64,000 nucleotides of DNA, from the NCBI RefSeq assembly GCF_017313085.1, contig NZ_JAFLNF010000003.1, positions 310,001 through 374,000 of the forward strand. Direction: 5' to 3'. Below, piece by piece: positions 1 to 64,000 of this stretch. A program made the position numbers and the translations under genes. Positions within the stretch are counted from its first letter, which is position 1, and every line of letters begins with the position of its first letter. This stretch comes from Roseibium limicola. Lineage in GTDB: Bacteria; Pseudomonadota; Alphaproteobacteria; Rhizobiales; Stappiaceae. Below the pieces are notes generated by a model. It was not told the DNA's origin and made no database searches. It saw nothing but the letters and a program-made list of their open reading frames with translations.

Positions 1-727
1 CATCCATCAGGCGCAATTCGACCGTCTTGTCGCGCGGATGCCCCGTAACGCCAGCCTCATAGGCGAGATAGACAAGCTTTCCGCCAACAGGCGCCGGATG
101 GGGGAACCAGTTCACCCTTTCATCAAACGTCAATTGGGTCAGATCACTGCCATCGGTGCGCATGCGCCAGATCTGCATTGAGTCGCCGCGACTGGAATTG
201 AAGTAGATCCAGGTCCCACAGGGGCTGTAATCGGGTCCGTCCGCATGGCCGAGGCCATCCGTCAGCCGGGTCTCCTCCCCGCCATCGCGGGAGATCGTGT
301 AGATGTCGTACACCCCTGCCCGCGCACCACAATAGGCCAGCGTTGCTCCATCGGGAGACCAGCCATGCCAGTAGGACGGCGCCAGATTGGTGACAGGAAC
401 CGGTGTGCCCCCCTCAATCGGCACGCGATAGATTTGCGACTGGCCGGTCTCGCTCTGATCGCTGATGACGATCTCCCGACCGCAGGGCGAAACGCCATGG
501 TCATTGTTGCAAGAGGTGGCGAACTCGGTGTTAATCGGGTCGAGTCGAGGAAAACCCTCTGCTTCCTCATCTCGCTCCAGGTCAATGCGAAACAGACCGC
601 CATCACCATTGACGATCAGGGCAGAGCCGTCTGGCAACCAGTTGGGCGCCTCCACCAACACGTCGGTCTGAAGGACCACGCGGGCCTTTCGGGTTTCCAT
701 GTCATAGATTTCTACAGAACTGCGCAT
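1..727 (-). CDS. TolB-like beta-propeller protein, 3' end outside window
   Basis: An open minus-strand frame starts at an ATG at 727 (MRSSVEIYDMETRKARVVLQ) and stays open to the left edge, so the carboxyl end is missing. About 242 residues are visible. They contain repeated PD40/TolB-type propeller blades with the pattern xWSPDGxxLxY: PNWLPDGSALIVNGDG, YWHGWSPDGATLAYCGARAG, DYSPCGTWIYFNSSRGD, and a last repeat ending WFPHPAPVGGKLVYLAYE. No signal peptide is visible, so unlike true TolB it is probably cytoplasmic. Such proteins usually bind or sense something, or form the propeller half of a peptidase, but no peptidase domain can be seen here. The fold is well supported by the repeats; the role is unknown. 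Confidence 0.85.
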   Translation of the reverse strand, partial: MRSSVEIYDMETRKARVVLQTDVLVEAPNWLPDGSALIVNGDGGLFRIDLERDEEAEGFPRLDPINTEFATSCNNDHGVSPCGREIVISDQSETGQSQIYRVPIEGGTPVPVTNLAPSYWHGWSPDGATLAYCGARAGVYDIYTISRDGGEETRLTDGLGHADGPDYSPCGTWIYFNSSRGDSMQIWRMRTDGSDLTQLTFDERVNWFPHPAPVGGKLVYLAYEAGVTGHPRDKTVELRLMD

Positions 728-770
728 TGGCTTCCTCCCATCGCACCTGCTTCTGAAAATCATCTAAACA

Positions 771-800
771 CAAAAAACCCGGCACGAGGCCGGGTTGTAT
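771..800 (-). terminator. Intrinsic terminator downstream of the 41-aa gene
   Basis: A stem AACCCGGC/GCCGGGTT with a 5-base loop is followed, on the minus strand, by a run of T (TTTTTTGTGTTT). It lies between the small gene at 930-1055 and the TolB-like gene, so it should end the small gene's transcript. Confidence 0.75.
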
Positions 801-929
801 TCAGTTCGTGCACATCGGAGTCTTTTTTGCAGCTCCTTCACCTGCTTCCTTGATGATGATGAAAGCAGGAATCTCGGATCACCCCTTCTCCGGCGCCGCG
901 GGTGCCTTTTCCTGCGGTGGCCTGTCAGA

Positions 930-1055
930 TCAGGCGTAGACCTTCTTCGCTTCAGACAAGAAACGGTAGAGCGAACCCGGCAGCCAAGGCAGACGATCTC
1001 GGTTGAAATCCTGCCGCTGCTTCACAAGTAGTGATCGAGCGATTTGAAGATTCAT
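930..1055 (-). CDS. Small hypothetical protein, 41 aa
   Basis: A short minus-strand frame starts with ATG at 1055, preceded by a good ribosome-binding site (GGAGACCGGAA), and ends at TGA 930-932. The product begins MNLQIARSLLVKQRQDFNRD and ends RFLSEAKKVYA. It is basic and amphipathic, with no membrane segment or known motif. Support for a real gene comes from context: its own strong intrinsic terminator (771-800), a strong ribosome-binding site and a perfect palindrome in its promoter region (1104-1118). It recalls the short DUF1127-type proteins of alphaproteobacteria in size, but the DUF1127 arginine-rich motif is not evident. Function unknown. Confidence 0.55.
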   Translation of the reverse strand: MNLQIARSLLVKQRQDFNRDRLPWLPGSLYRFLSEAKKVYA

Positions 1056-1103
1056 TTCCGGTCTCCTTTAATTATTTGTCTTTCGATCTATACATTCAAA
1101 TTA

Positions 1104-1118
1104 GCGCACATTGTGCGC
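1104..1118. promoter_or_regulatory. Palindromic operator candidate upstream of the 41-aa gene
   Basis: A perfect 6-3-6 inverted repeat, GCGCAC-ATT-GTGCGC, lies 49-63 bases before the small gene's start codon. A possible -10 (TATAGA on the minus strand, near 1090) would put the palindrome over the -35 region, as expected for a repressor site. The promoter assignment is inference. Confidence 0.4.
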
Positions 1119-1205
1119 CTTTCAAGAGACGCTTTCATCAGTTTTTCGATAAAAAGCTAATTTTCCCCTGCGGTAGCTAAAGATTTGATGCTTAGGGGGA
1201 TCAAA

Positions 1206-1238
1206 CGCAAAAACCCCGGGGATGAAGTCCCCGGGGTC
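1206..1238 (-). terminator. Intrinsic terminator of malate synthase
   Basis: A 9-bp GC stem (CCCCGGGGA/TCCCCGGGG, loop CTTCA) is followed on the minus strand by TTTTTGCGTTT. It lies about 95 bases past the glcB stop codon and is the obvious end of that transcript. Confidence 0.85.
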
Positions 1239-1330
1239 GAACGCAGTCATATGCTTGTTTTCGCTTCACTAATGAACGCAAACGTGGCGGTTAAAGGGCC
1301 CCGAGCTCACACACAGAGACACAAGCCGTC

Positions 1331-3496
1331 TTAGACAGCCTGGCGTGCCTTGAACTCGCGACGACGCGCGTGCAGCACCGGTTCGGTGTAGCCATTCGGC
1401 TGTTCCATGCCCTTGAAGACCAGGTCGCACGCAGCCTGAAACCCGATGGACGCATCGAAGTCAGCTGACATCGGCGTATAGAGCGGGTCGCCAGCGTTCT
1501 GCTCATCCACCAGTTTGGCCATGCGTTTCAATGTTTCCATCACCTGCACTTCAGAGCAGACACCGTGACGCAACCAGTTGGCGATGTGCTGGGAGGAGAT
1601 ACGCAGCGTGGCACGATCTTCCATCAGCCCGACATTGTTGATGTCAGGAACCTTGGAACAGCCAACGCCCTGTTCAACCCAGCGAACCACATAACCCAGG
1701 ATACCCTGCGCGTTGTTGTCCAACTCAGCCTGAATGGCGTCCGGCGCCCAATTCGGACGTTCGGCAACCGGGATGGACAGAATGTCTTCCAGCTCGGCCG
1801 GCGCACGGGATTTCAACTCGCCCTGCAAGGTTGTCACTGGCACCTTGTAGTAGTGCATTGCATGCAATGTCGCAGCAGTCGGCGACGGCACCCATGCGGT
1901 GTTCGCACCAGCCTTTGGATGACCGACCTTCTGCTCCAACATGGCCTGCATCAGATCCGGCATGGCCCACATGCCCTTGCCAATCTGGGCATGGCCCGGC
2001 AGGCCACAGGCCAGACCGACGTCAACGTTGTTGTTCTCGTAAGCGCCAATCCACGGAGCAGCCTTCATGTCGCCCTTGCGGATCATCGGGCCGGCTTCCA
2101 TCGACGTGTGCATTTCGTCCCCGGTGCGATCCAGGAAACCAGTGTTGATGAAGAACACCCGATCCTTGGCAGCGCGAATGCACTCCTTCAGGTTCACGGT
2201 TGTGCGGCGTTCCTCGTCCATGATGCCCATCTTGAGCGTGTTCGGCGACATGCCGAGGATAGCTTCGATGCGGTCGAACAACTCGTTGGCGAAGGCGACT
2301 TCTTCCGGTCCATGCATCTTCGGTTTGACGATATAGACCGAACCGGCGCGGCTGTTCAGATGCTTTCCATTCGGGCCAATGTCATGCAGGCCGATCAGCG
2401 AAGTGACCAGGCCATCGAGAATACCTTCCGGAATCTCGTTGCCACTTTCGTCGAGAACAGCATCGATGGTCATCAGGTGACCGACATTGCGGATCAGCAA
2501 CAGGGAGCGGCCGTGCAGGCTGACCTGGCCCTTGCCATCCGGTGCAGTGTAGGTGCGATCGCCATTGAGCTTGCGCGTGACGGTCTTGCCACCCTTCTCA
2601 AAGCTCTCTTCCAGATCGCCTTTCAGCAGACCCAGCCAGTTGCCATAAACCAGAACCTTGTCTTCAGCGTCGACGGCTGCGACGGAATCCTCGCAGTCCA
2701 TGATGGTTGACATGGCGGATTCCAGCACGACGTCGGCAATGGAAGCCTTGTCTGTCTTGCCAATCGGATGATCCGCATTGATGACGATGTCCAGGTGCAG
2801 GCCGTTCTTTGACAGAAGGATGTTGGTCGGCGCCGAGGCTTCCCCGGAAAAACCGACGAACTGGCTGCCGTCTGCAAGTGCGACCGGCTTGCTGTCGATC
2901 ATCACGGTCAGCGTGCCGTTGTCGATGGTCAGAGCGTCGGCATCCGCCCAGGAGCCCATACCCAGCGGCGCTGTCACATCCAGAACCTGACGGGCATAGG
3001 CAATGACTTCTGCGCCGCGTGCTTCATCGAAGCCGCTTGCCTGGGGCAGACTTCCCATGGCATCGGTGCCATAAAGCGCATCATAGAGCGATCCCCAGCG
3101 CGCATTCGCAGCGTTCAGGGCATAGCGGGCGTTCATCACAGGCACGACCAGCTGTGGGCCGGCAACGGAGGAGATTTCCGGGTCGACATTTTCCGTTGTG
3201 ACGGCGAAATCTGCACCTTCGCCCACCAGGTAACCGATTTCCTTCAAGTAGGACTTGTAGACCGCCATGTCCGGCACGCCGGAATGGTCGCGGTGCCACT
3301 GGTCGAGCTTTTCCTGCAGCGCATCGCGCTTGGCGAGAAGCTCGCGGTTGCGGGGACCAAGGTCGCGAACAAGTGCTGCAAGGCCCGCCCAGAAGGCTTC
3401 CTGCTCAACGCCTGTGCCCGGAAGAGCCTTGGCATTGACAAAGTCATAGAGCTCTTGAGCCACTTTCAGGCCGTGCGTTTCAATTCGCTTGTTCAT
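1331..3496 (-). CDS. glcB: Malate synthase G
   Basis: Malate synthase G condenses glyoxylate with acetyl-CoA to malate in the glyoxylate bypass and in glycolate use; it is a cytosolic monomer with Mg2+. The product is 721 aa, matching the roughly 723 aa of the G isoform rather than the shorter A isoform. Characteristic stretches include [17 protein letters not shown] near residue 265, [20 protein letters not shown], the [20 protein letters not shown] region and [20 protein letters not shown]. The start at 3496 ([12 protein letters not shown]) is chosen because an AAGGAGTTGGGACGC ribosome-binding site precedes it; the longer frame to 3538 has none. It stands alone with its own terminator. No isocitrate lyase gene lies nearby. 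Confidence 0.96.
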
Positions 3497-3717
3497 GCGT
3501 CCCAACTCCTTGATTCCAATCCCGGCTCCTGCAAACACCCCAGAGGGCGCTCAGCAGCTGTCAGCTTCCGCGTCTTAATTAACGTACAGCGCGAGGAAAA
3601 CCCCCTCGCATCCGCCTGTCGGTCCGGTGGGACGCCCAGCGTATGCGAACCATCGTCTTAAAGGTCTTTGTCGCGGCTTGCGGGCAGCAGGTCAATTCGT
3701 CAGTTCCAAAATTACTT

Positions 3718-3732
3718 TTTCCAAAATGGAAA
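3718..3732. promoter_or_regulatory. Inverted repeat 1 in glcB-EamA spacer
   Basis: Perfect 6-3-6 palindrome TTTCCA-AAA-TGGAAA. Possible regulator site; unassigned. Confidence 0.4.
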
Positions 3733-3760
3733 TAATCAAATCCACTTTCAACTTACTTAT

Positions 3761-3775
3761 ATAAGCAAAGCTTAT
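3761..3775. promoter_or_regulatory. Inverted repeat 2 in glcB-EamA spacer
   Basis: Perfect 6-3-6 palindrome ATAAGC-AAA-GCTTAT, same geometry and same AAA centre as the repeat at 3718-3732. The two centres are 43 bases apart, about four helical turns. Confidence 0.4.
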
Positions 3776-3892
3776 TATTTTCAGTCAAGCGCTCTTGCAT
3801 CGGGCCGTTTCAAAGGCCACAACCGGAGCAATCAAATCTCATTCAAGGCCTCTGTCGACGCAGTTCTGTTCGGTCGGGGCGCGAGGAATTTC

Positions 3893-4810
3893 ATGATCGC
3901 GACCGCGCTGAAACACGCAGGCCGGCCTTTCGGCAACGCCTTCGTCCTGTTGACCCTCACTGCCTTGTTCTTTGGCGGCAACACAGTTGCGGGAAGGCTC
4001 GCAATCGGGGAAGTGTCACCGATGGCCGTGGTGATGCTGCGTTGGGTAATCGTCAGTCTGGTTTTGACGATTTCTCTGCGACACCGTCTGCGCGCCGAAT
4101 GGCCGATCATTCGGCAACACCTGGGCAAGATGGCCCTCATGGCGGTTTTCGGTTTCGTCGGCTTCAACTCGTTCTTTTATGTCGCCGCGAAACACACCAA
4201 TGCGGTCAACCTGGGTATTATTCAGGGCTCCATTCCGGTTTTGGTGCTCATCGGTACAGTGTTCCTGTTCCAGGCAAAGATCAGAGCCCTCCAGGTGCTC
4301 GGCATTCTGGCAACGCTGGCCGGGGTTGCCGTGGTCGCCTCCCATGGTGACTTGTCGACGCTCGCCTCGCTCACCCTCAACCCGGGTGATGGCATCATGC
4401 TGATCGCCTGTCTGTTCTACACCGGTTACACCCTGGCCTTGCGCAATCGCCCACCCATCTCCGGACTGGTGTTTTTCACGATTCTCTCGATCATCGCCGC
4501 CTTCGCGACTTTGCCGCTCGTCGGGTATGAAATCCTGACAAACACCGTGCAATGGCCTGCAACGCCCAAGGGCTGGCTGGTCGTGCTATATATCTCGCTG
4601 TTTCCATCTTGCCTGGCGCAGATCTTCTTCATCAGAGGCGTTGAGGCGATCGGACCAGCTCGCGCTGGCGTCTTCATCAATCTGGTGCCCGTGTTTGCTG
4701 CCATTCTGGCAGTGGCTATTCTCGGCGAAGACTTCCGCTTCGACCACGGCCTGGCCATGGTGCTCGTTCTGGGCGGCATCTGGCTGTCAGAAAAGAAGTC
4801 TCGCAGCTAG
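3893..4810 (+). CDS. EamA/DMT-family permease (exporter)
   Basis: A 305-aa inner-membrane protein of the drug/metabolite transporter superfamily with ten predicted hydrophobic segments in two EamA repeats. The first repeat starts FVLLTLTALFFGGNTVAGRL; the second ends in the typical RAGVFINLVPVFAAILAVAILGE and GGIWLSEKKSRS. These proteins usually export amino acids or other small metabolites; the substrate cannot be read from sequence. The start at 3893 follows an AGGA ribosome-binding site; the open frame upstream has no membrane character and is not used. It is divergent from glcB and shares an AT-rich regulatory spacer with it. Confidence 0.85.
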   Translation: MIATALKHAGRPFGNAFVLLTLTALFFGGNTVAGRLAIGEVSPMAVVMLRWVIVSLVLTISLRHRLRAEWPIIRQHLGKMALMAVFGFVGFNSFFYVAAKHTNAVNLGIIQGSIPVLVLIGTVFLFQAKIRALQVLGILATLAGVAVVASHGDLSTLASLTLNPGDGIMLIACLFYTGYTLALRNRPPISGLVFFTILSIIAAFATLPLVGYEILTNTVQWPATPKGWLVVLYISLFPSCLAQIFFIRGVEAIGPARAGVFINLVPVFAAILAVAILGEDFRFDHGLAMVLVLGGIWLSEKKSRS

Positions 4811-5058
4811 GCGCTGACTGCGCAATTCAGCCTGATCATTCTGGTTGCGAGACCTAGGTCGACCTGACAACGTCAGACCGCTCACCTCGGCAAACGTCCG
4901 CTGTCCGCGCCTGGCTTGAGGCCCAACGATGGCGATGGCGCCATTTAAGCCATATTTACCGGTCTCGAGCCAAACCTCCCCCAAGAAAACAACACCTTGT
5001 CAAGGTTCCGCCCAAGTCGGACCTTGGCAAGGACGCGCGGGCTTGGCAGATTGGAGCG

Positions 5059-7788
5059 ATGGAAACACCCTTCGTCCTTGCCGCCTTCGCCGGGCTGTTG
5101 ATCACCATCGCCATGGTACAGCCTCTCGCGCGTAAACTTGACCTGTCTCCGACCGTCCTGCTGGCGACTGTCGGGACCCTCATCGGCATTGGCGCAACCT
5201 ATCTGCTGTACACACCACGCACCGACGTGTTCAACGAGATCGCCCTGGTCTTCGTCGACCTGCCGCTGGATGCGCAGCAAATTCTCTATATCTTTCTGCC
5301 GCTTCTGTTGTTCCAGACCAGTCTTACCCTGGATGTGCGACGGACGATGGAGGACGTCGGGCCTATCCTGCTGATGGCCGTCGTCGCCGTTTTCGTGGCC
5401 ACGGCTTTCATCGGACTGGCGCTCTATCCTTTAAGCAATGTGCCGCTGCTGGCGTGCTTGCTCCTCGGTTCGATTGTCGCCACGACGGATCCTGTCGCGG
5501 TTGTCGCCATTTTCCGCGACATCGGCGCACCTGCCCGATTGACGCGTATTGTCGAAGGCGAAAGCCTTTTGAACGACGCTGCCGCTGTTGTGCTGTTCGT
5601 CCTGATCCTGGGCTTGTTGACCGGCACCCGTGAGATGAACACGACGGATGCAATCCTGGCATTCTTCCGCGCCTTCTCGGGCGGTATCCTGGCAGGCATC
5701 ATCATTGGCCGGCTGTTCGTCTTCCTGTTGCCGCTGCTGCGCGGCATGCGTCTGGCGCAGGTAACCCTGTCGCTGGCGCTTCCCTATCTGCTTTATGTGC
5801 TGGCCGATCAGGTGGCTGATGTTTCGGCAGTTGTTGCAGTGGTGATGGCCGGGATCATCTTCAATCTCTATGGCCCCTCCCGCATCTCGCCGGAAAACTG
5901 GACCTTCCTGCAGGATATCTGGGAGCAGATTGCCTATTGGGCTTCGTCGCTGATTTTCATACTTGCTGCCATCCTGATCCCGCGGCTGGTGCAAGGGTTC
6001 CAGCCTATCGACATTCTGCTGCTTGTCGTCTTGGTGCTGTCGGCGCTGGCAGCACGGGCAGTGGTCATCTTCGGGCTGATGCCTCTTTTGACTATCATGC
6101 GGATCGGCCAAGTCGTCGACACGAAGTTCAAGGTCGTCATGCTGTGGGGCGGCATGCGCGGCGCAATCACGCTGGTCCTGGCGCTGTCTGTCTCCGAACA
6201 CCTGCTTCTGGAAGACGGTGTCTCCGAGTTTGTCACCAAACTGGCGACCGGCTTTGTGCTCTTTACGCTTCTGGTCTATGGCCCCAGCCTGAAACCCCTG
6301 ATCAAAGTGTTGAAGCTGGATCAGCTGACGGCCCGCGATCAGGCGCTGACCAATCAATTTCTCGCCCTTGCTCTCTCCGATGTCCGTCAGGAATTGGCCC
6401 AGACGGCCCGCGCCTACCACATCAGTCCGCAGGTCGCCCGACAAGTGACGAAGGAATATGAGGCGCGCATCGAGGAAGTGCGGGACCGGACCACGTCCAT
6501 TGACGACCTGAAGGACAAGGAACGGGTCACGCTGGGGCTCATCGCGCTTTCCGAGCATGAGCGCGAGCTCGTCTTGCAGCACTTTCGCGAGAAAACCATC
6601 TCATCGCGCGGCGTGTCCCTGCATCTTGCGGAGGCGAGCCGGATCAGTGACCTGACGCGGCAGGAAGGCCGACCGGGGTATAACCGCGCCGTTCGTTCTC
6701 CGCTCAAGTTCGGCGTCCGTTTTCGCATTGCCCAGTTTCTGCATCGCACCTTGCGGATCCAGAGCATGTTGGCAATGTTGATCGCCGACAGATTTGAATA
6801 CCTGATCGTCTCCAACATCATTGCCGAAGAGCTTGTCGGCTTCAATCAACGGCGCGTGCGCCCATTGATTGGAGAGCGTGTCGGCGACATCCTGAACGAC
6901 ACGCTGTCGGCACGACGCGACGAGGTCAAGCGGGCTATCGATGCCCTGCGCCTGCAGTATCCGGACTACGCTGATGCACAGGAACGGCTGTTCCTGCGGC
7001 GAACCGGGATCCGGATCGAAGAAACCGCCTATCACGAGGCCCATGCGCACACGCTGATCGGCTCGGAAGTCTTCTCTCGCCTGAAGGACGAAATTCAGGA
7101 CGCACAGCGTCAAACCAGCCTGCGCCCGCGCCTCGACCTGGGTTTGAAAACCGACGACCTGATCTCGCAGCACGGCCTGTTCTCCGATCTGCCCCCTGAT
7201 CGGCGCCAGCAGGTGGCAAAACTGATGAAACCACGATTTGCCACTCCGGGTGAAAAGCTCATCGGCAAAGGCGACCGTGGAGATGCCGCCTATTTCATAT
7301 CATCGGGCGCTGTGGAGGTGCGTGCTCCGAACGGAGCCTTCCGGCTCGGTCGCGGCGACATGTTTGGCGAGATTGCCCTGATCACTGGCAAGCCCCGCAC
7401 AGCCGATGTGGTGGCTCTCGGCTACTGCCAGCTCTTGGTTCTGACCGCCGCAGATTATCGCAGACTGGTGGAGACGGCGCCGGACATCAAGGCGCATATG
7501 GATGACCTGTCGAGCCGTCGGGAAACCATGAATGCCGGCACATTGGCCGGCGTCGTGCCGGCTGGAATGCCCGGCTTTATCCGGGGTGCGGAAACCGAGC
7601 TGGAGACGCCTCTGATCGTCAAGGTCGGCCCCGCCACCGAAGAAGAAGTGCAAGCATCTGCCGAACGGGACGACACGTCTGCAGAAACCCTGGCTCAAGT
7701 ACCGCCCTCCACTCCGCGGCCTGAAGATGCCGGCCTTGAGGGACCAGACCCGGACGATCCGACGACGAAACCCACAGATGCCTCGTGA
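5059..7788 (+). CDS. CPA1-type Na+/H+ antiporter with C-terminal cyclic-nucleotide-binding domain
   Basis: A 909-aa membrane protein. Residues 1 to about 420 form the transport domain (10-12 helices) with the CPA1/NHE ion-site signature GESLLNDAAAVVLF near residue 170. A long soluble helical region follows (about 430-690), including a stretch of charged residues similar to the cytosolic tail of NhaP/SOS1-type exchangers. Residues about 694-825 are a cNMP-binding fold, with the phosphate-cassette-like FGEIALITGKPRTADVVA. The last 80 residues are acidic and proline-rich. It should exchange cytoplasmic Na+ for H+ and may be gated by cyclic nucleotide or another ligand (inference). It stands alone with no operon partner. 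Family call is strong; regulation is inferred. Confidence 0.9.
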   Translation: METPFVLAAFAGLLITIAMVQPLARKLDLSPTVLLATVGTLIGIGATYLLYTPRTDVFNEIALVFVDLPLDAQQILYIFLPLLLFQTSLTLDVRRTMEDVGPILLMAVVAVFVATAFIGLALYPLSNVPLLACLLLGSIVATTDPVAVVAIFRDIGAPARLTRIVEGESLLNDAAAVVLFVLILGLLTGTREMNTTDAILAFFRAFSGGILAGIIIGRLFVFLLPLLRGMRLAQVTLSLALPYLLYVLADQVADVSAVVAVVMAGIIFNLYGPSRISPENWTFLQDIWEQIAYWASSLIFILAAILIPRLVQGFQPIDILLLVVLVLSALAARAVVIFGLMPLLTIMRIGQVVDTKFKVVMLWGGMRGAITLVLALSVSEHLLLEDGVSEFVTKLATGFVLFTLLVYGPSLKPLIKVLKLDQLTARDQALTNQFLALALSDVRQELAQTARAYHISPQVARQVTKEYEARIEEVRDRTTSIDDLKDKERVTLGLIALSEHERELVLQHFREKTISSRGVSLHLAEASRISDLTRQEGRPGYNRAVRSPLKFGVRFRIAQFLHRTLRIQSMLAMLIADRFEYLIVSNIIAEELVGFNQRRVRPLIGERVGDILNDTLSARRDEVKRAIDALRLQYPDYADAQERLFLRRTGIRIEETAYHEAHAHTLIGSEVFSRLKDEIQDAQRQTSLRPRLDLGLKTDDLISQHGLFSDLPPDRRQQVAKLMKPRFATPGEKLIGKGDRGDAAYFISSGAVEVRAPNGAFRLGRGDMFGEIALITGKPRTADVVALGYCQLLVLTAADYRRLVETAPDIKAHMDDLSSRRETMNAGTLAGVVPAGMPGFIRGAETELETPLIVKVGPATEEEVQASAERDDTSAETLAQVPPSTPRPEDAGLEGPDPDDPTTKPTDAS

Positions 7789-7900
7789 TGGTTCTAACCT
7801 GTAGACCGTCATCCCGGCCAAACGAAACCTGAGCCAGAAAGCGTGAGCCTCGATGCCGACGGTTGGCATGGCAGCATCTTATTTTAGTGACTCGCCCCCT

Positions 7901-8137
7901 TCAGGAGACGCCTGAGCAAATAACGCCGAATGTCTGGATCACGTCGCTCTGAAACCCGAAGCAGCATGCATGAGCAGCAAGCAGGAAGGCGGCGAGCGCC
8001 AGACCTGTGGCTCCTGCGGTCAGAGCCCAAGGGTCCTTGCGCACTTCGTCCCAACCGCTGTCCCATTCGAAACCAAGGATGGACTGTCCTGTATCCTTGC
8101 TCGCCTTCATGCCAATCTCGATTGTTCCTGATGCCAT
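7901..8137 (-). CDS. Small single-pass membrane protein next to coxG, unknown
   Basis: A 78-aa product starting MASGTIEIGMKASKDTGQ. The ATG at 8137 is preceded by GGAGAAG at good spacing, so it is preferred over the in-frame ATG five codons upstream. One hydrophobic segment (about residues 40-62, LTAGATGLALAAFLLAAHAC) follows an acidic, tryptophan-rich stretch (GFEWDSGWDEVRKDPW); two cysteines lie at the end of the membrane segment and one near the carboxyl end. It is co-directional with coxG, 89 bases downstream of its stop, so it could be the last gene of the cox operon. I recognise no family. No antisense gene explains the frame. Confidence 0.55.
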   Translation of the reverse strand: MASGTIEIGMKASKDTGQSILGFEWDSGWDEVRKDPWALTAGATGLALAAFLLAAHACCFGFQSDVIQTFGVICSGVS

Positions 8138-8226
8138 GATTTCTTCTCCCATCCTCGCGGTTTCATCTCAAGGCTGCGACAAACGCACCCTTGAGATATC
8201 TTGGTTTGACCGGCACCGCCGCCCCC

Positions 8227-8787
8227 TCAGGCGTCGGTATCCGCCGGCTTTTCGTCTTTCTTGCTAAATACGCCCGAAAGCCAACCTTTTTTCGCAGGCT
8301 CTTCCGCGCCGTCAGTGCTTTCTGCAGCTTCTGTATTTTCACTGGAAGGGGCAACCACCTCGCCGAAGGTTTTGAAGAACTCTCCTGCAAGACGCTTGGC
8401 TGTGCTGTCGATCAGACGACCGCCGAGCTGGGCGATCTTGCCGCCAACCTGTGCATCCACATCGTAGTGCAGGATCGTGGCATCCGGTCCGTCTTCCTCC
8501 AGCCGCACCACGGCGCCGCCCTTGGCGAAGCCTGCAACACCACCCGAGCCTTCACCCACAATCCGGTAACTTTCAGGCGGGTTGAGATCTTCCAAGGTTA
8601 CCTTGCCACCAAACGTGGCTTTGACCGGGCCGACCTTCAGCTTGACCTTGGCCTGCATCTGGTTGCCATCGGTCATTTCCAGCTCTTCACACCCTGGAAT
8701 GCACTGCTTCAAGACCTGCGGATCGTTCAGCGCAGCCCAGACGGTTTCGCGGGGCGCTTCGATCTTCTGACTGTCGGCCATCTTCAT
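8227..8787 (-). CDS. coxG: CO dehydrogenase accessory protein CoxG (SRPBCC fold)
   Basis: A 186-aa protein. Residues 1-150 are a START/SRPBCC lipid-binding-like domain with the CoxG pattern (IEAPRETVWAALNDPQVLKQCIPGCEE split across residues 8-35, then KVKLKVGPVKATFGGKVTLE). A low-complexity acidic linker follows and the tail ends KKGWLSGVFSKKDEKPA, plausibly a membrane-touching helix. CoxG family proteins are linked to placing CO dehydrogenase at the membrane and to quinone hand-over. A strong AGGAGAAC ribosome-binding site precedes the ATG. It follows the CoxF gene by 36 bases in the operon. Confidence 0.9.
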   Translation of the reverse strand: MKMADSQKIEAPRETVWAALNDPQVLKQCIPGCEELEMTDGNQMQAKVKLKVGPVKATFGGKVTLEDLNPPESYRIVGEGSGGVAGFAKGGAVVRLEEDGPDATILHYDVDAQVGGKIAQLGGRLIDSTAKRLAGEFFKTFGEVVAPSSENTEAAESTDGAEEPAKKGWLSGVFSKKDEKPADTDA

Positions 8788-8823
8788 GGCTGTTCTCCTA
8801 TCGACGTTTCACTGTTTTGGCTT

Positions 8824-9717
8824 TTAATCGGATTCGCCAAGAGCGTCCGTCTTCTTGGCGTCAATGTCCAATTCCTGGCGCTGGCTCTTGCGGCGGACCG
8901 CAAGAATCTCAGCCAGAATGGAAAGCGCTATTTCTTCCGGCGTGATCGCCCCAAGGTCGAGGCCGGCAGGCGCTTTCAGGCGATCCAGCTGTGCAAGGTC
9001 CTGTCCCTCATCACGCAGCTTTTCGCAGATGACCGCTGCCTTCCGACGGCTCCCGACAAAGGCCAGGTGTGCTGAAGGCAAGCCGAGTGCGGCTTTCAAA
9101 GCCAGTTGATCACCCTTGCCCTGGGTCGCGACAATACAGAACCTTTGCGCCTTATCGTTGACCTGATGGTCAAAGCCCTCGACCAGCCGCAGGGCCGGAT
9201 GAAATTGCGGCAGATCCTCGGCCTGCGCGCAGACTGTCACCTCGAAACCGAGGCGCGGCGCCAGATCACTCAACGCGACAGCCACGGGGCTGCCGCCAAA
9301 AATCGTCAAAACCGGCCGTGGCAAGACGGGCTCGACAAAGATGTCCATTGAGCCCTGACTTGGGCACATGTTGCGCGCGAAGCGCACCCCGTCGCGCTCA
9401 TCACCCGCCCCCACGCCAAGATCTTTCAACAGGTCTTCAGGCTGGATAGACACCAGTTTGGGCTGGCCATCCTCCAAAGTCTGGCGCGCGGCTTTCAAGA
9501 CAGCTCCGCGCGCGCAGCCGCCGCCAATCCAGCCGCCGGCAATGGCACCGTCTGCGGTGATGACAGCTTTGGCGCCGGCCTTGGCGGCGGTTACCGAAAG
9601 CGTGCGGACAACCGTTGCCAGCGCAAAAGGCTCGCCCTGCGTACGCAAGCGGTCCATCAAAAGCGACAGATCCTCGCGCACCGGCGGGGTCAGGTTGTTG
9701 GCTTCATATCGGGTCAT
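8824..9717 (-). CDS. coxF: XdhC/CoxF-family molybdenum-enzyme maturation protein
   Basis: A 297-aa protein of the XdhC/CoxI family: an amino-terminal XdhC domain with the hallmark GWIGGGCARGAVLKAAR near residue 60, then a Rossmann-like carboxyl domain (LTIFGGSPVAVALSDLAPRL, and LAFVGSRRKAA). XdhC binds molybdenum cofactor and inserts it in sulfurated form; CoxF in Oligotropha is needed to build the Cu-S-Mo centre. The start at 9717 follows GGAGGAGACACC. It is the sixth gene of the coxMSLDEFG order, directly after coxE with a 16-base gap. I use coxF by position and size; coxI is a close paralog elsewhere in other genomes. Confidence 0.85.
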   Translation of the reverse strand: MTRYEANNLTPPVREDLSLLMDRLRTQGEPFALATVVRTLSVTAAKAGAKAVITADGAIAGGWIGGGCARGAVLKAARQTLEDGQPKLVSIQPEDLLKDLGVGAGDERDGVRFARNMCPSQGSMDIFVEPVLPRPVLTIFGGSPVAVALSDLAPRLGFEVTVCAQAEDLPQFHPALRLVEGFDHQVNDKAQRFCIVATQGKGDQLALKAALGLPSAHLAFVGSRRKAAVICEKLRDEGQDLAQLDRLKAPAGLDLGAITPEEIALSILAEILAVRRKSQRQELDIDAKKTDALGESD

Positions 9718-9733
9718 GGTGTCTCCTCCCATG

Positions 9734-10945
9734 TCACAGCTCAGCCAGATAGGGTTCAAGCGCCGCCAAGCTCTTGAGATTGTGGGCGGGGGCGAACAGA
9801 TCGACGTGCGGAAGGGCTGCCGCCATTCCTCCGGCCGTTGGCTCATACCCCTCCCATCCGATCAGCGGGTTCAGCCAGACGATCCGCTTGCAGCGTTTGC
9901 GCAGGCGTTTGATTTCCACGCCCAGCGCTTCCGGTGCGTCGGTGTCATAGCCGTCGGACAGGATGAGCACGCAGGTGCGTGAATGAATGACCCGCGCTGC
10001 ATGCCAGCGATTGAAGTCGGCGAGGGCTGCGCCAATGCGCGTGCCACCGCCGACGCCCTGCGCCATCAGCCCCAAACGATCCAGAGCCCGCGCTGCGTCT
10101 CGCTCTGCCAAAGCCGACGAGACATGCACCAGGCGGGTGTGAAACAGAAAGGCTTCGGCCTCTCGAAAGCTGTCGAGCAGACCATGCACGAAGCGGATAA
10201 ACACGCCAGTGTAATTGGACATGGAGCCAGAAGCATCCAACAAGATAACCAGCCGCAATTGCTTCTGCCTCGGTCCCTTCCGCACGAGGTCCATGGGTGT
10301 GCCGCCACGCGAGACGGACCGGGCAATCGTGCGACGCAGATCCAGCCGTGGCCCCTTGCGCCGCTGCTTGTCACGGCGCGTCAGACGCACGCGCATTTGC
10401 CGGGCGAGGCGTTCGGCAAGATCCTTTGCGTCTTTTTCAGCCTGCGGATCAGACAGCTTGCGAAAGTCGACTTCTGCCAGGTTCTCCGCGAGGCTTGCCC
10501 CTTCCTTGCGGGTAGCGGGTTCGTCATCGCTGTTCTCTTCGTCCGCCTCATCGCCGGGCACCCGATCAACGTCGCCAGCAGGGCCGTCCTGGTGAATACC
10601 CGAAGCCTCATCCGTCATCTGCTTGAGCGTGCGAACAGAAGAGTTCGGGCTGTCACCAATGGTTTTGACGGCCGCCTTCAGCCCCTTTTCGCTCCAATAA
10701 GCCTCAAAGATCTCATCAAAGCGCTGCCAGTCAGATTGACGTCCACACATCAGCGCCCGCAAAGCCGGCTTCAGCGTCCTGGAGCGCTGGCCCTGGCACG
10801 CGGCCAACAAGCAGGCAGCATCGCCGGCCTCTGCAAGACCAACTTTGAACCCGCTGTCACGAAGAGAGCGCAAAAAACCAGCGAGCCGCAGCCGAATGAC
10901 TGCGCCCAACTCTTCTGGTGTCTCCAACTGTCGCAAGGCGCTCAT
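9734..10945 (-). CDS. coxE: CoxE, VWA-domain CO dehydrogenase maturation protein
   Basis: A 403-aa protein. The amino half is helical with a charged, acidic insert (about residues 115-165). The carboxyl half is a von Willebrand factor A domain with an intact MIDAS metal site, DASGSMS near residue 237, followed by GGGTRIGAAL and LILSDGYDTDAPE. CoxE works with the AAA+ protein CoxD in assembling the [CuSMoO2] active site (established for Oligotropha carboxidovorans). It begins one base after the coxD stop, so the two are probably translationally coupled, which fits a MoxR/VWA pair. Confidence 0.92.
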   Translation of the reverse strand: MSALRQLETPEELGAVIRLRLAGFLRSLRDSGFKVGLAEAGDAACLLAACQGQRSRTLKPALRALMCGRQSDWQRFDEIFEAYWSEKGLKAAVKTIGDSPNSSVRTLKQMTDEASGIHQDGPAGDVDRVPGDEADEENSDDEPATRKEGASLAENLAEVDFRKLSDPQAEKDAKDLAERLARQMRVRLTRRDKQRRKGPRLDLRRTIARSVSRGGTPMDLVRKGPRQKQLRLVILLDASGSMSNYTGVFIRFVHGLLDSFREAEAFLFHTRLVHVSSALAERDAARALDRLGLMAQGVGGGTRIGAALADFNRWHAARVIHSRTCVLILSDGYDTDAPEALGVEIKRLRKRCKRIVWLNPLIGWEGYEPTAGGMAAALPHVDLFAPAHNLKSLAALEPYLAEL

Positions 10946-10946
10946 C

Positions 10947-11828
10947 TCAGGCCACCTTGCCGATCAGGCGATCAAGAACTTCTGGAGAGACACGCAAGGT
11001 GTCTTCGCGGGTCTTTAACACGCAAGCCAGCGTGTCGTAGACGATTTCCCGGGCCTCGTGAATGTTGCGGACCTTCAGTCCGACGAGAGCAGCCGCCCAA
11101 TCAAGCGTTTCGGCCACGCCGGGGATCTTGTTCAAATCTTCCTTGCGAATTTTCTCCATCATCCCGGCGACCTGGAGAGCCAGTGCCGTGTCGATGTCAG
11201 GGATGCGCGTCAGAATGATCCGCGCTTCCCGGTCCACTTCGGGATAATCGACATAGTGATAGAGACAGCGACGGCGCAGGGCATCGGACAGTTCGCGGGT
11301 GCCGTTGGAGGTCAGGACCACCTTTGGAATGCTGGTGGCCGTGATCGTGCCGAGTTCCGGGATGGAAATCTGAAAATCCGACAGTATCTCCAGCAGGAAG
11401 GCCTCGAATTCCTCATCTGCCCGATCTATCTCGTCGATCAGCAGAACCACCGGTCGCTCTGCTTTCAGGGCGGCCAGAAGCGGGCGTTCCAGAAGATACT
11501 TTTCCGAGAAAATCACGGATTCCACATCGTCCGCCGATCCAGACCGGCCTTCATGGGCCTTGATGGCGAGAAGTTGCCGCTGATAGTTCCACTCATAGAG
11601 CGCTTCCGACCGGTCAAGGCCTTCATGGCACTGCAAGCGGATAAGACGGGTTACCTCCAATCTGGCCAGCGCCTTGGCCACCTCGGTCTTGCCGACACCC
11701 GCCTCGCCTTCCAGCAGGAGCGGACGCGACAGCATGTCCATCAGCGCCAGGGCATTGGCCAGCGAAGCGTCGGGCAAATATCCCAGCTCTGCCAGCTCTA
11801 CGCCTATTGATGTTCCGTCCCGCGCCAT
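10947..11828 (-). CDS. coxD: CoxD, MoxR-type AAA+ ATPase
   Basis: A 293-aa AAA+ chaperone-like ATPase. Walker A is EGEAGVGKTE near residue 40, Walker B is VVLLIDEIDRADEEFE near residue 130, sensor 1 is VVLTSNGTRELSDALRRRC with the arginine finger pair. In Oligotropha, CoxD is needed to introduce sulfur and copper into the molybdenum centre of CO dehydrogenase. Gene order and pairing with the VWA protein coxE support the call. A 151-base spacer separates it from coxL and contains a short GC hairpin. Confidence 0.93.
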   Translation of the reverse strand: MARDGTSIGVELAELGYLPDASLANALALMDMLSRPLLLEGEAGVGKTEVAKALARLEVTRLIRLQCHEGLDRSEALYEWNYQRQLLAIKAHEGRSGSADDVESVIFSEKYLLERPLLAALKAERPVVLLIDEIDRADEEFEAFLLEILSDFQISIPELGTITATSIPKVVLTSNGTRELSDALRRRCLYHYVDYPEVDREARIILTRIPDIDTALALQVAGMMEKIRKEDLNKIPGVAETLDWAAALVGLKVRNIHEAREIVYDTLACVLKTREDTLRVSPEVLDRLIGKVA

Positions 11829-11921
11829 GATCGGTTCACCGTTGTTGGTTGATAAGAATGAAGATCGGTGAAGGCAGACCGCAACGGCCCCATCGACTGG
11901 CGGCCGCCTCCACCAATCCCC

Positions 11922-11939
11922 CTCTTATGAGGGGGCTGT
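11922..11939. repeat. Hairpin between coxL and coxD
   Basis: CCCCCTC-TTAT-GAGGGGG, a perfect 7-bp stem in the 151-base coxL-coxD spacer. There is no following T run, so it is more likely an mRNA stability or processing hairpin that lets structural genes outnumber maturation genes than a terminator (inference). Confidence 0.45.
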
Positions 11940-11979
11940 GGGCGGACACCCCGAAAGCCATCCGCCTCACGAGTTGAAC

Positions 11980-14400
11980 TCAGCCGTGGGCGCCGAGGTC
12001 CTTGGCCACTTTCCAGAGACGCCAGGCATCATGGGGCATCTGGATATGGGTTGCCCCCAAGAAGCCGAACGCATCGTTGACCGCATTGGAGAACGCCGGC
12101 ACGCCGCCGACATTCGGGCTTTCACCGACACCCTTGGCACCGATCGGGTGATGCGGGCTTGGGGTGACCGTGAAGTCGGTTTCCCAATGCGGTGTCTCGA
12201 CAGCCGTCGGCAGGAAGAAGTCCATGAAGGACGCCCCTTGAACGTTGCCCATCGCGTCGTAGGAAATTTCCTGCCCCATCGCGATGGCAAAGGCTTCCGT
12301 CAGACCGCCATGAACCTGGCCCTCAATGATCATCGGGTTGATGCGGGTGCCGCAATCATCCAGCGCATAGAAGCGTCGGGTCTTGGCGACACCGGTATCA
12401 ACGTCGATATCCATGACGCAGAAGTAAGCGCCAAATGGATAGGTCATGTTGGGCGGATCATAATAGCTGACGGCTTCCAGCCCTGGTTCGATCCCCGCAG
12501 GGGGCGCATGATAGGCTGCCCAGGCGATTTCCTTCATCGACTTGCGCCGCTCCGGATTGCCCTTCACCTGAAAGCCGTCCACGTCCCAATCGAGATCATA
12601 CTCGGAGACTTCCAGCATGTGAGCGGCAATCATCTGGGCCTTGTTGCGGATTTTCCGTGCGGCCAGAGCAATCGCGGCACCAGCCACCGGCGTGGAGCGC
12701 GAGCCATAGGTGCCCAGCCCATAAGGGGCCGTGTCCGTATCGCCTTCCTCCACTGTGATATCTGAAGCCGGAATACCGATTTCCGTTGCGATGATCTGTG
12801 CCCAGGTGGTCTCGTGGCCCTGGCCCTGCGACTTGGTGCCCATGCGCGAGATTACCGAGCCGGTCGGATGGATGCGGATCTCGGCGCTGTCGAACATGGC
12901 AACGCCCAGAATATCGCAGTTCTTGGAGGGTCCCGCGCCGACAATCTCGGTGAAGAAGCTGACGCCGATGCCCATGATCTCCCGGGTTTCACCGCGTTTG
13001 AACGCCTCCTGCTTGGCCTTCTGCTCTTCGCGCAGGCCGCGGTAGTCGATGGCATCCATCGCCTTGTGCATGGCGGTCGGATAGTCGCCACTGTCGTATT
13101 CCCAGCCGAGGGCTGAATTGTAGGGAAACTGCTCCGGCTGGATGAAGTTCTTCAACCGCAAGTCTGCCGGATCCATGCCGAGTTTCTGGGCCAGCACATC
13201 CATGCCACGCTCGATGCAATAGGCCGCCTCGGTGACCCGGAAGGAGCAGCGGTAGGCCACGCCGCCGGGCGCCTTGTTGGTGTAGACGCCATCAACCGAC
13301 AGATGCGCGACCGGGAAATCGTAGGATCCGGTGACGATGTTGAAGAAGCCGGCCGGCCATTTACTCGGATCAGCACAAGCGTCAAAGCCACCGTGGTCAC
13401 CAAGTACATGAACCTTGAGCGCGGTCACTGTGCCGTCCTTCTTGGCCGCGATTTCCGTCGTCATGTGATAGTCGCGGGCAAACGACGTGGTGGAGAGGTT
13501 CTCCATCCGGTCTTCGACCCACTTCACCGGCAGGCCGGTCACGATGGAGGCGACGATGGCACAGACGTAGCCGGGATAGACACCGACCTTGTTGCCGAAG
13601 CCGCCGCCGACATCCGGCGCAATCACATGGATCTTGTGCTCCGGGATCGTCGACAGCAGCGAGGCAACCGTGCGCACCACATGGGGGGCCTGAAAGGTGC
13701 CATAAACCGTCAGCTGTCCCGTCACCTTGTCCATGGAGGCTAGGCACTGACAGGTTTCCAGCGGAGACGGATGGGTGCGGTGATAGGAGATCATCTCCTT
13801 GACCGTAACATCAGCCTCGGCAAAGGCCTTGTCTGTGGCTTCTTCTTCGCCGACGGACCAGTTGAATATGTGGTTGTGATGCTTGCGCGGACCATGCGCG
13901 CCTTCCATCTTGCCATCCAGATCCGGACGAAGAACCGGTGCGTCCGGGTCAAGCGACTTGAAAGGATCGACCAGAACCGGCAGCTCTTCGTATTCCACTT
14001 CGACGAGCTGGACCGCGTCATCGGCGATATAGCGGTCTTCTGCGACGACGAAGGCAACTTCCTGGTTCTGATACAGCACCTTGCCGTCGGCGAGGACCAT
14101 CTGCACATCACCGGCGAGCGTCGGCATCCAGGCGAGGTTCACGCCCTTCAGGTCTTCCGCCGTCAGGACCGCGATGACGCCTGGAAGTTTCAGCGCTTCC
14201 GTCGCATCGATCTTTGTCACTTTCGCGTGGGCGTAGGGAGAGCGGACGAAATCGCCATGCAGCATGCCGGGCAGCTTGATGTCATCGACATATTTGCCCT
14301 TGCCCTGGGTGAAGCGAATGTCCTCGACGCGCTTGCGCTTGCAACCCATGCCTTCAAGGGCTGCCTCACGCTGTTCCCGTGTGGGGGTCATGTCATTCAT
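11980..14400 (-). CDS. coxL: Aerobic CO dehydrogenase large subunit, form I
   Basis: An 806-aa molybdenum hydroxylase subunit that binds the Mo-Cu centre and oxidises CO to CO2. The active-site loop reads AYRCSFR near residue 383, the exact form I signature (AYxCSFR) whose cysteine binds copper; form II proteins have AYRGAGR instead. Other cofactor-contact motifs are [10 protein letters not shown] near residue 270 and the [20 protein letters not shown] stretch. The carboxyl end has [16 protein letters not shown], with the glutamate that acts as base in this family. It overlaps the coxS stop by 4 bases. The form I motif makes true CO oxidation likely. Confidence 0.97.
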
Positions 14401-14906
14401 TCTGCAGCCTCCTGAAAGGTTTCACCGTTCAGCTTTGCCGCCGCATACTGGATCGCCTTGACAATGTTCTGATAGCCGGTGCAACGGCACAGATTTCCAG
14501 AAATACCGGCGCGAATTTCATCTTCAGTCGGCGACGGGTTTTCCTTCAACAGCACATGCGCCCGCATGATCATGCCCGGTGTGCAGAAACCGCACTGCAG
14601 CCCGTGCATCTGGCGGAAACCTTCCTGCAGGGCCGAGAGTGTCCCGTCGGCATTGGCCATGCTTTCCACCGTGTTCAACTCTGCGCCGTCTGCCTGAGCT
14701 GCAAACAAGGTGCAGGACTTTACGGACATGCCATTGAGCTCGACGGTGCAGGCGCCGCAATGGCTTGTTTCGCAGCCGATGTGCGGGCCAGTGATGTTCA
14801 GCTCTTCGCGCAGAAAGTGAATGAGTAGGGTGCGCGGTTCGACGAAGCGCTGCACTTTTTTACCGTTGACGGTCATCGTGACCGGAAGGTTTTCGATCTC
14901 GCTCAT
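14397..14906 (-). CDS. coxS: CO dehydrogenase small [2Fe-2S] subunit
   Basis: A 169-aa iron-sulfur subunit passing electrons from the Mo-Cu site in CoxL to FAD in CoxM. Plant-ferredoxin-type cluster ligands sit at [13 protein letters not shown] (residues about 43-55) plus a later Cys (SVKSCTLF). The second, CO-dehydrogenase-type cluster is CGFCTPGM with CRCTGYQN. Length matches CoxS (about 166 aa). It lies 11 bases after coxM and overlaps coxL by 4 bases. Confidence 0.96.
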
Positions 14907-14917
14907 GGACTTCTCCC

Positions 14918-15784
14918 TTATCCTTGAGCCCGCTCAGCGGCGCGCTTGAGTGCTCTTTCCAGCATGACGCCGGCCATTTTGGTGCGGTATTCTGCCGGGC
15001 CGCGTCCGTCGGAGGCTGGCATGGTGATGGCTTCAGCCGCAGCGACCGCCTTCTTGACGGTCTCCCTGTCCAGCGTCGATCCGTCGAGAATGGATGCTGC
15101 CTCTTCGGCAAACAGCGGCGTGTCGCCAACATTTGTCAGTGCGATGGCACAACTGGAAACCGTGCCGCCTGACATCGTCAGCATCACAGCTGCTGCAGCA
15201 GTGGCGTAGTCACCGACCTTCCGTTTCAGCTTCTCATAGGCATAACCATGCCCTGGGGCCGGAACAGGAATTTTGACCGCGGTTAAAATTTCTTCAGGCG
15301 CAAGCGCGGTGAAGTAAGCCGCCTCATAAAAATCGCGAGATGACACTTCACGAGTACCGTCTGGTCCAGCCAGAACATAACTCGCGGAGAGGCACTGCAT
15401 CAGCGCCGGCATGTCGTTGCCCGGATCACCGTTGGCAACGTTTCCGCCCAGCGTACCGACGTAGCGGATCTGCGGGTCTGCGATCAGCAGAGCCGTTTCT
15501 CTCAAGATCGGCAATTTATCGGTCAGAAGTGCAGACCCGATAACCTCGGCCTGGGTGGTCATCGCACCGATGGTGATGACATCCCCCTCCTGCGAAACAC
15601 CCTTCAGATCCGCCACACCCGACAGATCGATCAGATGTTCCGGAGCTGCCATGCGCAACTTCATCATGGGGATCAGGCTGTGACCACCGGCCAGAGGCCG
15701 CGCCTCATCGCCATGATCCACCAGAAGCGCTATTGCTTCGGCAACCGACGCTGGCCGGTGATAAGTGAATTCGCCTGGAATCAC
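14918..15784 (-). CDS. coxM: CO dehydrogenase medium FAD subunit
   Basis: A 288-aa flavoprotein of the molybdenum hydroxylase family, the exit point of electrons to the respiratory chain. FAD-contact motifs are [10 protein letters not shown] near residue 33 and [20 protein letters not shown] near residue 107. I choose the GTG at 15784 (start [17 protein letters not shown] after the initiator): GAGGGAGGACG precedes it at good distance and the length equals known CoxM, whereas the ATG at 15859 adds 25 residues with no homology. First gene of the structural coxMSL block. Confidence 0.95.
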
Positions 15785-16605
15785 GATACGTCCTCCCTCA
15801 TAAACCCCTCGCCCGTTCTTTTTGAACTGCGACGTGAGGCAAACTCTTCCCTCGTGCATAGGCTGATGGCGGACCTACAAGCCCGGATCGCGCCGTACCC
15901 CTTGCATTGCATTCAGGCGTATGAAAACACCGCCTGAATCCGTCCTCGGCACCAAGATCCCTCTGCTGATCTCTGAGTACCGACTTGCGGCATCTCCTCC
16001 GATGCCTAGCCATTCCCGGAAACGTGGCTCACGCCCGCTCGTCGTTTGTCGCTCCGGAATGTAAGCTCTCCCTTGGTGACCCTCTCGTAAAACCCGAGAG
16101 GCCCCAAAAGATCGAGGCCAAAAACCGCTCTGCCGAAGATGCTGGGACGTATCGCGGCGCAGCGACAACGTGCCCTGCACCATCGGCGGCGCTTTCTCAC
16201 GAAACACCAAAAACCTGCGGTTTTTTGCGAACCATCCTGCACGAACTGCGTAAGACTTGCTGTCGCTTTTCATGAAATGCGGCGCCTTGCACCAAGTGCG
16301 CTGAGCCTTCGCATCTGCAATACCGCGTCCCCAGGGCGCTCGACCCGCACGCTGCTCAATGGTTGCCTCCTGCAAGGGCAATCGACAGTCCGCTTCCCCC
16401 CGCGCAAGCAAAGCGCGTGGTGCCGGGAGACATACCCGATTGGTAGAGAGAAGCCTGAGGCGAGACCAAACCCCCGCCCAGCGGCAATCCTGCATCTGAA
16501 AGCACGACAGCAGCACGTCGGCGGACGCGACGAGCGCAAGAGCCATCACTTCACAGGGCTCACAGGCTCAGACAAATGCAACTGGAAGGGAGGATGCAGA
16601 AGCGC
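15785..16605. other. Long spacer between coxC and coxM
   Basis: 821 bases with no credible gene; frames present on both strands have no ribosome-binding sites and no recognisable protein character. It should hold the coxMSL promoter. It contains several palindromes: ATTCAGGCG/CGCCTGAAT at 15911-15939, CCTCTCG/CGAGAGG at 16081-16101 and AAAAACC/GGTTTTT at 16209-16225, the last resembling a small terminator for coxC. Confidence 0.5.
15911..15939. promoter_or_regulatory. Inverted repeat upstream of coxM
   Basis: Perfect 9-bp arms ATTCAGGCG and CGCCTGAAT separated by 11 bases, about 127 bases before the coxM start. Arm centres are 20 bases apart, two helical turns, as for a dimeric activator. 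The regulator is unassigned; CoxC is a candidate only by proximity. Confidence 0.4.
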
Positions 16606-17958
16606 TCAGGCGCGGGAGGGCAGCCCTGCTCCGGCGGCTTCCGGAAGACGCGTAGGCTGCTCAGTATGGTGCCCAGAGCTGGTTGGCGACGCCATATTGC
16701 CCTGATCTTCACCGTCAAAGCGCGAGCGCACCTGCGCCCAACGACTGCGGCTGACTGGAACACAGACGGTCTCGCCTCGTGTTTCCTTCCGTGTGCCATC
16801 CGGATGACCGCTCGGCGCCAACAGCAGAACACCGCTATCGCCTTGGCGCCGTTGGCCCGTCACTCGGCTCAGGCGCACAATGTGGCTCCGGTGAACCCGC
16901 ATGAATTCCGCCGCATCCAGTCGACGCTCTACCTCAGAGATCGACAAGGGGCAGAACAGGTGGCGCACACCGTCGAACACCTTGGTGTAATGCGCATCAG
17001 CCTGAACTGCATAAACATGCTCCACCGCCACGACGGCCTTCACTCCATCTCGCTCAATGGGAAGTCCCGATCTTTCAGCAATGCTGCTGCTAGAGACAAC
17101 ACGCCGAGGCATTGTCTGAGATGCAAAGGGTTCATGCTGATTGCTGAAAGTGCCGTCGGTCTGCAAGGGGTCGACATGACCTCGCATGGTCCAGGCTTGG
17201 GGCGTTCCACTAGCCCCAGGCACTTCAGGCCTTTCTGGTGAGCCATCAGCACTCTGTTGGGGGACCAGCGTCAGCAGAAACAGGCCTGACACAAGAAATG
17301 CCACGCAGGCAACAACAATCGCCAAGGTACCGGCAGAGAGCTCGGGGGCCAGAGACGGAGCGGGCATGGGGGAAAGCGCCGGACCAAGGCTCAATCCGGC
17401 CATGGCGATGTAATGCATCGCGGAGATTGCCAATGCTTGCACAGTCGCGGAGCGTACCAGCGGCGGCCGACGTCCGCCAAAGGAGAGCCACAGCGCCAGG
17501 CCAGCTGCATTAAACGCGACGAGAAAGCTGGCGATCACATAGACCGGATCATGCTGCATCGCGACTGCGCCATGCAGGGCGTACATGCCCAGGTAATGCA
17601 TGGTGCAAATGCCCGCGCCCATTACCAGAGCCGACAGGGCAAGCCGCACGACGCTGAGCCGCCCCTGACTGGCGGCCATCACCGCAAGACCGACGACCAG
17701 AACGCAGACGAGGAAGGAGACAAGTGTGGGAAGCACCAGAAAGTTCACGGTAACAGGCAGGCGCGCGGCCAACATGCCCACGAAGTGCATTGACCAGATG
17801 CCGAGCGCCAGGGTCAAGGCGGAAGCAGCCAGCAACTTGCGGCGGTCCTCCAGGGCTGTGTCCCGCAGCCGCACGGCCAAGCTCAGCCCGACGAAGCTGC
17901 CTTGAAAAGCAACTACGAGCGACAGCATCACGAGCCAGGGCTCATGCGAGACGGTCAT
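16606..17958 (-). CDS. coxC: CoxC-like MHYT-LytTR membrane-bound regulator
   Basis: A 450-aa protein. Residues about 8-235 form seven membrane helices with the three MHYT-domain motifs MHFVGM, MHYLGM and MHYIAM (near residues 57, 120 and 182). MHYT histidines and methionines are thought to bind a metal, probably copper, and to sense diatomic gas such as CO, O2 or NO. After a linker, residues about 305-405 are a LytTR DNA-binding domain (VYAVQADAHYTKVF, then FMRVHRSHIV). This domain pair is that of CoxC/CoxH in Oligotropha. It is co-directional with, and upstream of, coxMSLDEFG. A GGAGGAGAAGCGCC site precedes the ATG. It probably regulates the operon in response to CO. Confidence 0.85.
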   Translation of the reverse strand: MTVSHEPWLVMLSLVVAFQGSFVGLSLAVRLRDTALEDRRKLLAASALTLALGIWSMHFVGMLAARLPVTVNFLVLPTLVSFLVCVLVVGLAVMAASQGRLSVVRLALSALVMGAGICTMHYLGMYALHGAVAMQHDPVYVIASFLVAFNAAGLALWLSFGGRRPPLVRSATVQALAISAMHYIAMAGLSLGPALSPMPAPSLAPELSAGTLAIVVACVAFLVSGLFLLTLVPQQSADGSPERPEVPGASGTPQAWTMRGHVDPLQTDGTFSNQHEPFASQTMPRRVVSSSSIAERSGLPIERDGVKAVVAVEHVYAVQADAHYTKVFDGVRHLFCPLSISEVERRLDAAEFMRVHRSHIVRLSRVTGQRRQGDSGVLLLAPSGHPDGTRKETRGETVCVPVSRSRWAQVRSRFDGEDQGNMASPTSSGHHTEQPTRLPEAAGAGLPSRA

Positions 17959-18324
17959 GGCGCTTCTCCTCCCTCAAGCCACCTGCCGATCGCAACCAGC
18001 CGCCTCACCGACCGGTCACAAATATCACGATAGCCCATTCCGCCCAGTTGACCAAGACACCAGCAAGCATTGCGAAAACACACAAGGCGCGCCTAAGCTG
18101 CAACCGGAAAATGGCGTTAAGGGATGGGAACGAATAGCCCCTAGATTTGTAGACGCCTTCTTCCCTAATTTTGAGACAAGGAGGCGATCCTTGATCTCTC
18201 AGGCCTTACGCCTTTGACCGGCCGAGAGGTTCCACTGTCCGAGCAAACAGCCGAAGACGGCGATGGTGACGACTAAAAATACCGGTTCGGTCGGCTGTTG
18301 ATTGCGCGGGCGAATGGTTGTTCG
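17959..18324. other. Spacer between coxC and mnmD
   Basis: 366 bases without a gene. It contains the coxC promoter region and, 25 bases after the mnmD stop, an inverted repeat AACAGCCGA (18246-18254)/TCGGCTGTT (18291-18299) with a 36-base loop, possibly an end-of-transcript structure. Confidence 0.5.
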
Positions 18325-19065
18325 TCAATCGGGCTTCCGTCCGATGACCATTTCGCGTTTACCGGAGAACCCCTTGGTCTTTTCAATGGTGAAACCGGCG
18401 GCCGAGAGGTTGCGGCGGACCCACCCGGCTGCTGTGTAGGTGGCCAGTGTGCCGCCTGGCGTGGTCAATGAACACACCTGCTGCAACAGATCCAATTGCC
18501 AGAGTTCAGGATTTCTCGACGGCGCAAAGCCATCCAGGTACCAGGCGTCGACGGAGGCTGACGGCGCTGACTGTGCCCCACTGAGTTCGGCGCCCGCATG
18601 TTGCATCAGCTGGCGCGCATCGCCGATCCCCAACAGCAGTTCGTGACCGGCGATCTGCCAGCGGTTCCATCCCGGGCTCGGCTGCCAGTTTGCGAGCAGC
18701 TGCGTGCTCAACTCAGACAGCTGAGGCCAGACCGCCAGGGCCTTGGCAAGCTGGTCCAGGCTCAGGGGGTAAAGCTCGAACGACAGAAAGGTTAGCTTCG
18801 GCGCTGTCTGCTGCTCTGACAAGGTGAGGAGCGTGGTGAGGAAGTTCAGGCCCGTGCCAAAGCCCAATTCCCCAATCGTGAAGCGATCCTGGCCGACCCA
18901 GCGGTCCGGCAGCCGATTGCCGTCCAAAAAGACATGCCGGGTTTCCTCCAGCCCACCATCCATGGAGAAATAGGTATCCTGAAACTGTGGCGAACGCGGC
19001 ACGTCGCCTTCGAGCCACTCCAGCTGTGGACTCTCGTTTGGCTTGTCACAGGTCTCACTCACCAT
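18325..19065 (-). CDS. mnmD: MnmD-like tRNA methyltransferase (MnmC N-terminal activity)
   Basis: A 246-aa SAM-dependent methyltransferase of the DUF752/MnmC1 family. SAM-site motif GELGFGTGLNFL is near residue 65; the family's DAWYLDGFAPSRNPELW lies near residue 172. It methylates 5-aminomethyl-2-thiouridine at the wobble position of tRNA to mnm5s2U. In E. coli this is one half of the fused MnmC; here it stands alone. An FAD oxidoreductase of the MnmC2 type starts 156 bases away on the opposite strand, so both halves are present but not fused. Start taken at 19065; the family region begins at LEWLEGDVPRSPQF. Confidence 0.88.
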   Translation of the reverse strand: MVSETCDKPNESPQLEWLEGDVPRSPQFQDTYFSMDGGLEETRHVFLDGNRLPDRWVGQDRFTIGELGFGTGLNFLTTLLTLSEQQTAPKLTFLSFELYPLSLDQLAKALAVWPQLSELSTQLLANWQPSPGWNRWQIAGHELLLGIGDARQLMQHAGAELSGAQSAPSASVDAWYLDGFAPSRNPELWQLDLLQQVCSLTTPGGTLATYTAAGWVRRNLSAAGFTIEKTKGFSGKREMVIGRKPD

Positions 19066-19220
19066 CTGCCGGCACCTTGCACCATGAACCCGTTAGAGGA
19101 TATGTCGGCAGGAGAGGCCGCCGACGCCTTGTCGGTTTTAGCCTGCCCTCGTAAAAAGCCAACCTCAGATTTCCTCTTCGCCGCCTCTGCCTGTCCTTCT
19201 CCCTTGCCCCGGTTCATGTG

Positions 19221-20363
19221 ATGTCCACCGCACCGCACTCCCCTTTCGATCTTGCCGTTGCCGGCGGAGGAATCTTCGGCCTCAACATCGCCTATCGTGC
19301 CATCCAAGCTGGCATGCGCGTCGTGGTGCTGGAGGCCGACCATGTCGGTGCCGGCGCGTCGGGCGGACTTCTGGGCGCCTTGATGCCGCATATGCCTGCC
19401 CGCTGGAACCCGAAAAAGCAGTTTCAATTCGACGCACTGTCGTCGTTACCGGCGCATGTGCAAGAACTTGAAGCCACAACCGGTATGTCAGCGGGATATC
19501 GCGCCTGCGGCCGCATTCTGCCGATTGTCAGTGAAGACAGACTGGCGCATCACCATGAGCGGGCGGAAGAAGCTTTGGAGCGCTGGAAGCCGCAAGACAC
19601 CGGCTTTTCCTATCGAGTGGAACCACACGGGGCCTATGCGGACTGGCTCTCCCCCTCTGCCGCCCCCCATGGGCTGGTCCACGAAACTCTGGCGGCACGG
19701 GTTGCGCCGCGCGACTACCTGGCTGCGCTGGCCCATGCGATCCGCGCCCAAAACAGCCTTCTGGAGGGTGTCCGATTGGATGCCTATGACGAGGTTACAG
19801 GCAAACTGGACGCCTCCGGCCATACCGGTGCGCTTTATGCTCGTAACCTCGTTCTGGCGACCGGCTATGAAATCTTTCCCCAGATCGCAGCACTGACGGG
19901 CCCGATGATTGGCCGCGGTGAAAAGGGCCAGGCAGTGCTGCTGGAAGGTCACGGGCTGGAAGAGCGTCCGGCCATCTATTGCGACGGCCTGTATGTCGTC
20001 CCGCATGACAATGGCACTGTGGCTGTCGGCTCCACGTCCGAACGCCACGACGAGACCCGTCACGTTGATGCTGAGATGACCGATGAACTCCTGCGCCGTG
20101 CCGTTGCCTTCTGCCCTGCGCTGGCAGGACGTGCGGTGCTGGAACGCTGGGCTGGCGTGCGTCCGCGCTGCAACAAACGAGATCCTTTGGTCGGCAGGCT
20201 TCCCGGACAACAGCGGACTTATATCGCGGCGGGAGGCTTCAAGATATCCTTCGGAATAGCCCATCTGTTGGCCGATGCGCTCATCGCGGAGTTGACCGAT
20301 ACCCCTGCCCGCTTCAGCCTGCCGGAGACTTTTAGGCCCGGACATCATTTTCCCGGGCTCTGA
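19221..20363 (+). CDS. FAD-dependent oxidoreductase, MnmC2/DAO type
   Basis: A 380-aa D-amino-acid-oxidase-fold flavoprotein: FAD-binding LAVAGGGIFGLNIAYRA near residue 13, GAGASGGLLGALMPHMPARW near residue 45, and carboxyl GGFKISFGIAHLLADAL. The GLLGALMPHMPARW stretch after the FAD site is like the oxidoreductase half of MnmC, which removes the carboxymethyl group from cmnm5s2U. Divergence from mnmD supports that role, but a general amine oxidase cannot be excluded. The ATG at 19221 and a GTG at 19218 are adjacent and neither has a clear ribosome-binding site. Confidence 0.8.
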   Translation: MSTAPHSPFDLAVAGGGIFGLNIAYRAIQAGMRVVVLEADHVGAGASGGLLGALMPHMPARWNPKKQFQFDALSSLPAHVQELEATTGMSAGYRACGRILPIVSEDRLAHHHERAEEALERWKPQDTGFSYRVEPHGAYADWLSPSAAPHGLVHETLAARVAPRDYLAALAHAIRAQNSLLEGVRLDAYDEVTGKLDASGHTGALYARNLVLATGYEIFPQIAALTGPMIGRGEKGQAVLLEGHGLEERPAIYCDGLYVVPHDNGTVAVGSTSERHDETRHVDAEMTDELLRRAVAFCPALAGRAVLERWAGVRPRCNKRDPLVGRLPGQQRTYIAAGGFKISFGIAHLLADALIAELTDTPARFSLPETFRPGHHFPGL

Positions 20364-20374
20364 ACAGACGCCTT

Positions 20375-20405
20375 GACCTGACTGCTAGGAGCCCGCAGTC
20401 AGGTC
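20375..20405 (+). terminator. Hairpin after the MnmC2-like gene
   Basis: Perfect 11-bp stem GACCTGACTGC/GCAGTCAGGTC, 9-base loop, followed only by a weak T-rich stretch. Likely end of the MnmC2-like transcript or attenuation before the YbaK gene. Confidence 0.5.
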
Positions 20406-20447
20406 CGTTATTTCGCTTCGTTTTCTCCCAATAGCCAAGGATGTCCC

Positions 20448-20921
20448 ATGAGCCTGGAAAGTGTACGCGCCCAATTGAGCAAGGCCGCCCCTGATCTGAT
20501 CATCCTGACGACCGAAGACAGCAGCGCCACAGTCAGCGAAGCAGCTCAGGCGCACGGCGTTGCGCAGGCACAAATTGCCAAGACGCTCTCCTTTCGGGTG
20601 AAAGATGAAGTCTGCCTGCTGGTGGCACGGGGAGATGCCAGGCTGGACAACAAGAAAGCCAAGGCCGCCTTTGGTGGCAAGGTGAAAATGCTGGGCCTTG
20701 AAGAGGTCGAGGAGGTCACCGGGCACCCGGTTGGCGGCGTGTGCCCGTTTGGACTGGCACGTCCGCTGAAAATCTATTGTGACGTGAGCCTGCAAGCATT
20801 CGACGAAGTCATACCGGCGGCCGGCGCAATCAATGCGGCCTTGCGCATTTCTCCGTTGCAGATGGCAGAGATCACCAGCGCGACCTGGGTCGATGTCTGT
20901 CAGGAACCGGCATCCGCCTGA
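20448..20921 (+). CDS. YbaK/EbsC-family aminoacyl-tRNA deacylase
   Basis: A 157-aa protein of the YbaK/ProX editing family, which hydrolyses mischarged aminoacyl-tRNAs (such as Cys- or Ala-tRNA-Pro). Family features are IAKTLSFRVKDEVCLLVARGD around residue 45, with the conserved lysine, and VEEVTGHPVGGVCPFGL near residue 87, where the GxxPFG loop is typical. An AAGGATG ribosome-binding site precedes the ATG. Exact editing substrate cannot be assigned. Confidence 0.9.
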   Translation: MSLESVRAQLSKAAPDLIILTTEDSSATVSEAAQAHGVAQAQIAKTLSFRVKDEVCLLVARGDARLDNKKAKAAFGGKVKMLGLEEVEEVTGHPVGGVCPFGLARPLKIYCDVSLQAFDEVIPAAGAINAALRISPLQMAEITSATWVDVCQEPASA

Positions 20922-20957
20922 AGTCCGTCGAAACTTACCCTCACTCCAGCGAAAACA

Positions 20958-20997
20958 AAAAAAGCCCCGGAGCCTGATAAAGGCCTCGGGGCTTGTT
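20958..20997. terminator. Bidirectional terminator between YbaK gene and TRAP operon
   Basis: Arms AGCCCCGGAGCC and GGCCTCGGGGCT form a near-perfect stem. On the minus strand it is followed by a T7 run, ending the TRAP operon; on the plus strand TTGTTGTT follows, ending the YbaK transcript. Confidence 0.8.
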
Positions 20998-21015
20998 GTT
21001 GGAACCTGCCGTTCG

Positions 21016-22326
21016 CTACAGCGCCCAGATTGCCAGGGGCGGGTAGAACAGCAGCAGTGCCAGCACGATCAACTGCAACCCAATGAAGGGCAGCAGAGCC
21101 TTGTAGATCTGGCCGAGTGTAATGTCGCGCGGCGCCACGCTCTTCAGATAGAAGGCAGCGGGTCCGAACGGCGGCGTCAGATAGGAAACCTGCATGTTGA
21201 CCGCAAACAGGATGCCGAACCAGATCGGGTCGTAGCCCAGCTTGATCACGATCGGCACGAAGATCGGCAAAGTCAGCAAGGCTATGCCGATCCAGTCGAG
21301 GAACATGCCAAGGACGATCAGGATCAGCATCATCACCATGATAACAACGACCGGCGCTGCGTCCAGACCGAGAATGGTCGAGGACACGAAACGGTTGCCG
21401 CCCATCAGGTTGTAGACACCGACCAAAACCGCCGCCGCGATGCCGATCCAAATGATCATGCCGCAGGTTTCCAGCGTATGGACAAGGCTTTCCTGCATCA
21501 TCTTCAGGTTCAGCTCACGCCGCAGCAGCGACAGAACCAGCACCGAGGACACACCAAGCGCCGCAGCTTCCGTGACCGAGGCCACACCGCCATAGATCGA
21601 GCCGAGCACCACGAAGATGATCAGGAATGGCTGGATCAGTGCCTTGATGGCACCGCCAAGCGATTCCTTTGCCCGATCCTCTGCCGACATGGGAGGGCCC
21701 ATTTCCGGATTGCGGAGGCAACGGAAGAGCACATAGGCAACATAGATCGCCAGCAGCAGCAGCGCTGGCGTAATGGCCGCCACAAACAGATCGGCAATCG
21801 AAACGCCGGCAACCAGACCGTAGATGATCAAGACGATCGATGGCGGCATCATGGTTCCGAGCGAACCGCCCGCACAGACCACGCCAATCGACAGGCTCTT
21901 GTCGTAACCAAGGCGCAGCATTTGTGGCAGGGCCAGAATGCCAAGCAGGACGATCTCTCCGCCAATTACGCCAGACATGGCCGCCATCAGGATGGCAACG
22001 ATCAGGGTTTGCACCGCCACTCCGCCGGGAAGGCGCCCGGCGAGGATCCGCATTCCGTTGAACAGATCCTTGGCGATGCCCGATCGGTCGAGAAGGGCTG
22101 CCATGAAGACGAACATCGGAATGGCGACGAGGGAATATTCTGTGATGAAGCCGAAGATACGCGACGTCACCAGCGGCAAGGCCATTTCGCCGAACCAGCC
22201 GTAGGTGAAGGCAAGTGCCACCAGGCCAGTCACCCAGGCCAGAGGCTGGCCGGTGATCAGCAGAGCAAAGATGGCGCCCACCAGAACATAGGTGCCGTAT
22301 TCAATACCGAGAGAACTGAGATCCAT
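21016..22326 (-). CDS. dctM: TRAP transporter large permease (DctM)
   Basis: A 436-aa inner-membrane protein with about 12-13 hydrophobic segments, the Na+-driven channel subunit of a TRAP transporter. Family features: FVFMAALLDRSGIAKDLF, VQTLIVAILMAAMSGVIGGE, SIGVVCAGGSLGTMMPPSIV and the terminal LTPPFGPAAFYLKSVAP. The start is the ATG at 22326 (MDLSSLGIEYGTYVLVG), one base after the dctQ stop; the longer frame is not used. Terminated by the hairpin at 20958-20997. Substrate is not deducible; the binding protein resembles those for organic and 2-oxo acids. Confidence 0.94.
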   Translation of the reverse strand: MDLSSLGIEYGTYVLVGAIFALLITGQPLAWVTGLVALAFTYGWFGEMALPLVTSRIFGFITEYSLVAIPMFVFMAALLDRSGIAKDLFNGMRILAGRLPGGVAVQTLIVAILMAAMSGVIGGEIVLLGILALPQMLRLGYDKSLSIGVVCAGGSLGTMMPPSIVLIIYGLVAGVSIADLFVAAITPALLLLAIYVAYVLFRCLRNPEMGPPMSAEDRAKESLGGAIKALIQPFLIIFVVLGSIYGGVASVTEAAALGVSSVLVLSLLRRELNLKMMQESLVHTLETCGMIIWIGIAAAVLVGVYNLMGGNRFVSSTILGLDAAPVVVIMVMMLILIVLGMFLDWIGIALLTLPIFVPIVIKLGYDPIWFGILFAVNMQVSYLTPPFGPAAFYLKSVAPRDITLGQIYKALLPFIGLQLIVLALLLFYPPLAIWAL

Positions 22327-22327
22327 A

Positions 22328-22951
22328 TCAGCGCGCCCCCTGTCTGGCCGGGGTGTCCGATGGCTTGCGGCGCAGTGCCTCAAGCAGATGCAGGAACGAC
22401 TGGACGAACATCATACAGACGCAGAAGAAAATAATAATCTTCAAGAGCGCGGGCGTCGGGGGATTCCAGGCTGTGCCCGTTCCTTCAAAATGGATAGCGC
22501 CGGTGGGCGTGTGCGTAGCTTTCCACATCAAGGTCCAGCCCGCATGACCCAGGCCAGCGAAGAACACCATGGCGATGAGAGAGTTGATCACGTCCAACCA
22601 GCGCCGCGCCTTCTCCGACACGGCATCATATAGCACGCGCACACGGATGTGCTTGTCACGGGACAAGGCAATCGGACCACCGATCAGGAAGACAGCGGCA
22701 ATCAGGAATGTTGTGGATTCATGTGCCCAATACGTTGGACTGTCGAAGACGTAGCGAGAGATGACTTCATACACGCTGACGAAGAATGCCAGGAAAATCG
22801 CCCAGGCGAACACCTTGGAACTCATCGCAATGGCAGCGTCGAGACGTGAACGGATTGCGCCGCCTTCACCAAGGTCTTCCTGAGCCTTACCCATTCCCTT
22901 TTGCACTTCAAGGCCTTGGTCTTCCGCCTGAAGCCTTTCATTATCCGGCAT
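22328..22951 (-). CDS. dctQ: TRAP transporter small permease (DctQ)
   Basis: A 207-aa protein with four hydrophobic helices after a polar 35-residue lead, the usual DctQ topology. Diagnostic stretch: VYEVISRYVFDSPTYWAHES near residue 61, then IALSRDKHIRVRVLYD. It partners the DctM subunit. A GGAGGATATGC ribosome-binding site precedes the ATG. Immediately upstream of dctM with one base between. Confidence 0.92.
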   Translation of the reverse strand: MPDNERLQAEDQGLEVQKGMGKAQEDLGEGGAIRSRLDAAIAMSSKVFAWAIFLAFFVSVYEVISRYVFDSPTYWAHESTTFLIAAVFLIGGPIALSRDKHIRVRVLYDAVSEKARRWLDVINSLIAMVFFAGLGHAGWTLMWKATHTPTGAIHFEGTGTAWNPPTPALLKIIIFFCVCMMFVQSFLHLLEALRRKPSDTPARQGAR

Positions 22952-22974
22952 GCATATCCTCCCTAAGCGCCGAA

Positions 22975-22998
22975 CGCCCGACAGGTGTCTGCCGGGCG
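22975..22998 (-). repeat. Hairpin between dctP and dctQ
   Basis: CGCCCG-A-CAG-GTGT-CTG-C-CGGGCG forms a strong stem-loop 28 bases after the dctP stop and lacks a T run. Such intercistronic hairpins stabilise the upstream message, giving more binding protein than permease (inference). Confidence 0.55.
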
Positions 22999-23025
22999 CT
23001 TGAGGTTTTTATGTCCTGTCTCAAG

Positions 23026-24045
23026 TCAGAGCAGGTTGCGGCCTTTCAGATAGGCCACCACGGCGTCGTAGTAGCGCTGGGTCATTTCAGTTTTTCCAGC
23101 CCAGTTTTCCCACTCAGCCTGAGCGATGCGACGGAACTTGGCGCGCTCATCACCCGACCAGTTGATGATTTCGATTTCCGGGTTTTCCTTCGCCTGGCTC
23201 ACGGCTTCGGCATCGAGCTGACGCACGGAGTAAACGTGCTGGAAAATGAAGACATCGACAGATGCATTCAGGATCGACTTCAGATCCTCTGGCAGCCCGT
23301 CCCAGATTTCCTTGTTCATCGAGATGTCGATCAACGGCAGGGAATGGAAGCCCGGATACAGCGGGTAATGGGCAATGTCGTTCATGCCCTGCTTCTGGTT
23401 GGCAGCAAAGACTGTGTAGTCAGCAGCATCCACCACGCCCTTGTCGAGGGCTGTGAAAACTTCGGAACCCGGCAGAGCAACCGGTGCGGCACCGGCCTTC
23501 TGGAAGATCTCGTAGACCATGCCTTCCGGTGCGCGCAGCTTGACGCCCTTCAGGTCGTCGACTGAACGGATCGGCACGGAGGCAACGAAAGCCTCTGGCT
23601 CAGTTGCAGCAGCTCCGAGGAAATGAACGCCGTAAGGCTCAACCAATTCAGAGTAGAGTTCCTGACCGCCACCGGACTGCATGAACCCAAGCAATTCGAA
23701 GGGATCGGACCATGCGCCAACGAGGTTGCCCATCATCGCAAATGCCGGGTCTTTCCCTGCAAAGTAGCTCGGATCCGTCAGGTGACCCTGAAGAATTCCA
23801 GCCCCGACAGCTTCCAGCGTGTCGGTGTGCGGAACAACTGCGCCGATTGGCAGGATCTCGATTTCGATCCGGCCACCGGACATTTCGCCGACTGTATCAG
23901 CCCACTTTTGCTTGTTGATGAAGCCAGGCTCACCAGCCGTTTCGGACGTCTGGAACGTCCAGTTGTAGTCAGCGGCCTGCGCAGCAGCGGACATGGCAAT
24001 GACGGAGACCGTCACAGCGACGGTCTTCATAAAGGATTTGAACAT
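23026..24045 (-). CDS. dctP: TRAP transporter substrate-binding protein (DctP)
   Basis: A 339-aa periplasmic protein. A Sec signal peptide is clear: MFKSFMKTVAVTVSVIAMSA followed by cleavage after AQAA. The mature protein is of the DctP type, with FINKQKWADTVGEMSGGRIE, LKGVKLRAPEGMVYEIFQKAGAAP, where the arginine is the usual carboxylate ligand, and GVVDAADYTVFAANQKQGMN. The latter region resembles binding proteins for 2-oxo or aromatic-type acids (TakP-like), but the ligand is unknown. Start at 24045, preceded by GGGAGGAAACC; the in-frame extension to 24210 lacks signal-peptide logic. First gene of the operon. Confidence 0.93.
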   Translation of the reverse strand: MFKSFMKTVAVTVSVIAMSAAAQAADYNWTFQTSETAGEPGFINKQKWADTVGEMSGGRIEIEILPIGAVVPHTDTLEAVGAGILQGHLTDPSYFAGKDPAFAMMGNLVGAWSDPFELLGFMQSGGGQELYSELVEPYGVHFLGAAATEPEAFVASVPIRSVDDLKGVKLRAPEGMVYEIFQKAGAAPVALPGSEVFTALDKGVVDAADYTVFAANQKQGMNDIAHYPLYPGFHSLPLIDISMNKEIWDGLPEDLKSILNASVDVFIFQHVYSVRQLDAEAVSQAKENPEIEIINWSGDERAKFRRIAQAEWENWAGKTEMTQRYYDAVVAYLKGRNLL

Positions 24046-24447
24046 GAGGGTTTCCTCCCGAGAAACAAAATTTAAGGAACCTTGAGGAGCGCTCCTCATC
24101 CTAAAAACGCTCACTCGTCCCTGCCAAGAATGGAACATCCCTGACCGAAAGTTGCAAGAGCTAATACAGAGTCGATAAATGGCTTGAGACACCTGCGGCA
24201 CAAACGACAAGGGTTTGACGGCCCTGCATTTTTCCGAAACCCACAGCCGGGATCAACAGGCGCAAACCCCTTTCAGTGCCACCTGAGGTTTTAACCGTTT
24301 GCCAGCAGAAACCAGAGCAAGAAGGCAGAAAGGCCAGAGCACGTTAGTCACGGCAGAGCGTTTGCCGGCCCTTAAAATGACAGCGGCCATGAAACGAGCT
24401 TCAGTTGGAGACCCATACTCAATTTTACGGAAATATATTTGGAAAAG
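24046..24447. other. Upstream region of TRAP operon
   Basis: 402 bases with no gene that I can support. It should hold the dctP promoter and the 3' flank of the tRNA-Gln gene. No convincing operator palindrome seen. Confidence 0.5.
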
Positions 24448-24522
24448 TGGCTGGGGTGGCAGGATTCGAACCTGCGCATGCCGGTACCAAAAACCAGTGC
24501 CTTACCGCTTGGCTACACCCCA
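24448..24522 (-). tRNA. tRNA-Gln (anticodon TTG)
   Basis: 75 bases including an encoded CCA. Acceptor arms TGGGGTG and CACCCCA pair fully. The anticodon stem CTGGT/ACCGG encloses loop TTTTGGT, giving anticodon TTG for CAA codons; the T arm has GGTTCGAATCC. All arms fold. Confidence 0.96.
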
Positions 24523-24946
24523 GTATCGCATTTGTCAGCGGTGATGTTTGACAGTGCGTCTGTGAGAAGGGTGTATATCCAAACCCTTGAGCAAGTTCAA
24601 GAGAAAGACAGCCCCCCGATTGCTGGTGTTCGAGCAGTTTTCCCCAGAGGACTTCTCGTGGTGCAAGTTTTCCACGTCGTTCCCAGAGATCCAGGATGTT
24701 CTGTGACCAGTGAATTCAGCCTCCGTCGACCGCCATGCGGCCCATCCTCACAGGCGCTAGCGACTTGAAAAACGACGGTACTTGGGCCTCCGCATAGAGT
24801 GGCTTCATAGCCGGTGAAACTTTCCACAGTGGCTGGAGAAATTCGCTTGCGGCACCGAAAACGCGATGCTAATAGAGCGCCACATCAGCAGCGGGCCTCG
24901 CCCGCGTTGTTCCCGACAAGCCTTTTAGAGCTTGAGAATACAGTGT
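24523..24946. other. Spacer between the two tRNA genes
   Basis: 424 bases between divergently placed tRNA-Gln and tRNA-Pro. It contains short frames on both strands but none with a ribosome-binding site or recognisable sequence. I see nothing else in it. Confidence 0.5.
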
Positions 24947-25023
24947 CGGAGTGTAGCGCAGCCTGGTAGCGCACCTCGTTCGGGACGAGGGGGTCGGAGG
25001 TTCGAATCCTCTCACTCCGACCA
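24947..25023 (+). tRNA. tRNA-Pro (anticodon CGG)
   Basis: 77 bases including an encoded CCA. Acceptor CGGAGTG/CACTCCG pairs fully. Anticodon stem CCTCG/CGAGG encloses loop TTCGGGA with anticodon CGG for CCG codons. D arm GCGCAGCCTGGTAGCGC and T arm GGAGGTTCGAATCCTCT are standard. Confidence 0.96.
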
Positions 25024-25166
25024 TTCTTCTTTTCTCCCATGCAAGTCTTCGACTTGATCCATGATTGTGGTAATGCGCATACCTGTGCGTTCAATTGCCT
25101 AGAATTTCGCTTTACCGTTCCTGCGTGCCTCTGGTCTGGCGGACAAATATCAGCTATCGGGCGGGC

Positions 25167-26009
25167 ATGCGTCTTCATGCCATCAGCGACCTCCATCTGT
25201 CTGCCGACAACAATCGGCAAGCTGTCCTCGATCTCCCGGATTTCGGGCCCGACTGGTTGATCGTTGCCGGTGATGTGGCAGAGCGCTTCAAGGATATTCG
25301 TTTCGGCATCGAAGAACTGGCAAAGCGGTTTGCCAAAGTGCTCTGGGTTCCCGGCAATCACGAACTCTGGTCAATCCGCCGCAAGAATACCCCACCGCCC
25401 TTGCGCGGCGTGGAGCGCTACAAGGCGCTTGTCGATCTGGTACGTGACGCTGGTGGCCTGACGCCAGAAGATCCATTTGCAGTCTGGGGAGGTCAAAGCC
25501 ACGACGCGGAGCCCTCTCCCATTGTTCTGGCCCCGCTGTTTCTGCTTTACGACTACAGCTTCCGGCCCGCGCATGTCGCTCAGGAAGATGTGGTTCGATG
25601 GGCGCGGGAGCACCGAACGGCTTGCGGCGATCAGTTTTATCTCAAGCCTGACCCGCATGAGAGCCGCGAGGCCTGGTGTGCGGAGCGGCTGAAACTCACT
25701 GAAAAGCGATTGAGTGACGCCTTGGCAAGTCTGCCGGAAGGGGCACGCACGGTGCTGATCAATCATTACCCCTTGCGAGAAGAGCTGATCCGCCTGCCCC
25801 GGGCGCCGCGCCTCACCCCGTGGTGCGGAACCCGTGCGACCCACGACTGGCATACGCGTTTCAATGCACTGGCGGCCATCTACGGCCATCTGCACACGCG
25901 TCGAACCGACCACCGGGACGGCACCCGCTTTGAGGAAGTATCGCTTGGCTATCCACAGCAGTGGGATCAATCCCGCGGGCTCGCCGCTTATCTGCGTCGT
26001 ATCCTTTAA
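25167..26009 (+). CDS. Calcineurin-like metallophosphoesterase
   Basis: A 280-aa cytoplasmic protein with all five metallophosphoesterase blocks: MRLHAISDLHLS (DxH, residue 9), LIVAGDVAERF (GDxxE-like, residue 36), WVPGNHELW (GNHE), INHYP (residue 196) and IYGHLHTRRTD (GHxH, residue 237). These bind two metals for phosphoester hydrolysis; the substrate is unknown. The start at 25167 is chosen because the family begins at MRLHAISD; the frame open upstream to 25095 has no homology. It is convergent with the phosphopantetheinyl transferase gene, 15 bases apart. Confidence 0.88.
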   Translation: MRLHAISDLHLSADNNRQAVLDLPDFGPDWLIVAGDVAERFKDIRFGIEELAKRFAKVLWVPGNHELWSIRRKNTPPPLRGVERYKALVDLVRDAGGLTPEDPFAVWGGQSHDAEPSPIVLAPLFLLYDYSFRPAHVAQEDVVRWAREHRTACGDQFYLKPDPHESREAWCAERLKLTEKRLSDALASLPEGARTVLINHYPLREELIRLPRAPRLTPWCGTRATHDWHTRFNALAAIYGHLHTRRTDHRDGTRFEEVSLGYPQQWDQSRGLAAYLRRIL

Positions 26010-26024
26010 CTACGCACAGCGCAG

Positions 26025-26837
26025 TTAGACGCCAAGCATGACCTGGCGAACACCCACAGCAATCGGCTCCTCCCCCCGGCTGACGGCGACACCGAGAATG
26101 TGATTGTCGGTGAGGCGTAGCTGCGCAAACTGCCAGCTGCAATCCGGATCTATTGCGCCATCGAAGTACACCTGTGGAGATTTGTCTTCGGAACCAAGCT
26201 GGAAGGAAATCCGCTTCAGGGGCTGCGCCAACCCCTTGCCGATTGCTTTGACGTAGGCCTCTTTCAAGGTCCAGAACTGCAGAAACACAGGTAGCCGGTC
26301 GCGTTCTTTTTCCGCAAAAATCGCCGCGCATTCTGCGTCGCTGAAGACACGTTTCGCCACCAGCTCCATGCTTGGTGAGCGGTCCAGGCGCTCGACGTCC
26401 ACGCCGATGTCGCGTCTCATGCTCAGGCCCGCAGCAACCAGGCCATTGGTGTGTGAGAGGTTCAAACGCAATCGCGCCGCCCCAGGGGCACAAATGACCT
26501 CCGGTTTGCCACGCTCGCCAATCTCAAAGCGAAAGAACCGCGGGTCCTCTCCGGTCGCCCGACTGAGCATCAACCGCCCCAGCGCATGGGCTGCGATATA
26601 ACTGAACCGGGCGCCATCCTGCTGAAACCTGGAGGAACGCTCCAGCTCGTCCTCAGAGAGAAGATCTTCCAGTCTCTGCCAAGCCGTCGCGCTAGCATCA
26701 TCCGCGAGGGGGGAAGGAAGCGGTGCGAGCCACACGCGCACCTCCTGCGGGCTCAGCGGCTGCACAGCAGTGGACGTCGTTCCCGATGACGGGCTCAGAT
26801 CGAGTATGTCAGTTTCAGCAGGGGCAAAGCTCATCAT
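26025..26837 (-). CDS. 4'-phosphopantetheinyl transferase (Sfp type)
   Basis: A 270-aa enzyme that moves the phosphopantetheine arm from CoA to a carrier-protein serine. The Sfp/AcpT motifs are present: NLSHTNGLVAAGL near residue 125, IGVDVERLDRS near residue 145 (Mg2+ aspartate and glutamate), and FWTLKEAYVKAIGKGL near residue 187. The full-length, two-lobed size indicates the Sfp type used for peptide or polyketide synthases or for lysine biosynthesis-like proteins, rather than the short AcpS. No carrier-protein gene lies in the window, so its client is unknown. Confidence 0.92.
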   Translation of the reverse strand: MMSFAPAETDILDLSPSSGTTSTAVQPLSPQEVRVWLAPLPSPLADDASATAWQRLEDLLSEDELERSSRFQQDGARFSYIAAHALGRLMLSRATGEDPRFFRFEIGERGKPEVICAPGAARLRLNLSHTNGLVAAGLSMRRDIGVDVERLDRSPSMELVAKRVFSDAECAAIFAEKERDRLPVFLQFWTLKEAYVKAIGKGLAQPLKRISFQLGSEDKSPQVYFDGAIDPDCSWQFAQLRLTDNHILGVAVSRGEEPIAVGVRQVMLGV

Positions 26838-26894
26838 GGCCCCAGCCTATAGCAGTTGGTCGCCTGTTGGCGTACCCCTCTTGTTGGCAGTCGA

Positions 26895-28430
26895 CTAGCC
26901 GAGAGCCTTGGCTGTCACGCAACCGTCTTCCCCGGCGTGATTGTGCCGATCTGACCTTGCAGCAAGCCCGACAAACACCTCGCCCACCCCGATCAACACC
27001 GGATCGCCGGTGCCCAAAGGGTCAATTTCACTCATCCCTGCTTCCAGATCGGCCAGACATCCGGCCCATCGGCGTTCCCCTTGCCGACCAATGCCAGACA
27101 TGACCACAACAGGTGTAGACGCGGACCGTCCATCTTCGATCAAGCGTGCCGAAATCCGCCCGGCCATGCGCCCGCCCATATAAAAAATTACAGTCGTGGC
27201 CGGATCGGTCAGTCCGGTCCAGTCAACCGTTTCCGGCAGGTCGCCATGACGCGAGTGTCCGGTCACGAAGCGCACAGACTGAGCATGATCGCGATGGGTC
27301 AGCGAGACACCAAGCGTTGCCGCCATTGCTGCGGCAGACGTCACCCCCGATACAACGGAAACCGGAATGCTCTCGTCGCGCAACCGCTGGATTTCCTCGC
27401 CGGCGCGACCGAAGATCATCGGGTCACCGGATTTGAGACGTACGACGTTCTTGCCCTTTCGGGCGAGATCCACCATCAGGTCGTTGATATCCTCCTGCCG
27501 ACAACTTTCACGGCCTCCGCGCTTGCCAACGAGCATGCGCTTGGCTTCGCGCCGTGCCAACTCCAGCACGTCGTCGGCTACCAGATCATCAAACAGGATC
27601 ACATCGGCACCTTGAAGAGCTCGCACAGCCTTGATTGTCAGATCGTCGGCGCTGCCTGGTCCGGCTCCGACAAGGGTGACGCTGCCCTGGCGCGCACCTT
27701 GAGCCAGCGCAGTACGCTCCACCAGGTCAGATGCATCTTGACTGCCATCCAAAGCTTCCCGCCCGGAAAAGGCCCAGTCGGTAAACCGCTCCCAGAAGAC
27801 CCGACGCTGCGGACCGGGGGCAAGCTTCTCCAGAACCACCTGCCTCACGTCACCGGCCAACTTGGCCCAGCCCGCCAGCTTTTGCGGCAACAGGGTCTCA
27901 ATGCGGCGCCGGATCGCCTGACCGAGGATCGGTGCCACGCCATTTGTCGAAATACCGATCACCACCGGTGAGCGATTGACGATGGAACCGAACTGGAACT
28001 CGCAAAACGGCGGATTGTCGATCACATTGACGGGAACCCCGGCAGCACGAGAGGCACAAAAGAAGGCTTTCGCCTCGCCATTGTTCTCGGCGTCACAAAT
28101 CGCCAAAGCGCGTGTTGCAAACACGTCCAGCCCCCAGGGGCGCTGATGATGGACGAACCGTCCCGACGGGCTTCCCGCCTCAATCAGGCCGCTGAACACC
28201 GGATCCAGAGTATCGGCATAGATATGCACCTCGGCACCGCTGGCCGCCAGAAGCTCGGCCTTCCAGGCGGCAGCATCGCTGCCTCCCGCCACCAGCACCT
28301 GTTTGTTTTTAAGAGAGAAAAAGACAGGCAGAACACTAAGAGCTCCCATCCGCTCTCGCCGCCTTGGCGAGGTCACGGCAGCTTGGTCGGAAGTCCGAAC
28401 GATTTCAACCGGCTTGCGCGATGTCGGCAT
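26895..28430 (-). CDS. cysG: Siroheme synthase (CysG), trifunctional
   Basis: A 511-aa fusion. Residues about 30-230 are the precorrin-2 dehydrogenase/ferrochelatase half (NAD site VLVAGGSDAAAWKAELLA, then ALAICDAEN with the catalytic aspartate). Residues about 248-490 are the uroporphyrinogen-III methyltransferase half (VTLVGAGPGSADDLTIKA, VVRLKSGDPMIFGRAGEE). It makes siroheme, the prosthetic group of NirB encoded upstream in the same operon. The start at 28430 has an AGGAGGTGGATC site and overlaps the nasA stop by 26 bases. At the position of the phosphoserine known in Salmonella CysG this protein has Glu (CEFQFGSIVNRSP). Confidence 0.94.
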   Translation of the reverse strand: MPTSRKPVEIVRTSDQAAVTSPRRRERMGALSVLPVFFSLKNKQVLVAGGSDAAAWKAELLAASGAEVHIYADTLDPVFSGLIEAGSPSGRFVHHQRPWGLDVFATRALAICDAENNGEAKAFFCASRAAGVPVNVIDNPPFCEFQFGSIVNRSPVVIGISTNGVAPILGQAIRRRIETLLPQKLAGWAKLAGDVRQVVLEKLAPGPQRRVFWERFTDWAFSGREALDGSQDASDLVERTALAQGARQGSVTLVGAGPGSADDLTIKAVRALQGADVILFDDLVADDVLELARREAKRMLVGKRGGRESCRQEDINDLMVDLARKGKNVVRLKSGDPMIFGRAGEEIQRLRDESIPVSVVSGVTSAAAMAATLGVSLTHRDHAQSVRFVTGHSRHGDLPETVDWTGLTDPATTVIFYMGGRMAGRISARLIEDGRSASTPVVVMSGIGRQGERRWAGCLADLEAGMSEIDPLGTGDPVLIGVGEVFVGLAARSDRHNHAGEDGCVTAKALG

Positions 28431-31101
28431 GATCCACCTCCTTCTCCTGCAGGCCTGCAATCAGGCTGCAAATTTCCGAACGGCATGAGCCGCAATTGGT
28501 GCCCGCCTTCAGGGTCGCACCGATAGCATCGAGCGTTCCTGCACCGGTAGAGACAGCCCTGGCGATGTCATTTGCCCCGACCTGGAAGCAGGAGCAAACA
28601 ATTGCGCCGGGATCCGGCCGGTCGGCGGCGGGGCGCCCGGCAAGAATGCCCAGGCGATCCTTCGCAGTGTCCGCAGGTTGCTGCAGCAAGCCCACCGCCC
28701 ACTGACGGGACACGGCCACAGGCGCCGGTGCCAGAAAGACCGCACCCTGCAACGCGCTGCCTTGCCAAAGGGCATAGCGCCCGGCGTAAACATCCCGGTC
28801 CTCGACGGCCATCAGACCGTTTTCCACATCAACATCACCGATTTGCAAAAGCCCCTGTGCAAGATCTCGTGGCGACTGCTCGCCCTCGCCTGCGAATTCC
28901 AGTCGCCAGCCGCCCGGAGCCGGTGCCAGCGCCCAATAGGAAAAGTCCAATGTGATCGGCTTATGCTTCAAAATCGCAAATCCGTGCCAAGAAAACGCCG
29001 CCTTTTTCAGCGCCACCGGCGTGAATTTGGAACCCGGCTGGCCGGAGATCGGGTCCACTTCAGGTGCAACGACGGCATCCACCCGTCCCTTGGCGGCGAA
29101 CTGATCGGTCCAATGCATCGGCACGAACACATTTCCGGGTTGAGCACGATCGCTGACCAGCGCCCGAACGATCACCTTGCCGTAGGGGCTTTCCACCTGA
29201 ACCAGATCAGCCGGCTGGATCCCCAATGCTTCCGCATCATCAGGATGAAGTTCGGCATAGGGCTCACCAATATGCGACATCAGCCGCGAGGTCTTTGCCG
29301 TCCGCGTCATCGTGTGCCACTGATCGCGGATCCGGCCCGTGTTGAGTACGAAGGGATAGCGCCGCTCCAACCTCGGTGCTGCGCGTGACGTCACGGCAAT
29401 AAAGCGCGCCCGACCGTCCGGCGTGAAGAAGCCGCCATCGGCGAAGAACCGGCTGTCGCCTTCGTCCAGCGCGGAAGCACGCGGCCACTGGAACGGCAAC
29501 ATGCGGTTATAGGCGGCTTCTGAAACAAGCGAGTAAGCGCCGATGTCGAAGTCGCGCGTACCGTTGTTGCCTGTCGCGGACAATTGGGCGAATTCAGCAA
29601 ATATTTCGGAAGGACCAGCATAATCAAACCCGCTGGCATGGCCCATGCGCTTGGCCACTTCCGCCAACGCCCACCAATCCGGGCGTGTCTCGCCGGGCAG
29701 CGGCAGGAAGCTCTTCTGGCGTGACATGCGGCGCTCGGAGTTGGTCACCATGCCGTCTTTTTCGCCCCAGGCAGCAGCAGGCAAAGCCACATCGGCATAG
29801 GCCAGAGTGTCGACGGCAGTAGACACCTCAGACACGACAACGAAGGGGCAGATCCTCAATGCCTCGGCAACACCATCGGCATCCGGCAGGCTGTCCACTG
29901 GATTGGTGCCCATAATCCAGATCGCCTTGATGCGGCCATCGCGCACGGCCCGGAACATCTCGACAGCTTTCAAGCCTGGCTTCTCGGCCATCGCCGGGCT
30001 TTGCCAGAACGTTTGAACCAACTGACGATGATCGGCGTTTCCAAGCTCCATATGAGCGGCCAGCATATTGGCCAAACCACCGACCTCACGCCCGCCCATG
30101 GCATTGGGCTGACCGGTGACCGAAAACGGCCCGGCTCCCGGCTTGCCGATCCGGCCCGTCGCCAGATGTGTGTTCAGGATCGCATTGACCTTGTCAGTGC
30201 CGACCACCGACTGATTGACACCCTGACTGTAGACCGTGATCGTCTTGGGCGTGCGCGCGACCATCGAATAAAACAGCGCGACGTCTTGCGGAGCCAGGCC
30301 AGTGGCTGCCGCGATTGTCTTGATGTCGCAAGCTCCGGCTTTTTCCAGCGCCTCTTCAAAACCCGATGTGTGCAGGCCGACATATCTTTCATCAATGGCG
30401 GAGCATTCGTTCAAGAATGCCAGAAGCCCGTTGAACAGCGCCACATCGGTATCGGGTTTGAGCTTCAGGTGCAGATCCGCCTGCTCGCACGTCGCAGTGC
30501 GCCGCGGATCGATCACGACCAGACGCATCTGGGGCCGTGCGCGTTTTGCGGCCTCAATGCGTTGAAAAAGCACAGGGTGACACCAAGCCAAATTCGACCC
30601 GACCAGTACAATCAGATCCGCCTGCTCCAGGTCTTCGTAGGTACCGGGCACCGTGTCCGAGCCGAAGGCACGCCGATGCCCGGCAACAGAGGACGCCATG
30701 CAAAGGCGCGAATTGGTGTCTATGTTTGCAGAACCAATGAAGCCCTTCATCAGCTTGTTGGCAACGTAATAGTCCTCAGTGAGGATCTGGCCCGACACAT
30801 AGAACGCCACACTATCCGGACCGTGTTCTGCAATGCTTGCCCGAAACCGCTCAGCCACCAGATCCAGCGCCTGATCCCAGCTTGCCTGCTTGCCATCGAC
30901 TTGAGGAACCAGAAGACGATCGTCCAGAGACAGGGTTTCGGCCAGGGCGGAGCCTTTGGAACAGAGCCGCCCGAAATTGGCCGGATGATCCGGGTCCCCC
31001 TTGACCGACACGCTGCCATCCGGCTCCTGCATGGCCAGCACGCCGCATCCGACGCCGCAATAGGGGCAGGTCGTGCAGGTTGTTTCTGGGGTTCCGGTCA
31101 T
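28405..31101 (-). CDS. nasA: Assimilatory nitrate reductase catalytic subunit
   Basis: An 898-aa cytoplasmic molybdoenzyme reducing nitrate to nitrite. The amino end binds a [4Fe-4S] cluster (TTCPYCGVGCGV then GRLCSKGSAL). The Mo-bis-MGD fold follows, with DTNSRLCMASSVAGHRRAFG near residue 130 and LIVLVGSNLAWCHPVLFQRI. A BFD-like [2Fe-2S] domain closes the protein (IVCSCFQVGANDIARAV and GTNCGSCRSEI, residues about 828-880), as in the NasA/NasC type that receives electrons from a partner. No separate NADH reductase gene is here; in Paracoccus the Rieske protein of nitrite reductase serves both enzymes, and NirD may do so here (inference). AAGGAACCGCC precedes the start. Confidence 0.95.
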   Translation of the reverse strand: MTGTPETTCTTCPYCGVGCGVLAMQEPDGSVSVKGDPDHPANFGRLCSKGSALAETLSLDDRLLVPQVDGKQASWDQALDLVAERFRASIAEHGPDSVAFYVSGQILTEDYYVANKLMKGFIGSANIDTNSRLCMASSVAGHRRAFGSDTVPGTYEDLEQADLIVLVGSNLAWCHPVLFQRIEAAKRARPQMRLVVIDPRRTATCEQADLHLKLKPDTDVALFNGLLAFLNECSAIDERYVGLHTSGFEEALEKAGACDIKTIAAATGLAPQDVALFYSMVARTPKTITVYSQGVNQSVVGTDKVNAILNTHLATGRIGKPGAGPFSVTGQPNAMGGREVGGLANMLAAHMELGNADHRQLVQTFWQSPAMAEKPGLKAVEMFRAVRDGRIKAIWIMGTNPVDSLPDADGVAEALRICPFVVVSEVSTAVDTLAYADVALPAAAWGEKDGMVTNSERRMSRQKSFLPLPGETRPDWWALAEVAKRMGHASGFDYAGPSEIFAEFAQLSATGNNGTRDFDIGAYSLVSEAAYNRMLPFQWPRASALDEGDSRFFADGGFFTPDGRARFIAVTSRAAPRLERRYPFVLNTGRIRDQWHTMTRTAKTSRLMSHIGEPYAELHPDDAEALGIQPADLVQVESPYGKVIVRALVSDRAQPGNVFVPMHWTDQFAAKGRVDAVVAPEVDPISGQPGSKFTPVALKKAAFSWHGFAILKHKPITLDFSYWALAPAPGGWRLEFAGEGEQSPRDLAQGLLQIGDVDVENGLMAVEDRDVYAGRYALWQGSALQGAVFLAPAPVAVSRQWAVGLLQQPADTAKDRLGILAGRPAADRPDPGAIVCSCFQVGANDIARAVSTGAGTLDAIGATLKAGTNCGSCRSEICSLIAGLQEKEVDHADIAQAG

Positions 31102-31203
31102 GGCGGTTCCTTCAAGATCTGCTGGCTTCAGCTTGCAAAACAACGTTTTGCCGAAACGAATAGAGATGTGCGGTGAACGATGGAGGTCCGTGCAGTTCGC
31201 CTC

Positions 31204-31647
31204 TTACCAGGCGTTATAGGCGAGGAACTTTCCGCTCATCTTGATTTCGATGCGGTCGCCCTTTTCGTAGGGCACCTTTTCGACCGACATGTCGAAATCA
31301 ATCGCACTCATGATGCCGTCACCGCCCTTTTCCTGGATCAGTTCCTTCAACGACTGACCGTAAACGCCCATGATTTCGTAGAAACGGTAGATGCACGGAT
31401 CTGTCGGAATGGCTTGCGCGAAGATCTTGTTCGGAAACTCCGCCAAGACGATTGCCGCTTCCTGCGGCAGACCGAGATTGCTTGTCAGGGCTTCGGCCTT
31501 GTCCTTGGGCAGGGAGTTCATGCCAAGGCACGCGGAGGTGACGAAGACCTCGCTCATGCCGATGTCGGCAGCAATGGTCGCCCAGCTCAAGCCGGCGGTG
31601 CGCTTCTTCTCGTAGATCAGGTCAGTCACATCGCTTTTACTCAACAT
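31204..31647 (-). CDS. cynS: Cyanate hydratase (cyanase)
   Basis: A 147-aa enzyme that decomposes cyanate with bicarbonate to ammonia and CO2. The catalytic Arg-Glu-Ser set is visible: IYRFYEIMGVYGQSLKELI and GGDGIMSAIDFDMSV. The amino half is the helix-turn-helix-like domain typical of CynS. I start at the ATG at 31647 (MLSKSDVTDLIYEKKR) because AGGAG lies 9 bases upstream; the ATG at 31656 abuts that site. It sits between the phosphatase-kinase gene and nasA in the nitrate operon, so cyanate is treated as another route to ammonium. The uptake system next door (NrtABC type) is related to cyanate transporters. Confidence 0.95.
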   Translation of the reverse strand: MLSKSDVTDLIYEKKRTAGLSWATIAADIGMSEVFVTSACLGMNSLPKDKAEALTSNLGLPQEAAIVLAEFPNKIFAQAIPTDPCIYRFYEIMGVYGQSLKELIQEKGGDGIMSAIDFDMSVEKVPYEKGDRIEIKMSGKFLAYNAW

Positions 31648-31690
31648 TCCAAACATCTCCTTTGGTCGAAACAGGACTTGTGAACAGGCT

Positions 31691-33454
31691 TCAGCCGACA
31701 GACAGCCGGTAGAGAAGTGCTATGATGGCAAGGCTCAGGCACAAGCTAACTCCCTGCCAGAAGCGGACCGGATCCCGAGCAATAAACGCTGCAGGCCTGA
31801 CACCCGGAAGTGTCGGGTTGGGGCGCGACAGGTCGGCCAGGAATTCTGAAGGCTCTGCATAGCGCCAGAACGGCTCGAGATGCACCGCCTTGCGCAGCGC
31901 CGCATCAATCCAAACCGGCACGCGGCTGGTGCCGCCGCTGGCCGGGCGATAGCTGACTTTGCGTTGTGCCGCGGGACTTGCGGCGCGCGCCATATCGGCG
32001 CCATACGGTAAGGATCCGGTCAACATCTGATAGGCAATGACGCCCAACGCGTAGGTGTCAAAGGTTGGCTCAGCCAGAGACCCGAGCAGGCCTTCCGGTG
32101 CAGTATATTGATGTGTGGAAAGCCCCACACCGGACACGGGTACCTCGGCACCTGTGCCGAGAATGCGGGTCGAACCAAAGTCGATAATCACCGCCCTGCC
32201 CTCACGGGTCACCAGCACATTGTCAGGACGGAGGTCCTGATGCACCATCTGGTGCCGGTGCATGGCCTGCAGGCCTTTGGAGATGTCACTCAGGAGGCCG
32301 AACACCACGGCCATCTCAGGTTGCGGATTGGCCGCCATCCACGCCGTCAGGGTCTTGGCCTCGATCAACTCGAATGTCGTGTAGAGCATTTTTCGGGCGC
32401 GGTCCGGCGTGCAGGCAGCCTTCATGAGATGCGGATTATCAAGCCGCCGGGCCACCCATTCCTCCGTCAGAAAAGACTGCAGAAACGCGCTATCGTTTGA
32501 CACCGAGCCTGCAGGAACTTTCAAGGCGACGAGAGCTCCGGTCTGCAGGTCTTCGGCCTTGAACAAGCGGCTGCGGTCGGAAACATGTAACGTTTCCAAC
32601 AGGCGCCAGCCGTCGAGTTCCTTTCCAGGCTGGGGGTCTACGGGAACGGCAAGCTTTTCGGCCAGAGCGCCGAGATCATCGGCTTCCGCATCGGGCAAAT
32701 CATCAACACGCAGGATCTGCAGGGTAAGATTGTCGTTGGCGCCCTCACGAATGGCCTGGGAAATCGCCTTTTGGGCCAACGCGTCGAGGTCATCCGAGAG
32801 AGGGACTTCAGCCATCAGGCCGGCGAGCACATCGGAGGCAAACGTGTTGCTTGGAAAGCCGAGTTCCAGCTGCTCCGCCATGCCGTCAGTCACCAACAGA
32901 TAGATGTCACCGATAGCGAGACTGATGGAGCAATAATCGATCTTCACTGCCGGCGTAATACCCAGCGCCCGGCTCAAGACACTTTCGTTGCCGCCCAGAT
33001 GCGAGCGATGATCCTCAGTTACCTGCGTCAGACCGCCGTCCGACAGCCGGTAGAGACGCCCATCGCCAATATGCAGCACGTGAGCGCTGCGGCCTTTGAA
33101 GATCAACGCCGTAAAAGTGGAGACGTAACCGCGATCATGATCGTAGCGGCCCTCGCTTACGCGGGTTTGTCCGTAAAGCCAGGCGTTTGTGGCAGACACC
33201 ACCCGCTCGCCGGAGTGTTTGACGCTCCAGCCTTCCGGCGTGGCGTAATAGTCGCTCAAAAAGCTTTTGACCGCCGTTTCAGCTGCCTCACGCCCATGCA
33301 TGCTGGTTGAAATTCCATCTGCCACGACAGCGGCAATGCCCTTCGTCTTCAACAGACTTCCATCGGGTACGAGGGCGCCATGGAAATCCTGATTGGATTC
33401 CTTGGCTCCCTTGTCCGAATGCTGGCCGATTGAAATGCGCAGGGCGCCTGCCAT
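31691..33454 (-). CDS. Bifunctional PP2C phosphatase-Ser/Thr kinase, membrane-tethered
   Basis: A 587-aa fusion. Residues 1-245 are a PP2C-type phosphatase with metal-binding residues intact (SNQDFHG, AVVADGISTS, HIGDGRLYRL, VTDGMAE, GANDNLTL). Residues about 270-540 are a Hanks-type protein kinase: catalytic lysine in VALKVP, catalytic loop HQDLRPDNVLV (HQD in place of HRD), DFG in IIDFGSTRI and TAPEG in the activation segment. A final helix (VSLCLSLAIIALLYRLSVG) is a single carboxyl-terminal membrane anchor. Genes of this architecture recur beside nirB/nasA in Pseudomonas and other Proteobacteria, but the target is not established to my knowledge. It lies between the FNT channel and cyanase genes. 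Confidence 0.9.
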   Translation of the reverse strand: MAGALRISIGQHSDKGAKESNQDFHGALVPDGSLLKTKGIAAVVADGISTSMHGREAAETAVKSFLSDYYATPEGWSVKHSGERVVSATNAWLYGQTRVSEGRYDHDRGYVSTFTALIFKGRSAHVLHIGDGRLYRLSDGGLTQVTEDHRSHLGGNESVLSRALGITPAVKIDYCSISLAIGDIYLLVTDGMAEQLELGFPSNTFASDVLAGLMAEVPLSDDLDALAQKAISQAIREGANDNLTLQILRVDDLPDAEADDLGALAEKLAVPVDPQPGKELDGWRLLETLHVSDRSRLFKAEDLQTGALVALKVPAGSVSNDSAFLQSFLTEEWVARRLDNPHLMKAACTPDRARKMLYTTFELIEAKTLTAWMAANPQPEMAVVFGLLSDISKGLQAMHRHQMVHQDLRPDNVLVTREGRAVIIDFGSTRILGTGAEVPVSGVGLSTHQYTAPEGLLGSLAEPTFDTYALGVIAYQMLTGSLPYGADMARAASPAAQRKVSYRPASGGTSRVPVWIDAALRKAVHLEPFWRYAEPSEFLADLSRPNPTLPGVRPAAFIARDPVRFWQGVSLCLSLAIIALLYRLSVG

Positions 33455-33491
33455 GGAAGTTCCTGTCTGGAAGCGAATTGGACGTTTCTGG

Positions 33492-33525
33492 AAAAAGACG
33501 CCCGAAACACATGGCTCCGGGCGTC
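33492..33525 (-). terminator. Intrinsic terminator inside the nitrate cluster
   Basis: Stem GACGCCCG/CGGGCGTC with a 13-base loop and a T5 run on the minus strand, 10 bases past the FNT stop codon and 38 bases before the phosphatase-kinase start. It should separate or attenuate expression of kinase-cynS-nasA-cysG relative to the upstream genes. Confidence 0.75.
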
Positions 33526-33534
33526 AAGTGGAGC

Positions 33535-34377
33535 TTATTCAGCTGGAACGTATGCCCCGCTCTGGCCCGGAGCGTTGCGCTTCGGGGAAGTCTTGTAGTG
33601 GGTGGCGTAGATCATGCCGCCGACAAACGTCAGGCCACCGACCAGATTGCCAAGCACAACCGGAATCTCGTTGTAGGCAAAGTAGTCGACCCAGGTGAAC
33701 TGGCCGCCGAGCATGATACCGCTCGGGAACAGGAACATGTTGACGATGGAGTGCTCGAAACCAAGGTAGAAGAACACGATGATCGGCATCCACATCGCCA
33801 TGATCTTGCCGGAGACAGAGCTGGACATCATCGCAGCGACCACACCGGTAGAGACCATCCAGTTACACATCACCGCACGGATGAAGACCGTCAGCATGCC
33901 TGCGCCACCGGCTGCAGCGTATCCGAGAGTACGTGCTTCCCCGATCTGGCCGATTTTCTGCCCCACGGCGTTCGGCTCCTGACTGAAGCCCATGGTAAAA
34001 ATGATCGCCATGAAGACGGCCGTGGTCAGAGCGCCGGCAAAATTGCCGCAGAAGACCAGCCCCCAGTTGCGTAGAACGCCGTTCCAGGTACAGCCCGGGC
34101 GCTTGGCGATAACGGCCAAAGGCGCCAGCGTGAACACGCCGGTCAGCAGGTCGAAGCCCAACAGATAGAGCATGCAAAAGCCGACTGGGAAAAGCAGAGA
34201 GGCAACGAGAAAGTTGCCGGTGTTGACCGCAATAGTTACGGCGAAGGCTGCGGCGAGAGCCAGAATGGCACCTGCCATGAAAGCTCTGATGAGCGTGTCC
34301 TTGGTGGACATGAAGATCTTGGATTCGCCTGCATCAATCATTTTTGCAGCGAATTCCTGAGGCGCTACGTACGACAT
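33535..34377 (-). CDS. Formate/nitrite transporter family channel (NirC-like)
   Basis: A 280-aa inner-membrane protein with six hydrophobic helices of the FNT fold. Diagnostic loops: FPVGFCMLYLLGFDLLTGVF near residue 65, VLRNWGLVFCGNFAGAL near residue 100, CNWMVSTGVVAAM near residue 168 and the central histidine in YLGFEHSIVNMFLFPSG near residue 205. FNT pentamers conduct formate, nitrite or related anions; position after nirBD argues for nitrite. It could import external nitrite or vent excess. Confidence 0.9.
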   Translation of the reverse strand: MSYVAPQEFAAKMIDAGESKIFMSTKDTLIRAFMAGAILALAAAFAVTIAVNTGNFLVASLLFPVGFCMLYLLGFDLLTGVFTLAPLAVIAKRPGCTWNGVLRNWGLVFCGNFAGALTTAVFMAIIFTMGFSQEPNAVGQKIGQIGEARTLGYAAAGGAGMLTVFIRAVMCNWMVSTGVVAAMMSSSVSGKIMAMWMPIIVFFYLGFEHSIVNMFLFPSGIMLGGQFTWVDYFAYNEIPVVLGNLVGGLTFVGGMIYATHYKTSPKRNAPGQSGAYVPAE

Positions 34378-34505
34378 ATCATTCCCCTCTTGAAGTTGTC
34401 CGGCAGATTGCCAAAACAGTCATCTCTCGCGCCCTTTCCGGGTCGTTTCCTCCCTAGACTCCTGACCTTGCCGGGGTTGACCCCGATCAGCAGGTGTCCA
34501 GTCAC

Positions 34506-34832
34506 TCAGCGCAGGCCGAGAAGAACCGTGTCACCCTCCAGTTTCACCGGGAATTGTCTCACTCTGCCCTCATCTGCTCCCTGCGCCTCGCCTGTTTCCA
34601 GGCTGATGACCCAATTGTGGAGCGGACAGGTGACGCAGCCGTCGTGCACGATGCCCTGGCTGAGCGGCCCGCTGCGGTGAGGGCACTTGTCCTCCAGCGC
34701 ATGGACGTGATCATCAGCAGTGCGGAAGATCGCGACGGTCATCTCCCCCATTTTCACGCAGCGTGCTCCCTGACGAGGAATGTCGGTGATGGAGCCAACA
34801 GCGGCCCAGTCCTGCATGGCAATAACGTTCAT
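34506..34832 (-). CDS. nirD: Nitrite reductase small (Rieske) subunit
   Basis: A 108-aa Rieske-type protein. The [2Fe-2S] ligands are present in CPHRSGPLSQG (residues about 42-52) and CPLHNWVISL (about 62-71), so unlike the E. coli NirD it appears able to bind a cluster. It pairs with NirB in NADH-dependent nitrite reduction to ammonium and may also deliver electrons to NasA. Its start overlaps the nirB stop by 4 bases. Confidence 0.93.
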   Translation of the reverse strand: MNVIAMQDWAAVGSITDIPRQGARCVKMGEMTVAIFRTADDHVHALEDKCPHRSGPLSQGIVHDGCVTCPLHNWVISLETGEAQGADEGRVRQFPVKLEGDTVLLGLR

Positions 34833-37282
34833 TCCGCAGCCTCCTGAGGTAGGGTCGCCAGGGGGTTGAACTCGTGCTTGTCCTTACCGGAGACGCGCTC
34901 CGACCACGGATCCACCTGGGCGAATTTCTGAGAGAAAACAAATCGGTCGAAATAGGCGTTGCGCTTTTCCGCGTCATCCATGATCTGACGGCGGATTTCA
35001 TCGAGACCAATGCGCTTCGCCCATTTGTAAATCCGCTCCAGGTAATAGCCCTGTTCGCGGTACATCTGAGACAGAGCCACCACGTAAACGAGAGCATCTT
35101 CCTCTGTACGGACAGTGCCCAGCACTTCGGTGCCCTTGATGTCCAGGCCAGCAGCTCCGGCAAAATGGATCTCGTAGCCACTGTCAACGCAGATGATGCC
35201 AATGTCCTTGCAGGTCGCTTCTGCGCAATTGCGGGGACAACCCGAGACGGCCAGCTTGAGCTTCGCAGGGGTCCAGGACCCCCACATGAATTTCTCAAGC
35301 TTGATGCCCAGACCGGTGGAATCCTGCGTGCCGAAGCGGCACCAATCGGTGCCGACACAGGTTTTCACTGTGCGCAGGCCCTTGGCATAGGCTTGTCCGG
35401 AGACGAACCCGGCCTTGCCGAGATCAGCCCAAACGGCAGGCAAGTCTTCCTTCTTGATGCCGAGCATGTCGATGCGCTGACCACCGGTGCATTTCACTGC
35501 CGGAATGTCGAACTTGTCGACCACATCGGCGATCGCCCGAAGCTCTTTCGACGAGGTCATGCCACCCCACATCCGCGGGACAACCGAGTAGGTGCCGTCC
35601 TTCTGAATGTTGGCGTGAACACGCTCGTTGATGAAGCGTGACTGGTAGTCATCGGCATATTCATCCGGCCAATCAGAGACCAGATAATAGTTCAGGGCCG
35701 GACGGCACTTGGCACAGCCCTGGGATGTGGTCCATTCCAGCTGCTGCATCACTTCCGGAATGGTCTTGAGTTCCTTGGCCTTGATCAAGCGCCGGACGTC
35801 GCCGTGACCCAGTTCCGTGCAGCCACACATCGGCTGGACTGCGGCAGGGTTGTAGGCATCCCCGAGAGTTGAGGCGAGCAGCTGCTCGACCAGACCTGTA
35901 CAGGTTCCGCAGGACGCGGAAGCCTTTGTATGCGCACGAACTCCATCCAAGCCTGTCAGTCCCTTGGACGTGATGGCGTTGACAATGGTGCCCTTGCAAA
36001 TGCCGTTGCAGCCGCAGATTTCTGCATCATCCGGCAAGGCTGCAACGGCCGCCGTAGGGTCCAGGGGGGCGCCCCCCTGATATGCCTGGCCAAAAATAAG
36101 GGTCTCACGCATCTCCGCGATGTCGGTCCCCTTCTTGAGCATATCGAAGAACCACGGACCATCGGATGTCTCGCCGTAGAGAACCGCGCCGATGATCTTG
36201 TTGTCCTTCAGGACCAGCCGCTTGTAGACGCCCGAAGATGCGTCACGCAGAACGATCTCTTCGCGGTCATCAGCCTCGGCGAAGTCGCCGGCGGAGTAGA
36301 GGTCGACGCCCGTCACCTTCAGTTTGGTGGCCGTGACTGATCCCTTGTATTCGGCCGTGCCCTCAAGAAGGTTATCGGCGATGACCTTGGCCATCTCGTA
36401 AAGCGGTGCGACGAGGCCGTAGCACATGCCGCCATGCTCAACGCACTCACCCAGCGCAAAGACGTCCGGGTCTGACGTGCGCATGTCGTCGCCAACCAGA
36501 ATGCCCCGGTTGACGTCCAGGCCGGCGATCTTGGCAAGATCCCCGGAAGGTCGGATGCCGACCGCCATGACGATGATCGAGGCATCGATAACTGATCCGT
36601 CGTCGAGTTTGATGCCGGCGACCTTGCCGGTACCATCATCCAGGATCTCGTGGCTGTTGGCCTTGGTGCGGACATCAATTCCACGCCGCTTGAACTCTGC
36701 CTCAAGCAGATACCCCGCTGCGGGATCAAGCTGACGCTCCATCAGGGTCGGCATAAGGTGAAGGACGGTGACGTCCATGCCCTGCATCTTGAGGCCGGCT
36801 GCAGCTTCAAGACCGAGCAGGCCGCCACCGATCACCACAGCCCGGCCCCCGTTTTCGGCAGCGACGAGCATCTTGTCCACGTCATCCAGATCGCGGTAGG
36901 TCAGAACACCATCGAGATCCTTGCCCGGAAGCGGAATAATGAAAGGATTGGAACCGGTCGCAATGACCAGTTTGTCATAGGCGGCAGTGATCCCGCTTTC
37001 CGACGTGACAGTCTTCGCTGTTCGATCGATCTCGCTGATGCGGGCCGACTTGTGCAGTGTCACCCGATTGGTCGCGTACCAATCTTCGTCATGGGTGATG
37101 ATGTCCTCATAGGTCTTCTCGCCAGAGAGAACCGGCGACAACATGAGGCGGTTGTAGTTCACCCTCGGTTCGGCGTTGAAAATCGTAACGTCATAGGCGT
37201 CTGGATTGGACTCGAACAGATGCTCCAGCATCCGTCCCGGCGCCATGCCGTTGCCCACCACAACCAATCTTTGCTTGGTCAT
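34829..37282 (-). CDS. nirB: NAD(P)H nitrite reductase large subunit
   Basis: An 817-aa cytoplasmic enzyme reducing nitrite to ammonium with six electrons. Residues 1-310 are the FAD/NAD module (VVVGNGMAPGRMLEHL; AVVIGGGLLGLEAAAGLKMQ). BFD-like [2Fe-2S] segments follow (CGCNGICKGTIVNAI and CGTCTGLVEQLL near residues 417-460; a second set CGCTELGHGD and CAKCRPALNY). The carboxyl half is the sulfite/nitrite reductase fold with siroheme-[4Fe-4S] ligands CVGTDWC (near residue 640) and CPRNCAEATC (near residue 680). Siroheme would come from CysG at the end of the cluster. Confidence 0.97.
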   Translation of the reverse strand: MTKQRLVVVGNGMAPGRMLEHLFESNPDAYDVTIFNAEPRVNYNRLMLSPVLSGEKTYEDIITHDEDWYATNRVTLHKSARISEIDRTAKTVTSESGITAAYDKLVIATGSNPFIIPLPGKDLDGVLTYRDLDDVDKMLVAAENGGRAVVIGGGLLGLEAAAGLKMQGMDVTVLHLMPTLMERQLDPAAGYLLEAEFKRRGIDVRTKANSHEILDDGTGKVAGIKLDDGSVIDASIIVMAVGIRPSGDLAKIAGLDVNRGILVGDDMRTSDPDVFALGECVEHGGMCYGLVAPLYEMAKVIADNLLEGTAEYKGSVTATKLKVTGVDLYSAGDFAEADDREEIVLRDASSGVYKRLVLKDNKIIGAVLYGETSDGPWFFDMLKKGTDIAEMRETLIFGQAYQGGAPLDPTAAVAALPDDAEICGCNGICKGTIVNAITSKGLTGLDGVRAHTKASASCGTCTGLVEQLLASTLGDAYNPAAVQPMCGCTELGHGDVRRLIKAKELKTIPEVMQQLEWTTSQGCAKCRPALNYYLVSDWPDEYADDYQSRFINERVHANIQKDGTYSVVPRMWGGMTSSKELRAIADVVDKFDIPAVKCTGGQRIDMLGIKKEDLPAVWADLGKAGFVSGQAYAKGLRTVKTCVGTDWCRFGTQDSTGLGIKLEKFMWGSWTPAKLKLAVSGCPRNCAEATCKDIGIICVDSGYEIHFAGAAGLDIKGTEVLGTVRTEEDALVYVVALSQMYREQGYYLERIYKWAKRIGLDEIRRQIMDDAEKRNAYFDRFVFSQKFAQVDPWSERVSGKDKHEFNPLATLPQEAAE

Positions 37283-37305
37283 ATTGATCCTCTCCCTCTT
37301 GAGGA

Positions 37306-39066
37306 CTATTCCGCGGCCTGCATGGCGGCTTTCTGCCGGGCCATGCGGGTTGCGCGTTTTTCCTGAATGGATTTCAACTGTTCTTCGCTCGGATCCGCGC
37401 CGCCTTCGTAGGCTTCCAGGAAGTCCAGAAGCTCTTCGCGGTAGGCGTAGTAATCCGGGTGAGCGAGAAGCTCCTTGCGGGAGCGTGGACGCGGCAGGTC
37501 CACTTCCATGATGTTGCCGATGCGTGCATTCGGCCCGTTCGACATCATCACAACACGGTCAGCCAGCAGGATGGCTTCATCCACATCGTGCGTGACGCAG
37601 ACTGCCGTCACCTGGGTGCGTTTCCACACCTCCATCAGCACGTCCTGCAACTCCCAGCGCGTCAAGCTGTCAAGCATGCCAAACGGCTCATCAAGCAACA
37701 GAAGCTTCGGTGACAAGGCAAAGGCCCTGGCGATCCCGACCCGCTGCTTCATGCCATTGGAGAGATCCAGGGCCGGCTTGTTCATCGCATCGCTGAGACC
37801 GACCTTGGACAGGTAATATTCAATAACGTCGCGTTTCTCGGTTTTGGAGGCGTCTGGATAGACCTTGTCGACACCAAGTGCGACGTTTTCATAAGCCGTC
37901 AGCCAGGGCATAAGACTGGGAGCCTGAAACACAACGGCTCGGTCCGGGCCGGCCTTGGTCACATGGGTGCCGTCCAGAATGACCGAACCTTCGGTGATCC
38001 CATTAAGGCCTGCGACCATCGACAGCACCGTCGACTTGCCGCAACCTGAATGACCGATCAGCGTGACGAACTCGCCCTTCTTCATTTTCAGATCGAAGCC
38101 GTCGACAACGGTCAGCGGTCCCTTTGGCGTCGGATAGACCTTCTTCACCTGGCTGAATTCCAGGTAACGGTCTTCCGTGATCGTTTCGGCTGCCCGCTCG
38201 TAGGCCGCCGGCAGCCTGTCTGCTTTTGACAGTCTCTGAGTGATTGGCACCAGAGTCGGCAACACAATCTCGCGCTCTACCTCAGCCTCGACCTCCGCGC
38301 CCACCGTCATCAGGTAGTCAGTGATTTCGGCGCGAAGACTGATGAAGTCATCATTGTGGTTCAACTCTCCCCGGTCGCGGGGACGCGCGAAATCAACCTT
38401 GAACTCCGGCCCCAGCGTGGCCGGTGAACCGGGCTTCAACGGCACGATTCGATCCGCCAGGAGAATGGCCTCATCCACATCGTTGGTGATAAGAAGGATG
38501 GTCTTCTTCTCTTGCTCGCAGATTGCCGCAAACTCGTCCTGCAACTTGGCCCGTGTCAGCGCATCCAGAGCCGATAGGGGCTCATCCAGCAGCAGAAACT
38601 CCGGGCGCATGGCAAGCGCGCGTGCCACAGCCACGCGCTGACGCATACCACCGGAGAGTTCCGAAGGCTTACGATCACGGGCGTGACCCAGACCGACCAT
38701 GTCGATGTATTTGTCTGCAATCGCCTTGCGCTCCGAAGAGGGCTTCTTCTTGAAGACCGAGTCGACAGCAAGCGACACATTCCCGAACACCGTCAGCCAC
38801 GGCATCAGGGAATAGGACTGGAACACCACGCCCCGCTCCGGGCTCGGCCCGGAGATTTCCTTGTTCTTGAAGATGATGCCGCCCGTGTCAGGCTCGATCA
38901 AACCAGCCAGCAGGGAGATCAGAGTGGTCTTGCCGGAGCCGGAGAAACCGACAATGGCAATGAATTCGCCTTCGCCGATCTTAAGGTTGATGTCACCCAG
39001 GACCTTTGTCCGGGAGGCACCCTCACCATAGCTTTTCGACAGATTGGAGATCTCAACAAAACTCAT
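37306..39066 (-). CDS. nrtCD: Nitrate ABC transporter ATPase, two ATPase domains fused
   Basis: A 586-aa protein with two complete ABC domains in one chain. Domain 1: Walker [10 protein letters not shown] (near residue 37), signature [15 protein letters not shown], Walker [11 protein letters not shown]. Domain 2: Walker [10 protein letters not shown] (near residue 341), signature [15 protein letters not shown], Walker [11 protein letters not shown]. It energises the NrtB permease. In cyanobacteria NrtD is a single ATPase and NrtC is an ATPase fused to a binding-protein-like domain; here the second half is another ATPase, with no binding-protein-like domain. Second signature has SNGMK instead of SGGMR. 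The start at 39066 follows AAGGAGCATCCG; 10 bases separate it from nrtB. Confidence 0.92.
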
Positions 39067-39076
39067 CGGATGCTCC

Positions 39077-40159
39077 TTATCGATTGGCAGAGAAGGTGAA
39101 GGCGCGCTGCAAGGCAAACATCAGGCGATCAAGAGCAAAGCCGATGATGCCGATGGTGACGACAGCGACCATGATCTTGGCCAGGGACTGGGAAGAGCCG
39201 TTCTGGAATTCATCCCAGACGAATTTTCCGAGCCCCGGGTTTTGCGCCAGCATTTCCGCGGCGATCAGCACCATCCAGCCCACGCCCAGCGACAACCGAA
39301 GACCGGTGAAGATCAGCGGCAAGGACGACGGCAGAACCAGCTTGGTGATGGTCTTCCAGGTCGGCAGTTGGAGGACACGACCGACGTTCATCAGGTCCTT
39401 GTCGACAGAGGCAACACCCAGTGCGGTGTTGATCAGCGTCGGCCACATTGAGCAGAGCGTCACAGTCACGGCGGAGATCAGCAGAGACTTGGACAGCCAG
39501 TCATAGGCATCGGCGTAGGTGGCGGAGACGATCATCGTGACGATTGGCAGCCAGGCTAGTGGCGAGACCGGCTTGAAGATCTGGATCAACGGATTGATGG
39601 CACCATTGAATGTTCGTGACAGACCGGAGGCGATGCCAAGCGGCACTGCAATCAGTGTGGCAATCAGGAACCCCAGGCCGACAGTCTTCAAGGATGTGCC
39701 GATCTGGTCGATATAGGTCGGCGCGCCGGTGAACGTACGCCATTTGATCCGGTCGGTTTTACCGGCAGCTTCCAGCTTGGCGTTACGCTCGTCCTGGCGG
39801 TCGTAGAAGGCGTCGGCCTTTTCGCGTTGTCGAACGTGGTCGCCCCACAGGTTGACCGCCTGATCCCAGACCTGAACCGGACCTGGGACGGCACCGAGGG
39901 ATGTCTGGACCTGCGGTGCCAGGACGCCCCAGAGGGAAACAAATGCAACGATGCCAAGGAGTGGGATCAGAAGCACCCGCTTCAATTCACCCACCTGTTC
40001 TTTGACGTCGTCACCAGCAGCAATTTTCAGAAGTGGAACAGTCCAGGACAGGCCGAGCGCATCAAGCCAGCTTGATGCCTTGTTAATCCTGGTGAAGAGA
40101 CGTTCCTTACGGGCCTGACGCGCTATATCCGCGCCTGCAGCAGTCTCGGCATTGGCCAT
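39077..40159 (-). CDS. nrtB: Nitrate ABC transporter permease
   Basis: A 360-aa inner-membrane protein. After a polar lead and one helix ([19 protein letters not shown]), a roughly 80-residue soluble insert is followed by the BPD_transp_1 domain, with the EAA-like segment near [20 protein letters not shown] and the end [21 protein letters not shown]. Typical of NrtB/SsuC/TauC-family permeases; the insert between helix 1 and the core matches alphaproteobacterial NrtB. AAGGATC precedes the ATG. It lies 100 bases after nrtA, behind a strong hairpin. Confidence 0.93.
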
Positions 40160-40206
40160 TTGGCTTGATCCTTATCGCGAAGCTATCGTTGAGATCTGGC
40201 GTTTCA

Positions 40207-40239
40207 CGCAGGCGGCCGAGGGGAGGTCCGCCGCCTGCG
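40207..40239 (-). repeat. Hairpin between nrtA and nrtB
   Basis: Perfect 10-bp stem CGCAGGCGGC/GCCGCCTGCG with a 13-base loop, 21 bases after the nrtA stop; no T run. Likely protects the nrtA message so that the binding protein is made in excess of the membrane subunits (inference). Confidence 0.6.
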
Positions 40240-40259
40240 AGGGAGGTGAGCGATGGGAC

Positions 40260-41684
40260 TCAGCCTCCGACCACTTCAGATCCTTCGACGGTTTGCTTGC
40301 CCTTCAAGCCGATGGGCAGGCTGTCGATGTAGGCGTTGGGCTGTTTGCCGTCGTAGGCAATGCCATCGATGATGTCTTCAGTTGGAGTTGGGTCGCGATA
40401 ACCATCTGTTTCCCAAGGAAAATCACCATCCTCAACATAGCCTTCCTCGACCAGCATCTTCGCGGCCTTGAGATAGATTTCCGGCTTGTAGACGGACTTT
40501 GCGACCTCGTCGTACCAGCTGTCAGGCTTGTAATCGGAAATCTGGCCCCATCGGCGCATCTGGGTCAGATACCAGACGGCATCGGAGTAATAGGGATAGG
40601 TCGCGAAGTAGCGGTAGAAGACGTTGAAGTCCGGCACTTCACGCTTGTCGCCCTTCTCGTACTCGAAGGTTCCGGTCATCGAGTTGGCAATGACTTCCTG
40701 ATCAGCACCGACATATTCCGGACGGGACAGGATCTCGACGGCTTCCATGCGGTTGGCGTTGTCGTTCTCATCCAGCCACTTGGCAGCACGGATCAGCGCC
40801 TTGGTGATCGCCAGTGTCGTGTTCGGATATTCTTCCGTGAACTCCTGGGTCAGGCCGAAGACCTTTTCCGGATTGTTCTTCCAGATCTCGTAGTCGGTGA
40901 TGACCGGTACGCCGATACCCTTGAACACAGCTTGCTGGTTCCACGGTTCTCCGACGCAATAGCCGTAAATGGTGCCTGCCTCGAGAGTGGACGGCATCTG
41001 CGGCGGCGGCGTTACCGAAAGAAGTGCATCGCCTTTGATCTGCCCGGAAATGTCGGTCTTGGAATAGAAACCTGGATGAATGTCGCCGGACGCGAGCCAG
41101 TAGCGCAGCTCATAATTATGGGTCGAGACCGGGAAGACCATGCCCATGTTGAAGGGCTTGCCTTCAGACTTGAACTGGTCGACGACCGGCTTCAAAGCAG
41201 ACGCCTTGATCGGGTGTACCGGCTTGCCATCGGCCTGCATCTCAAGATGCGGCTTCATCAACTCGAAGATCTCGTTGGAAACGGTGATGCCGTTGCCGTT
41301 CAAATCCATCGAAAATGGCGTTACGATATGTGCCTTTGTGCCGAAGCCAATGGTTGCAGCAAGTGGCTGACCGGCCAGCATGTGGGCTCCATCCAATTCA
41401 CCGGTAATTACCCGGTCGAGGAGCACCTTCCAGTTGGCCTGCGGTTCGATGGTGACGAAAAGACCTTCATCCTCGAAGTAGCCCTTCTCATAGGCAATGG
41501 CGAGCGGCGCCATATCGGTCAGTTTGATGAAGCCAAACTTCAATTCGTCCTTTTCCACGTCCAGCATGTCTGCATTCGCAGTCGTGGACATGAAACTCGC
41601 GCCTGCGGACACCCCAGCCGCCAACACTACGGCGGCCCAGGTGGTGTTGCATTTGATCGTCGTGGTCACTTGCAGATCCCTCAT
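40260..41684 (-). CDS. nrtA: Nitrate-binding protein of ABC transporter
   Basis: A 474-aa exported protein of the NrtA/CmpA family. The first 39 residues contain a signal-like hydrophobic stretch ([20 protein letters not shown]) ending ANAD. Mature features are [20 protein letters not shown] near residue 47, [20 protein letters not shown], and [20 protein letters not shown], regions that form the nitrate pocket in NrtA. It captures periplasmic nitrate for NrtB-NrtCD. It is the first gene after the regulated leader, so the whole cluster depends on read-through there. Confidence 0.94.
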
Positions 41685-41791
41685 TCTTACAAGCCTTCCG
41701 CCCTGAGCCCACCGTCCGTCTCCAGGTCCCGAGCTCTTCGCTCCGGTTCCTGGGCCTTCCGGTATGGCCGCCTGCGGGTCGACTGTTGGTC

Positions 41792-41852
41792 AAAACAAAA
41801 AAGCCGCCGATGGACCGACACACGGGAGGTGTGTTTCAGTCTCATCGGCGGC
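41792..41852 (-). terminator. Intrinsic terminator in nrtA leader (NasT-controlled candidate)
   Basis: A 10-bp stem GCCGCCGATG (41843-41852)/CATCGGCGGC (41803-41812) is followed on the minus strand by TTTTTTGTTTT. An inner hairpin ACACAC-CTCCC-GTGTGT sits in its loop. It lies about 108 bases before the nrtA start, so it must be bypassed for the cluster to be transcribed. Its 5' arm overlaps the antiterminator hairpin at 41846-41859. Confidence 0.85.
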
Positions 41853-41859
41853 TTTGCCG
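41846..41859 (-). promoter_or_regulatory. ANTAR-type hexaloop hairpin P2
   Basis: RNA CGGC-AAAGCC-GCCG: a 4-bp GC stem closed by a six-base loop with A at position 1 and G at position 4, the consensus of ANTAR-protein targets. It shares bases with the 5' arm of the terminator, so P2 and terminator exclude each other. NasT, encoded just upstream, is the expected ligand. Confidence 0.7.
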
Positions 41860-41862
41860 TGT

Positions 41863-41878
41863 CGCCCCGCTTCGGGCG
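41863..41878 (-). promoter_or_regulatory. GC-rich hexaloop hairpin next to P2
   Basis: RNA CGCCC-GAAGCG-GGGCG: 5-bp stem, six-base loop with G at position 4 but G rather than A at position 1. Three bases from P2. It could be an off-consensus P1 or a spacer hairpin. Confidence 0.45.
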
Positions 41879-41890
41879 CTTATTCCTCTG

Positions 41891-41910
41891 GAAGGCCTTC
41901 TTTGGCTCTC
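41891..41910 (-). promoter_or_regulatory. ANTAR-type hexaloop hairpin P1 candidate
   Basis: RNA GAGAGCC-AAAGAA-GGCCTTC: seven-pair stem with one A-C mismatch and one G-U pair, loop AAAGAA with A1 and G4 as in P2. It starts within a base or two of the predicted sigma-54 start site (about 41911). With P2 it would give the dual-hairpin ANTAR target, separated by 31 bases. Confidence 0.55.
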
Positions 41911-41921
41911 ACCCCTAACCT

Positions 41922-41937
41922 TGCAGGAAGTGTGCCA
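41922..41937 (-). promoter_or_regulatory. Sigma-54 (-24/-12) promoter of the nitrate operon
   Basis: Minus-strand TGGCACACTTCCTGCA: GG and GC elements are exactly 12 bases apart, matching TGGCAC-N5-TTGCA with one mismatch. Predicted start near 41911. Points to nitrogen-limitation control through RpoN and an NtrC-type activator. Confidence 0.8.
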
Positions 41938-42082
41938 ATTGGATTACTTCCCTATACTATTAATGAATTCAATACCTTAATGAAAATTAACAGAATTACC
42001 CAATGCGTGCGCCGCACAAAAACTCGGCCCGTTTATTTCGCAGATGAACAATATTTACGCATAGCGTCCGGAGATTTAGCAG

Positions 42083-43258
42083 TCAGGAACGGATCTTGAA
42101 CCCGTCGATGTAACCTTTGACGTTCTCTGGATTGAACTCCAGTCCATCAAAAAAATGGAAACCGAGATCAGCACGCCCGGCGGTAAGGGGGGCCAGCCCC
42201 ATTGCCGATGAGTAAATGTCCGGCGCAAAGGTGTGTTGAACCACCTTCAGGTCTTCGTCGGAGTAGATCGCCTGACCCCAGCGCACCATCTGGGAATAGA
42301 ACCACAGACCATGATGAGGATTGGGCAATTGGGCGCCGTACCCGGAAACCTTGAAGATTTCCGCCTCCACTTCAGGCCCGGTCTTGCCCAACTGCAAGCG
42401 TCCTGTCAGAGCAGGAAGACAGGCCTCAGCCGGGCAATCAAGAAACTCCTGACGTGCCAGAACCTGCGCCAGCTCAGTGGCATTCTCCTTGAGCGCGCAC
42501 CAGTCGGAGGCATTCTTCAACGCCTGGATAAGGCGATGCAAAACATCCGGATTGCGTGCCGCCCAGCTTTCCGTGACACCAAGCACCTTTTCCGGGCTCG
42601 ACGGCCAGATCGCCTCCTTGAAGGTCACGATACGTCCGCGACCACTTAGAACAGACACCGTGTTCCAAGGTTCGCCCACGCAATAGCCATCAATCTGATG
42701 CATCGTCAGTGCATCGGGCATCAATGGCGGTGGCAACACCGAAATCTCGACATCCCGGTCGGGATGAATCCCCACGCCTGCAAGCCAGTAGCGCAGTTCA
42801 TAGGCGTGACCGGAGAAAGGATGCACGACGCCGAAGCGCAAAGGATGCCGTCCGGCATCCGCGCGTTTTCTGACCAGAGATGCCAGCGCTTCCCCCGTCG
42901 CCCTGGGTTCGCCGTCCTCGGCTGCCCCCTCGCCCTGCAAATCAGCCCAGAGTGCGTTGGAGACCGTGATGGCATTGCCACCAAGCCCCAGGAACATCGC
43001 AGCCCGCATTGGCACGGCAAGGGTCGTGATTTTCAGTGAGGCGGCAATCGGCATCGGCCCCAACATATGGGCGACGTCGAAATGACCGACGGCAATACGG
43101 TCGCGAATATTGGCCCAGGAAGTCTCGCGGATCAGCTTCAGATCAATGCCCTGTTCCTCGGCAAATCCATAGGTCGATGCAATTACCAGCAGTGCACTGT
43201 CAAGCAGCGGTATATATCCGGCAACAACGCTATCCAAAGTCCCAGCGCTCATACTCAT
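42083..43258 (-). CDS. nasS: NasS, cytosolic nitrate/nitrite sensor
   Basis: A 391-aa protein homologous to NrtA but without any signal peptide (starts MSMSAGTLDSVVAGYIPLLD), so it stays in the cytoplasm. Shared pocket features: FDVAHMLGPMPIAASLKITT near residue 59 and [17 protein letters not shown] near residue 195. In Paracoccus and Azotobacter, NasS binds and silences NasT without nitrate and releases it when nitrate or nitrite is bound. Translationally coupled to nasT by a 4-base overlap. Same strand as, and directly upstream of, the regulated nrtA leader. Confidence 0.9.
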   Translation of the reverse strand: MSMSAGTLDSVVAGYIPLLDSALLVIASTYGFAEEQGIDLKLIRETSWANIRDRIAVGHFDVAHMLGPMPIAASLKITTLAVPMRAAMFLGLGGNAITVSNALWADLQGEGAAEDGEPRATGEALASLVRKRADAGRHPLRFGVVHPFSGHAYELRYWLAGVGIHPDRDVEISVLPPPLMPDALTMHQIDGYCVGEPWNTVSVLSGRGRIVTFKEAIWPSSPEKVLGVTESWAARNPDVLHRLIQALKNASDWCALKENATELAQVLARQEFLDCPAEACLPALTGRLQLGKTGPEVEAEIFKVSGYGAQLPNPHHGLWFYSQMVRWGQAIYSDEDLKVVQHTFAPDIYSSAMGLAPLTAGRADLGFHFFDGLEFNPENVKGYIDGFKIRS

Positions 43259-43842
43259 TCCTCCAAGAGACCACTGGCAATCACGAGGCTCTGGGCTACC
43301 TCGATTATCTTGCGGCTCTGGTTCATCGCGGTCTTTCGCAGGAGCCGATAGGCCTCATCCTCCGAAATCCCGCGCGTTTTCATCAAGATCCCCTTCGCCC
43401 GCTCAACCGTCTTGCGCTCAGCCAGTTCACTGCGCGCCTCTGCCAGCTCGTTTGTCAGTCGGGAAAATGCGCGGAAGCGGCTGATCGCCATATCGAGGAT
43501 GGGCTTCACCCGTTCCTTTTTCAGCCCGTCCACCACATAGGCAGAGACGCCTGCTTCGACGGCCGCCTCAATAGAGCCCGCGTCGGACTGGTCAACAAAC
43601 ATGGCAATGGGTCTTTGGACTGCACGCGTCACCTGAAACATGTGTTCCAGCTTGTCACGGTTGGGATTTTCCAGATCGATGACGATCACATCAGGATCGA
43701 TCTCTGCGATGCGCCGAACCAGCCCATCCATTTCATGCACCAGGATAACCCGAAAATGACCAGCATCGTGCAGGCCCTGCTCGATTATGGAAGCACGGAT
43801 GTGATTGTCATCAATGACGAGAATGGAAAGCGCGGGCGACAT
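43255..43842 (-). CDS. nasT: NasT, ANTAR-domain RNA-binding antiterminator
   Basis: A 195-aa two-domain regulator. Residues 1-125 are a receiver-like domain (LSILVIDDNHIRASII; DVIVIDLENPNRD). Residues about 130-190 are the ANTAR RNA-binding domain: ERKTVERAKGILMKTRGISE, then DEAYRLLRKTAMNQSRKIIE with the conserved alanine and arginine positions. It should bind hexaloop hairpins in the nrtA leader and prevent termination. The start at 43842 (MSPALSILVIDDNH) is preferred because the receiver domain begins there; the frame remains open upstream to 44010 without homology. Its ribosome-binding site is weak (GGGGGC). Confidence 0.9.
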   Translation of the reverse strand: MSPALSILVIDDNHIRASIIEQGLHDAGHFRVILVHEMDGLVRRIAEIDPDVIVIDLENPNRDKLEHMFQVTRAVQRPIAMFVDQSDAGSIEAAVEAGVSAYVVDGLKKERVKPILDMAISRFRAFSRLTNELAEARSELAERKTVERAKGILMKTRGISEDEAYRLLRKTAMNQSRKIIEVAQSLVIASGLLEE

Positions 43843-44209
43843 GCCCCCATTATGCGCAGGCCTGATAATTGTGCAATGCACCAAAAGCACTGGACCACTG
43901 AAATTCACGTCTTGCTTAAGCTGCCGCCCACCAAGATCGGTTATCAGCCAAAAAGATCCTGATATTTTCAGATATAGACGCCAGCCAACAGCAGACGAAG
44001 ATGATCTCATAAGCTGGGATTACCAGAGTGCCGCACCACGAACGTCACTCTCAGCGCAACCCAAAATGCCGGCTCCCAGTCGCCTGGCAAGACAGTTCAT
44101 GCCCTGCACTGCCTTTTCTTTTACCTGATAATTTGCTTCCATCGCATCTCATCCGAAGCACGGCAGGAGGTGCTGCGTTTCGGTTCATGTCTTTGGGAGG
44201 AAACGCCAA
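43843..44209. other. Divergent promoter region nasT / dehydrogenase
   Basis: 367 bases without a gene. On the minus strand, about 35-48 bases before nasT (43877-43890), the sequence GTGCTTTTGGTGCA contains the right half (TTGGTGCA) of the enteric NtrC consensus with a poor left half. Suggestive only. The plus-strand gene at 44210 has a GGGAGGAAACG ribosome-binding site. Confidence 0.35.
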
Positions 44210-45157
44210 ATGGCGAAAGTTGCAATCGTGGGTTCCGGCTTTATCGGCCGTGCCTGGGCCATCACCTATGCGCGCGCGGGATATGAGGTAACGCTATGGG
44301 ACAAGCTTGACGGTGCCCCAGAAGCCGCAATCTCCTACATTGGCGACGTACTCGGTGATCTTGAGGCCAACGACCTGCTGAATGGTCAAGCGCCAGCAGA
44401 GGTTCTGGCGCGGGTTTCGAGCCAAAAACGGCTTGCGGAAGCCCTCGACGGAGCCCTTCATGTTCAGGAGAATGCTCCGGAACAAATTGAGTTGAAGCAG
44501 TCTCTCTGGTCGGAGATGGATGAGATTGCAGACCCGCAGACGATCCTCGCCAGCTCGACCTCGGCTCTGCTTCCGTCGAAATTCACAGAACATCTGAAGG
44601 GACGGGATCGCTGTCTGGTTGCCCACCCGATCAATCCGCCTTACCTGATCCGTGCCGTTGAAGTTGTCCCCTCCCCCTGGACGTCTGATGACGCCATGGA
44701 GAAAACACGGCAACTGATGATCAAGGCCGGGCAACAACCAATCATGATGACCGGCGAAATCGATGGTTTCATCATGAACCGACTTCAAGGCGCGCTTTTG
44801 GAAGAAGCTTTCCGGCTGGTCGATGGCGGGCACGCTTCTGCCGAGGACGTCGATATCGGCATTCGCGAAGGATTGGCGGCGCGTTGGGCCTTCATGGGCC
44901 CGTTTGAGACCATTGACCTGAATGCGCCGGCAGGAGTGCGCGACTATGCCCAGCGCTACCAGGGCATGTTCGCCAACATGTTCACGCAGATGCTGACACG
45001 CGTAAATTGGGATGGCCCGGTGATGGATGCGGTGGAAAGCAACCGCCGCGAACGTCTGCCCGCCAACAAACTGGAGGAACGCCAGAAGTGGCGTGATCGC
45101 CGTTTGATGGCCCTCGCCTCCCACAAACGCCAGCAAGAAGCTAAGCTCGGCGAGTAA
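44210..45157 (+). CDS. 3-hydroxyacyl-CoA dehydrogenase / lambda-crystallin-like dehydrogenase
   Basis: A 315-aa NAD-dependent dehydrogenase. Rossmann motif VAIVGSGFIGRAWA (residue 4), substrate-site SSTSALLPSKF near residue 117, catalytic histidine in LVAHPINPPYLI near residue 138, and the carboxyl 3HCDH domain with GFIMNRLQGALLEEAFRLVD. Length and the PPYLIRAVEVVP stretch place it with lambda-crystallin/L-gulonate 3-dehydrogenase and carnitine dehydrogenase-like enzymes rather than fatty-acid FadB. Substrate not assignable. Single-gene unit. Confidence 0.88.
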   Translation: MAKVAIVGSGFIGRAWAITYARAGYEVTLWDKLDGAPEAAISYIGDVLGDLEANDLLNGQAPAEVLARVSSQKRLAEALDGALHVQENAPEQIELKQSLWSEMDEIADPQTILASSTSALLPSKFTEHLKGRDRCLVAHPINPPYLIRAVEVVPSPWTSDDAMEKTRQLMIKAGQQPIMMTGEIDGFIMNRLQGALLEEAFRLVDGGHASAEDVDIGIREGLAARWAFMGPFETIDLNAPAGVRDYAQRYQGMFANMFTQMLTRVNWDGPVMDAVESNRRERLPANKLEERQKWRDRRLMALASHKRQQEAKLGE

Positions 45158-45283
45158 AGGCCAAGGTGTCCTAGGCTTCTGAGCTGCTTTATCGCGTATG
45201 TCAGCTTCCGCAGCGTGCACAGGGAACCAAAAGAACTCCTGTCCGGTTTTTATATCAGACAAAAGACGGACAGGAGACCTCCG

Positions 45284-45544
45284 ATGGCAAAATCTCATAG
45301 CCCCTCCATCAAGGATGATGAGCTCTACGACGCCTTGCGCGATGACGGCATGAGCAAGGAAAAGGCAGCGCGCATCTCCAATGCCAAAGCCGCAGGGGAC
45401 AAGCCCTCGGAAAAAGGTGGAAAAGCCCCGCCTTATGAGGAGTGGACTAAAGACCAGCTTTACGAAAAGGCCCAGGAGATCGGCATTGACGGCCGATCCG
45501 GCATGAACAAGGCTGAACTGATCACAGCGCTGCGCGATCACTGA
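45284..45544 (+). CDS. Small Rho_N/SAP-like protein, 86 aa
   Basis: Starts MAKSHSPSIKDDELYDALRD after GGAGACCTCCG. The first half is a short charged region (GMSKEKAARISNAKAA) and the second half, WTKDQLYEKAQEIGIDGRSG then MNKAELITALR, is the helix-extended-loop-helix pattern of the Rho N-terminal/SAP domain that binds nucleic acid. Proteins of this two-part build are widespread in soil and marine bacteria and are annotated as Rho termination factor-like. They lack any ATPase domain. Stand-alone gene; role unknown, possibly nucleoid or stress related. Confidence 0.8.
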   Translation: MAKSHSPSIKDDELYDALRDDGMSKEKAARISNAKAAGDKPSEKGGKAPPYEEWTKDQLYEKAQEIGIDGRSGMNKAELITALRDH

Positions 45545-45682
45545 CCTTTAGCTTTTGCGTGACATTTTTCTGCAAAACTCTTAGCTCATAAAACAGCTTC
45601 GCTGACCGCGCTCCTCCACGCGGACAGCCTTTTCTTTTGCGTCGGCCATTCTGCCGGCCCTTTTCACAAAGATCCTATTCTT

Positions 45683-47149
45683 ATGCCAAATCCCGAAACC
45701 AAGGGCGGCCCCGGCACGCCCGACCTGCACTTCAATCCGTGGCTCGCCGCAGCGGTGTTGCTGCTTGCCAACTTCATGAACTTGATTGACATCACCATCG
45801 TCAATGTTGGCCTGCCTGCCATTCAGGCCGGCCTGGATGCATCGTCGACAGATCTGGAATGGGTCTCGGCCGGTTATGTTCTGACCTTTTCCGCGGGTTT
45901 GCTGCCGTTTGGACGGTTTGGCGACCTGTGGGGCCGTCACAGAGTTTTCCAGGCTGGCCTGATTGTCTTCACTTTGGCCTCAGTCTTGTGCGGCTTTGCC
46001 CCAAACATCGAAACACTGATTGTCGCGCGTCTGATCCAGGGTGTCGGTGCTGCAATGATGGTGCCGCAGGTCCTGGCCATCATCCACGTCATCTTTCCGC
46101 CTGAGCAGAAAGGCAAAGCCTTTGCCATGACTGGGGTGATCACCAGCCTCGGCGCGGTGGCGGGCCCGCTGATTGGCGGCGTTCTGATATCCGCCGATCT
46201 GTGGGAGCTCGGATGGCGCACGATCTTTCTGATCAATCTGCCAATTGGTGCACTGGCGATTGCCGGTAGCTTTCTTCTTATACCGCGGATCCCGGCTCAG
46301 GCTGCTACACGTCCCGACTGGCTCGGGATCCTGTTGTTCGGCGGGTTTTCCGTCTGTCTGGTTTTGCCCTTGGTCGAGGGGCGTGACTTCGGCTGGCCCT
46401 GGTGGACCTTTGCCATGATGGGATGCGCACTGCCTTTTGGGATCGGCTTCTATTTCTGGCAATTCTATTGTGACCGCCCTGGCCGGTCGGCTCTCATGCC
46501 ACGCAGTCTTCTAACCAGCCCGGCGTTCCTGTCTGGGCTCGGGATCGCCACTGCGCATTTTTCCGGCATTGCCGGCATGTTCTTTCTGCTCGCAGTGTTC
46601 CTGCAAAGCGGCTTCGGGCTGTCCCCCCTGATGTCCGGACTGCTCACTGTGCCCTTTCCGGTTGGCGTCATGCTTGCCTCAACTTTCGGCGCGCGCCTGG
46701 GAACGAAGAACAAGACAGTCTGGATGGCCTCAGGAGCTGCTCTAATGTGCACTGGCTTCCTTGCCTTGCGCATAGTCGTCAGCTCGACTGGTGACGAGAT
46801 CATCTCTCTGAGCTTTGTTATTCCGCTTCTTCTGTGTGGCATGGGCATGGGGGCTGTCGTACCCACCTTGTTTCAGTCAATCATGGCGTCTGTCGACAAC
46901 ACATCTGCAGGGGCCGGATCCGGCGCCATGCAGGCGTTCCAACAAGCCGGAACGGCTTTCGGCATTGCAGTGCTGGGGCAGATCTTCTTTGCAACGCTGG
47001 GCGTGGATGGCCACGCACCGGGCGCAGCCAGCCATGCCGCCTTCATTCAGGCACTGGAAACCGCGTTGATCTATCCGATCGTGCTTTATGCCGCGATTGC
47101 GGTCTTCACCCTGCTGCGCGGGCGCTTGCGCTCGGTGAAAAGCAGCTAG
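45683..47149 (+). CDS. MFS multidrug exporter, DHA2 (EmrB/QacA) type
   Basis: A 488-aa membrane protein with about 14 hydrophobic helices. DHA2 signatures: LANFMNLIDITIVNVGLPAI (motif D1), GRFGDLWGRHRVFQAGL (motif A loop between helices 2 and 3), LIVARLIQGVGAAMMVPQVL (motif B) and GPLIGGVLIS (motif C, antiporter signature). It should expel hydrophobic compounds in exchange for protons. No membrane-fusion partner or TetR regulator is adjacent. Ends at a shared bidirectional terminator. Confidence 0.9.
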   Translation: MPNPETKGGPGTPDLHFNPWLAAAVLLLANFMNLIDITIVNVGLPAIQAGLDASSTDLEWVSAGYVLTFSAGLLPFGRFGDLWGRHRVFQAGLIVFTLASVLCGFAPNIETLIVARLIQGVGAAMMVPQVLAIIHVIFPPEQKGKAFAMTGVITSLGAVAGPLIGGVLISADLWELGWRTIFLINLPIGALAIAGSFLLIPRIPAQAATRPDWLGILLFGGFSVCLVLPLVEGRDFGWPWWTFAMMGCALPFGIGFYFWQFYCDRPGRSALMPRSLLTSPAFLSGLGIATAHFSGIAGMFFLLAVFLQSGFGLSPLMSGLLTVPFPVGVMLASTFGARLGTKNKTVWMASGAALMCTGFLALRIVVSSTGDEIISLSFVIPLLLCGMGMGAVVPTLFQSIMASVDNTSAGAGSGAMQAFQQAGTAFGIAVLGQIFFATLGVDGHAPGAASHAAFIQALETALIYPIVLYAAIAVFTLLRGRLRSVKSS

Positions 47150-47173
47150 GCCGTAAACTGATCACCACGCATG

Positions 47174-47207
47174 AAAAAGGCTGCAGCAAAGGAGCTGCAG
47201 CCTTTTT
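47174..47207. terminator. Bidirectional terminator
   Basis: Perfect 14-bp stem AAAAAGGCTGCAGC/GCTGCAGCCTTTTT with a 6-base loop, between convergent MFS and PfpI genes; A and T runs serve both directions. Confidence 0.85.
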
Positions 47208-47230
47208 GAATGGGATGAACAGTTAGTTGA

Positions 47231-47791
47231 TCACGCAGCTTTGCGCTTGTGTTCGCCCTCTTCGATTTCCTCGATGATCTTGGCAACGAATGCCTGAAGA
47301 TCCTCGGGCGACCGAGACGTGACGATGCCGTTGTCGCAGACCACCTCCTGATCACGCCATTTGGCTCCGGCATTCTCGATATCGGTCTTGATCGACTTGT
47401 AGGACGTCGCTTCACGGCCGTTCAAAGCGCCGACTTCAGCCAGTAGCCACGGGGCATGGCAAATGGCGGCAACGGTCTTGCCGTTGTGAACGAAGGAACG
47501 GATCAGTGCGAGTGCATCATCGTTTACGCGCAGCAGATCCGGATTGATCTGGCCACCAGGCAGGACCACCGCGTCATAGTCGGCAGGGGCAGCCTGCGTC
47601 AGTTTCAGGTCGGCATCAGCCTTGTTGCCCCAATTGTCCTTGTCCCAGCCCTTGATCGCTTCACCATCAGGTGTGGCGACATGGACGACCGCACCGGCTT
47701 TTCGCAGTTCATCGCGTGGATATTCCAGCTCCGACTGCTCAAACCCATGCGTGGAAATAATCAGAATTTTCGCGTCAGTGATCTTGGGCAT
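47231..47791 (-). CDS. DJ-1/PfpI family protein (type 1 glutamine amidotransferase-like)
   Basis: A 186-aa protein. Nucleophile elbow cysteine is in VAAICHAPWLLAEV near residue 107; the acidic partner is in THGFEQSELEYPRDELRKAG near residue 16; DYDAVVLPGGQINPDLLR near residue 70 is typical. This is the PfpI/YhbO branch, linked to stress protection and glyoxalase or deglycase-like reactions. The start at 47791 (MPKITDAKILII) has AAGGGAGTATGAA before it; the upstream in-frame extension to 47929 overlaps the divergent YihY promoter and is rejected. Confidence 0.9.
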   Translation of the reverse strand: MPKITDAKILIISTHGFEQSELEYPRDELRKAGAVVHVATPDGEAIKGWDKDNWGNKADADLKLTQAAPADYDAVVLPGGQINPDLLRVNDDALALIRSFVHNGKTVAAICHAPWLLAEVGALNGREATSYKSIKTDIENAGAKWRDQEVVCDNGIVTSRSPEDLQAFVAKIIEEIEEGEHKRKAA

Positions 47792-47979
47792 TTCATACTC
47801 CCTTGTTTGCGTTTGCACCCGGACAACGATCCTTCCCCCGGCGCCGTTCCCTGACGAAACGAGGCATTTTCGTGATGCAAAACGGAACATTGACGGGAAA
47901 TGGGCGTTCCCTAGCCATACTCCGATCAAAGGTTACCTCGCCCGCAAGCGCACCAGCCGATCTCAATCAGGATATCTCA

Positions 47980-49101
47980 ATGGCCAATTTCTTCTCCTCC
48001 ACGCCATCTTCACCCGAGCAACGTGCAGCTACCGAAACCACTCCTGCGACGATGAAAAGCCTGGAAGAAGAACCTCGCGAGGAAAAGCGCGGACGTGGAG
48101 CCAAGCGCATGGTCGAGATACCCGCGCGAGGCTGGCTGGACATCATCCTGCGGGTGCAACAGCAGCTTTCAATCGATAACATCGGCCTTGTGGCTGCCGG
48201 CACGACGTTTTTCATCATACTGTCGTTGGTACCGGCGCTTGGGGCACTTGTCTCCCTATACGGCTTGCTGACCGATCCGGGCGCGCTGGCTGCGCAACTT
48301 GACCGCTTCGCGCTTTATATTCCCGGAGGTGCCATGGAAATTCTACGGGGCGAGCTCACCCGGCTGATTTCGCGGCCAGATCAGACCCTCGGCGTATCCT
48401 TCATGGTTTCGCTCTTTCTGGCCATCTGGAGTGCCAACAAGGGTGTCACGGCAATGTTTCAGGCGATGAACGTCGCCTACAACGAGACTGAAAGCCGTAA
48501 CTTCCTGGTCGTCAAAGGGCTGACGCTGCTGTTCACAATCTCGGTCCTGATTTTTGGCTTGGTGCTGCTGAATTCCGCAGTCACCCTGCCGCTGATGTTT
48601 AGCTATCTCGGCATGGATGGTCTCTACGCCCTCGTCGCCGGCCTTACACTTCCGGTTTTGCTGATTGCCGGCAGCGTCTTCGGCATCAGCGCCCTGTATC
48701 GCTGGGGACCGAGCCGTCGACCGGCCAAATGGCGGTGGATTTCCCCCGGTGCGGTTGGGGCTGCCTTGGGTATGGTGGCTGTCGCTGCCGGCTTTGCCTA
48801 CTACCTCTCGCGCTTCGGTAACTACGGCGCAACCTACGGCTCACTTGGCGCGGTCGTCGGTCTGATGATGTGGATCTACCTGTCCACCTACGTGGTGCTT
48901 CTGGGAGCTGAAATGAACGCAGAGATCGAACACCAGACCTCGGTAGATTCAACTGTCGGCCCCGATCGCCCACGCGGTGATCGTCGCGCGATGGTCGCTG
49001 ATACCGTCGGCGACAGGCAGAGCCTGGGGTTGATCAGCACATATCAAAAGATAAAGAACAAACTCTCGCGCGCCAAACCGGTGACCGTACAGGGCAATTG
49101 A
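47980..49101 (+). CDS. YihY/BrkB family inner-membrane protein
   Basis: A 373-aa protein with a polar 50-residue lead and six hydrophobic helices of the YihY/BrkB fold. Characteristic: IGLVAAGTTFFIILSLVPAL near residue 68, GLLTDPGALAAQL, SANKGVTAMFQAMNVAYNE near residue 155, YGSLGAVVGLMMWIYLSTYV near residue 295 and LLGAEMNAEIEHQ. Function is unknown; the old ribonuclease BN label is wrong for this family. ATG at 47980 follows AGGATATCTCA. The YrhK-like gene starts 24 bases after its stop and is probably co-transcribed. Confidence 0.9.
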   Translation: MANFFSSTPSSPEQRAATETTPATMKSLEEEPREEKRGRGAKRMVEIPARGWLDIILRVQQQLSIDNIGLVAAGTTFFIILSLVPALGALVSLYGLLTDPGALAAQLDRFALYIPGGAMEILRGELTRLISRPDQTLGVSFMVSLFLAIWSANKGVTAMFQAMNVAYNETESRNFLVVKGLTLLFTISVLIFGLVLLNSAVTLPLMFSYLGMDGLYALVAGLTLPVLLIAGSVFGISALYRWGPSRRPAKWRWISPGAVGAALGMVAVAAGFAYYLSRFGNYGATYGSLGAVVGLMMWIYLSTYVVLLGAEMNAEIEHQTSVDSTVGPDRPRGDRRAMVADTVGDRQSLGLISTYQKIKNKLSRAKPVTVQGN

Positions 49102-49125
49102 ATGCATATGAAAAAGGAGGCAAAC

Positions 49126-49452
49126 ATGACGCTGGCAAAGAAATGGCTACCGCTCAAGATCTTTCTTCGAGACTACGGATGGATTCATCTCGGGCTTGGT
49201 TTGATCGGAAACGGAACCTTCTTCATCGGCTCCATTCTGTTTCTGCCGTCTCTTGAACCTTACAAGACACTTGGCGTCTGGCTGTTCATTCTCGGGTCTT
49301 TCCTGATGCTCGTCGGCTCGGTCGGACGGTTTCTCGTTGACCTATTCAAACGCGAGGAGAGAAGCAGAACCGAGAGGGCAGAGGAAAACCAGTGGCGCAG
49401 TTCTCGTTTTTCAGAGGACCGCTCTCATCGCGGGCACTCAGCCGTTTTTTAG
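49126..49452 (+). CDS. YrhK-like small membrane protein
   Basis: A 108-aa protein with two hydrophobic helices separated by a short loop (WIHLGLGLIGNGTFFIGSIL and TLGVWLFILGSFLMLVGSVG), then a charged, arginine-rich tail. The helical hairpin with LGLIGNxxFFxGSxLF and WLFIxGS resembles the YrhK domain. The ATG at 49126 follows AAGGAGGCAAAC and is preferred over ATGs at 49102 and 49108. Downstream of the YihY gene; function unknown. Confidence 0.8.
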   Translation: MTLAKKWLPLKIFLRDYGWIHLGLGLIGNGTFFIGSILFLPSLEPYKTLGVWLFILGSFLMLVGSVGRFLVDLFKREERSRTERAEENQWRSSRFSEDRSHRGHSAVF

Positions 49453-49509
49453 AGCCAGGCTACGCGCCTTGCGAGCGGGCCCAGCTTATTGAGATGGCCC
49501 GCTCTCTCA

Positions 49510-51975
49510 TCAGGCGGCGGCAACTTCCGCCAGGAAGGTCTCGATTTCCTTCTGCAGTTCGCCACTGCGCTGCCCCAGATGCCCCGCCGCAGACAACACC
49601 GATCCTGAAGCAACGCGGGTTTCTTCCACTGCTTCTGCGAGGCTGACCATGTTTGATTGCACAGACCGTGTTCCCTCAGAAGCTCGCTGTACGTTGCCGG
49701 AGATCTCGTTGGTTGCAGATCCCTGCTGAGTGACGGCGGAAGCTATCGACTGGGTATAGCCATCGACTTCTTCCATAATGCCGGAAATCGACCCGATCGC
49801 TTCCACGGCGTCTTTGGTTGACCCCTGAATCGTGGTGATCTGTGTAGAGATCTCTTCCGTCGCCTTGGAGGTCTGGGTCGCCAATTCCTTGACTTCGGCT
49901 GCGACCACAGCAAAGCCTCGACCCGCCTCGCCTGCTCTTGCTGCCTCGATTGTCGCATTGAGGGCCAACAGGTTTGTTTGCTCGGCAATCGCCTGGATCA
50001 GGCTGACCACCTCGCCGATTTTGCCTGCTGCTTCTGACAGAACAGCAACCTTGCCATTGGTCTCACGCACCGCCTGTGTTGCGGTCGAGACGATTTCAGT
50101 TGTCCGACCCACCTGGCTGCTGATTTCACCAATGGACGCGGAGAGCTCTTCGGCTGCACCAGCGACATTCTCCACATTCATGGAAGCTGCCTCACTGGCG
50201 CTCGAGGTGTCGGCTGCCTGAGCTGCACTGCGCCCGGAAATTTCCTGCAAAGAATGCGCTGTTCCATCCATTTCGCGTGCGGTGTCGGTCAGGGAGATGA
50301 ACATCTGCTGCACCGACGTGCGGAAGGCCGTGATCAAACCGTCCACCTTGCCCTGGCGCACCTGCTGCAGTCTGCTGTCCTCTGCGCTGACATCTTCCAA
50401 ACGCCGCCGTTCGAGAGCATTGTCGCGGAAGATCTGGACGGTACGGCTCATGTCGCCAATCTCGTCTTTCTGATCCGTGGAAGGGATTTCAACATCCGTG
50501 TTGCCAGCCGCCAGACTTGCCATGACCTTCGTCAGATTCTGGGTAGGTCTTGCGATCACAAGGGACAGGACCAATGCAATCAGCAGGCCCAATCCGACGG
50601 AGACCGCAACGGCGATGGCAATCAAGGACAACGCCAACGTCGATTGTGCGGAAGCCTCGTCGGCCTGGGCTTCAGCCAGTTCGGCGATCCCTTCACGCAT
50701 CTGTGCTGACAGGGTGTTGAGTTCAGCAGTGACGGTATCGACCGTTTCGTAAGCTGCTTCCAGCGTCGCAAAGTTGGACCGGAAGGTTTCGATCTCGTCC
50801 AGGATGGCTTCGCTCGGGGCTTTCATTGCAGCGAAGGCCGCAGCATCCGCCTTCAACGTGTTGGCAAGGTTCTGCAGGATCGCCAGCCGATTGATGACAT
50901 CATCGCTGCTTGCCGTTCCCAAGCCTGAGAACAGCGCCATTGTCGTAGCCTCAAGCCCCAGCGCTTCCTTGACGAACTTATCGGCATTGCCGGCAACCAA
51001 CTCAACAATGGTGACCTGGGACGTGGCCGAGGAAGCAACCTTCCGCGCCTGACCGGATGCGGCAAATGCAAGACGGCTCAGTGCGTGGCTGTCGTCTGAG
51101 ATCGTGTCCAGTAACTTGATGGCCGACACACGCGCCCGAACCTTGTCGACGTTCTTGGTTGCATTGATGGCGGTTTCGATGATGGCGGACAGTTCCCCAC
51201 CTTTATCGACCATACCCTTCATGTCTTCCGGCTTCAGGCCTTCCAACTTCAGCTTTCCAGCCTTCTTGGCGGCTTTCTCCAGACGGCCTGCGGATTCGAG
51301 AAGAGTAGCGTAGATTTCTTTCGCTTGCTCCGCAGCGGCAGGGTCGAATGCCATTTCCTTCGTCTTCAACTCAACGAAGCCGTCTTCGAGAACCAGCGCT
51401 TCATCTTGAATATCGGCAATCAGCAATAGAACGCGGTCGGCACGGTTGCGCAGGCTGCCTGCGTTCTTTGCCTCGCCTGTCGCCTTGCGGCGGATCGTTT
51501 GCATCTGATCGGCAATGCCATTGGCAGCGGCCCGCAGACGGTTGGTGGACGACATCAAAGTCCCGACCACTTCGCGCTTGGCATCCGTCGCACTGACGAC
51601 TTCGGTGAATTTGCCGGACAGTGCACTGATCTGGTTTTCCGCATCCTTCACGCGTCTGTGAGCCTCCGCCCCCTCGGGCAAGGCACTGTCCAGCGTCAAC
51701 AGGGCTTTTTCCAGACTGCCGATTTGCCCGACAGCTGCTTCTGCAGCCTCTGCCGACTGAAGCTTCATGTAGGTTTCCCGGTCAGACGACACATGTTGCA
51801 ACGTGGCCATTACATGAGTGGCAGCGGCACCGGTCTCCGACTGACCCTTGAGGTTCAATATAGAAAGTGTCCCGAAACCACCGACAGCGGCTGTCAACAA
51901 CACAAGTGCTGCGCAGCCGCCCCCAAGCTTCCATGTCAGCCGAACATTGCCCAAGGGTTTCAACAGTCGGTTCAC
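49510..51975 (-). CDS. Methyl-accepting chemotaxis protein, copy 1
   Basis: An 821-aa chemoreceptor. Helix 1 (about residues 17-38) follows [17 protein letters not shown]; a roughly 400-residue mainly helical sensor region leads to helix 2 ([20 protein letters not shown], near residue 455). HAMP follows ([20 protein letters not shown]), then the signalling domain with the hairpin tip region [20 protein letters not shown]. The GTG at 51975 is chosen: GGGAGGACTG precedes it and the product aligns residue for residue with the 821-aa paralog downstream in the numbering; the ATG at 52023 adds 16 unmatched residues. No recognisable Cache or TarH domain. Confidence 0.92.
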
Positions 51976-52082
51976 GGTACAGTCCTCCCAGTTACCATCC
52001 TGAGACGATGCGCCTTGCACCATGAATATTTGGTTTATGGAGAATAACTCAGCGGCAATCTTGTAATTTCACTTTAGACATC

Positions 52083-52110
52083 AAAAAACCCGATGCAATG
52101 CACCGGGTTT
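52083..52110 (-). terminator. Intrinsic terminator between the two chemoreceptor genes
   Basis: Stem AACCCG/CGGGTT followed on the minus strand by TTTTTTGATG, past the stop of the upstream chemoreceptor gene. The two receptors are therefore probably separate transcripts. Confidence 0.7.
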
Positions 52111-52155
52111 CATTGGTCTTCCTAAAGGCCATTCGCGGCCGGAACAGTGCCTTGA

Positions 52156-54621
52156 TCAGGCAGCTGCGACCCGGGAGAGAAAGCCTTCAATTTCAGTTCG
52201 CAGAGCCTGGCCGCGCTGACCGAGATCACCAGCCGCCGAGAGAACTGTGCCTGCTGCTCCCTGGGTCTCATCAACAGCCTTGGACAGCACTTCCATGTTG
52301 GCCTGCACCGAACGGGTCCCTTCAGAGGCGCGCAACACGTTGTCCGAAATCTCTCCGGTCGCCGCGCCCTGCTGGGTGACAGCGGAAGCAATGGCCTGGG
52401 TGTAGCTGTTGACTTCCTCCATGGTCGAGGAGATTGCCGAGATTGCATCCACCGCCTCTGAGGTCGAGCCCTGGATGGCGGAGATGTGCTGGCTGATCTC
52501 TTCCGTCGCCTTCGAAGTCTGAGTTGCGAGTTCCTTTACTTCGGATGCAACAACCGCAAAGCCCTTGCCTGCATCACCGGCACGTGCCGCTTCGATGGTA
52601 GCGTTCAGCGCAAGCAGGTTGGTCTGCTCGGCAATGGCCTGGATGAGAGTCACGACTTCGCCGATTTTACCCGCAGCCTCGGCCAGATGCTGAACCTTGT
52701 TGTTGGTGTTCTGGACCGAGTCTGTCGCCTGGGAAACGATGGTCGAAGTGCGTTCCACCTGTGAGCTGATCTCGCCGATGGAGGCGGAGAGTTCTTCGGC
52801 AGCACCGGCAACATTCTCAACATTCATCGTTGCCTGAATGCTTGCATCAGATGTGCTGGAGGCTTGCTCGGAGCTGCTGGCGGCAAGCGCACTGAGCGAC
52901 GAAGCCGTTCCATCCATCTCGCGAGCCGTATCGTCCAGGCTGCTCAGGACCGATTGCACATTGTCGCGGAAGCTGGCAATCAGCGTCTCGACTTCAAGCT
53001 GGCGACGCTTCTGTGCTTCCTGCTGCTCGGCGCCCTGCTCTTCCAGACGCAGCCGCTCAATGGCGTTGTCACGGAAGATCTGCACCGTGCGGCTCATCTC
53101 ACCGATTTCATCTTTCTGATCTGCATTCGGAATTTCAACATCCGTGTCACCTTGGGCCAGACGCCCCATGACGCTGGTCAGCTGACGGGTCGGCTTGGTA
53201 ATCAACAAGGAGACCACAAAGGCCAACAAGGACCCCAGAGCGATGGCGATGGCAAACGTGATACCGATACCCGCCAGAGCCATATCTGCCTTGACCGACG
53301 AAGCTTCCAACTGGTCAGTCACCACATCCGAAATGCCCGTACGCACTTCCTCCGAAAGCTTGGACAGACTAAAGACTGCGCCATCGAAATCTTCAGTCGC
53401 ATACTGAAGCTCATTGAAGTCACTGGCATATGTTTCGATGTTGTATTTCATCGCACGGGCTGGACCAACCACCTTGGGGAACGCAGTCGCAGCCGCAACC
53501 AGGTCTTCCGCCTTGGAGGTCAGGACCTCGATTTGAGCATGAACGCTCGCGAGTTCATCCGGCCCTTTTTTGACCACGTAATCCTTCGTCATGGACTCCA
53601 GGGCATAGGTCTCGCGCACCAGAACGTCAGCCTTGGAGACCACCTTTCCAACTAGATTGGCTTGTCCCACGGCAGCGGCAGCTTCGTCACGGGAGGCTTC
53701 GACGATCTTTGAAACATCCGCGTTGAGGCTGTCGACCGCCGTCAGCAGGTTCCCGGCACTCGTAGCAACAGCAGTGCGGTACTTCTGCTGATTGATGCCC
53801 CTGTCGGCCTTTTCCATCTCACCCAAATTGCTGGTCAGCTTTCCGGCGTCCGCCTTCATCTGCTTCAGCTTCGTGGCATCAACGCCCGGAAGGTTGAGGC
53901 TGGCAATCATATTGGTGCTTTCGCTCAGCGCGCCGGCGTGAATATGCGCTTGCTCGACAAGCTCCGTCGCCTTGGCAGCAGCCTCATCCCCCTTGGCAAT
54001 GGCGGCAAGGCGGAAGCGCTTCAGCACACCGTTCAGACTGTCGGCTTCGCTCTCGATCTGAGCCAGAGCTGAGAAGAAAGAATCTGCCTTGGTGCGTGTC
54101 TCGGTGGCGCGTGCGGCAACCTCCTCCGCTTCACTGGCAATCATCCCCATCTTGTCGGAGACCATCAGGCCATTGTGTTCCAGCTGGTTGGCCGTGTCGT
54201 CCAGAATAAACATCGTTTGCTGTTGAAGGTCGACCGCCTCAAGAACCGTCTCCAGTTCCCCCTGCAGCTCGGTCACAGAGGCCGTTGCCGTTGCGACCCG
54301 CATTCCACCGACTGAGGTTGCGTCCAGATGCTTTGCCAGCCCTTCCAGGCCTTTGGCGAGGTCTGTCGTGCGCTCCCTCAGGCTGTCGGCCATCGACAGA
54401 TCCTGGCTGACCAGGAAAGCTTCCCGCTGAGCGGAAACCTGTTGCAGGGAGGCCATCACCATGGAGGCTTCCGACGTCACCTTGTTCTGCCCGCGCAGCT
54501 CAAGAATCGATAGGGTGCCAACAGCACCGATGGCGCCTGCCAGTACGATCATGGTGGCAAATCCACCACCGACTTTCCAAGAGAACCCAAGATTGCCAAG
54601 GGGCTTTAGCACTGCGTTCAC
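52156..54621 (-). CDS. Methyl-accepting chemotaxis protein, copy 2
   Basis: An 821-aa chemoreceptor, same length and domain order as its neighbour: helix 1 after [17 protein letters not shown], about 400-residue helical sensor, helix 2 ([20 protein letters not shown] region), HAMP ([20 protein letters not shown]) and signalling domain ([20 protein letters not shown]). The cytoplasmic halves of the two copies are nearly identical while the sensor regions have diverged, as expected after tandem duplication with ligand change. Start is a GTG at 54621 with GGAG 8 bases upstream. A perfect palindrome lies just before the ribosome-binding site. Confidence 0.92.
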
Positions 54622-55002
54622 GCCAAGAACTCCATCTGTGAAAATTTTTCACAGTGTCAGGCCTGCGAATAAACAAAACGTGAAAAACGTTGTTTTTAAA
54701 AGGCTTTTTGCCCGAAGGGATCGATGGAAACAGCTCTTCTTATGTGTGACTTTCGTGTAACGACGGCCATTTCCTGCCAAGTTGTGAGGCGGAACCTCAC
54801 CACCCTCTCCGTGTGACGCTCGCAAGCTTTGGAAAACGTTACGGCAGATTTTGTTTCATTTAAATTCACCGTGACTCAACACCCCGAACCCGCTCCGTGT
54901 CGATATTGTTGACTGCTTGCAAGCCCTCCAACGAAATGCTATGAGAACATAACAAGAACATTTTAGCGTTTTCCCACACTTCGTCTCTCGAAGGAGGTCG
55001 CC
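54622..55002. other. Divergent region before chemoreceptor copy 2
   Basis: 381 bases with no gene; AT-rich compared with flanks. It holds the promoter of the chemoreceptor on the minus strand and of the small gene at 55003 on the plus strand, and the palindrome at 54636-54654. Confidence 0.5.
54636..54654. promoter_or_regulatory. Perfect palindrome at the chemoreceptor leader
   Basis: CTGTGAAAA-T-TTTTCACAG, 9-1-9, ending 14 bases before the GTG start and a few bases before its GGAG ribosome-binding site. The one-base centre argues against an RNA hairpin and for a DNA operator, although it lies in the transcribed leader. Confidence 0.45.
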
Positions 55003-55371
55003 ATGTCCGATATTCAATCCGCAAACTCCGACCCGTATAACCGAACGAGCCATGCGACATTGCGGTCACCTGCAAGCGGAAACGGCTATGCTCGTTTTAA
55101 AAAAATACCGCAAATCGTCGGCCGCACAGATATCCAGGAAGACGATCTGGAGAACCTGGTGATCTATCTGCAGCGGGTCAGGGTGCGTGCAGAACGCATA
55201 CGCGACAATGCACCTGCTGGAAGCTATCTTGCTGATGTTCTCAGCCGCACCCTGGACGGACTGACCGGCGAGATCAGCCAGCTGCGGCACCTCATGGGGC
55301 TGCGCGACAGCCTACCCCTGCCAGCTTCTCAGCCGGCGGTCGCTCAGCGACGTATGCGGCCTGCGACATGA
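55003..55371 (+). CDS. Hypothetical protein, 122 aa
   Basis: ATG at 55003 follows a strong AAGGAGGTCGCC ribosome-binding site. The first 40 residues are polar and disordered-looking; residues about 42-100 (DIQEDDLENLVIYLQRVRVR to LTGEISQLRHLMGLRD) look like a helical pair with regular leucine spacing. No signal peptide or membrane segment. I recognise no family. Divergent from the chemoreceptor gene and followed by the convergent HerA-like gene. Confidence 0.6.
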   Translation: MSDIQSANSDPYNRTSHATLRSPASGNGYARFKKIPQIVGRTDIQEDDLENLVIYLQRVRVRAERIRDNAPAGSYLADVLSRTLDGLTGEISQLRHLMGLRDSLPLPASQPAVAQRRMRPAT

Positions 55372-55429
55372 TCAGATGACTTGAGCCGGAGGCCTTATCG
55401 CGTCCTACCTGTTCCTTCAGGCGGACCGT

Positions 55430-56905
55430 TCAGGCAGCGGCTTCATCACCTGGAGCCGTTTGCCACCCCAAGTCCGTCAACGTAACAATACGGTTGCCGC
55501 GCAGATCCGTGGCACAGACCAGGAAACCGCGCTCTTCCATATGCGAAAGCAACCACCTTCCGCGACCTGGAGAACGGGTGCCGTAAGCGGTGGCGATTTC
55601 CAGGTTTCCCGGACATGGGGCCTTGGCCAGCGCGGCTTTGGCCAGCAGCAGGTAAACGCCGCGCATGTCATCGGGCAGCTCGCCGGCAATCAATTCGGCC
55701 TGTTTCCATTCGCTTTCGTCGATATCCCCTTTCTCCACACCGGCTCGCGCCACGGACAACCGTTCGCGGAACCTCTGGAGATCCGGGGCCCCACCCGTCA
55801 GCTTGGCGATGCGGCAGCGCACCTGAAAGTCCTGATACAGAGAAGCGATCGGTTGAAAGGCTGCTTCCGGATCCTCCAGGATCTCGGAAAGTATGACATC
55901 GATCTTCTCTTCCCGATCGCCAACATCGAACAGGTTTTCGGCCTGAGGCACATCCGCAGCAGCAACGTCCTCCGCATTCGACAGTCTGCTCAATACATCT
56001 TCCGTTGAGACCTTCGGTTCGCTGAACCGCTGGCGGACAGGCACCGCCTCGCCCTCTGAAGGCGTGAAGATCAGATCCTTGGCCTCTTCCTTCGGCTGTT
56101 CAGGAAGCGGCATCAACTTGGGGCTTCCGCCGCGACCAGACGTCTCCACCGGGCCGATCTTGACGGGTATCGGACGCCGCGAGAGCGCGGGTCCAAGTGC
56201 AATGAAATGACCACGGTCAAGATTTCGAAAGGCTTCTGCCTGACGTCGTTCCATCCCCAGAAGGTCGGCAGCACGGGCCATATCGATATCGAGGAACGTC
56301 CGGCCCATCAGGAAGTTTGAGGCTTCCGCCGCCACGTTTTTTGCCAGCTTGGCCAGTCTCTGGGTGGCGATGACACCTGCAAGTCCACGTTTGCGGCCGC
56401 GGCACATGAGGTTGGTCATTGCCCCCAATGAACGCCGACGGGCTTCTTCGGTCACTTCACCGGCAACTGCCGGGGCGAAAAGCTGTGCTTCATCCACGAT
56501 CACCAGCATCGGATACCAGAGTTCGCGATCCGCCTCGAACAAACCATCCAGGAAGGCAGCTGCAGCCTTCATCTGTCGATCGGCATCGAGCCCCTCCAGG
56601 TTGAGCACAACCGAGACCCGGTGCTGCCGCACACGGGCAGCGATCATCTGAAGATCTTTTTCGGTGCCGACGGCATCGACCACCACATGGCCGTAGTGGT
56701 CAGCGAGCGTGACAAAGTCGCCTTCCGGATCAATGATCGCCTGTTGCACCCATTTGGCGGATTGCTCCAGCAGGCGGCGAAGAAGATGCGACTTGCCGGA
56801 CCCGGAGTTGCCCTGCACCAGCAGGCGGGTGGCCAAAAGCTCTTCCAGATCCATCTGGGCGCGGGCATTTCCCGCCATTTCACCAATATCGATACTAACT
56901 GTCAT
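55430..56905 (-). CDS. HerA-type (DUF87) ATP-binding protein
   Basis: A 491-aa protein. Walker A is VQGNSGSGKSHLLRRLLEQ near residue 32, Walker B is MLVIVDEAQLFAP near residue 133, and TNLMCRGRKRGLAGVIATQR near residue 165 matches the arginine-containing sensor part of the HerA/FtsK fold. Residues about 255-345 are an acidic linker; the last 140 residues are helical and end in a winged-helix-like segment (GRGRWLLSHMEERGFLVCAT). HerA ATPases translocate DNA with NurA nuclease; no nuclease gene is adjacent. The real substrate is unknown. Confidence 0.85.
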   Translation of the reverse strand: MTVSIDIGEMAGNARAQMDLEELLATRLLVQGNSGSGKSHLLRRLLEQSAKWVQQAIIDPEGDFVTLADHYGHVVVDAVGTEKDLQMIAARVRQHRVSVVLNLEGLDADRQMKAAAAFLDGLFEADRELWYPMLVIVDEAQLFAPAVAGEVTEEARRRSLGAMTNLMCRGRKRGLAGVIATQRLAKLAKNVAAEASNFLMGRTFLDIDMARAADLLGMERRQAEAFRNLDRGHFIALGPALSRRPIPVKIGPVETSGRGGSPKLMPLPEQPKEEAKDLIFTPSEGEAVPVRQRFSEPKVSTEDVLSRLSNAEDVAAADVPQAENLFDVGDREEKIDVILSEILEDPEAAFQPIASLYQDFQVRCRIAKLTGGAPDLQRFRERLSVARAGVEKGDIDESEWKQAELIAGELPDDMRGVYLLLAKAALAKAPCPGNLEIATAYGTRSPGRGRWLLSHMEERGFLVCATDLRGNRIVTLTDLGWQTAPGDEAAA

Positions 56906-57297
56906 GCGGCGATCCGACGACCCACAGGTTTTTCAGCCAAGCTACAATAAGCCTGACCGACCCACCTGCAGGAGGTCTGTTCGTAAGGTTGAAGTCTCGT
57001 CAAAGGGCGTGTCATCGAAACGGAGGGAAATTGATCACGATTCCGGGTCGAGCGCAAAGGACGACGAGGAGAAAATGGCAGCTTTCCCCGCTTGCCACAG
57101 GGATATAGGGCCTCCAAGCTCAGGCTCCCCGGCAATATGCCAGCCGGAGCTCAAAAGATCGGCCCTAACGGAGAGCTACGACCGCCGAATGTTCATCCCC
57201 TTGCCTGTGGGTTAAAACCTTTCACCATAGGGTTTTCCTTGCCCATGCAGAACTGCGCACCCACTGTGCTGGCAATCGGTTGTTCGGGAGACGATAG
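56906..57297. other. Spacer between HerA-like and cupin genes
   Basis: 392 bases, divergent promoter region. Short frames exist on both strands but none has convincing start signals. I see no clear operator or hairpin. Confidence 0.45.
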
Positions 57298-57966
57298 ATG
57301 AAGCTTCATGCAGACCTGACCAAACGTGCCTCAGTCGACAGCGGCTCGCTGGCCTGGATTGCCTCGCCCTCAGGCGGCGTGGAACGACGCATGCTGGAGC
57401 GCGATGGCGAGGAAGTGGCACGCGCAACGACGATTGTACGCTTTGCTCCGGGCTCGGACTTCCCCGCTCATGCCCATGAGATGGGCGAAGAGTTTCTGGT
57501 ACTCGACGGCGTGTTTTCAGACGAAACCGGCGACTTTCCCAAAGGCATGTATGTACGCAATCCTCCAGGGTCGATGCACATTCCCTCAACGACGCAAGGG
57601 GCGACAATCCTGGTCAAACTGCGGCAAATGTCCTTGGATGACGATCACGTCGTGCGCATCGACACGACGGATACCCGTGCCTGGCAGGAAACACGACCGG
57701 ATGAAGCTACCCTGCCTCTGTTCACCGCTGCCAATGAAACAGTGGAGATGGTGGAATGGGCCGAGGGCATGTCGATCGGGCCGCTCCGCATGTCGGGTGG
57801 CGTTGAATATTTCGTCTTGTCTGGCAGTTTTGCCGATGAAGACGGCATTTACACGCCAGGCTGCTGGTTGCGCTTGCCGCCGGGCAGCACGCAAAAACTA
57901 ACCTCTAAAACCGGCGCGAGGGTCTGGCGCAAGAGCGGCCATCTAACATTGAGCCTCGCGACGTAA
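57298..57966 (+). CDS. Two-domain cupin protein (ChrR-type cupin)
   Basis: A 222-aa protein with two cupin repeats. The first has HAHEMGEEFLVLDGVFSDE (residues about 60-80) followed by PPGSMHIPSTT; this H-x-H-x5-E pattern is that of ChrR-like zinc cupins. The second repeat (residues about 150-210, GGVEYFVLSGSFADEDG and LPPGSTQ) lacks the histidines, so metal binding is expected only in the first. Unlike true ChrR it has no amino-terminal anti-sigma zinc domain. Possible role in sensing or in detoxifying oxidised compounds. No sigma factor adjacent. Confidence 0.8.
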   Translation: MKLHADLTKRASVDSGSLAWIASPSGGVERRMLERDGEEVARATTIVRFAPGSDFPAHAHEMGEEFLVLDGVFSDETGDFPKGMYVRNPPGSMHIPSTTQGATILVKLRQMSLDDDHVVRIDTTDTRAWQETRPDEATLPLFTAANETVEMVEWAEGMSIGPLRMSGGVEYFVLSGSFADEDGIYTPGCWLRLPPGSTQKLTSKTGARVWRKSGHLTLSLAT

Positions 57967-57973
57967 CAGTATG

Positions 57974-58000
57974 AAAAAGGCGGGTTCCCCCGCCTTTTCT
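57974..58000. terminator. Bidirectional terminator
   Basis: AAAAGGCGGG/CCCGCCTTTT stem with a tight loop between the convergent cupin and nitroreductase genes. Confidence 0.8.
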
Positions 58001-58030
58001 CGTTTTCTAATGCTGCGATAGGGACGTTGA

Positions 58031-58648
58031 TCAGCCCTTGAAGGAGCCGGAGAACGCAATCTCATCCAGCGGCTTGCGCGGGCTCGGAGCTTCGCGCCCC
58101 TGCAATCCTTCAGGCAGGGTGGTGACATCGCCACGGCGGCCAATGGCGATCGCGATTTCCGGTTGGAAGCGCGCTGGCACATTCAACGCCTGATGAATGT
58201 CGTCCTTCAAAATTCCGGCCATGCCGTGGGAGTAGTATCCCAATGCCGTCGCCTGCAGCGCGGCATAGGACCAGGCGGCTCCAGCATCAAACGCATGCGT
58301 TCCGGATGCCCGTGTGCTGCCGTCCGAGTTCTCAACCAGAGTGTCGGACAAAAGATAGACCAGCGCCGAGGCGTTCTGAGCCCAATCCCGGTTGAACGGA
58401 TTGAGCAGGTTCACCAGCGTCTGCCAGTTTGCATCGCCACGCAGAGCATAAACAAATCGCCATGGCTGGATGTTGAAAGCCGACGGCGCCCATCGGGCTG
58501 CTTCCAAGATGGTCTTAAGATCGGTTTCCGGCATTTCGGAACCGTCAAATGCCCTTGGCGACCAGCGGTTGAGGAAAAGCGGTTCAATCGGATGGTCCTG
58601 GGTCCGGTGGTCGACCACCAGCTGATCCTTGGAGGGATGGAGTGTCAT
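58031..58648 (-). CDS. Nitroreductase family protein
   Basis: A 205-aa FMN-dependent oxidoreductase. FMN-site features: FLNRWSPRAFDGSEM near residue 26 (RxSxRxF pattern), EAARWAPSAFNIQPWRFVYA near residue 52, and late GYYSHGMAG plus IAIAIGRRGD. Such enzymes reduce nitro groups, quinones or flavins with NAD(P)H. The ATG at 58648 (MTLHPSKDQLVV) is preferred over one four codons upstream. A 7-5-7 palindrome lies 130 bases upstream, suggesting specific regulation. Confidence 0.88.
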   Translation of the reverse strand: MTLHPSKDQLVVDHRTQDHPIEPLFLNRWSPRAFDGSEMPETDLKTILEAARWAPSAFNIQPWRFVYALRGDANWQTLVNLLNPFNRDWAQNASALVYLLSDTLVENSDGSTRASGTHAFDAGAAWSYAALQATALGYYSHGMAGILKDDIHQALNVPARFQPEIAIAIGRRGDVTTLPEGLQGREAPSPRKPLDEIAFSGSFKG

Positions 58649-58776
58649 TGCTGATCTCAATTTCTGAAAAGGCTGAAGAGCAGAGCGCCTGCCCGCTTCG
58701 GGTTATCTCTGGCACTAAGTGCAGAGTGGCACCACTCATTTCAAGAGATGGCTCGGGCCACGATCGGTGAGATCTA

Positions 58777-58795
58777 TGTTCACCACATGTGAACA
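58777..58795. promoter_or_regulatory. Operator-like palindrome upstream of nitroreductase gene
   Basis: TGTTCAC-CACAT-GTGAACA, perfect 7-5-7 inverted repeat in the 174-base spacer between the nitroreductase start and the multicopper oxidase stop. The binding protein is unknown; no regulator gene is adjacent. Confidence 0.45.
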
Positions 58796-58822
58796 ATGGT
58801 ACAGGAGATGGCGCCCTTCACT

Positions 58823-60211
58823 TCAGCCTACTTCAAACCAGGTGGTCATTCCGGAGACTGCATGCCCCAGCATGTGGCAATGAAGCAGCCACTTGCCCGG
58901 ATTGTCGGCCTGAAACGCCACACTGGCGGTATCCTTTCTATGTAGAGTGACCGTGTCGCGCCAGTCCTGAGGGTCTTGCGCCTCTCCGTTGAGAGACAGC
59001 ACCTGGAAATGATGACCATGCAGGTGAATGGCATGGGTGAAAGCCGTATCGTTGGCTATATCCAGCTGAATGCTTTCGCCTTGTTTTGCCCGGAAAAGCG
59101 GTTCTCTTTCCATACTGCCCGGTTCGCCGTTAAAGGCCCAGAACTGGCCGTTCTGCATCATTGCGCGCGGATCTTTACCGGCCTCCATCAGCGCCCGCAT
59201 TCCTCCCATCGCGCCGCCGGCCATATCCAGCGGCATGCGTCGGACTTTAGAGAGATCAGGCTTCGGCAATGCATTGGCTGCGACAAGCGGACGGTTCCTG
59301 GGTCCGCTGCTCGTGGGTCCTTCAGTGACTATGAACCGAGCAAAGGCGAAAGGCTGACCGGTGGTCATTTCAAATGGCATTGCGCCGAGAGCTTCGGGCT
59401 TGAGAGCCAGATCGACGCGTTGCCCCGGTGATAGTTGAAGAGCGCCGCTGGTCTCTGGAACGCTTTCCAAAGCCTGCCCATCGAGCGCAATCACCTGAGC
59501 CCCAAAGCGCGAGGGGTCGAGATCGAGCACCCGCGCTGCCGATCCATTGATCACTCGCAACCGGTGCCAGACGCCCTGAACAAGGGGGATGTCCGGCATG
59601 CTCTTGCCATTCACAGTCAGCCAATTGCCGAGGCGACCGGCATGAGAGAAGTCGTGCATCGCACCAAAGCTTGCCGTGTCGAGACGACCGCCATCGTCCA
59701 GACGCCAATCACTAAGGAACAGTGTCAGGTCCTGCTCCCTCGGGAATGCCGGCACATCCTCCTCGACAATGAGCGCGCCTGCCAACCCACGCGGAACCTG
59801 GTTCCAGCTCATTGTATGCGCGTGATACCAGAAAGTGCCTGCATCCGGCACGGTAAACTCATAGATAAAGCTTTCGCCGGGCTGCACCGGCTCCTGGGTC
59901 AAACCTGCGACCCCATCCATGCGGTTGTCGATCCGGATACCGTGCCAGTGGATGGATGTCGGTGTGTCCAGACGGTTGGTAAAATTCACCCGTAGGGTTT
60001 CACCGCGTCTGACGCGCAATTCAGGGCCGGGCAGGGTCTTGTTGTAGAGCCAGAGATCGGAAACACCTCCGTCCTCACCGTATAGCCTGCCTTTGCCGAC
60101 ATGGGCCTCAAGATCGTAGGTGGCCGGCGCGGTTATGCTCAGCGCCAGGCGCGGCTGCACACACAATACGGAGGCCACCAATGACGACCCAAGAAAGCTT
60201 CTTCTGTTCAT
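58823..60211 (-). CDS. Tat-exported multicopper oxidase
   Basis: A 462-aa protein. The amino end MNRRSFLGSSLVASVLC carries a twin-arginine export motif. All copper ligands are visible: HWHGIR near residue 91, YHAHTMSWNQVP near residue 132, HAIHLHGHHFQVL near residue 390 and HCHMLGHAVSGM near residue 442, the last with the Met axial ligand of the type 1 site. Resembles CueO/laccase-like oxidases acting on Cu(I), phenols or metals in the periplasm. No copper exporter or CueR-like regulator gene is adjacent. A GGAGAGGTGCGAAG site precedes the ATG. Confidence 0.92.
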   Translation of the reverse strand: MNRRSFLGSSLVASVLCVQPRLALSITAPATYDLEAHVGKGRLYGEDGGVSDLWLYNKTLPGPELRVRRGETLRVNFTNRLDTPTSIHWHGIRIDNRMDGVAGLTQEPVQPGESFIYEFTVPDAGTFWYHAHTMSWNQVPRGLAGALIVEEDVPAFPREQDLTLFLSDWRLDDGGRLDTASFGAMHDFSHAGRLGNWLTVNGKSMPDIPLVQGVWHRLRVINGSAARVLDLDPSRFGAQVIALDGQALESVPETSGALQLSPGQRVDLALKPEALGAMPFEMTTGQPFAFARFIVTEGPTSSGPRNRPLVAANALPKPDLSKVRRMPLDMAGGAMGGMRALMEAGKDPRAMMQNGQFWAFNGEPGSMEREPLFRAKQGESIQLDIANDTAFTHAIHLHGHHFQVLSLNGEAQDPQDWRDTVTLHRKDTASVAFQADNPGKWLLHCHMLGHAVSGMTTWFEVG

Positions 60212-60328
60212 CTTCGCACCTCTCCCGGCCCCCGGATTGTTGCAGGAGTGTAGAAGGAAGAGTGTCTGCGGAGAAGCCTCCAGGCCTCCCCGCGTCGGTT
60301 TGCCAGATGAAGAAAACGTGACCCAAGC

Positions 60329-60866
60329 TCAGTCTGTGTCTGACTGCTTGGTGATGACCGGCGGCACGGCTATTGATGCCGGGATAGCGCCTGGTACTGG
60401 CAATGCCTTGAAAGCGGCAAGCGACGGGACGACTGTATCCGCGCCGATCGTTGCCGCCAGCTCACTTGCCTGAGCGTGATGACGGGCATATCCATCGCGC
60501 AGCCCGGCAGCCAGACACGCTGCGGCCATGGCGGCTTGGGCTGCTGCAAGTTCGGACGGTTCTGACGGTTTGTCTTTGAAATGTGCCAGCGCGTCGGAGG
60601 CAGCTAACAAGGCGGCATCACCTGCACCGGCTTTGGCCATTGCCCAGGCAAACAGCAGGTTCGCATGGGCGATACCTTCGGGCGCTCCAACGGCCTGCCA
60701 GTGAAACCGAGCTGTGGCGGCCAAATTGGCCAGGCGCATCTGCTCAGCCGGAACGAGGGGTCGAAGCCTCGATCAGCTCCCACGCAGCCTGATGGCAGCG
60801 CGCAGCTGTGCGGTGGTGAAACTTGTCAATTTCCGCCTGAAGTGCGGGCGTCTGTGGGGCGGCCAT
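60329..60866 (-). pseudogene. Small helical protein gene split by a one-base frameshift
   Basis: A first frame starts at ATG 60866 after AGGAGGGGCACGA and reads MAAPQTPALQAEIDKFHHRT onward for 40 residues to a TGA at 60744-60746. Coding then continues in the neighbouring frame, LVPAEQMRLANLAATARFHW, to the stop at 60329. Removing one C from the CCCC run (plus-strand G4 at 60757-60760) joins them as IEAST-LVPAEQMRLANLAA in one protein of about 178 aa. The joined product looks like a TPR-like helical protein (HRTAARCHQAAWELI then FHWQAVGAPEG). It could be a decayed gene or a sequencing error. Function unknown. Confidence 0.55.
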
Positions 60867-61027
60867 TCGTGCCCCTCCTGAAATGCGAAAAACAATCAGA
60901 AAACTTTAGACGCTATTGCAGGATCATCCGCAAGCTTCACTTTGCACAAAACGTTACAGATTTCGCGCGCAGTCTTGGCAATAAAGAGAAGCCTTGCCGC
61001 CCAAAAGGCGAACGCCCTCATGGTGGG

Positions 61028-61057
61028 ACGTGTCTCCCGCTCTCGCGGGAGACACGT
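61028..61057 (-). terminator. Strong hairpin downstream of the malonyl-CoA synthetase gene
   Basis: Perfect 13-bp stem ACGTGTCTCCCGC/GCGGGAGACACGT with loop TCTC, 5 bases past the stop codon. There is no T run, so it may be a Rho-assisted end or 3' stabiliser. Confidence 0.6.
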
Positions 61058-61061
61058 AACA

Positions 61062-62573
61062 TCAGGAAAAATCGTCTTTGAATTGATCCCGGAGAACATT
61101 CTTCTGGATTTTACCCATGGTGTTTCGCGGCAATGTGTCGACCACATGGATCTGCTTGGGCTGCTTGAACTTGGCCAGCTTCTCACTCAGGGCGGCGGTA
61201 ATTGCCATCGGGTCGATGGTCACACCGGATTTTGCGGCCACCACAGCCACAACACCCTCGCCAAAGTCAGGATGGGGTACGCCAATGATGGCGTTTTCCG
61301 CAACACCTTCGATCTCGTCGATCAGCGCCTCGACCTCTGCCGGATAGACATTGAAGCCACCAGAAATAATGAGATCCTTGGAGCGCCCGACGATGGAGAT
61401 GTAACCATCGTCGCTAAGTTGCCCCATGTCACCAGTTATGAAGTAGCGATCAACCCGAAATTCCTCGGCGGTCTTTTCCGGCATGCGCCAATAGCCCTGG
61501 AACACATTAGGCCCCTTAACCTCGATGATCCCGACCTCGCCCTGAGCCACTTCTTTTCCCGTATCAGGATCCGCAATGCGAACGGAAACGCCTGGTAGAG
61601 GAAAGCCGACAGTGCCCGGACGGCGTTCTCCATCATAGGGGTTGGAGGTGTTCATGTTGGTTTCTGTCATGCCATAGCGTTCCAGAATGGCATGGCCAGT
61701 GCGCGCGGAGAACTCCCTGTGAACCTCGGCTGATAGAGGCGCAGAGCCCGAGATGAACAGACGCATATGCGCCACCAGATCCTTGGTGAAGGCATCCGAG
61801 GTCAAAAGGCGGATGTAGAACGTCGGAACGCCCATCATTGTGGTGGCGCGCGGCAACAACTCCAACACCTTGCCGAGGTCGAACTTCGGCAGAAACAGCA
61901 TTGAAGCACCAGCCATCAGCAGGCTGTTGGTTGCGACGAACAGACCATGGGTGTGAAAGATCGGCAGAGCGTGAAGCAGGACATCGTCTGACGTGAAGCG
62001 CCAATAGTCCACCAGAGTGCGGGCGTTGGACGCCAGGTTTTCATGGGAAAGCATGGCCCCCTTGGAGCGCCCCGTCGTGCCCGATGTGTAGAGAATGGCA
62101 GCAAGGTCGTCTTCTGTCCGCGCCACATCAGCGAACTCAACATCTGCGGCCTGGGCCAGGTCTTTCAAACTGCCTTTTCCATCCGCGCCCAGCGTCTCCA
62201 GGCTCGCGCCGACCTTCGATGCGGTCTCCGCTAGCGCATCCCGACGAGACGGGTCACAGACAAAGACTTTCGGTTCAGCATCGGAGATAAAATAGTCGAT
62301 CTCGGCAGGTGTGTAGGCCGTGTTCAACGGCAGAAAGACGCCCCCTGCCCGCACAGTTGCGAGATAAAGCATCAAGGCTTCCGGGGTCTTTTCCACCTGC
62401 ACCGCAACCCTGTCCCCCGGCGTCACTCCCAGCCCGATCAACGCATTCGCGAAACGAGCCGAAAGCGCAAGCACGTCCTGATAGGTGAGAACCGAACCGT
62501 CGGCGGTCTCAAGAAAGGGCTTGTTGCCATCCGGCATGCGGTCACGGATCTGGGAAAACAGGTGATTGGTCAT
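61062..62573 (-). CDS. matB: Malonyl-CoA synthetase
   Basis: A 503-aa ANL-superfamily ligase: malonate + ATP + CoA to malonyl-CoA. Motifs: AILYTSGTTGRSKGAMLSH (A3, near residue 160), GYWRMPEKTAEEF and ITGDMGQLSDDGYISIVGR (A7/A8), and PRNTMGKIQKNVLR with the A10 lysine near the end. The assignment to malonate rather than another acid comes from direct linkage to malonyl-CoA decarboxylase and overall MatB-like length and sequence (ERYGMTETNMNTSNPYDGER). ATG at 62573 chosen; the upstream ATG adds four residues. Last gene of the operon. Confidence 0.92.
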   Translation of the reverse strand: MTNHLFSQIRDRMPDGNKPFLETADGSVLTYQDVLALSARFANALIGLGVTPGDRVAVQVEKTPEALMLYLATVRAGGVFLPLNTAYTPAEIDYFISDAEPKVFVCDPSRRDALAETASKVGASLETLGADGKGSLKDLAQAADVEFADVARTEDDLAAILYTSGTTGRSKGAMLSHENLASNARTLVDYWRFTSDDVLLHALPIFHTHGLFVATNSLLMAGASMLFLPKFDLGKVLELLPRATTMMGVPTFYIRLLTSDAFTKDLVAHMRLFISGSAPLSAEVHREFSARTGHAILERYGMTETNMNTSNPYDGERRPGTVGFPLPGVSVRIADPDTGKEVAQGEVGIIEVKGPNVFQGYWRMPEKTAEEFRVDRYFITGDMGQLSDDGYISIVGRSKDLIISGGFNVYPAEVEALIDEIEGVAENAIIGVPHPDFGEGVVAVVAAKSGVTIDPMAITAALSEKLAKFKQPKQIHVVDTLPRNTMGKIQKNVLRDQFKDDFS

Positions 62574-62600
62574 GGGATGTCTCATGCAAGGTTTCAGGCT

Positions 62601-63959
62601 TCAAGCCTCGGATTTTGTCTGCTTTTGCTCGGGCAACTGCCGCAGAAGGCGGGTCACCTGAGCGCTGGCCGCAACGCTCCCGGTCGCGGCGAAATTCTCA
62701 TGGTTTCGTTCGATGTCTTTCAGGTCATAAAGGTAGTTCACCATCAAGCTGTGCGCTTGGCGCAGACCGTTTTCAGACAGGTCTGCGTTCCAGTGTACCC
62801 GCTCAAGCCGAGCCCCATTGCCAATGTGAAACCGAGCCACGGGGTCCAGCGGGCGGGCGCCCCGGGATTTTTCCTGTGTCAGATAATGTGCACCGAGCGC
62901 AGGCATAACTGTTTCCAGGTCCTTGGAAAGTTCCTCATTGTCTTGCCATGTTCTGTCCCGCAGGGCATCCAGTTGCTGACCACTGAGGGCGGCACCGGCC
63001 AGGCCCTTGTCCTCGGCCAGTGACTGGGAGAGCCACTTGGTAAAGCCGGGAACCGGCGATAGCGTGACAAAGGTCTTCAAGTTCGGCAGCTCCCGGCGCA
63101 GCTCTTCAACGACCTGCTTGATCAGGAAGTTGCCGAAGGAAATGCCGCGCAAACCTCTCTGGCAATTGGAAATGGAATAAAACACAGCCGTTGCGGCTTC
63201 GTCTGCCCGGATTTCCGCCCGCTGCTCAGCAAGGATAGGCCCAATCGCTCCAGGGATTTCGCGGGTCAATGCCACTTCCACAAAGATCAGCAAGTCATCG
63301 ACTAGTGCCGGATGGAAGAAGGCATAGAGTCGACGGTCAGCCAGCCCGATACGACGGCGCAGGTCGTCCCAGCCGGTGATCTCATGAACGGCCTCATACT
63401 GGATAATCTTTTCCAGTATGTTGGCAGGCGTCTGCCAATCGATCCGACGCATCACCAGAAAACCCCGGTTGAACCAGGAGGAAAATAGATGCTCGAAATC
63501 CCGGTCGACTTCCTTGAGATCGGGCTCTTCGGCGAGACAATCGAGCAGATCCGAGCGCATCGCGACAAGTGACTTGGTGCCACCCGGCGCCAGGTTGAGA
63601 CGACGGATCAACTCCTGACGGCGCGGTTCAGACGCGGAGTGAAGTCGGCGCTGCAAGACCGGATCATCAGCTTTTTCGGCCAATTCCTTGGCCAGATTCG
63701 CGATTTTTTGCGTGTCAGCACCAAAGTCCTGGTAAAGCGTGCGGAAGAATGTGAGCCGCTCTTCCCGCGACAATTTCCCGTAGTTCAAGAGCACTTCTTC
63801 GGCGATCGCCACCCCGGATGCCTCTCCCCTTCCGGAGAGAAGCTGGTCGCACAGCGACCCAAGTGGGACCTCGCTCAACCGCCCTTTCCGGCCGTCGATA
63901 AGAGAGCGTCCCTGAAGCGTGATGGAGTTCAGAAGTTCGCCGAAGAAGCTGGTGTTCAT
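62601..63959 (-). CDS. matA: Malonyl-CoA decarboxylase
   Basis: A 452-aa enzyme converting malonyl-CoA to acetyl-CoA and CO2. The helical amino domain (LSREERLTFFRTLYQDFGAD near residue 62) and the GNAT-like catalytic domain are both complete. Key catalytic-side stretches are FYSISNCQRGLRGISFGNFL near residue 260, TLSPVPGFTKWLS near residue 295, and ARFHIGNGARLERVHWNADL near residue 380 with the family's Ser-His elements. With MatB it lets the cell feed malonate into central metabolism. Its ATG overlaps the upstream stop as ATGA. Confidence 0.94.
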   Translation of the reverse strand: MNTSFFGELLNSITLQGRSLIDGRKGRLSEVPLGSLCDQLLSGRGEASGVAIAEEVLLNYGKLSREERLTFFRTLYQDFGADTQKIANLAKELAEKADDPVLQRRLHSASEPRRQELIRRLNLAPGGTKSLVAMRSDLLDCLAEEPDLKEVDRDFEHLFSSWFNRGFLVMRRIDWQTPANILEKIIQYEAVHEITGWDDLRRRIGLADRRLYAFFHPALVDDLLIFVEVALTREIPGAIGPILAEQRAEIRADEAATAVFYSISNCQRGLRGISFGNFLIKQVVEELRRELPNLKTFVTLSPVPGFTKWLSQSLAEDKGLAGAALSGQQLDALRDRTWQDNEELSKDLETVMPALGAHYLTQEKSRGARPLDPVARFHIGNGARLERVHWNADLSENGLRQAHSLMVNYLYDLKDIERNHENFAATGSVAASAQVTRLLRQLPEQKQTKSEA

Positions 63960-64000
63960 AATGCCTTGCCCATCAGGAATTCGGGAAGCCAGGTGGCGAT
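63956..64000 (-). CDS. C-terminal end of a probable TRAP large permease (malonate), cut by window edge
   Basis: Only the last 14 codons are visible: IATWLPEFLMGKAL then TGA, overlapping the decarboxylase start by 4 bases. The WLPxFLMG ending is typical of DctM-type TRAP permeases, and malonate operons of alphaproteobacteria often encode a TRAP system before the decarboxylase and synthetase. The call rests on a very short segment and context. Confidence 0.45.
   Translation of the reverse strand: MATWLPEFLMGKAL

What the first reader, a model, noticed from the sequence alone, without database searches (positions are those of the whole stretch)
41792..41937. Complete nitrogen/nitrate AND-gate: sigma-54 promoter, hexaloop hairpins and terminator before nrtA
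Directly seen: a TGGCACACTTCCTGCA promoter with exact -24/-12 spacing; 11 bases later an AAAGAA hexaloop hairpin at the predicted RNA 5' end; a second AAAGCC hexaloop hairpin whose bases are shared with the 5' arm of a 10-bp terminator followed by T6. nasT (ANTAR) and nasS lie directly upstream on the same strand. Known: NasT/NasR-type ANTAR proteins bind paired hexaloops with A1 and G4 and prevent termination. Inference: nitrogen limitation starts transcription and nitrate lets it continue. Unusual: a third GC-rich hexaloop hairpin (GAAGCG, off consensus) sits between the two good ones, so P1 identity and linker length are unclear.
Basis: partly seen in the sequence, partly recalled or inferred. 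Interest (0 to 1): 0.75.

Follow-up and report, generated by a model that had tools for sequence, protein, structure and literature searches.

The report
Nitrate-gated leader RNA before nrtA
This is a genuine RNA on/off switch that probably lets a marine bacterium make its nitrate-uptake genes only when it is short of nitrogen and nitrate is present; the switch type is known, but here it has an extra binding hairpin, and its stop signal carries a ribosome-site-blocking sequence that suggests the aborted RNA may do a second job.

Summary
Single motifs are near chance, but a hexaloop pair overlapping a terminator occurs once here and in 0 of 50 shuffles, and the architecture is conserved.

It is a NasT (ANTAR) attenuator behind a sigma-54 promoter, a known kind. 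A conserved NtrC-like site lies about 125 bases upstream. One correction: the "off-consensus" middle hairpin is the canonical P1, with loop G4 in 75 of 75 leaders and A1 in 69. The AAAGAA hairpin is an extra 5'-end hexaloop (P0), purine-1/G4 in 28 of 28 Stappiaceae/Cohaesibacter leaders.

It recurs in NasT leaders of four other families, though most families lack it. Mesorhizobium leaders carry another known sRNA loop, GGAUGUA. I infer, untested, that the terminated leader may also act as a small RNA.

The parts
43255..43842 (-). nasT: REC + ANTAR antiterminator; likely start at the conserved ATG 43842 (the longer ORF opens at 44010)
   Evidence: Pfam ANTAR 4.1e-21 and Response_reg 1.2e-8; start chosen from relatives
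42083..43258 (-). nasS: NrtA-like nitrate sensor without an obvious signal peptide (inspection only)
   Evidence: Pfam NMT1_2 3.8e-69; overlaps the end of nasT; used to fetch 80 relatives
42045..42061 (-). NtrC-like upstream element TGCGTAAATATTGTTCA, a diverged copy of TGCAC-N7-GTGC/TTCA
   Evidence: at -124 from the sigma-54 site, 12 of 17 matches to the L010 copy; the same place in 24 of 28 group A and 40 of 52 group B leaders at 11 or more of 17
41922..41937 (-). sigma-54 (-24/-12) promoter; predicted +1 near 41911
   Evidence: TGGCACACTTCCTGCA; a TGGCA-type site in 79 of 80 related loci; rpoN in own genome
41891..41910 (-). P0: extra 5'-end hexaloop hairpin, loop AAAGAA 41903-41898
   Evidence: 28 of 28 group A leaders have a C-G-closed hexaloop here with purine 1 and G4; 9 of 9 further same-genus leaders too
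41863..41878 (-). P1: canonical first hexaloop by position, loop GAAGCG 41873-41868 (G1 instead of A1)
   Evidence: G4 75 of 75, A1 69 of 75; 4 of 6 stem pairs with compensatory change
41846..41859 (-). P2: second hexaloop, loop AAAGCC 41855-41850; its 3' side is also the terminator 5' arm
   Evidence: AAAGCC or AAAGCT in 28 of 28 group A leaders
41797..41855 (-). intrinsic terminator, T6 at 41802-41797; mutually exclusive with P2
   Evidence: 94.6% of cells paired over 13 pairs, 27 distinct sequences; RNAfold
41824..41829 (-). CCUCCC, anti-Shine-Dalgarno-like apical loop of the terminator
   Evidence: CTCCC in apical part of 24 of 28 leaders, shuffle mean 4.7, maximum 11; CTCCTCCC in 14 of 25 leader terminators of L003-L029 against 0 of 132 other terminators
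40260..41669 (-). nrtA, target gene; conserved GTG start at 41669 (ATG at 41684 opens the longer ORF)
   Evidence: Pfam NMT1_2 2.2e-92; conserved GAGGG...GTG
34829..40159 (-). nrtB, nrtC, nirB: rest of the controlled operon as far as checked
   Evidence: NirB TIGR02374 896 bits

Best explanation
A nitrate-gated transcription attenuator. Inferred: under nitrogen limitation, sigma-54 RNA polymerase with NtrC starts an RNA near 41911 that begins with hexaloop P0. Without nitrate, NasS holds NasT; P0 and P1 fold, but P2 is absorbed by the terminator and an RNA of about 115 nt is released before nrtA. With nitrate or nitrite, NasS lets NasT go, NasT binds the hexaloops, P2 is held, the terminator cannot form, and nrtABC-nirB is transcribed. 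P1 is the middle hairpin and pairs functionally with P2; P0 is an additional NasT-type hexaloop at the 5' end, probably an early loading site. Shown here: the sequence elements, their conservation, and the mutually exclusive P2 and terminator pairings. Inferred from NasR, EutV and NasT work: binding and signal response.
For: Gene order nasT-nasS-leader-nrtABC-nirB; nasTS upstream of a similar leader in relatives. Sigma-54 site in 79 of 80 loci and a conserved NtrC-like element upstream. P1 G4 75 of 75 and A1 69 of 75 although P1 was chosen by stem alone. Compensatory changes in P1 and in the terminator. P0 purine-1/G4 in 28 of 28. One model match per genome in 40 of 45 same-genus genomes, own included, and one convincing copy in the own genome. 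rpoN and ntrC present. Published background: ANTAR hexaloops with A1 and G4 (PMC3369931, PMC8934654, passages); NasS-NasT in Paracoccus and Bradyrhizobium (PMC5424462, PMC6759348, passages).
Against: P1 here has G1 where published work needs A1. The window's NtrC-like element is diverged, and stricter consensus scans missed it. The sigma-54 motif alone is at chance frequency in the window, and 9 of 31 order- and class-level leaders showed no such site by my pattern. The conserved P2 stem is only 3 bp. The P1-P2 linker is about 3-4 nt by inspection, below the 5-12 nt range reported for eut leaders (PMC3369931 passage). No expression data.
Confidence: 0.87

Rival explanations
1. One reading: the 5' AAAGAA hairpin is the true P1 and pairs functionally with P2, and the middle hairpin is a spacer.
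For: In the window and L003-L005 the middle loop has lost A1 while the 5' loop keeps A1/G4. This could be a real hand-over within that small clade.
Against: The middle hairpin keeps its stem with compensatory change even there (L005: CGTCC/GGACG) and G4 in 75 of 75. The AAAGAA-type hexaloop is missing from most group B leaders (6 of 52 have the purine-1/G4 signature). The distance from P0 to P2 is far above the tolerated linker unless P1 folds between them. Compensation is not general: in group A, P0 has A1 in 4 of 5 leaders with P1 G1 and in 12 of 23 leaders with P1 A1.
Confidence: 0.12
2. The terminated leader doubles as a trans-acting small RNA: its CCUCCC/CCUCCUCCC terminator loop pairs with Shine-Dalgarno sites of other mRNAs, as alpha-r14 (NfeR1) sRNAs do. 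Nitrogen-starved cells without nitrate would then make a riboregulator in place of the transporter mRNA.
For: CTCCC in apical part of 24 of 28 leaders against shuffle mean 4.7, maximum 11 of 500 shuffles. CTCCTCCC in 14 of 25 leader terminators and 0 of 132 other terminators from the same loci. alpha-r14 matches at E up to 0.001 in 13 of 13 same-genus genomes; the own genome has three tandem copies with nine perfect CCTCCTCCC loops, scoring just below the family's curated cut-off. The same kind of loop in NasT leaders of four further families. Group B leaders mostly carry GGAUG(U/G)A (33 of 47 terminators); GGAUGUA is another conserved sRNA loop of Rhizobiales (PMC3927594 section 2.5, first part). 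Attenuator-derived sRNAs exist in Sinorhizobium (rnTrpL, from a cited title; RZ, whose role in trans is untested; PMC9373788 passages).
Against: Patchy: 3 of the 16 families with nas-linked leaders in the order sample have it in the genomes examined, and L117, from another genus of the window's own family, lacks it. Of 30 same-genus loci, 8 lack CTCCC and 5 lack both CTCCC and CTCCTCC. In L146, the carrier from another order, I found no sigma-54 site. The window's own copy is the shorter CCUCCC and matches only 4 bases of the ntrB and nrtA ribosome sites (by inspection), so no target is identified.
Confidence: 0.35
3. Decoy model: in the terminated RNA the free P0-P1 pair soaks up NasT, a feedback like that of EutX/Rli55 on EutV (recalled; only a search listing was seen).
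For: P0 and P1 both carry purine-1/G4 loops in group A, and the P0-P1 linker is about 11 nt in L010 (by inspection), within the range reported for eut leaders (PMC3369931).
Against: No direct evidence. In most group B leaders the 5' hairpin is not such a hexaloop, so the role would be clade-specific.
Confidence: 0.2
4. Only a terminator for nasTS plus a chance sigma-54-like site; the hairpins are incidental.
For: Each motif alone is near chance in the window.
Against: Fixed arrangement across 28 plus 47 leaders with compensatory changes and invariant loop positions; a hexaloop pair overlapping a terminator in 0 of 50 shuffles.
Confidence: 0.03

Closest known systems
Klebsiella oxytoca nasF leader (Ntr control plus NasR antitermination)
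   Same: Nitrogen-limitation control by the Ntr system followed by nitrate-controlled antitermination through an ANTAR protein (from passages of PMC5424462).
   Different: Sensor and RNA-binder are two proteins here (NasS, NasT) instead of NasR; a third hexaloop at the 5' end; anti-Shine-Dalgarno-like terminator loop.
NasS-NasT leaders of Alphaproteobacteria (Paracoccus nasA, Bradyrhizobium nosR and nirA)
   Same: nasTS with hairpins and a terminator in the target's leader (PMC5424462, PMC6759348 passages).
   Different: The passages seen describe two hairpins (HI, HII) or a NasT-interaction hairpin; they mention no third hexaloop and no sRNA-type loop. Full texts were not read.
EutV dual-hexaloop leaders (Enterococcus eut)
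   Same: Hexaloops with a conserved G4, P2 overlapping the terminator (PMC8934654, PMC3369931 passages).
   Different: Three hexaloops; purine rather than strict A at loop position 1; shorter P1-P2 linker.
alpha-r14 / NfeR1 / 'cuckoo' sRNAs (RF02344)
   Same: CCUCCUCCC loop held by stems of changing sequence (PMC3927594 section 2.7; PMC10746234 passages).
   Different: One such hairpin, serving as the terminator of a sigma-54/NasT attenuator, instead of three or four in a free-standing sRNA.

Membership tests
ANTAR (NasT/EutV-type) antitermination leader | ANTAR-domain protein encoded with the target | tested here: met
   nasT, Pfam ANTAR 4.1e-21
ANTAR (NasT/EutV-type) antitermination leader | two neighbouring hexaloop hairpins with A1 and G4 | tested here: inconclusive
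   P2 meets both; P1 in the window meets G4 but has G1. A1 in 69 of 75 leaders. P0 meets both but is not in the canonical place.
ANTAR (NasT/EutV-type) antitermination leader | P2 overlaps the 5' arm of an intrinsic terminator | tested here: met
ANTAR (NasT/EutV-type) antitermination leader | NasT binds the RNA and prevents termination when nitrate is present | not testable with these tools
   needs gel shift and read-through assay
sigma-54 / NtrC promoter | GG-N10-GC -24/-12 element | tested here: met
   15 of 16 consensus positions; a TGGCA-type site in 79 of 80 loci
sigma-54 / NtrC promoter | rpoN and ntrC present in the genome | tested here: met
   rpoN 427 bits, ntrC 711 bits, both over the cut-off; a histidine-kinase ORF beside ntrC by inspection
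sigma-54 / NtrC promoter | upstream NtrC enhancer site | tested here: inconclusive
   TGCACAAAATTTGTGC-type element at -122 to -128 in 24 of 28 group A and 40 of 52 group B leaders at 11 or more of 17 matches; the window's copy is diverged (12 of 17), strict consensus scans of 30 leaders did not find it in the window, and that NtrC is its binder rests on recalled consensus
alpha-r14 (RF02344) sRNA | match to the family covariance model | tested here: not met
   the leader is not among the five own-genome RF02344 matches nor in the cmscan at E up to 5; only the loop motif is shared
alpha-r14 (RF02344) sRNA | accumulates as a stable small RNA and silences mRNAs by its loop | not testable with these tools
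   needs Northern blot and reporter assay

The most novel reading that the evidence does not exclude
The failed transcript is itself a regulator. Nitrogen-starved cells without nitrate would release a leader of about 115 nt whose terminator loop (CCUCC(UCC)C in Stappiaceae and some members of four other families, GGAUGUA in Mesorhizobium) is the active loop of known Rhizobiales sRNAs. A single sigma-54/NasT switch would then choose between making the nitrate-uptake mRNA and making an sRNA that lowers translation of other genes. Different lineages would have fitted different sRNA loops into the same attenuator.
Probability: 0.35. Interest if true: 0.75.

Novelty: new variant of a known kind. 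Interest (0 to 1): 0.5.

Why it matters
The switch logic is known, but I found no description of two conserved additions in the papers I could search (open-licence library only, mostly listings and passages): a third NasT-type hexaloop at the RNA 5' end, and an sRNA-type loop inside the terminator. The first offers a natural test of how many hexaloops an ANTAR protein uses and whether loop position 1 must be A. The second predicts a small RNA made only when nitrogen is short and nitrate absent, in culturable Roseibium strains, which one Northern blot can confirm or dismiss.

Tried and rejected
Rfam at gathering threshold found only two tRNAs in the window. The leader region at E up to 5 gave two weak hits, RF00489 and RF00625, far below their gathering scores.

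Other NasT targets in the own genome: the model's second hit, C16:124125-124207 at E 0.004, looks like an ordinary terminator behind a coding region and was rejected; the third is the reverse strand of the leader. The second ANTAR protein lies beside amide/ABC-transporter-type genes and looks like AmiR (by inspection); not followed.

Model hits L120 and L137 had no nas gene nearby and were not counted; L120 carries TCTCCTCCC all the same. L116 was dropped from the loop count because its CTCCC lies in a predicted stem. L127 and L140 are read as one leader seen at two contig ends, since their shared letters agree.

In-cis roles of the CUCCC loop: pairing within the leader is not conserved, since GAGG or GGAG occurs in the first 60 nt of 6 of 28 leaders. 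The nrtA site GAGGGA offers only about 4 contiguous pairs. nasT appears leaderless in relatives, so its ribosome site is no evident target. ntrB as target is weak in the window.

NtrC site: strict consensus scans of the first 30 leaders did not pick out a site in the window, and I first took that as absence. On checking, they had repeatedly hit one place near -125 in relatives; one search showed a conserved element there. This raised my confidence in the main explanation from 0.85 to 0.87.

The whole-genome pattern CTCCTCCC-N6-28-TTTTT gave 4 rows, 3 distinct places, against 5 for the reversed control pattern, so it shows that such terminators are few, not that they are enriched. RF02343 was tried in error for alpha-r14; it is ar9. 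A literature search with ANTAR as a word beginning returned Antarctic papers and was useless.

Rows dropped: L055 (no sigma-54 leader), L065, L071, L074 (no terminator T-run found in the span examined), and L031, L032 (no P2 by my pattern) are outside the 75-leader count, which includes the window. P2 was picked with G4 required, so its G4 count is biased; P1 was picked by stem only, within 13-30 nt before P2. Of the 30 same-genus loci, 21 have a leader identical to one in group A and only 9 are new; three of the 30 are duplicates of each other. The loop-against-flank identity (97% against 41% and 29%) is anchored on the motif and covers 26 of 28 leaders; the shuffle control is the fair test.

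Full report
WHAT IS THERE. All features lie on the minus strand. nasT (ANTAR) and nasS are followed by a leader of about 400 bases and then nrtA, nrtB, nrtC and nirB. The leader holds a sigma-54 element at 41937-41922. About 12 bases after its GC comes the predicted start, followed by three hairpins with six-base loops: P0 AAAGAA, P1 GAAGCG and P2 AAAGCC. P2 overlaps an intrinsic terminator that ends with T6 at 41797. Fold energy is 5.9 standard deviations below shuffles.

CHANCE. Alone, the sigma-54 pattern (2 in the window, 1.78 expected) and neighbouring hexaloops (7 against a shuffle mean of 4.7) are not remarkable. A hexaloop pair overlapping a terminator is: once in the window, at this place, and never in 50 shuffles.

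RELATIVES. A scan with NasS gave 80 named loci, mostly Roseibium/Labrenzia/Stappia and Mesorhizobium (the best 80 of 112 were kept). In 79 of 80 a TGGCA-type sigma-54 site follows nasS. I call the window plus L003-L029 group A (28 leaders, Stappiaceae by name and one Cohaesibacter) and the rest group B. Choosing P1 by stem alone within 13-30 nt before P2, loop position 4 is G in 75 of 75 and position 1 is A in 69 of 75; the six exceptions, window included, have G; the loop-to-loop distance is 18-19 in 63 of 75. In group A, P1 stem pairs change together in 4 of 6 pairs and 97.5% of cells pair; the terminator arms pair in 94.6% of cells.

THE PROMOTER. rpoN and ntrC are present in the genome. 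Strict NtrC consensus scans did not pick out a site in the window. Comparison did: an element of the type TGCACAAAATTTGTGC (the GCAC-N7-GTGC form I recall for NtrC) or TGCACAAAAAAAGTTCA lies 122-128 bases before the sigma-54 site, with 11 or more of 17 matches to the L010 copy, in 24 of 28 group A and 40 of 52 group B leaders. The window's copy, TGCGTAAATATTGTTCA at 42061-42045, is diverged. At the level of the order and class, 9 of 31 leaders had no sigma-54 site by my pattern.

THE EXTRA HEXALOOP. In group A every leader (28 of 28) has a C-G-closed hexaloop within the first bases of the RNA, with a purine at 1 and G at 4; 9 of 9 further same-genus leaders agree. Loop position 2 is A in 28 of 28 and position 1 is A16/G12. 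In group B only 6 of 52 leaders have this signature there, and 11 of 22 order- and class-level leaders with a sigma-54 site do, some of which may be a P1 in a leader without P0. P0 is thus a third hexaloop, constant in this lineage and patchy elsewhere. Both P0 and P1 show G at position 1 in some species, so NasT of this lineage probably tolerates G1 (inference).

GENOME-WIDE. A covariance model of the leader finds one convincing copy in the own genome, one match each in 40 of 45 same-genus genomes, and matches in 26 of 121 genomes of the order and 8 of 289 of the class; each count includes the own genome, and the larger searches used stricter filters.

THE TERMINATOR LOOP. In group A the apical stem of the terminator varies, but its loop region keeps CUCCC, often CCUCCUCCC: CTCCC in 24 of 28 against a mean of 4.7 and maximum of 11 in 500 shuffles. 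In the loci L003-L029, CTCCTCCC occurs in 14 of 25 leader terminators and 0 of 132 other terminators; the looser CCTCC or CTCCC in 23 of 25 and 9 of 132. Of 30 same-genus loci, 22 have CTCCC and 20 CTCCTCC; counting only the 9 leaders not already in group A, 6 and 4. Some have degraded versions such as CCUUCC. In the order sample, 25 of 27 non-own loci have nas genes nearby; loops of this kind occur in 5 of them, from 4 genomes of 3 families (L121, L122, L127 with L140, L138). One of 7 non-own class loci has it too (L146, from another order), though I found no sigma-54 site there. L117, from another genus of the window's own family, lacks it. CCUCCUCCC is the loop of alpha-r14 sRNAs (PMC3927594 section 2.7); NfeR1 of that family silences ntrBC in Sinorhizobium (PMC10746234 passages). 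RF02344 matches at E up to 0.001 occur in 13 of 13 same-genus genomes searched; the own genome has three tandem copies, just below the curated cut-off, with nine perfect loops. Group B leaders carry GGAUG(U/G)A in 33 of 47 leader terminators against 7 of 100 others; of those 7, two look like second NasT leaders and four lie at the end of nasS. GGAUGUA is the conserved loop of another Rhizobiales sRNA family and of cold-shock 3' ends (PMC3927594 section 2.5, first part of two).

READING. The core is a known kind: promoter control by nitrogen and antitermination by nitrate, as described for Klebsiella and for NasS-NasT in Paracoccus and Bradyrhizobium (passages). The variant features are P0 and the sRNA-type terminator loop. 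That the released leader acts in trans is inference. Attenuator-derived sRNAs are reported in Sinorhizobium: rnTrpL, by the title of a cited paper, and RZ, whose role in trans was left open (PMC9373788 passages). Against it stand the patchy distribution, the shortened loop in the window (CCUCCC), and the absence of any convincing target.

LIMITS. No expression or binding data were available. Papers were seen as passages or named sections, not whole. The statement that I found no description of these features rests on searches in an open-licence library.

Noticed in passing
window 41669 and 41684 (-): nrtA probably starts at the conserved GTG (GAGGG, 8 nt, GTG) and not at the upstream ATG, which reads CAG in L005.
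   Followed up: partly
window 43843-43890 (-) and loci of group A upstream of nasT: A conserved stretch like TTGCAnAAAAA...TGCGCATAAT ends just before the nasT ATG, with no evident ribosome site: nasT may be leaderless, with an NtrC-like site overlapping its promoter.
   Followed up: no
group B leaders (Mesorhizobium and relatives, among L030-L082): Terminator loop CCGGAUGUACGG, the GGAUGUA loop of SmelB053-type sRNAs and cold-shock 3' ends; GGATG[TG]A in 33 of 47 leader terminators.
   Followed up: partly
L065, L071, L074 (Zavarzinia): Longer leaders with several A1/G4 hexaloops (four in L074), possibly two NasT elements in tandem.
   Followed up: no
L045 near 9095, L079 near 8992, L139 1501-1609: What look like second NasT-type leaders further down the nitrate operon; L139 lies between nrtC and nirB.
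   Followed up: no
L110 (G000:C12:215586-215700) and L109 (G000:C13:367810-367910): Two further terminator hairpins with CTCCTCCC loops in the own genome, possibly alpha-r14-like sRNAs.
   Followed up: no
L120 (another family of the order): Sigma-54-like site, hairpins and terminator with TCTCCTCCC loop between an antiporter-like ORF and a LacI-type regulator ORF, no nas gene: perhaps a nitrogen-controlled anti-Shine-Dalgarno sRNA.
   Followed up: no
L002 (G000:C1:408739-408900): Second ANTAR protein of the genome, AmiR-like by inspection, beside an AmiC-like and a transporter ORF.
   Followed up: no
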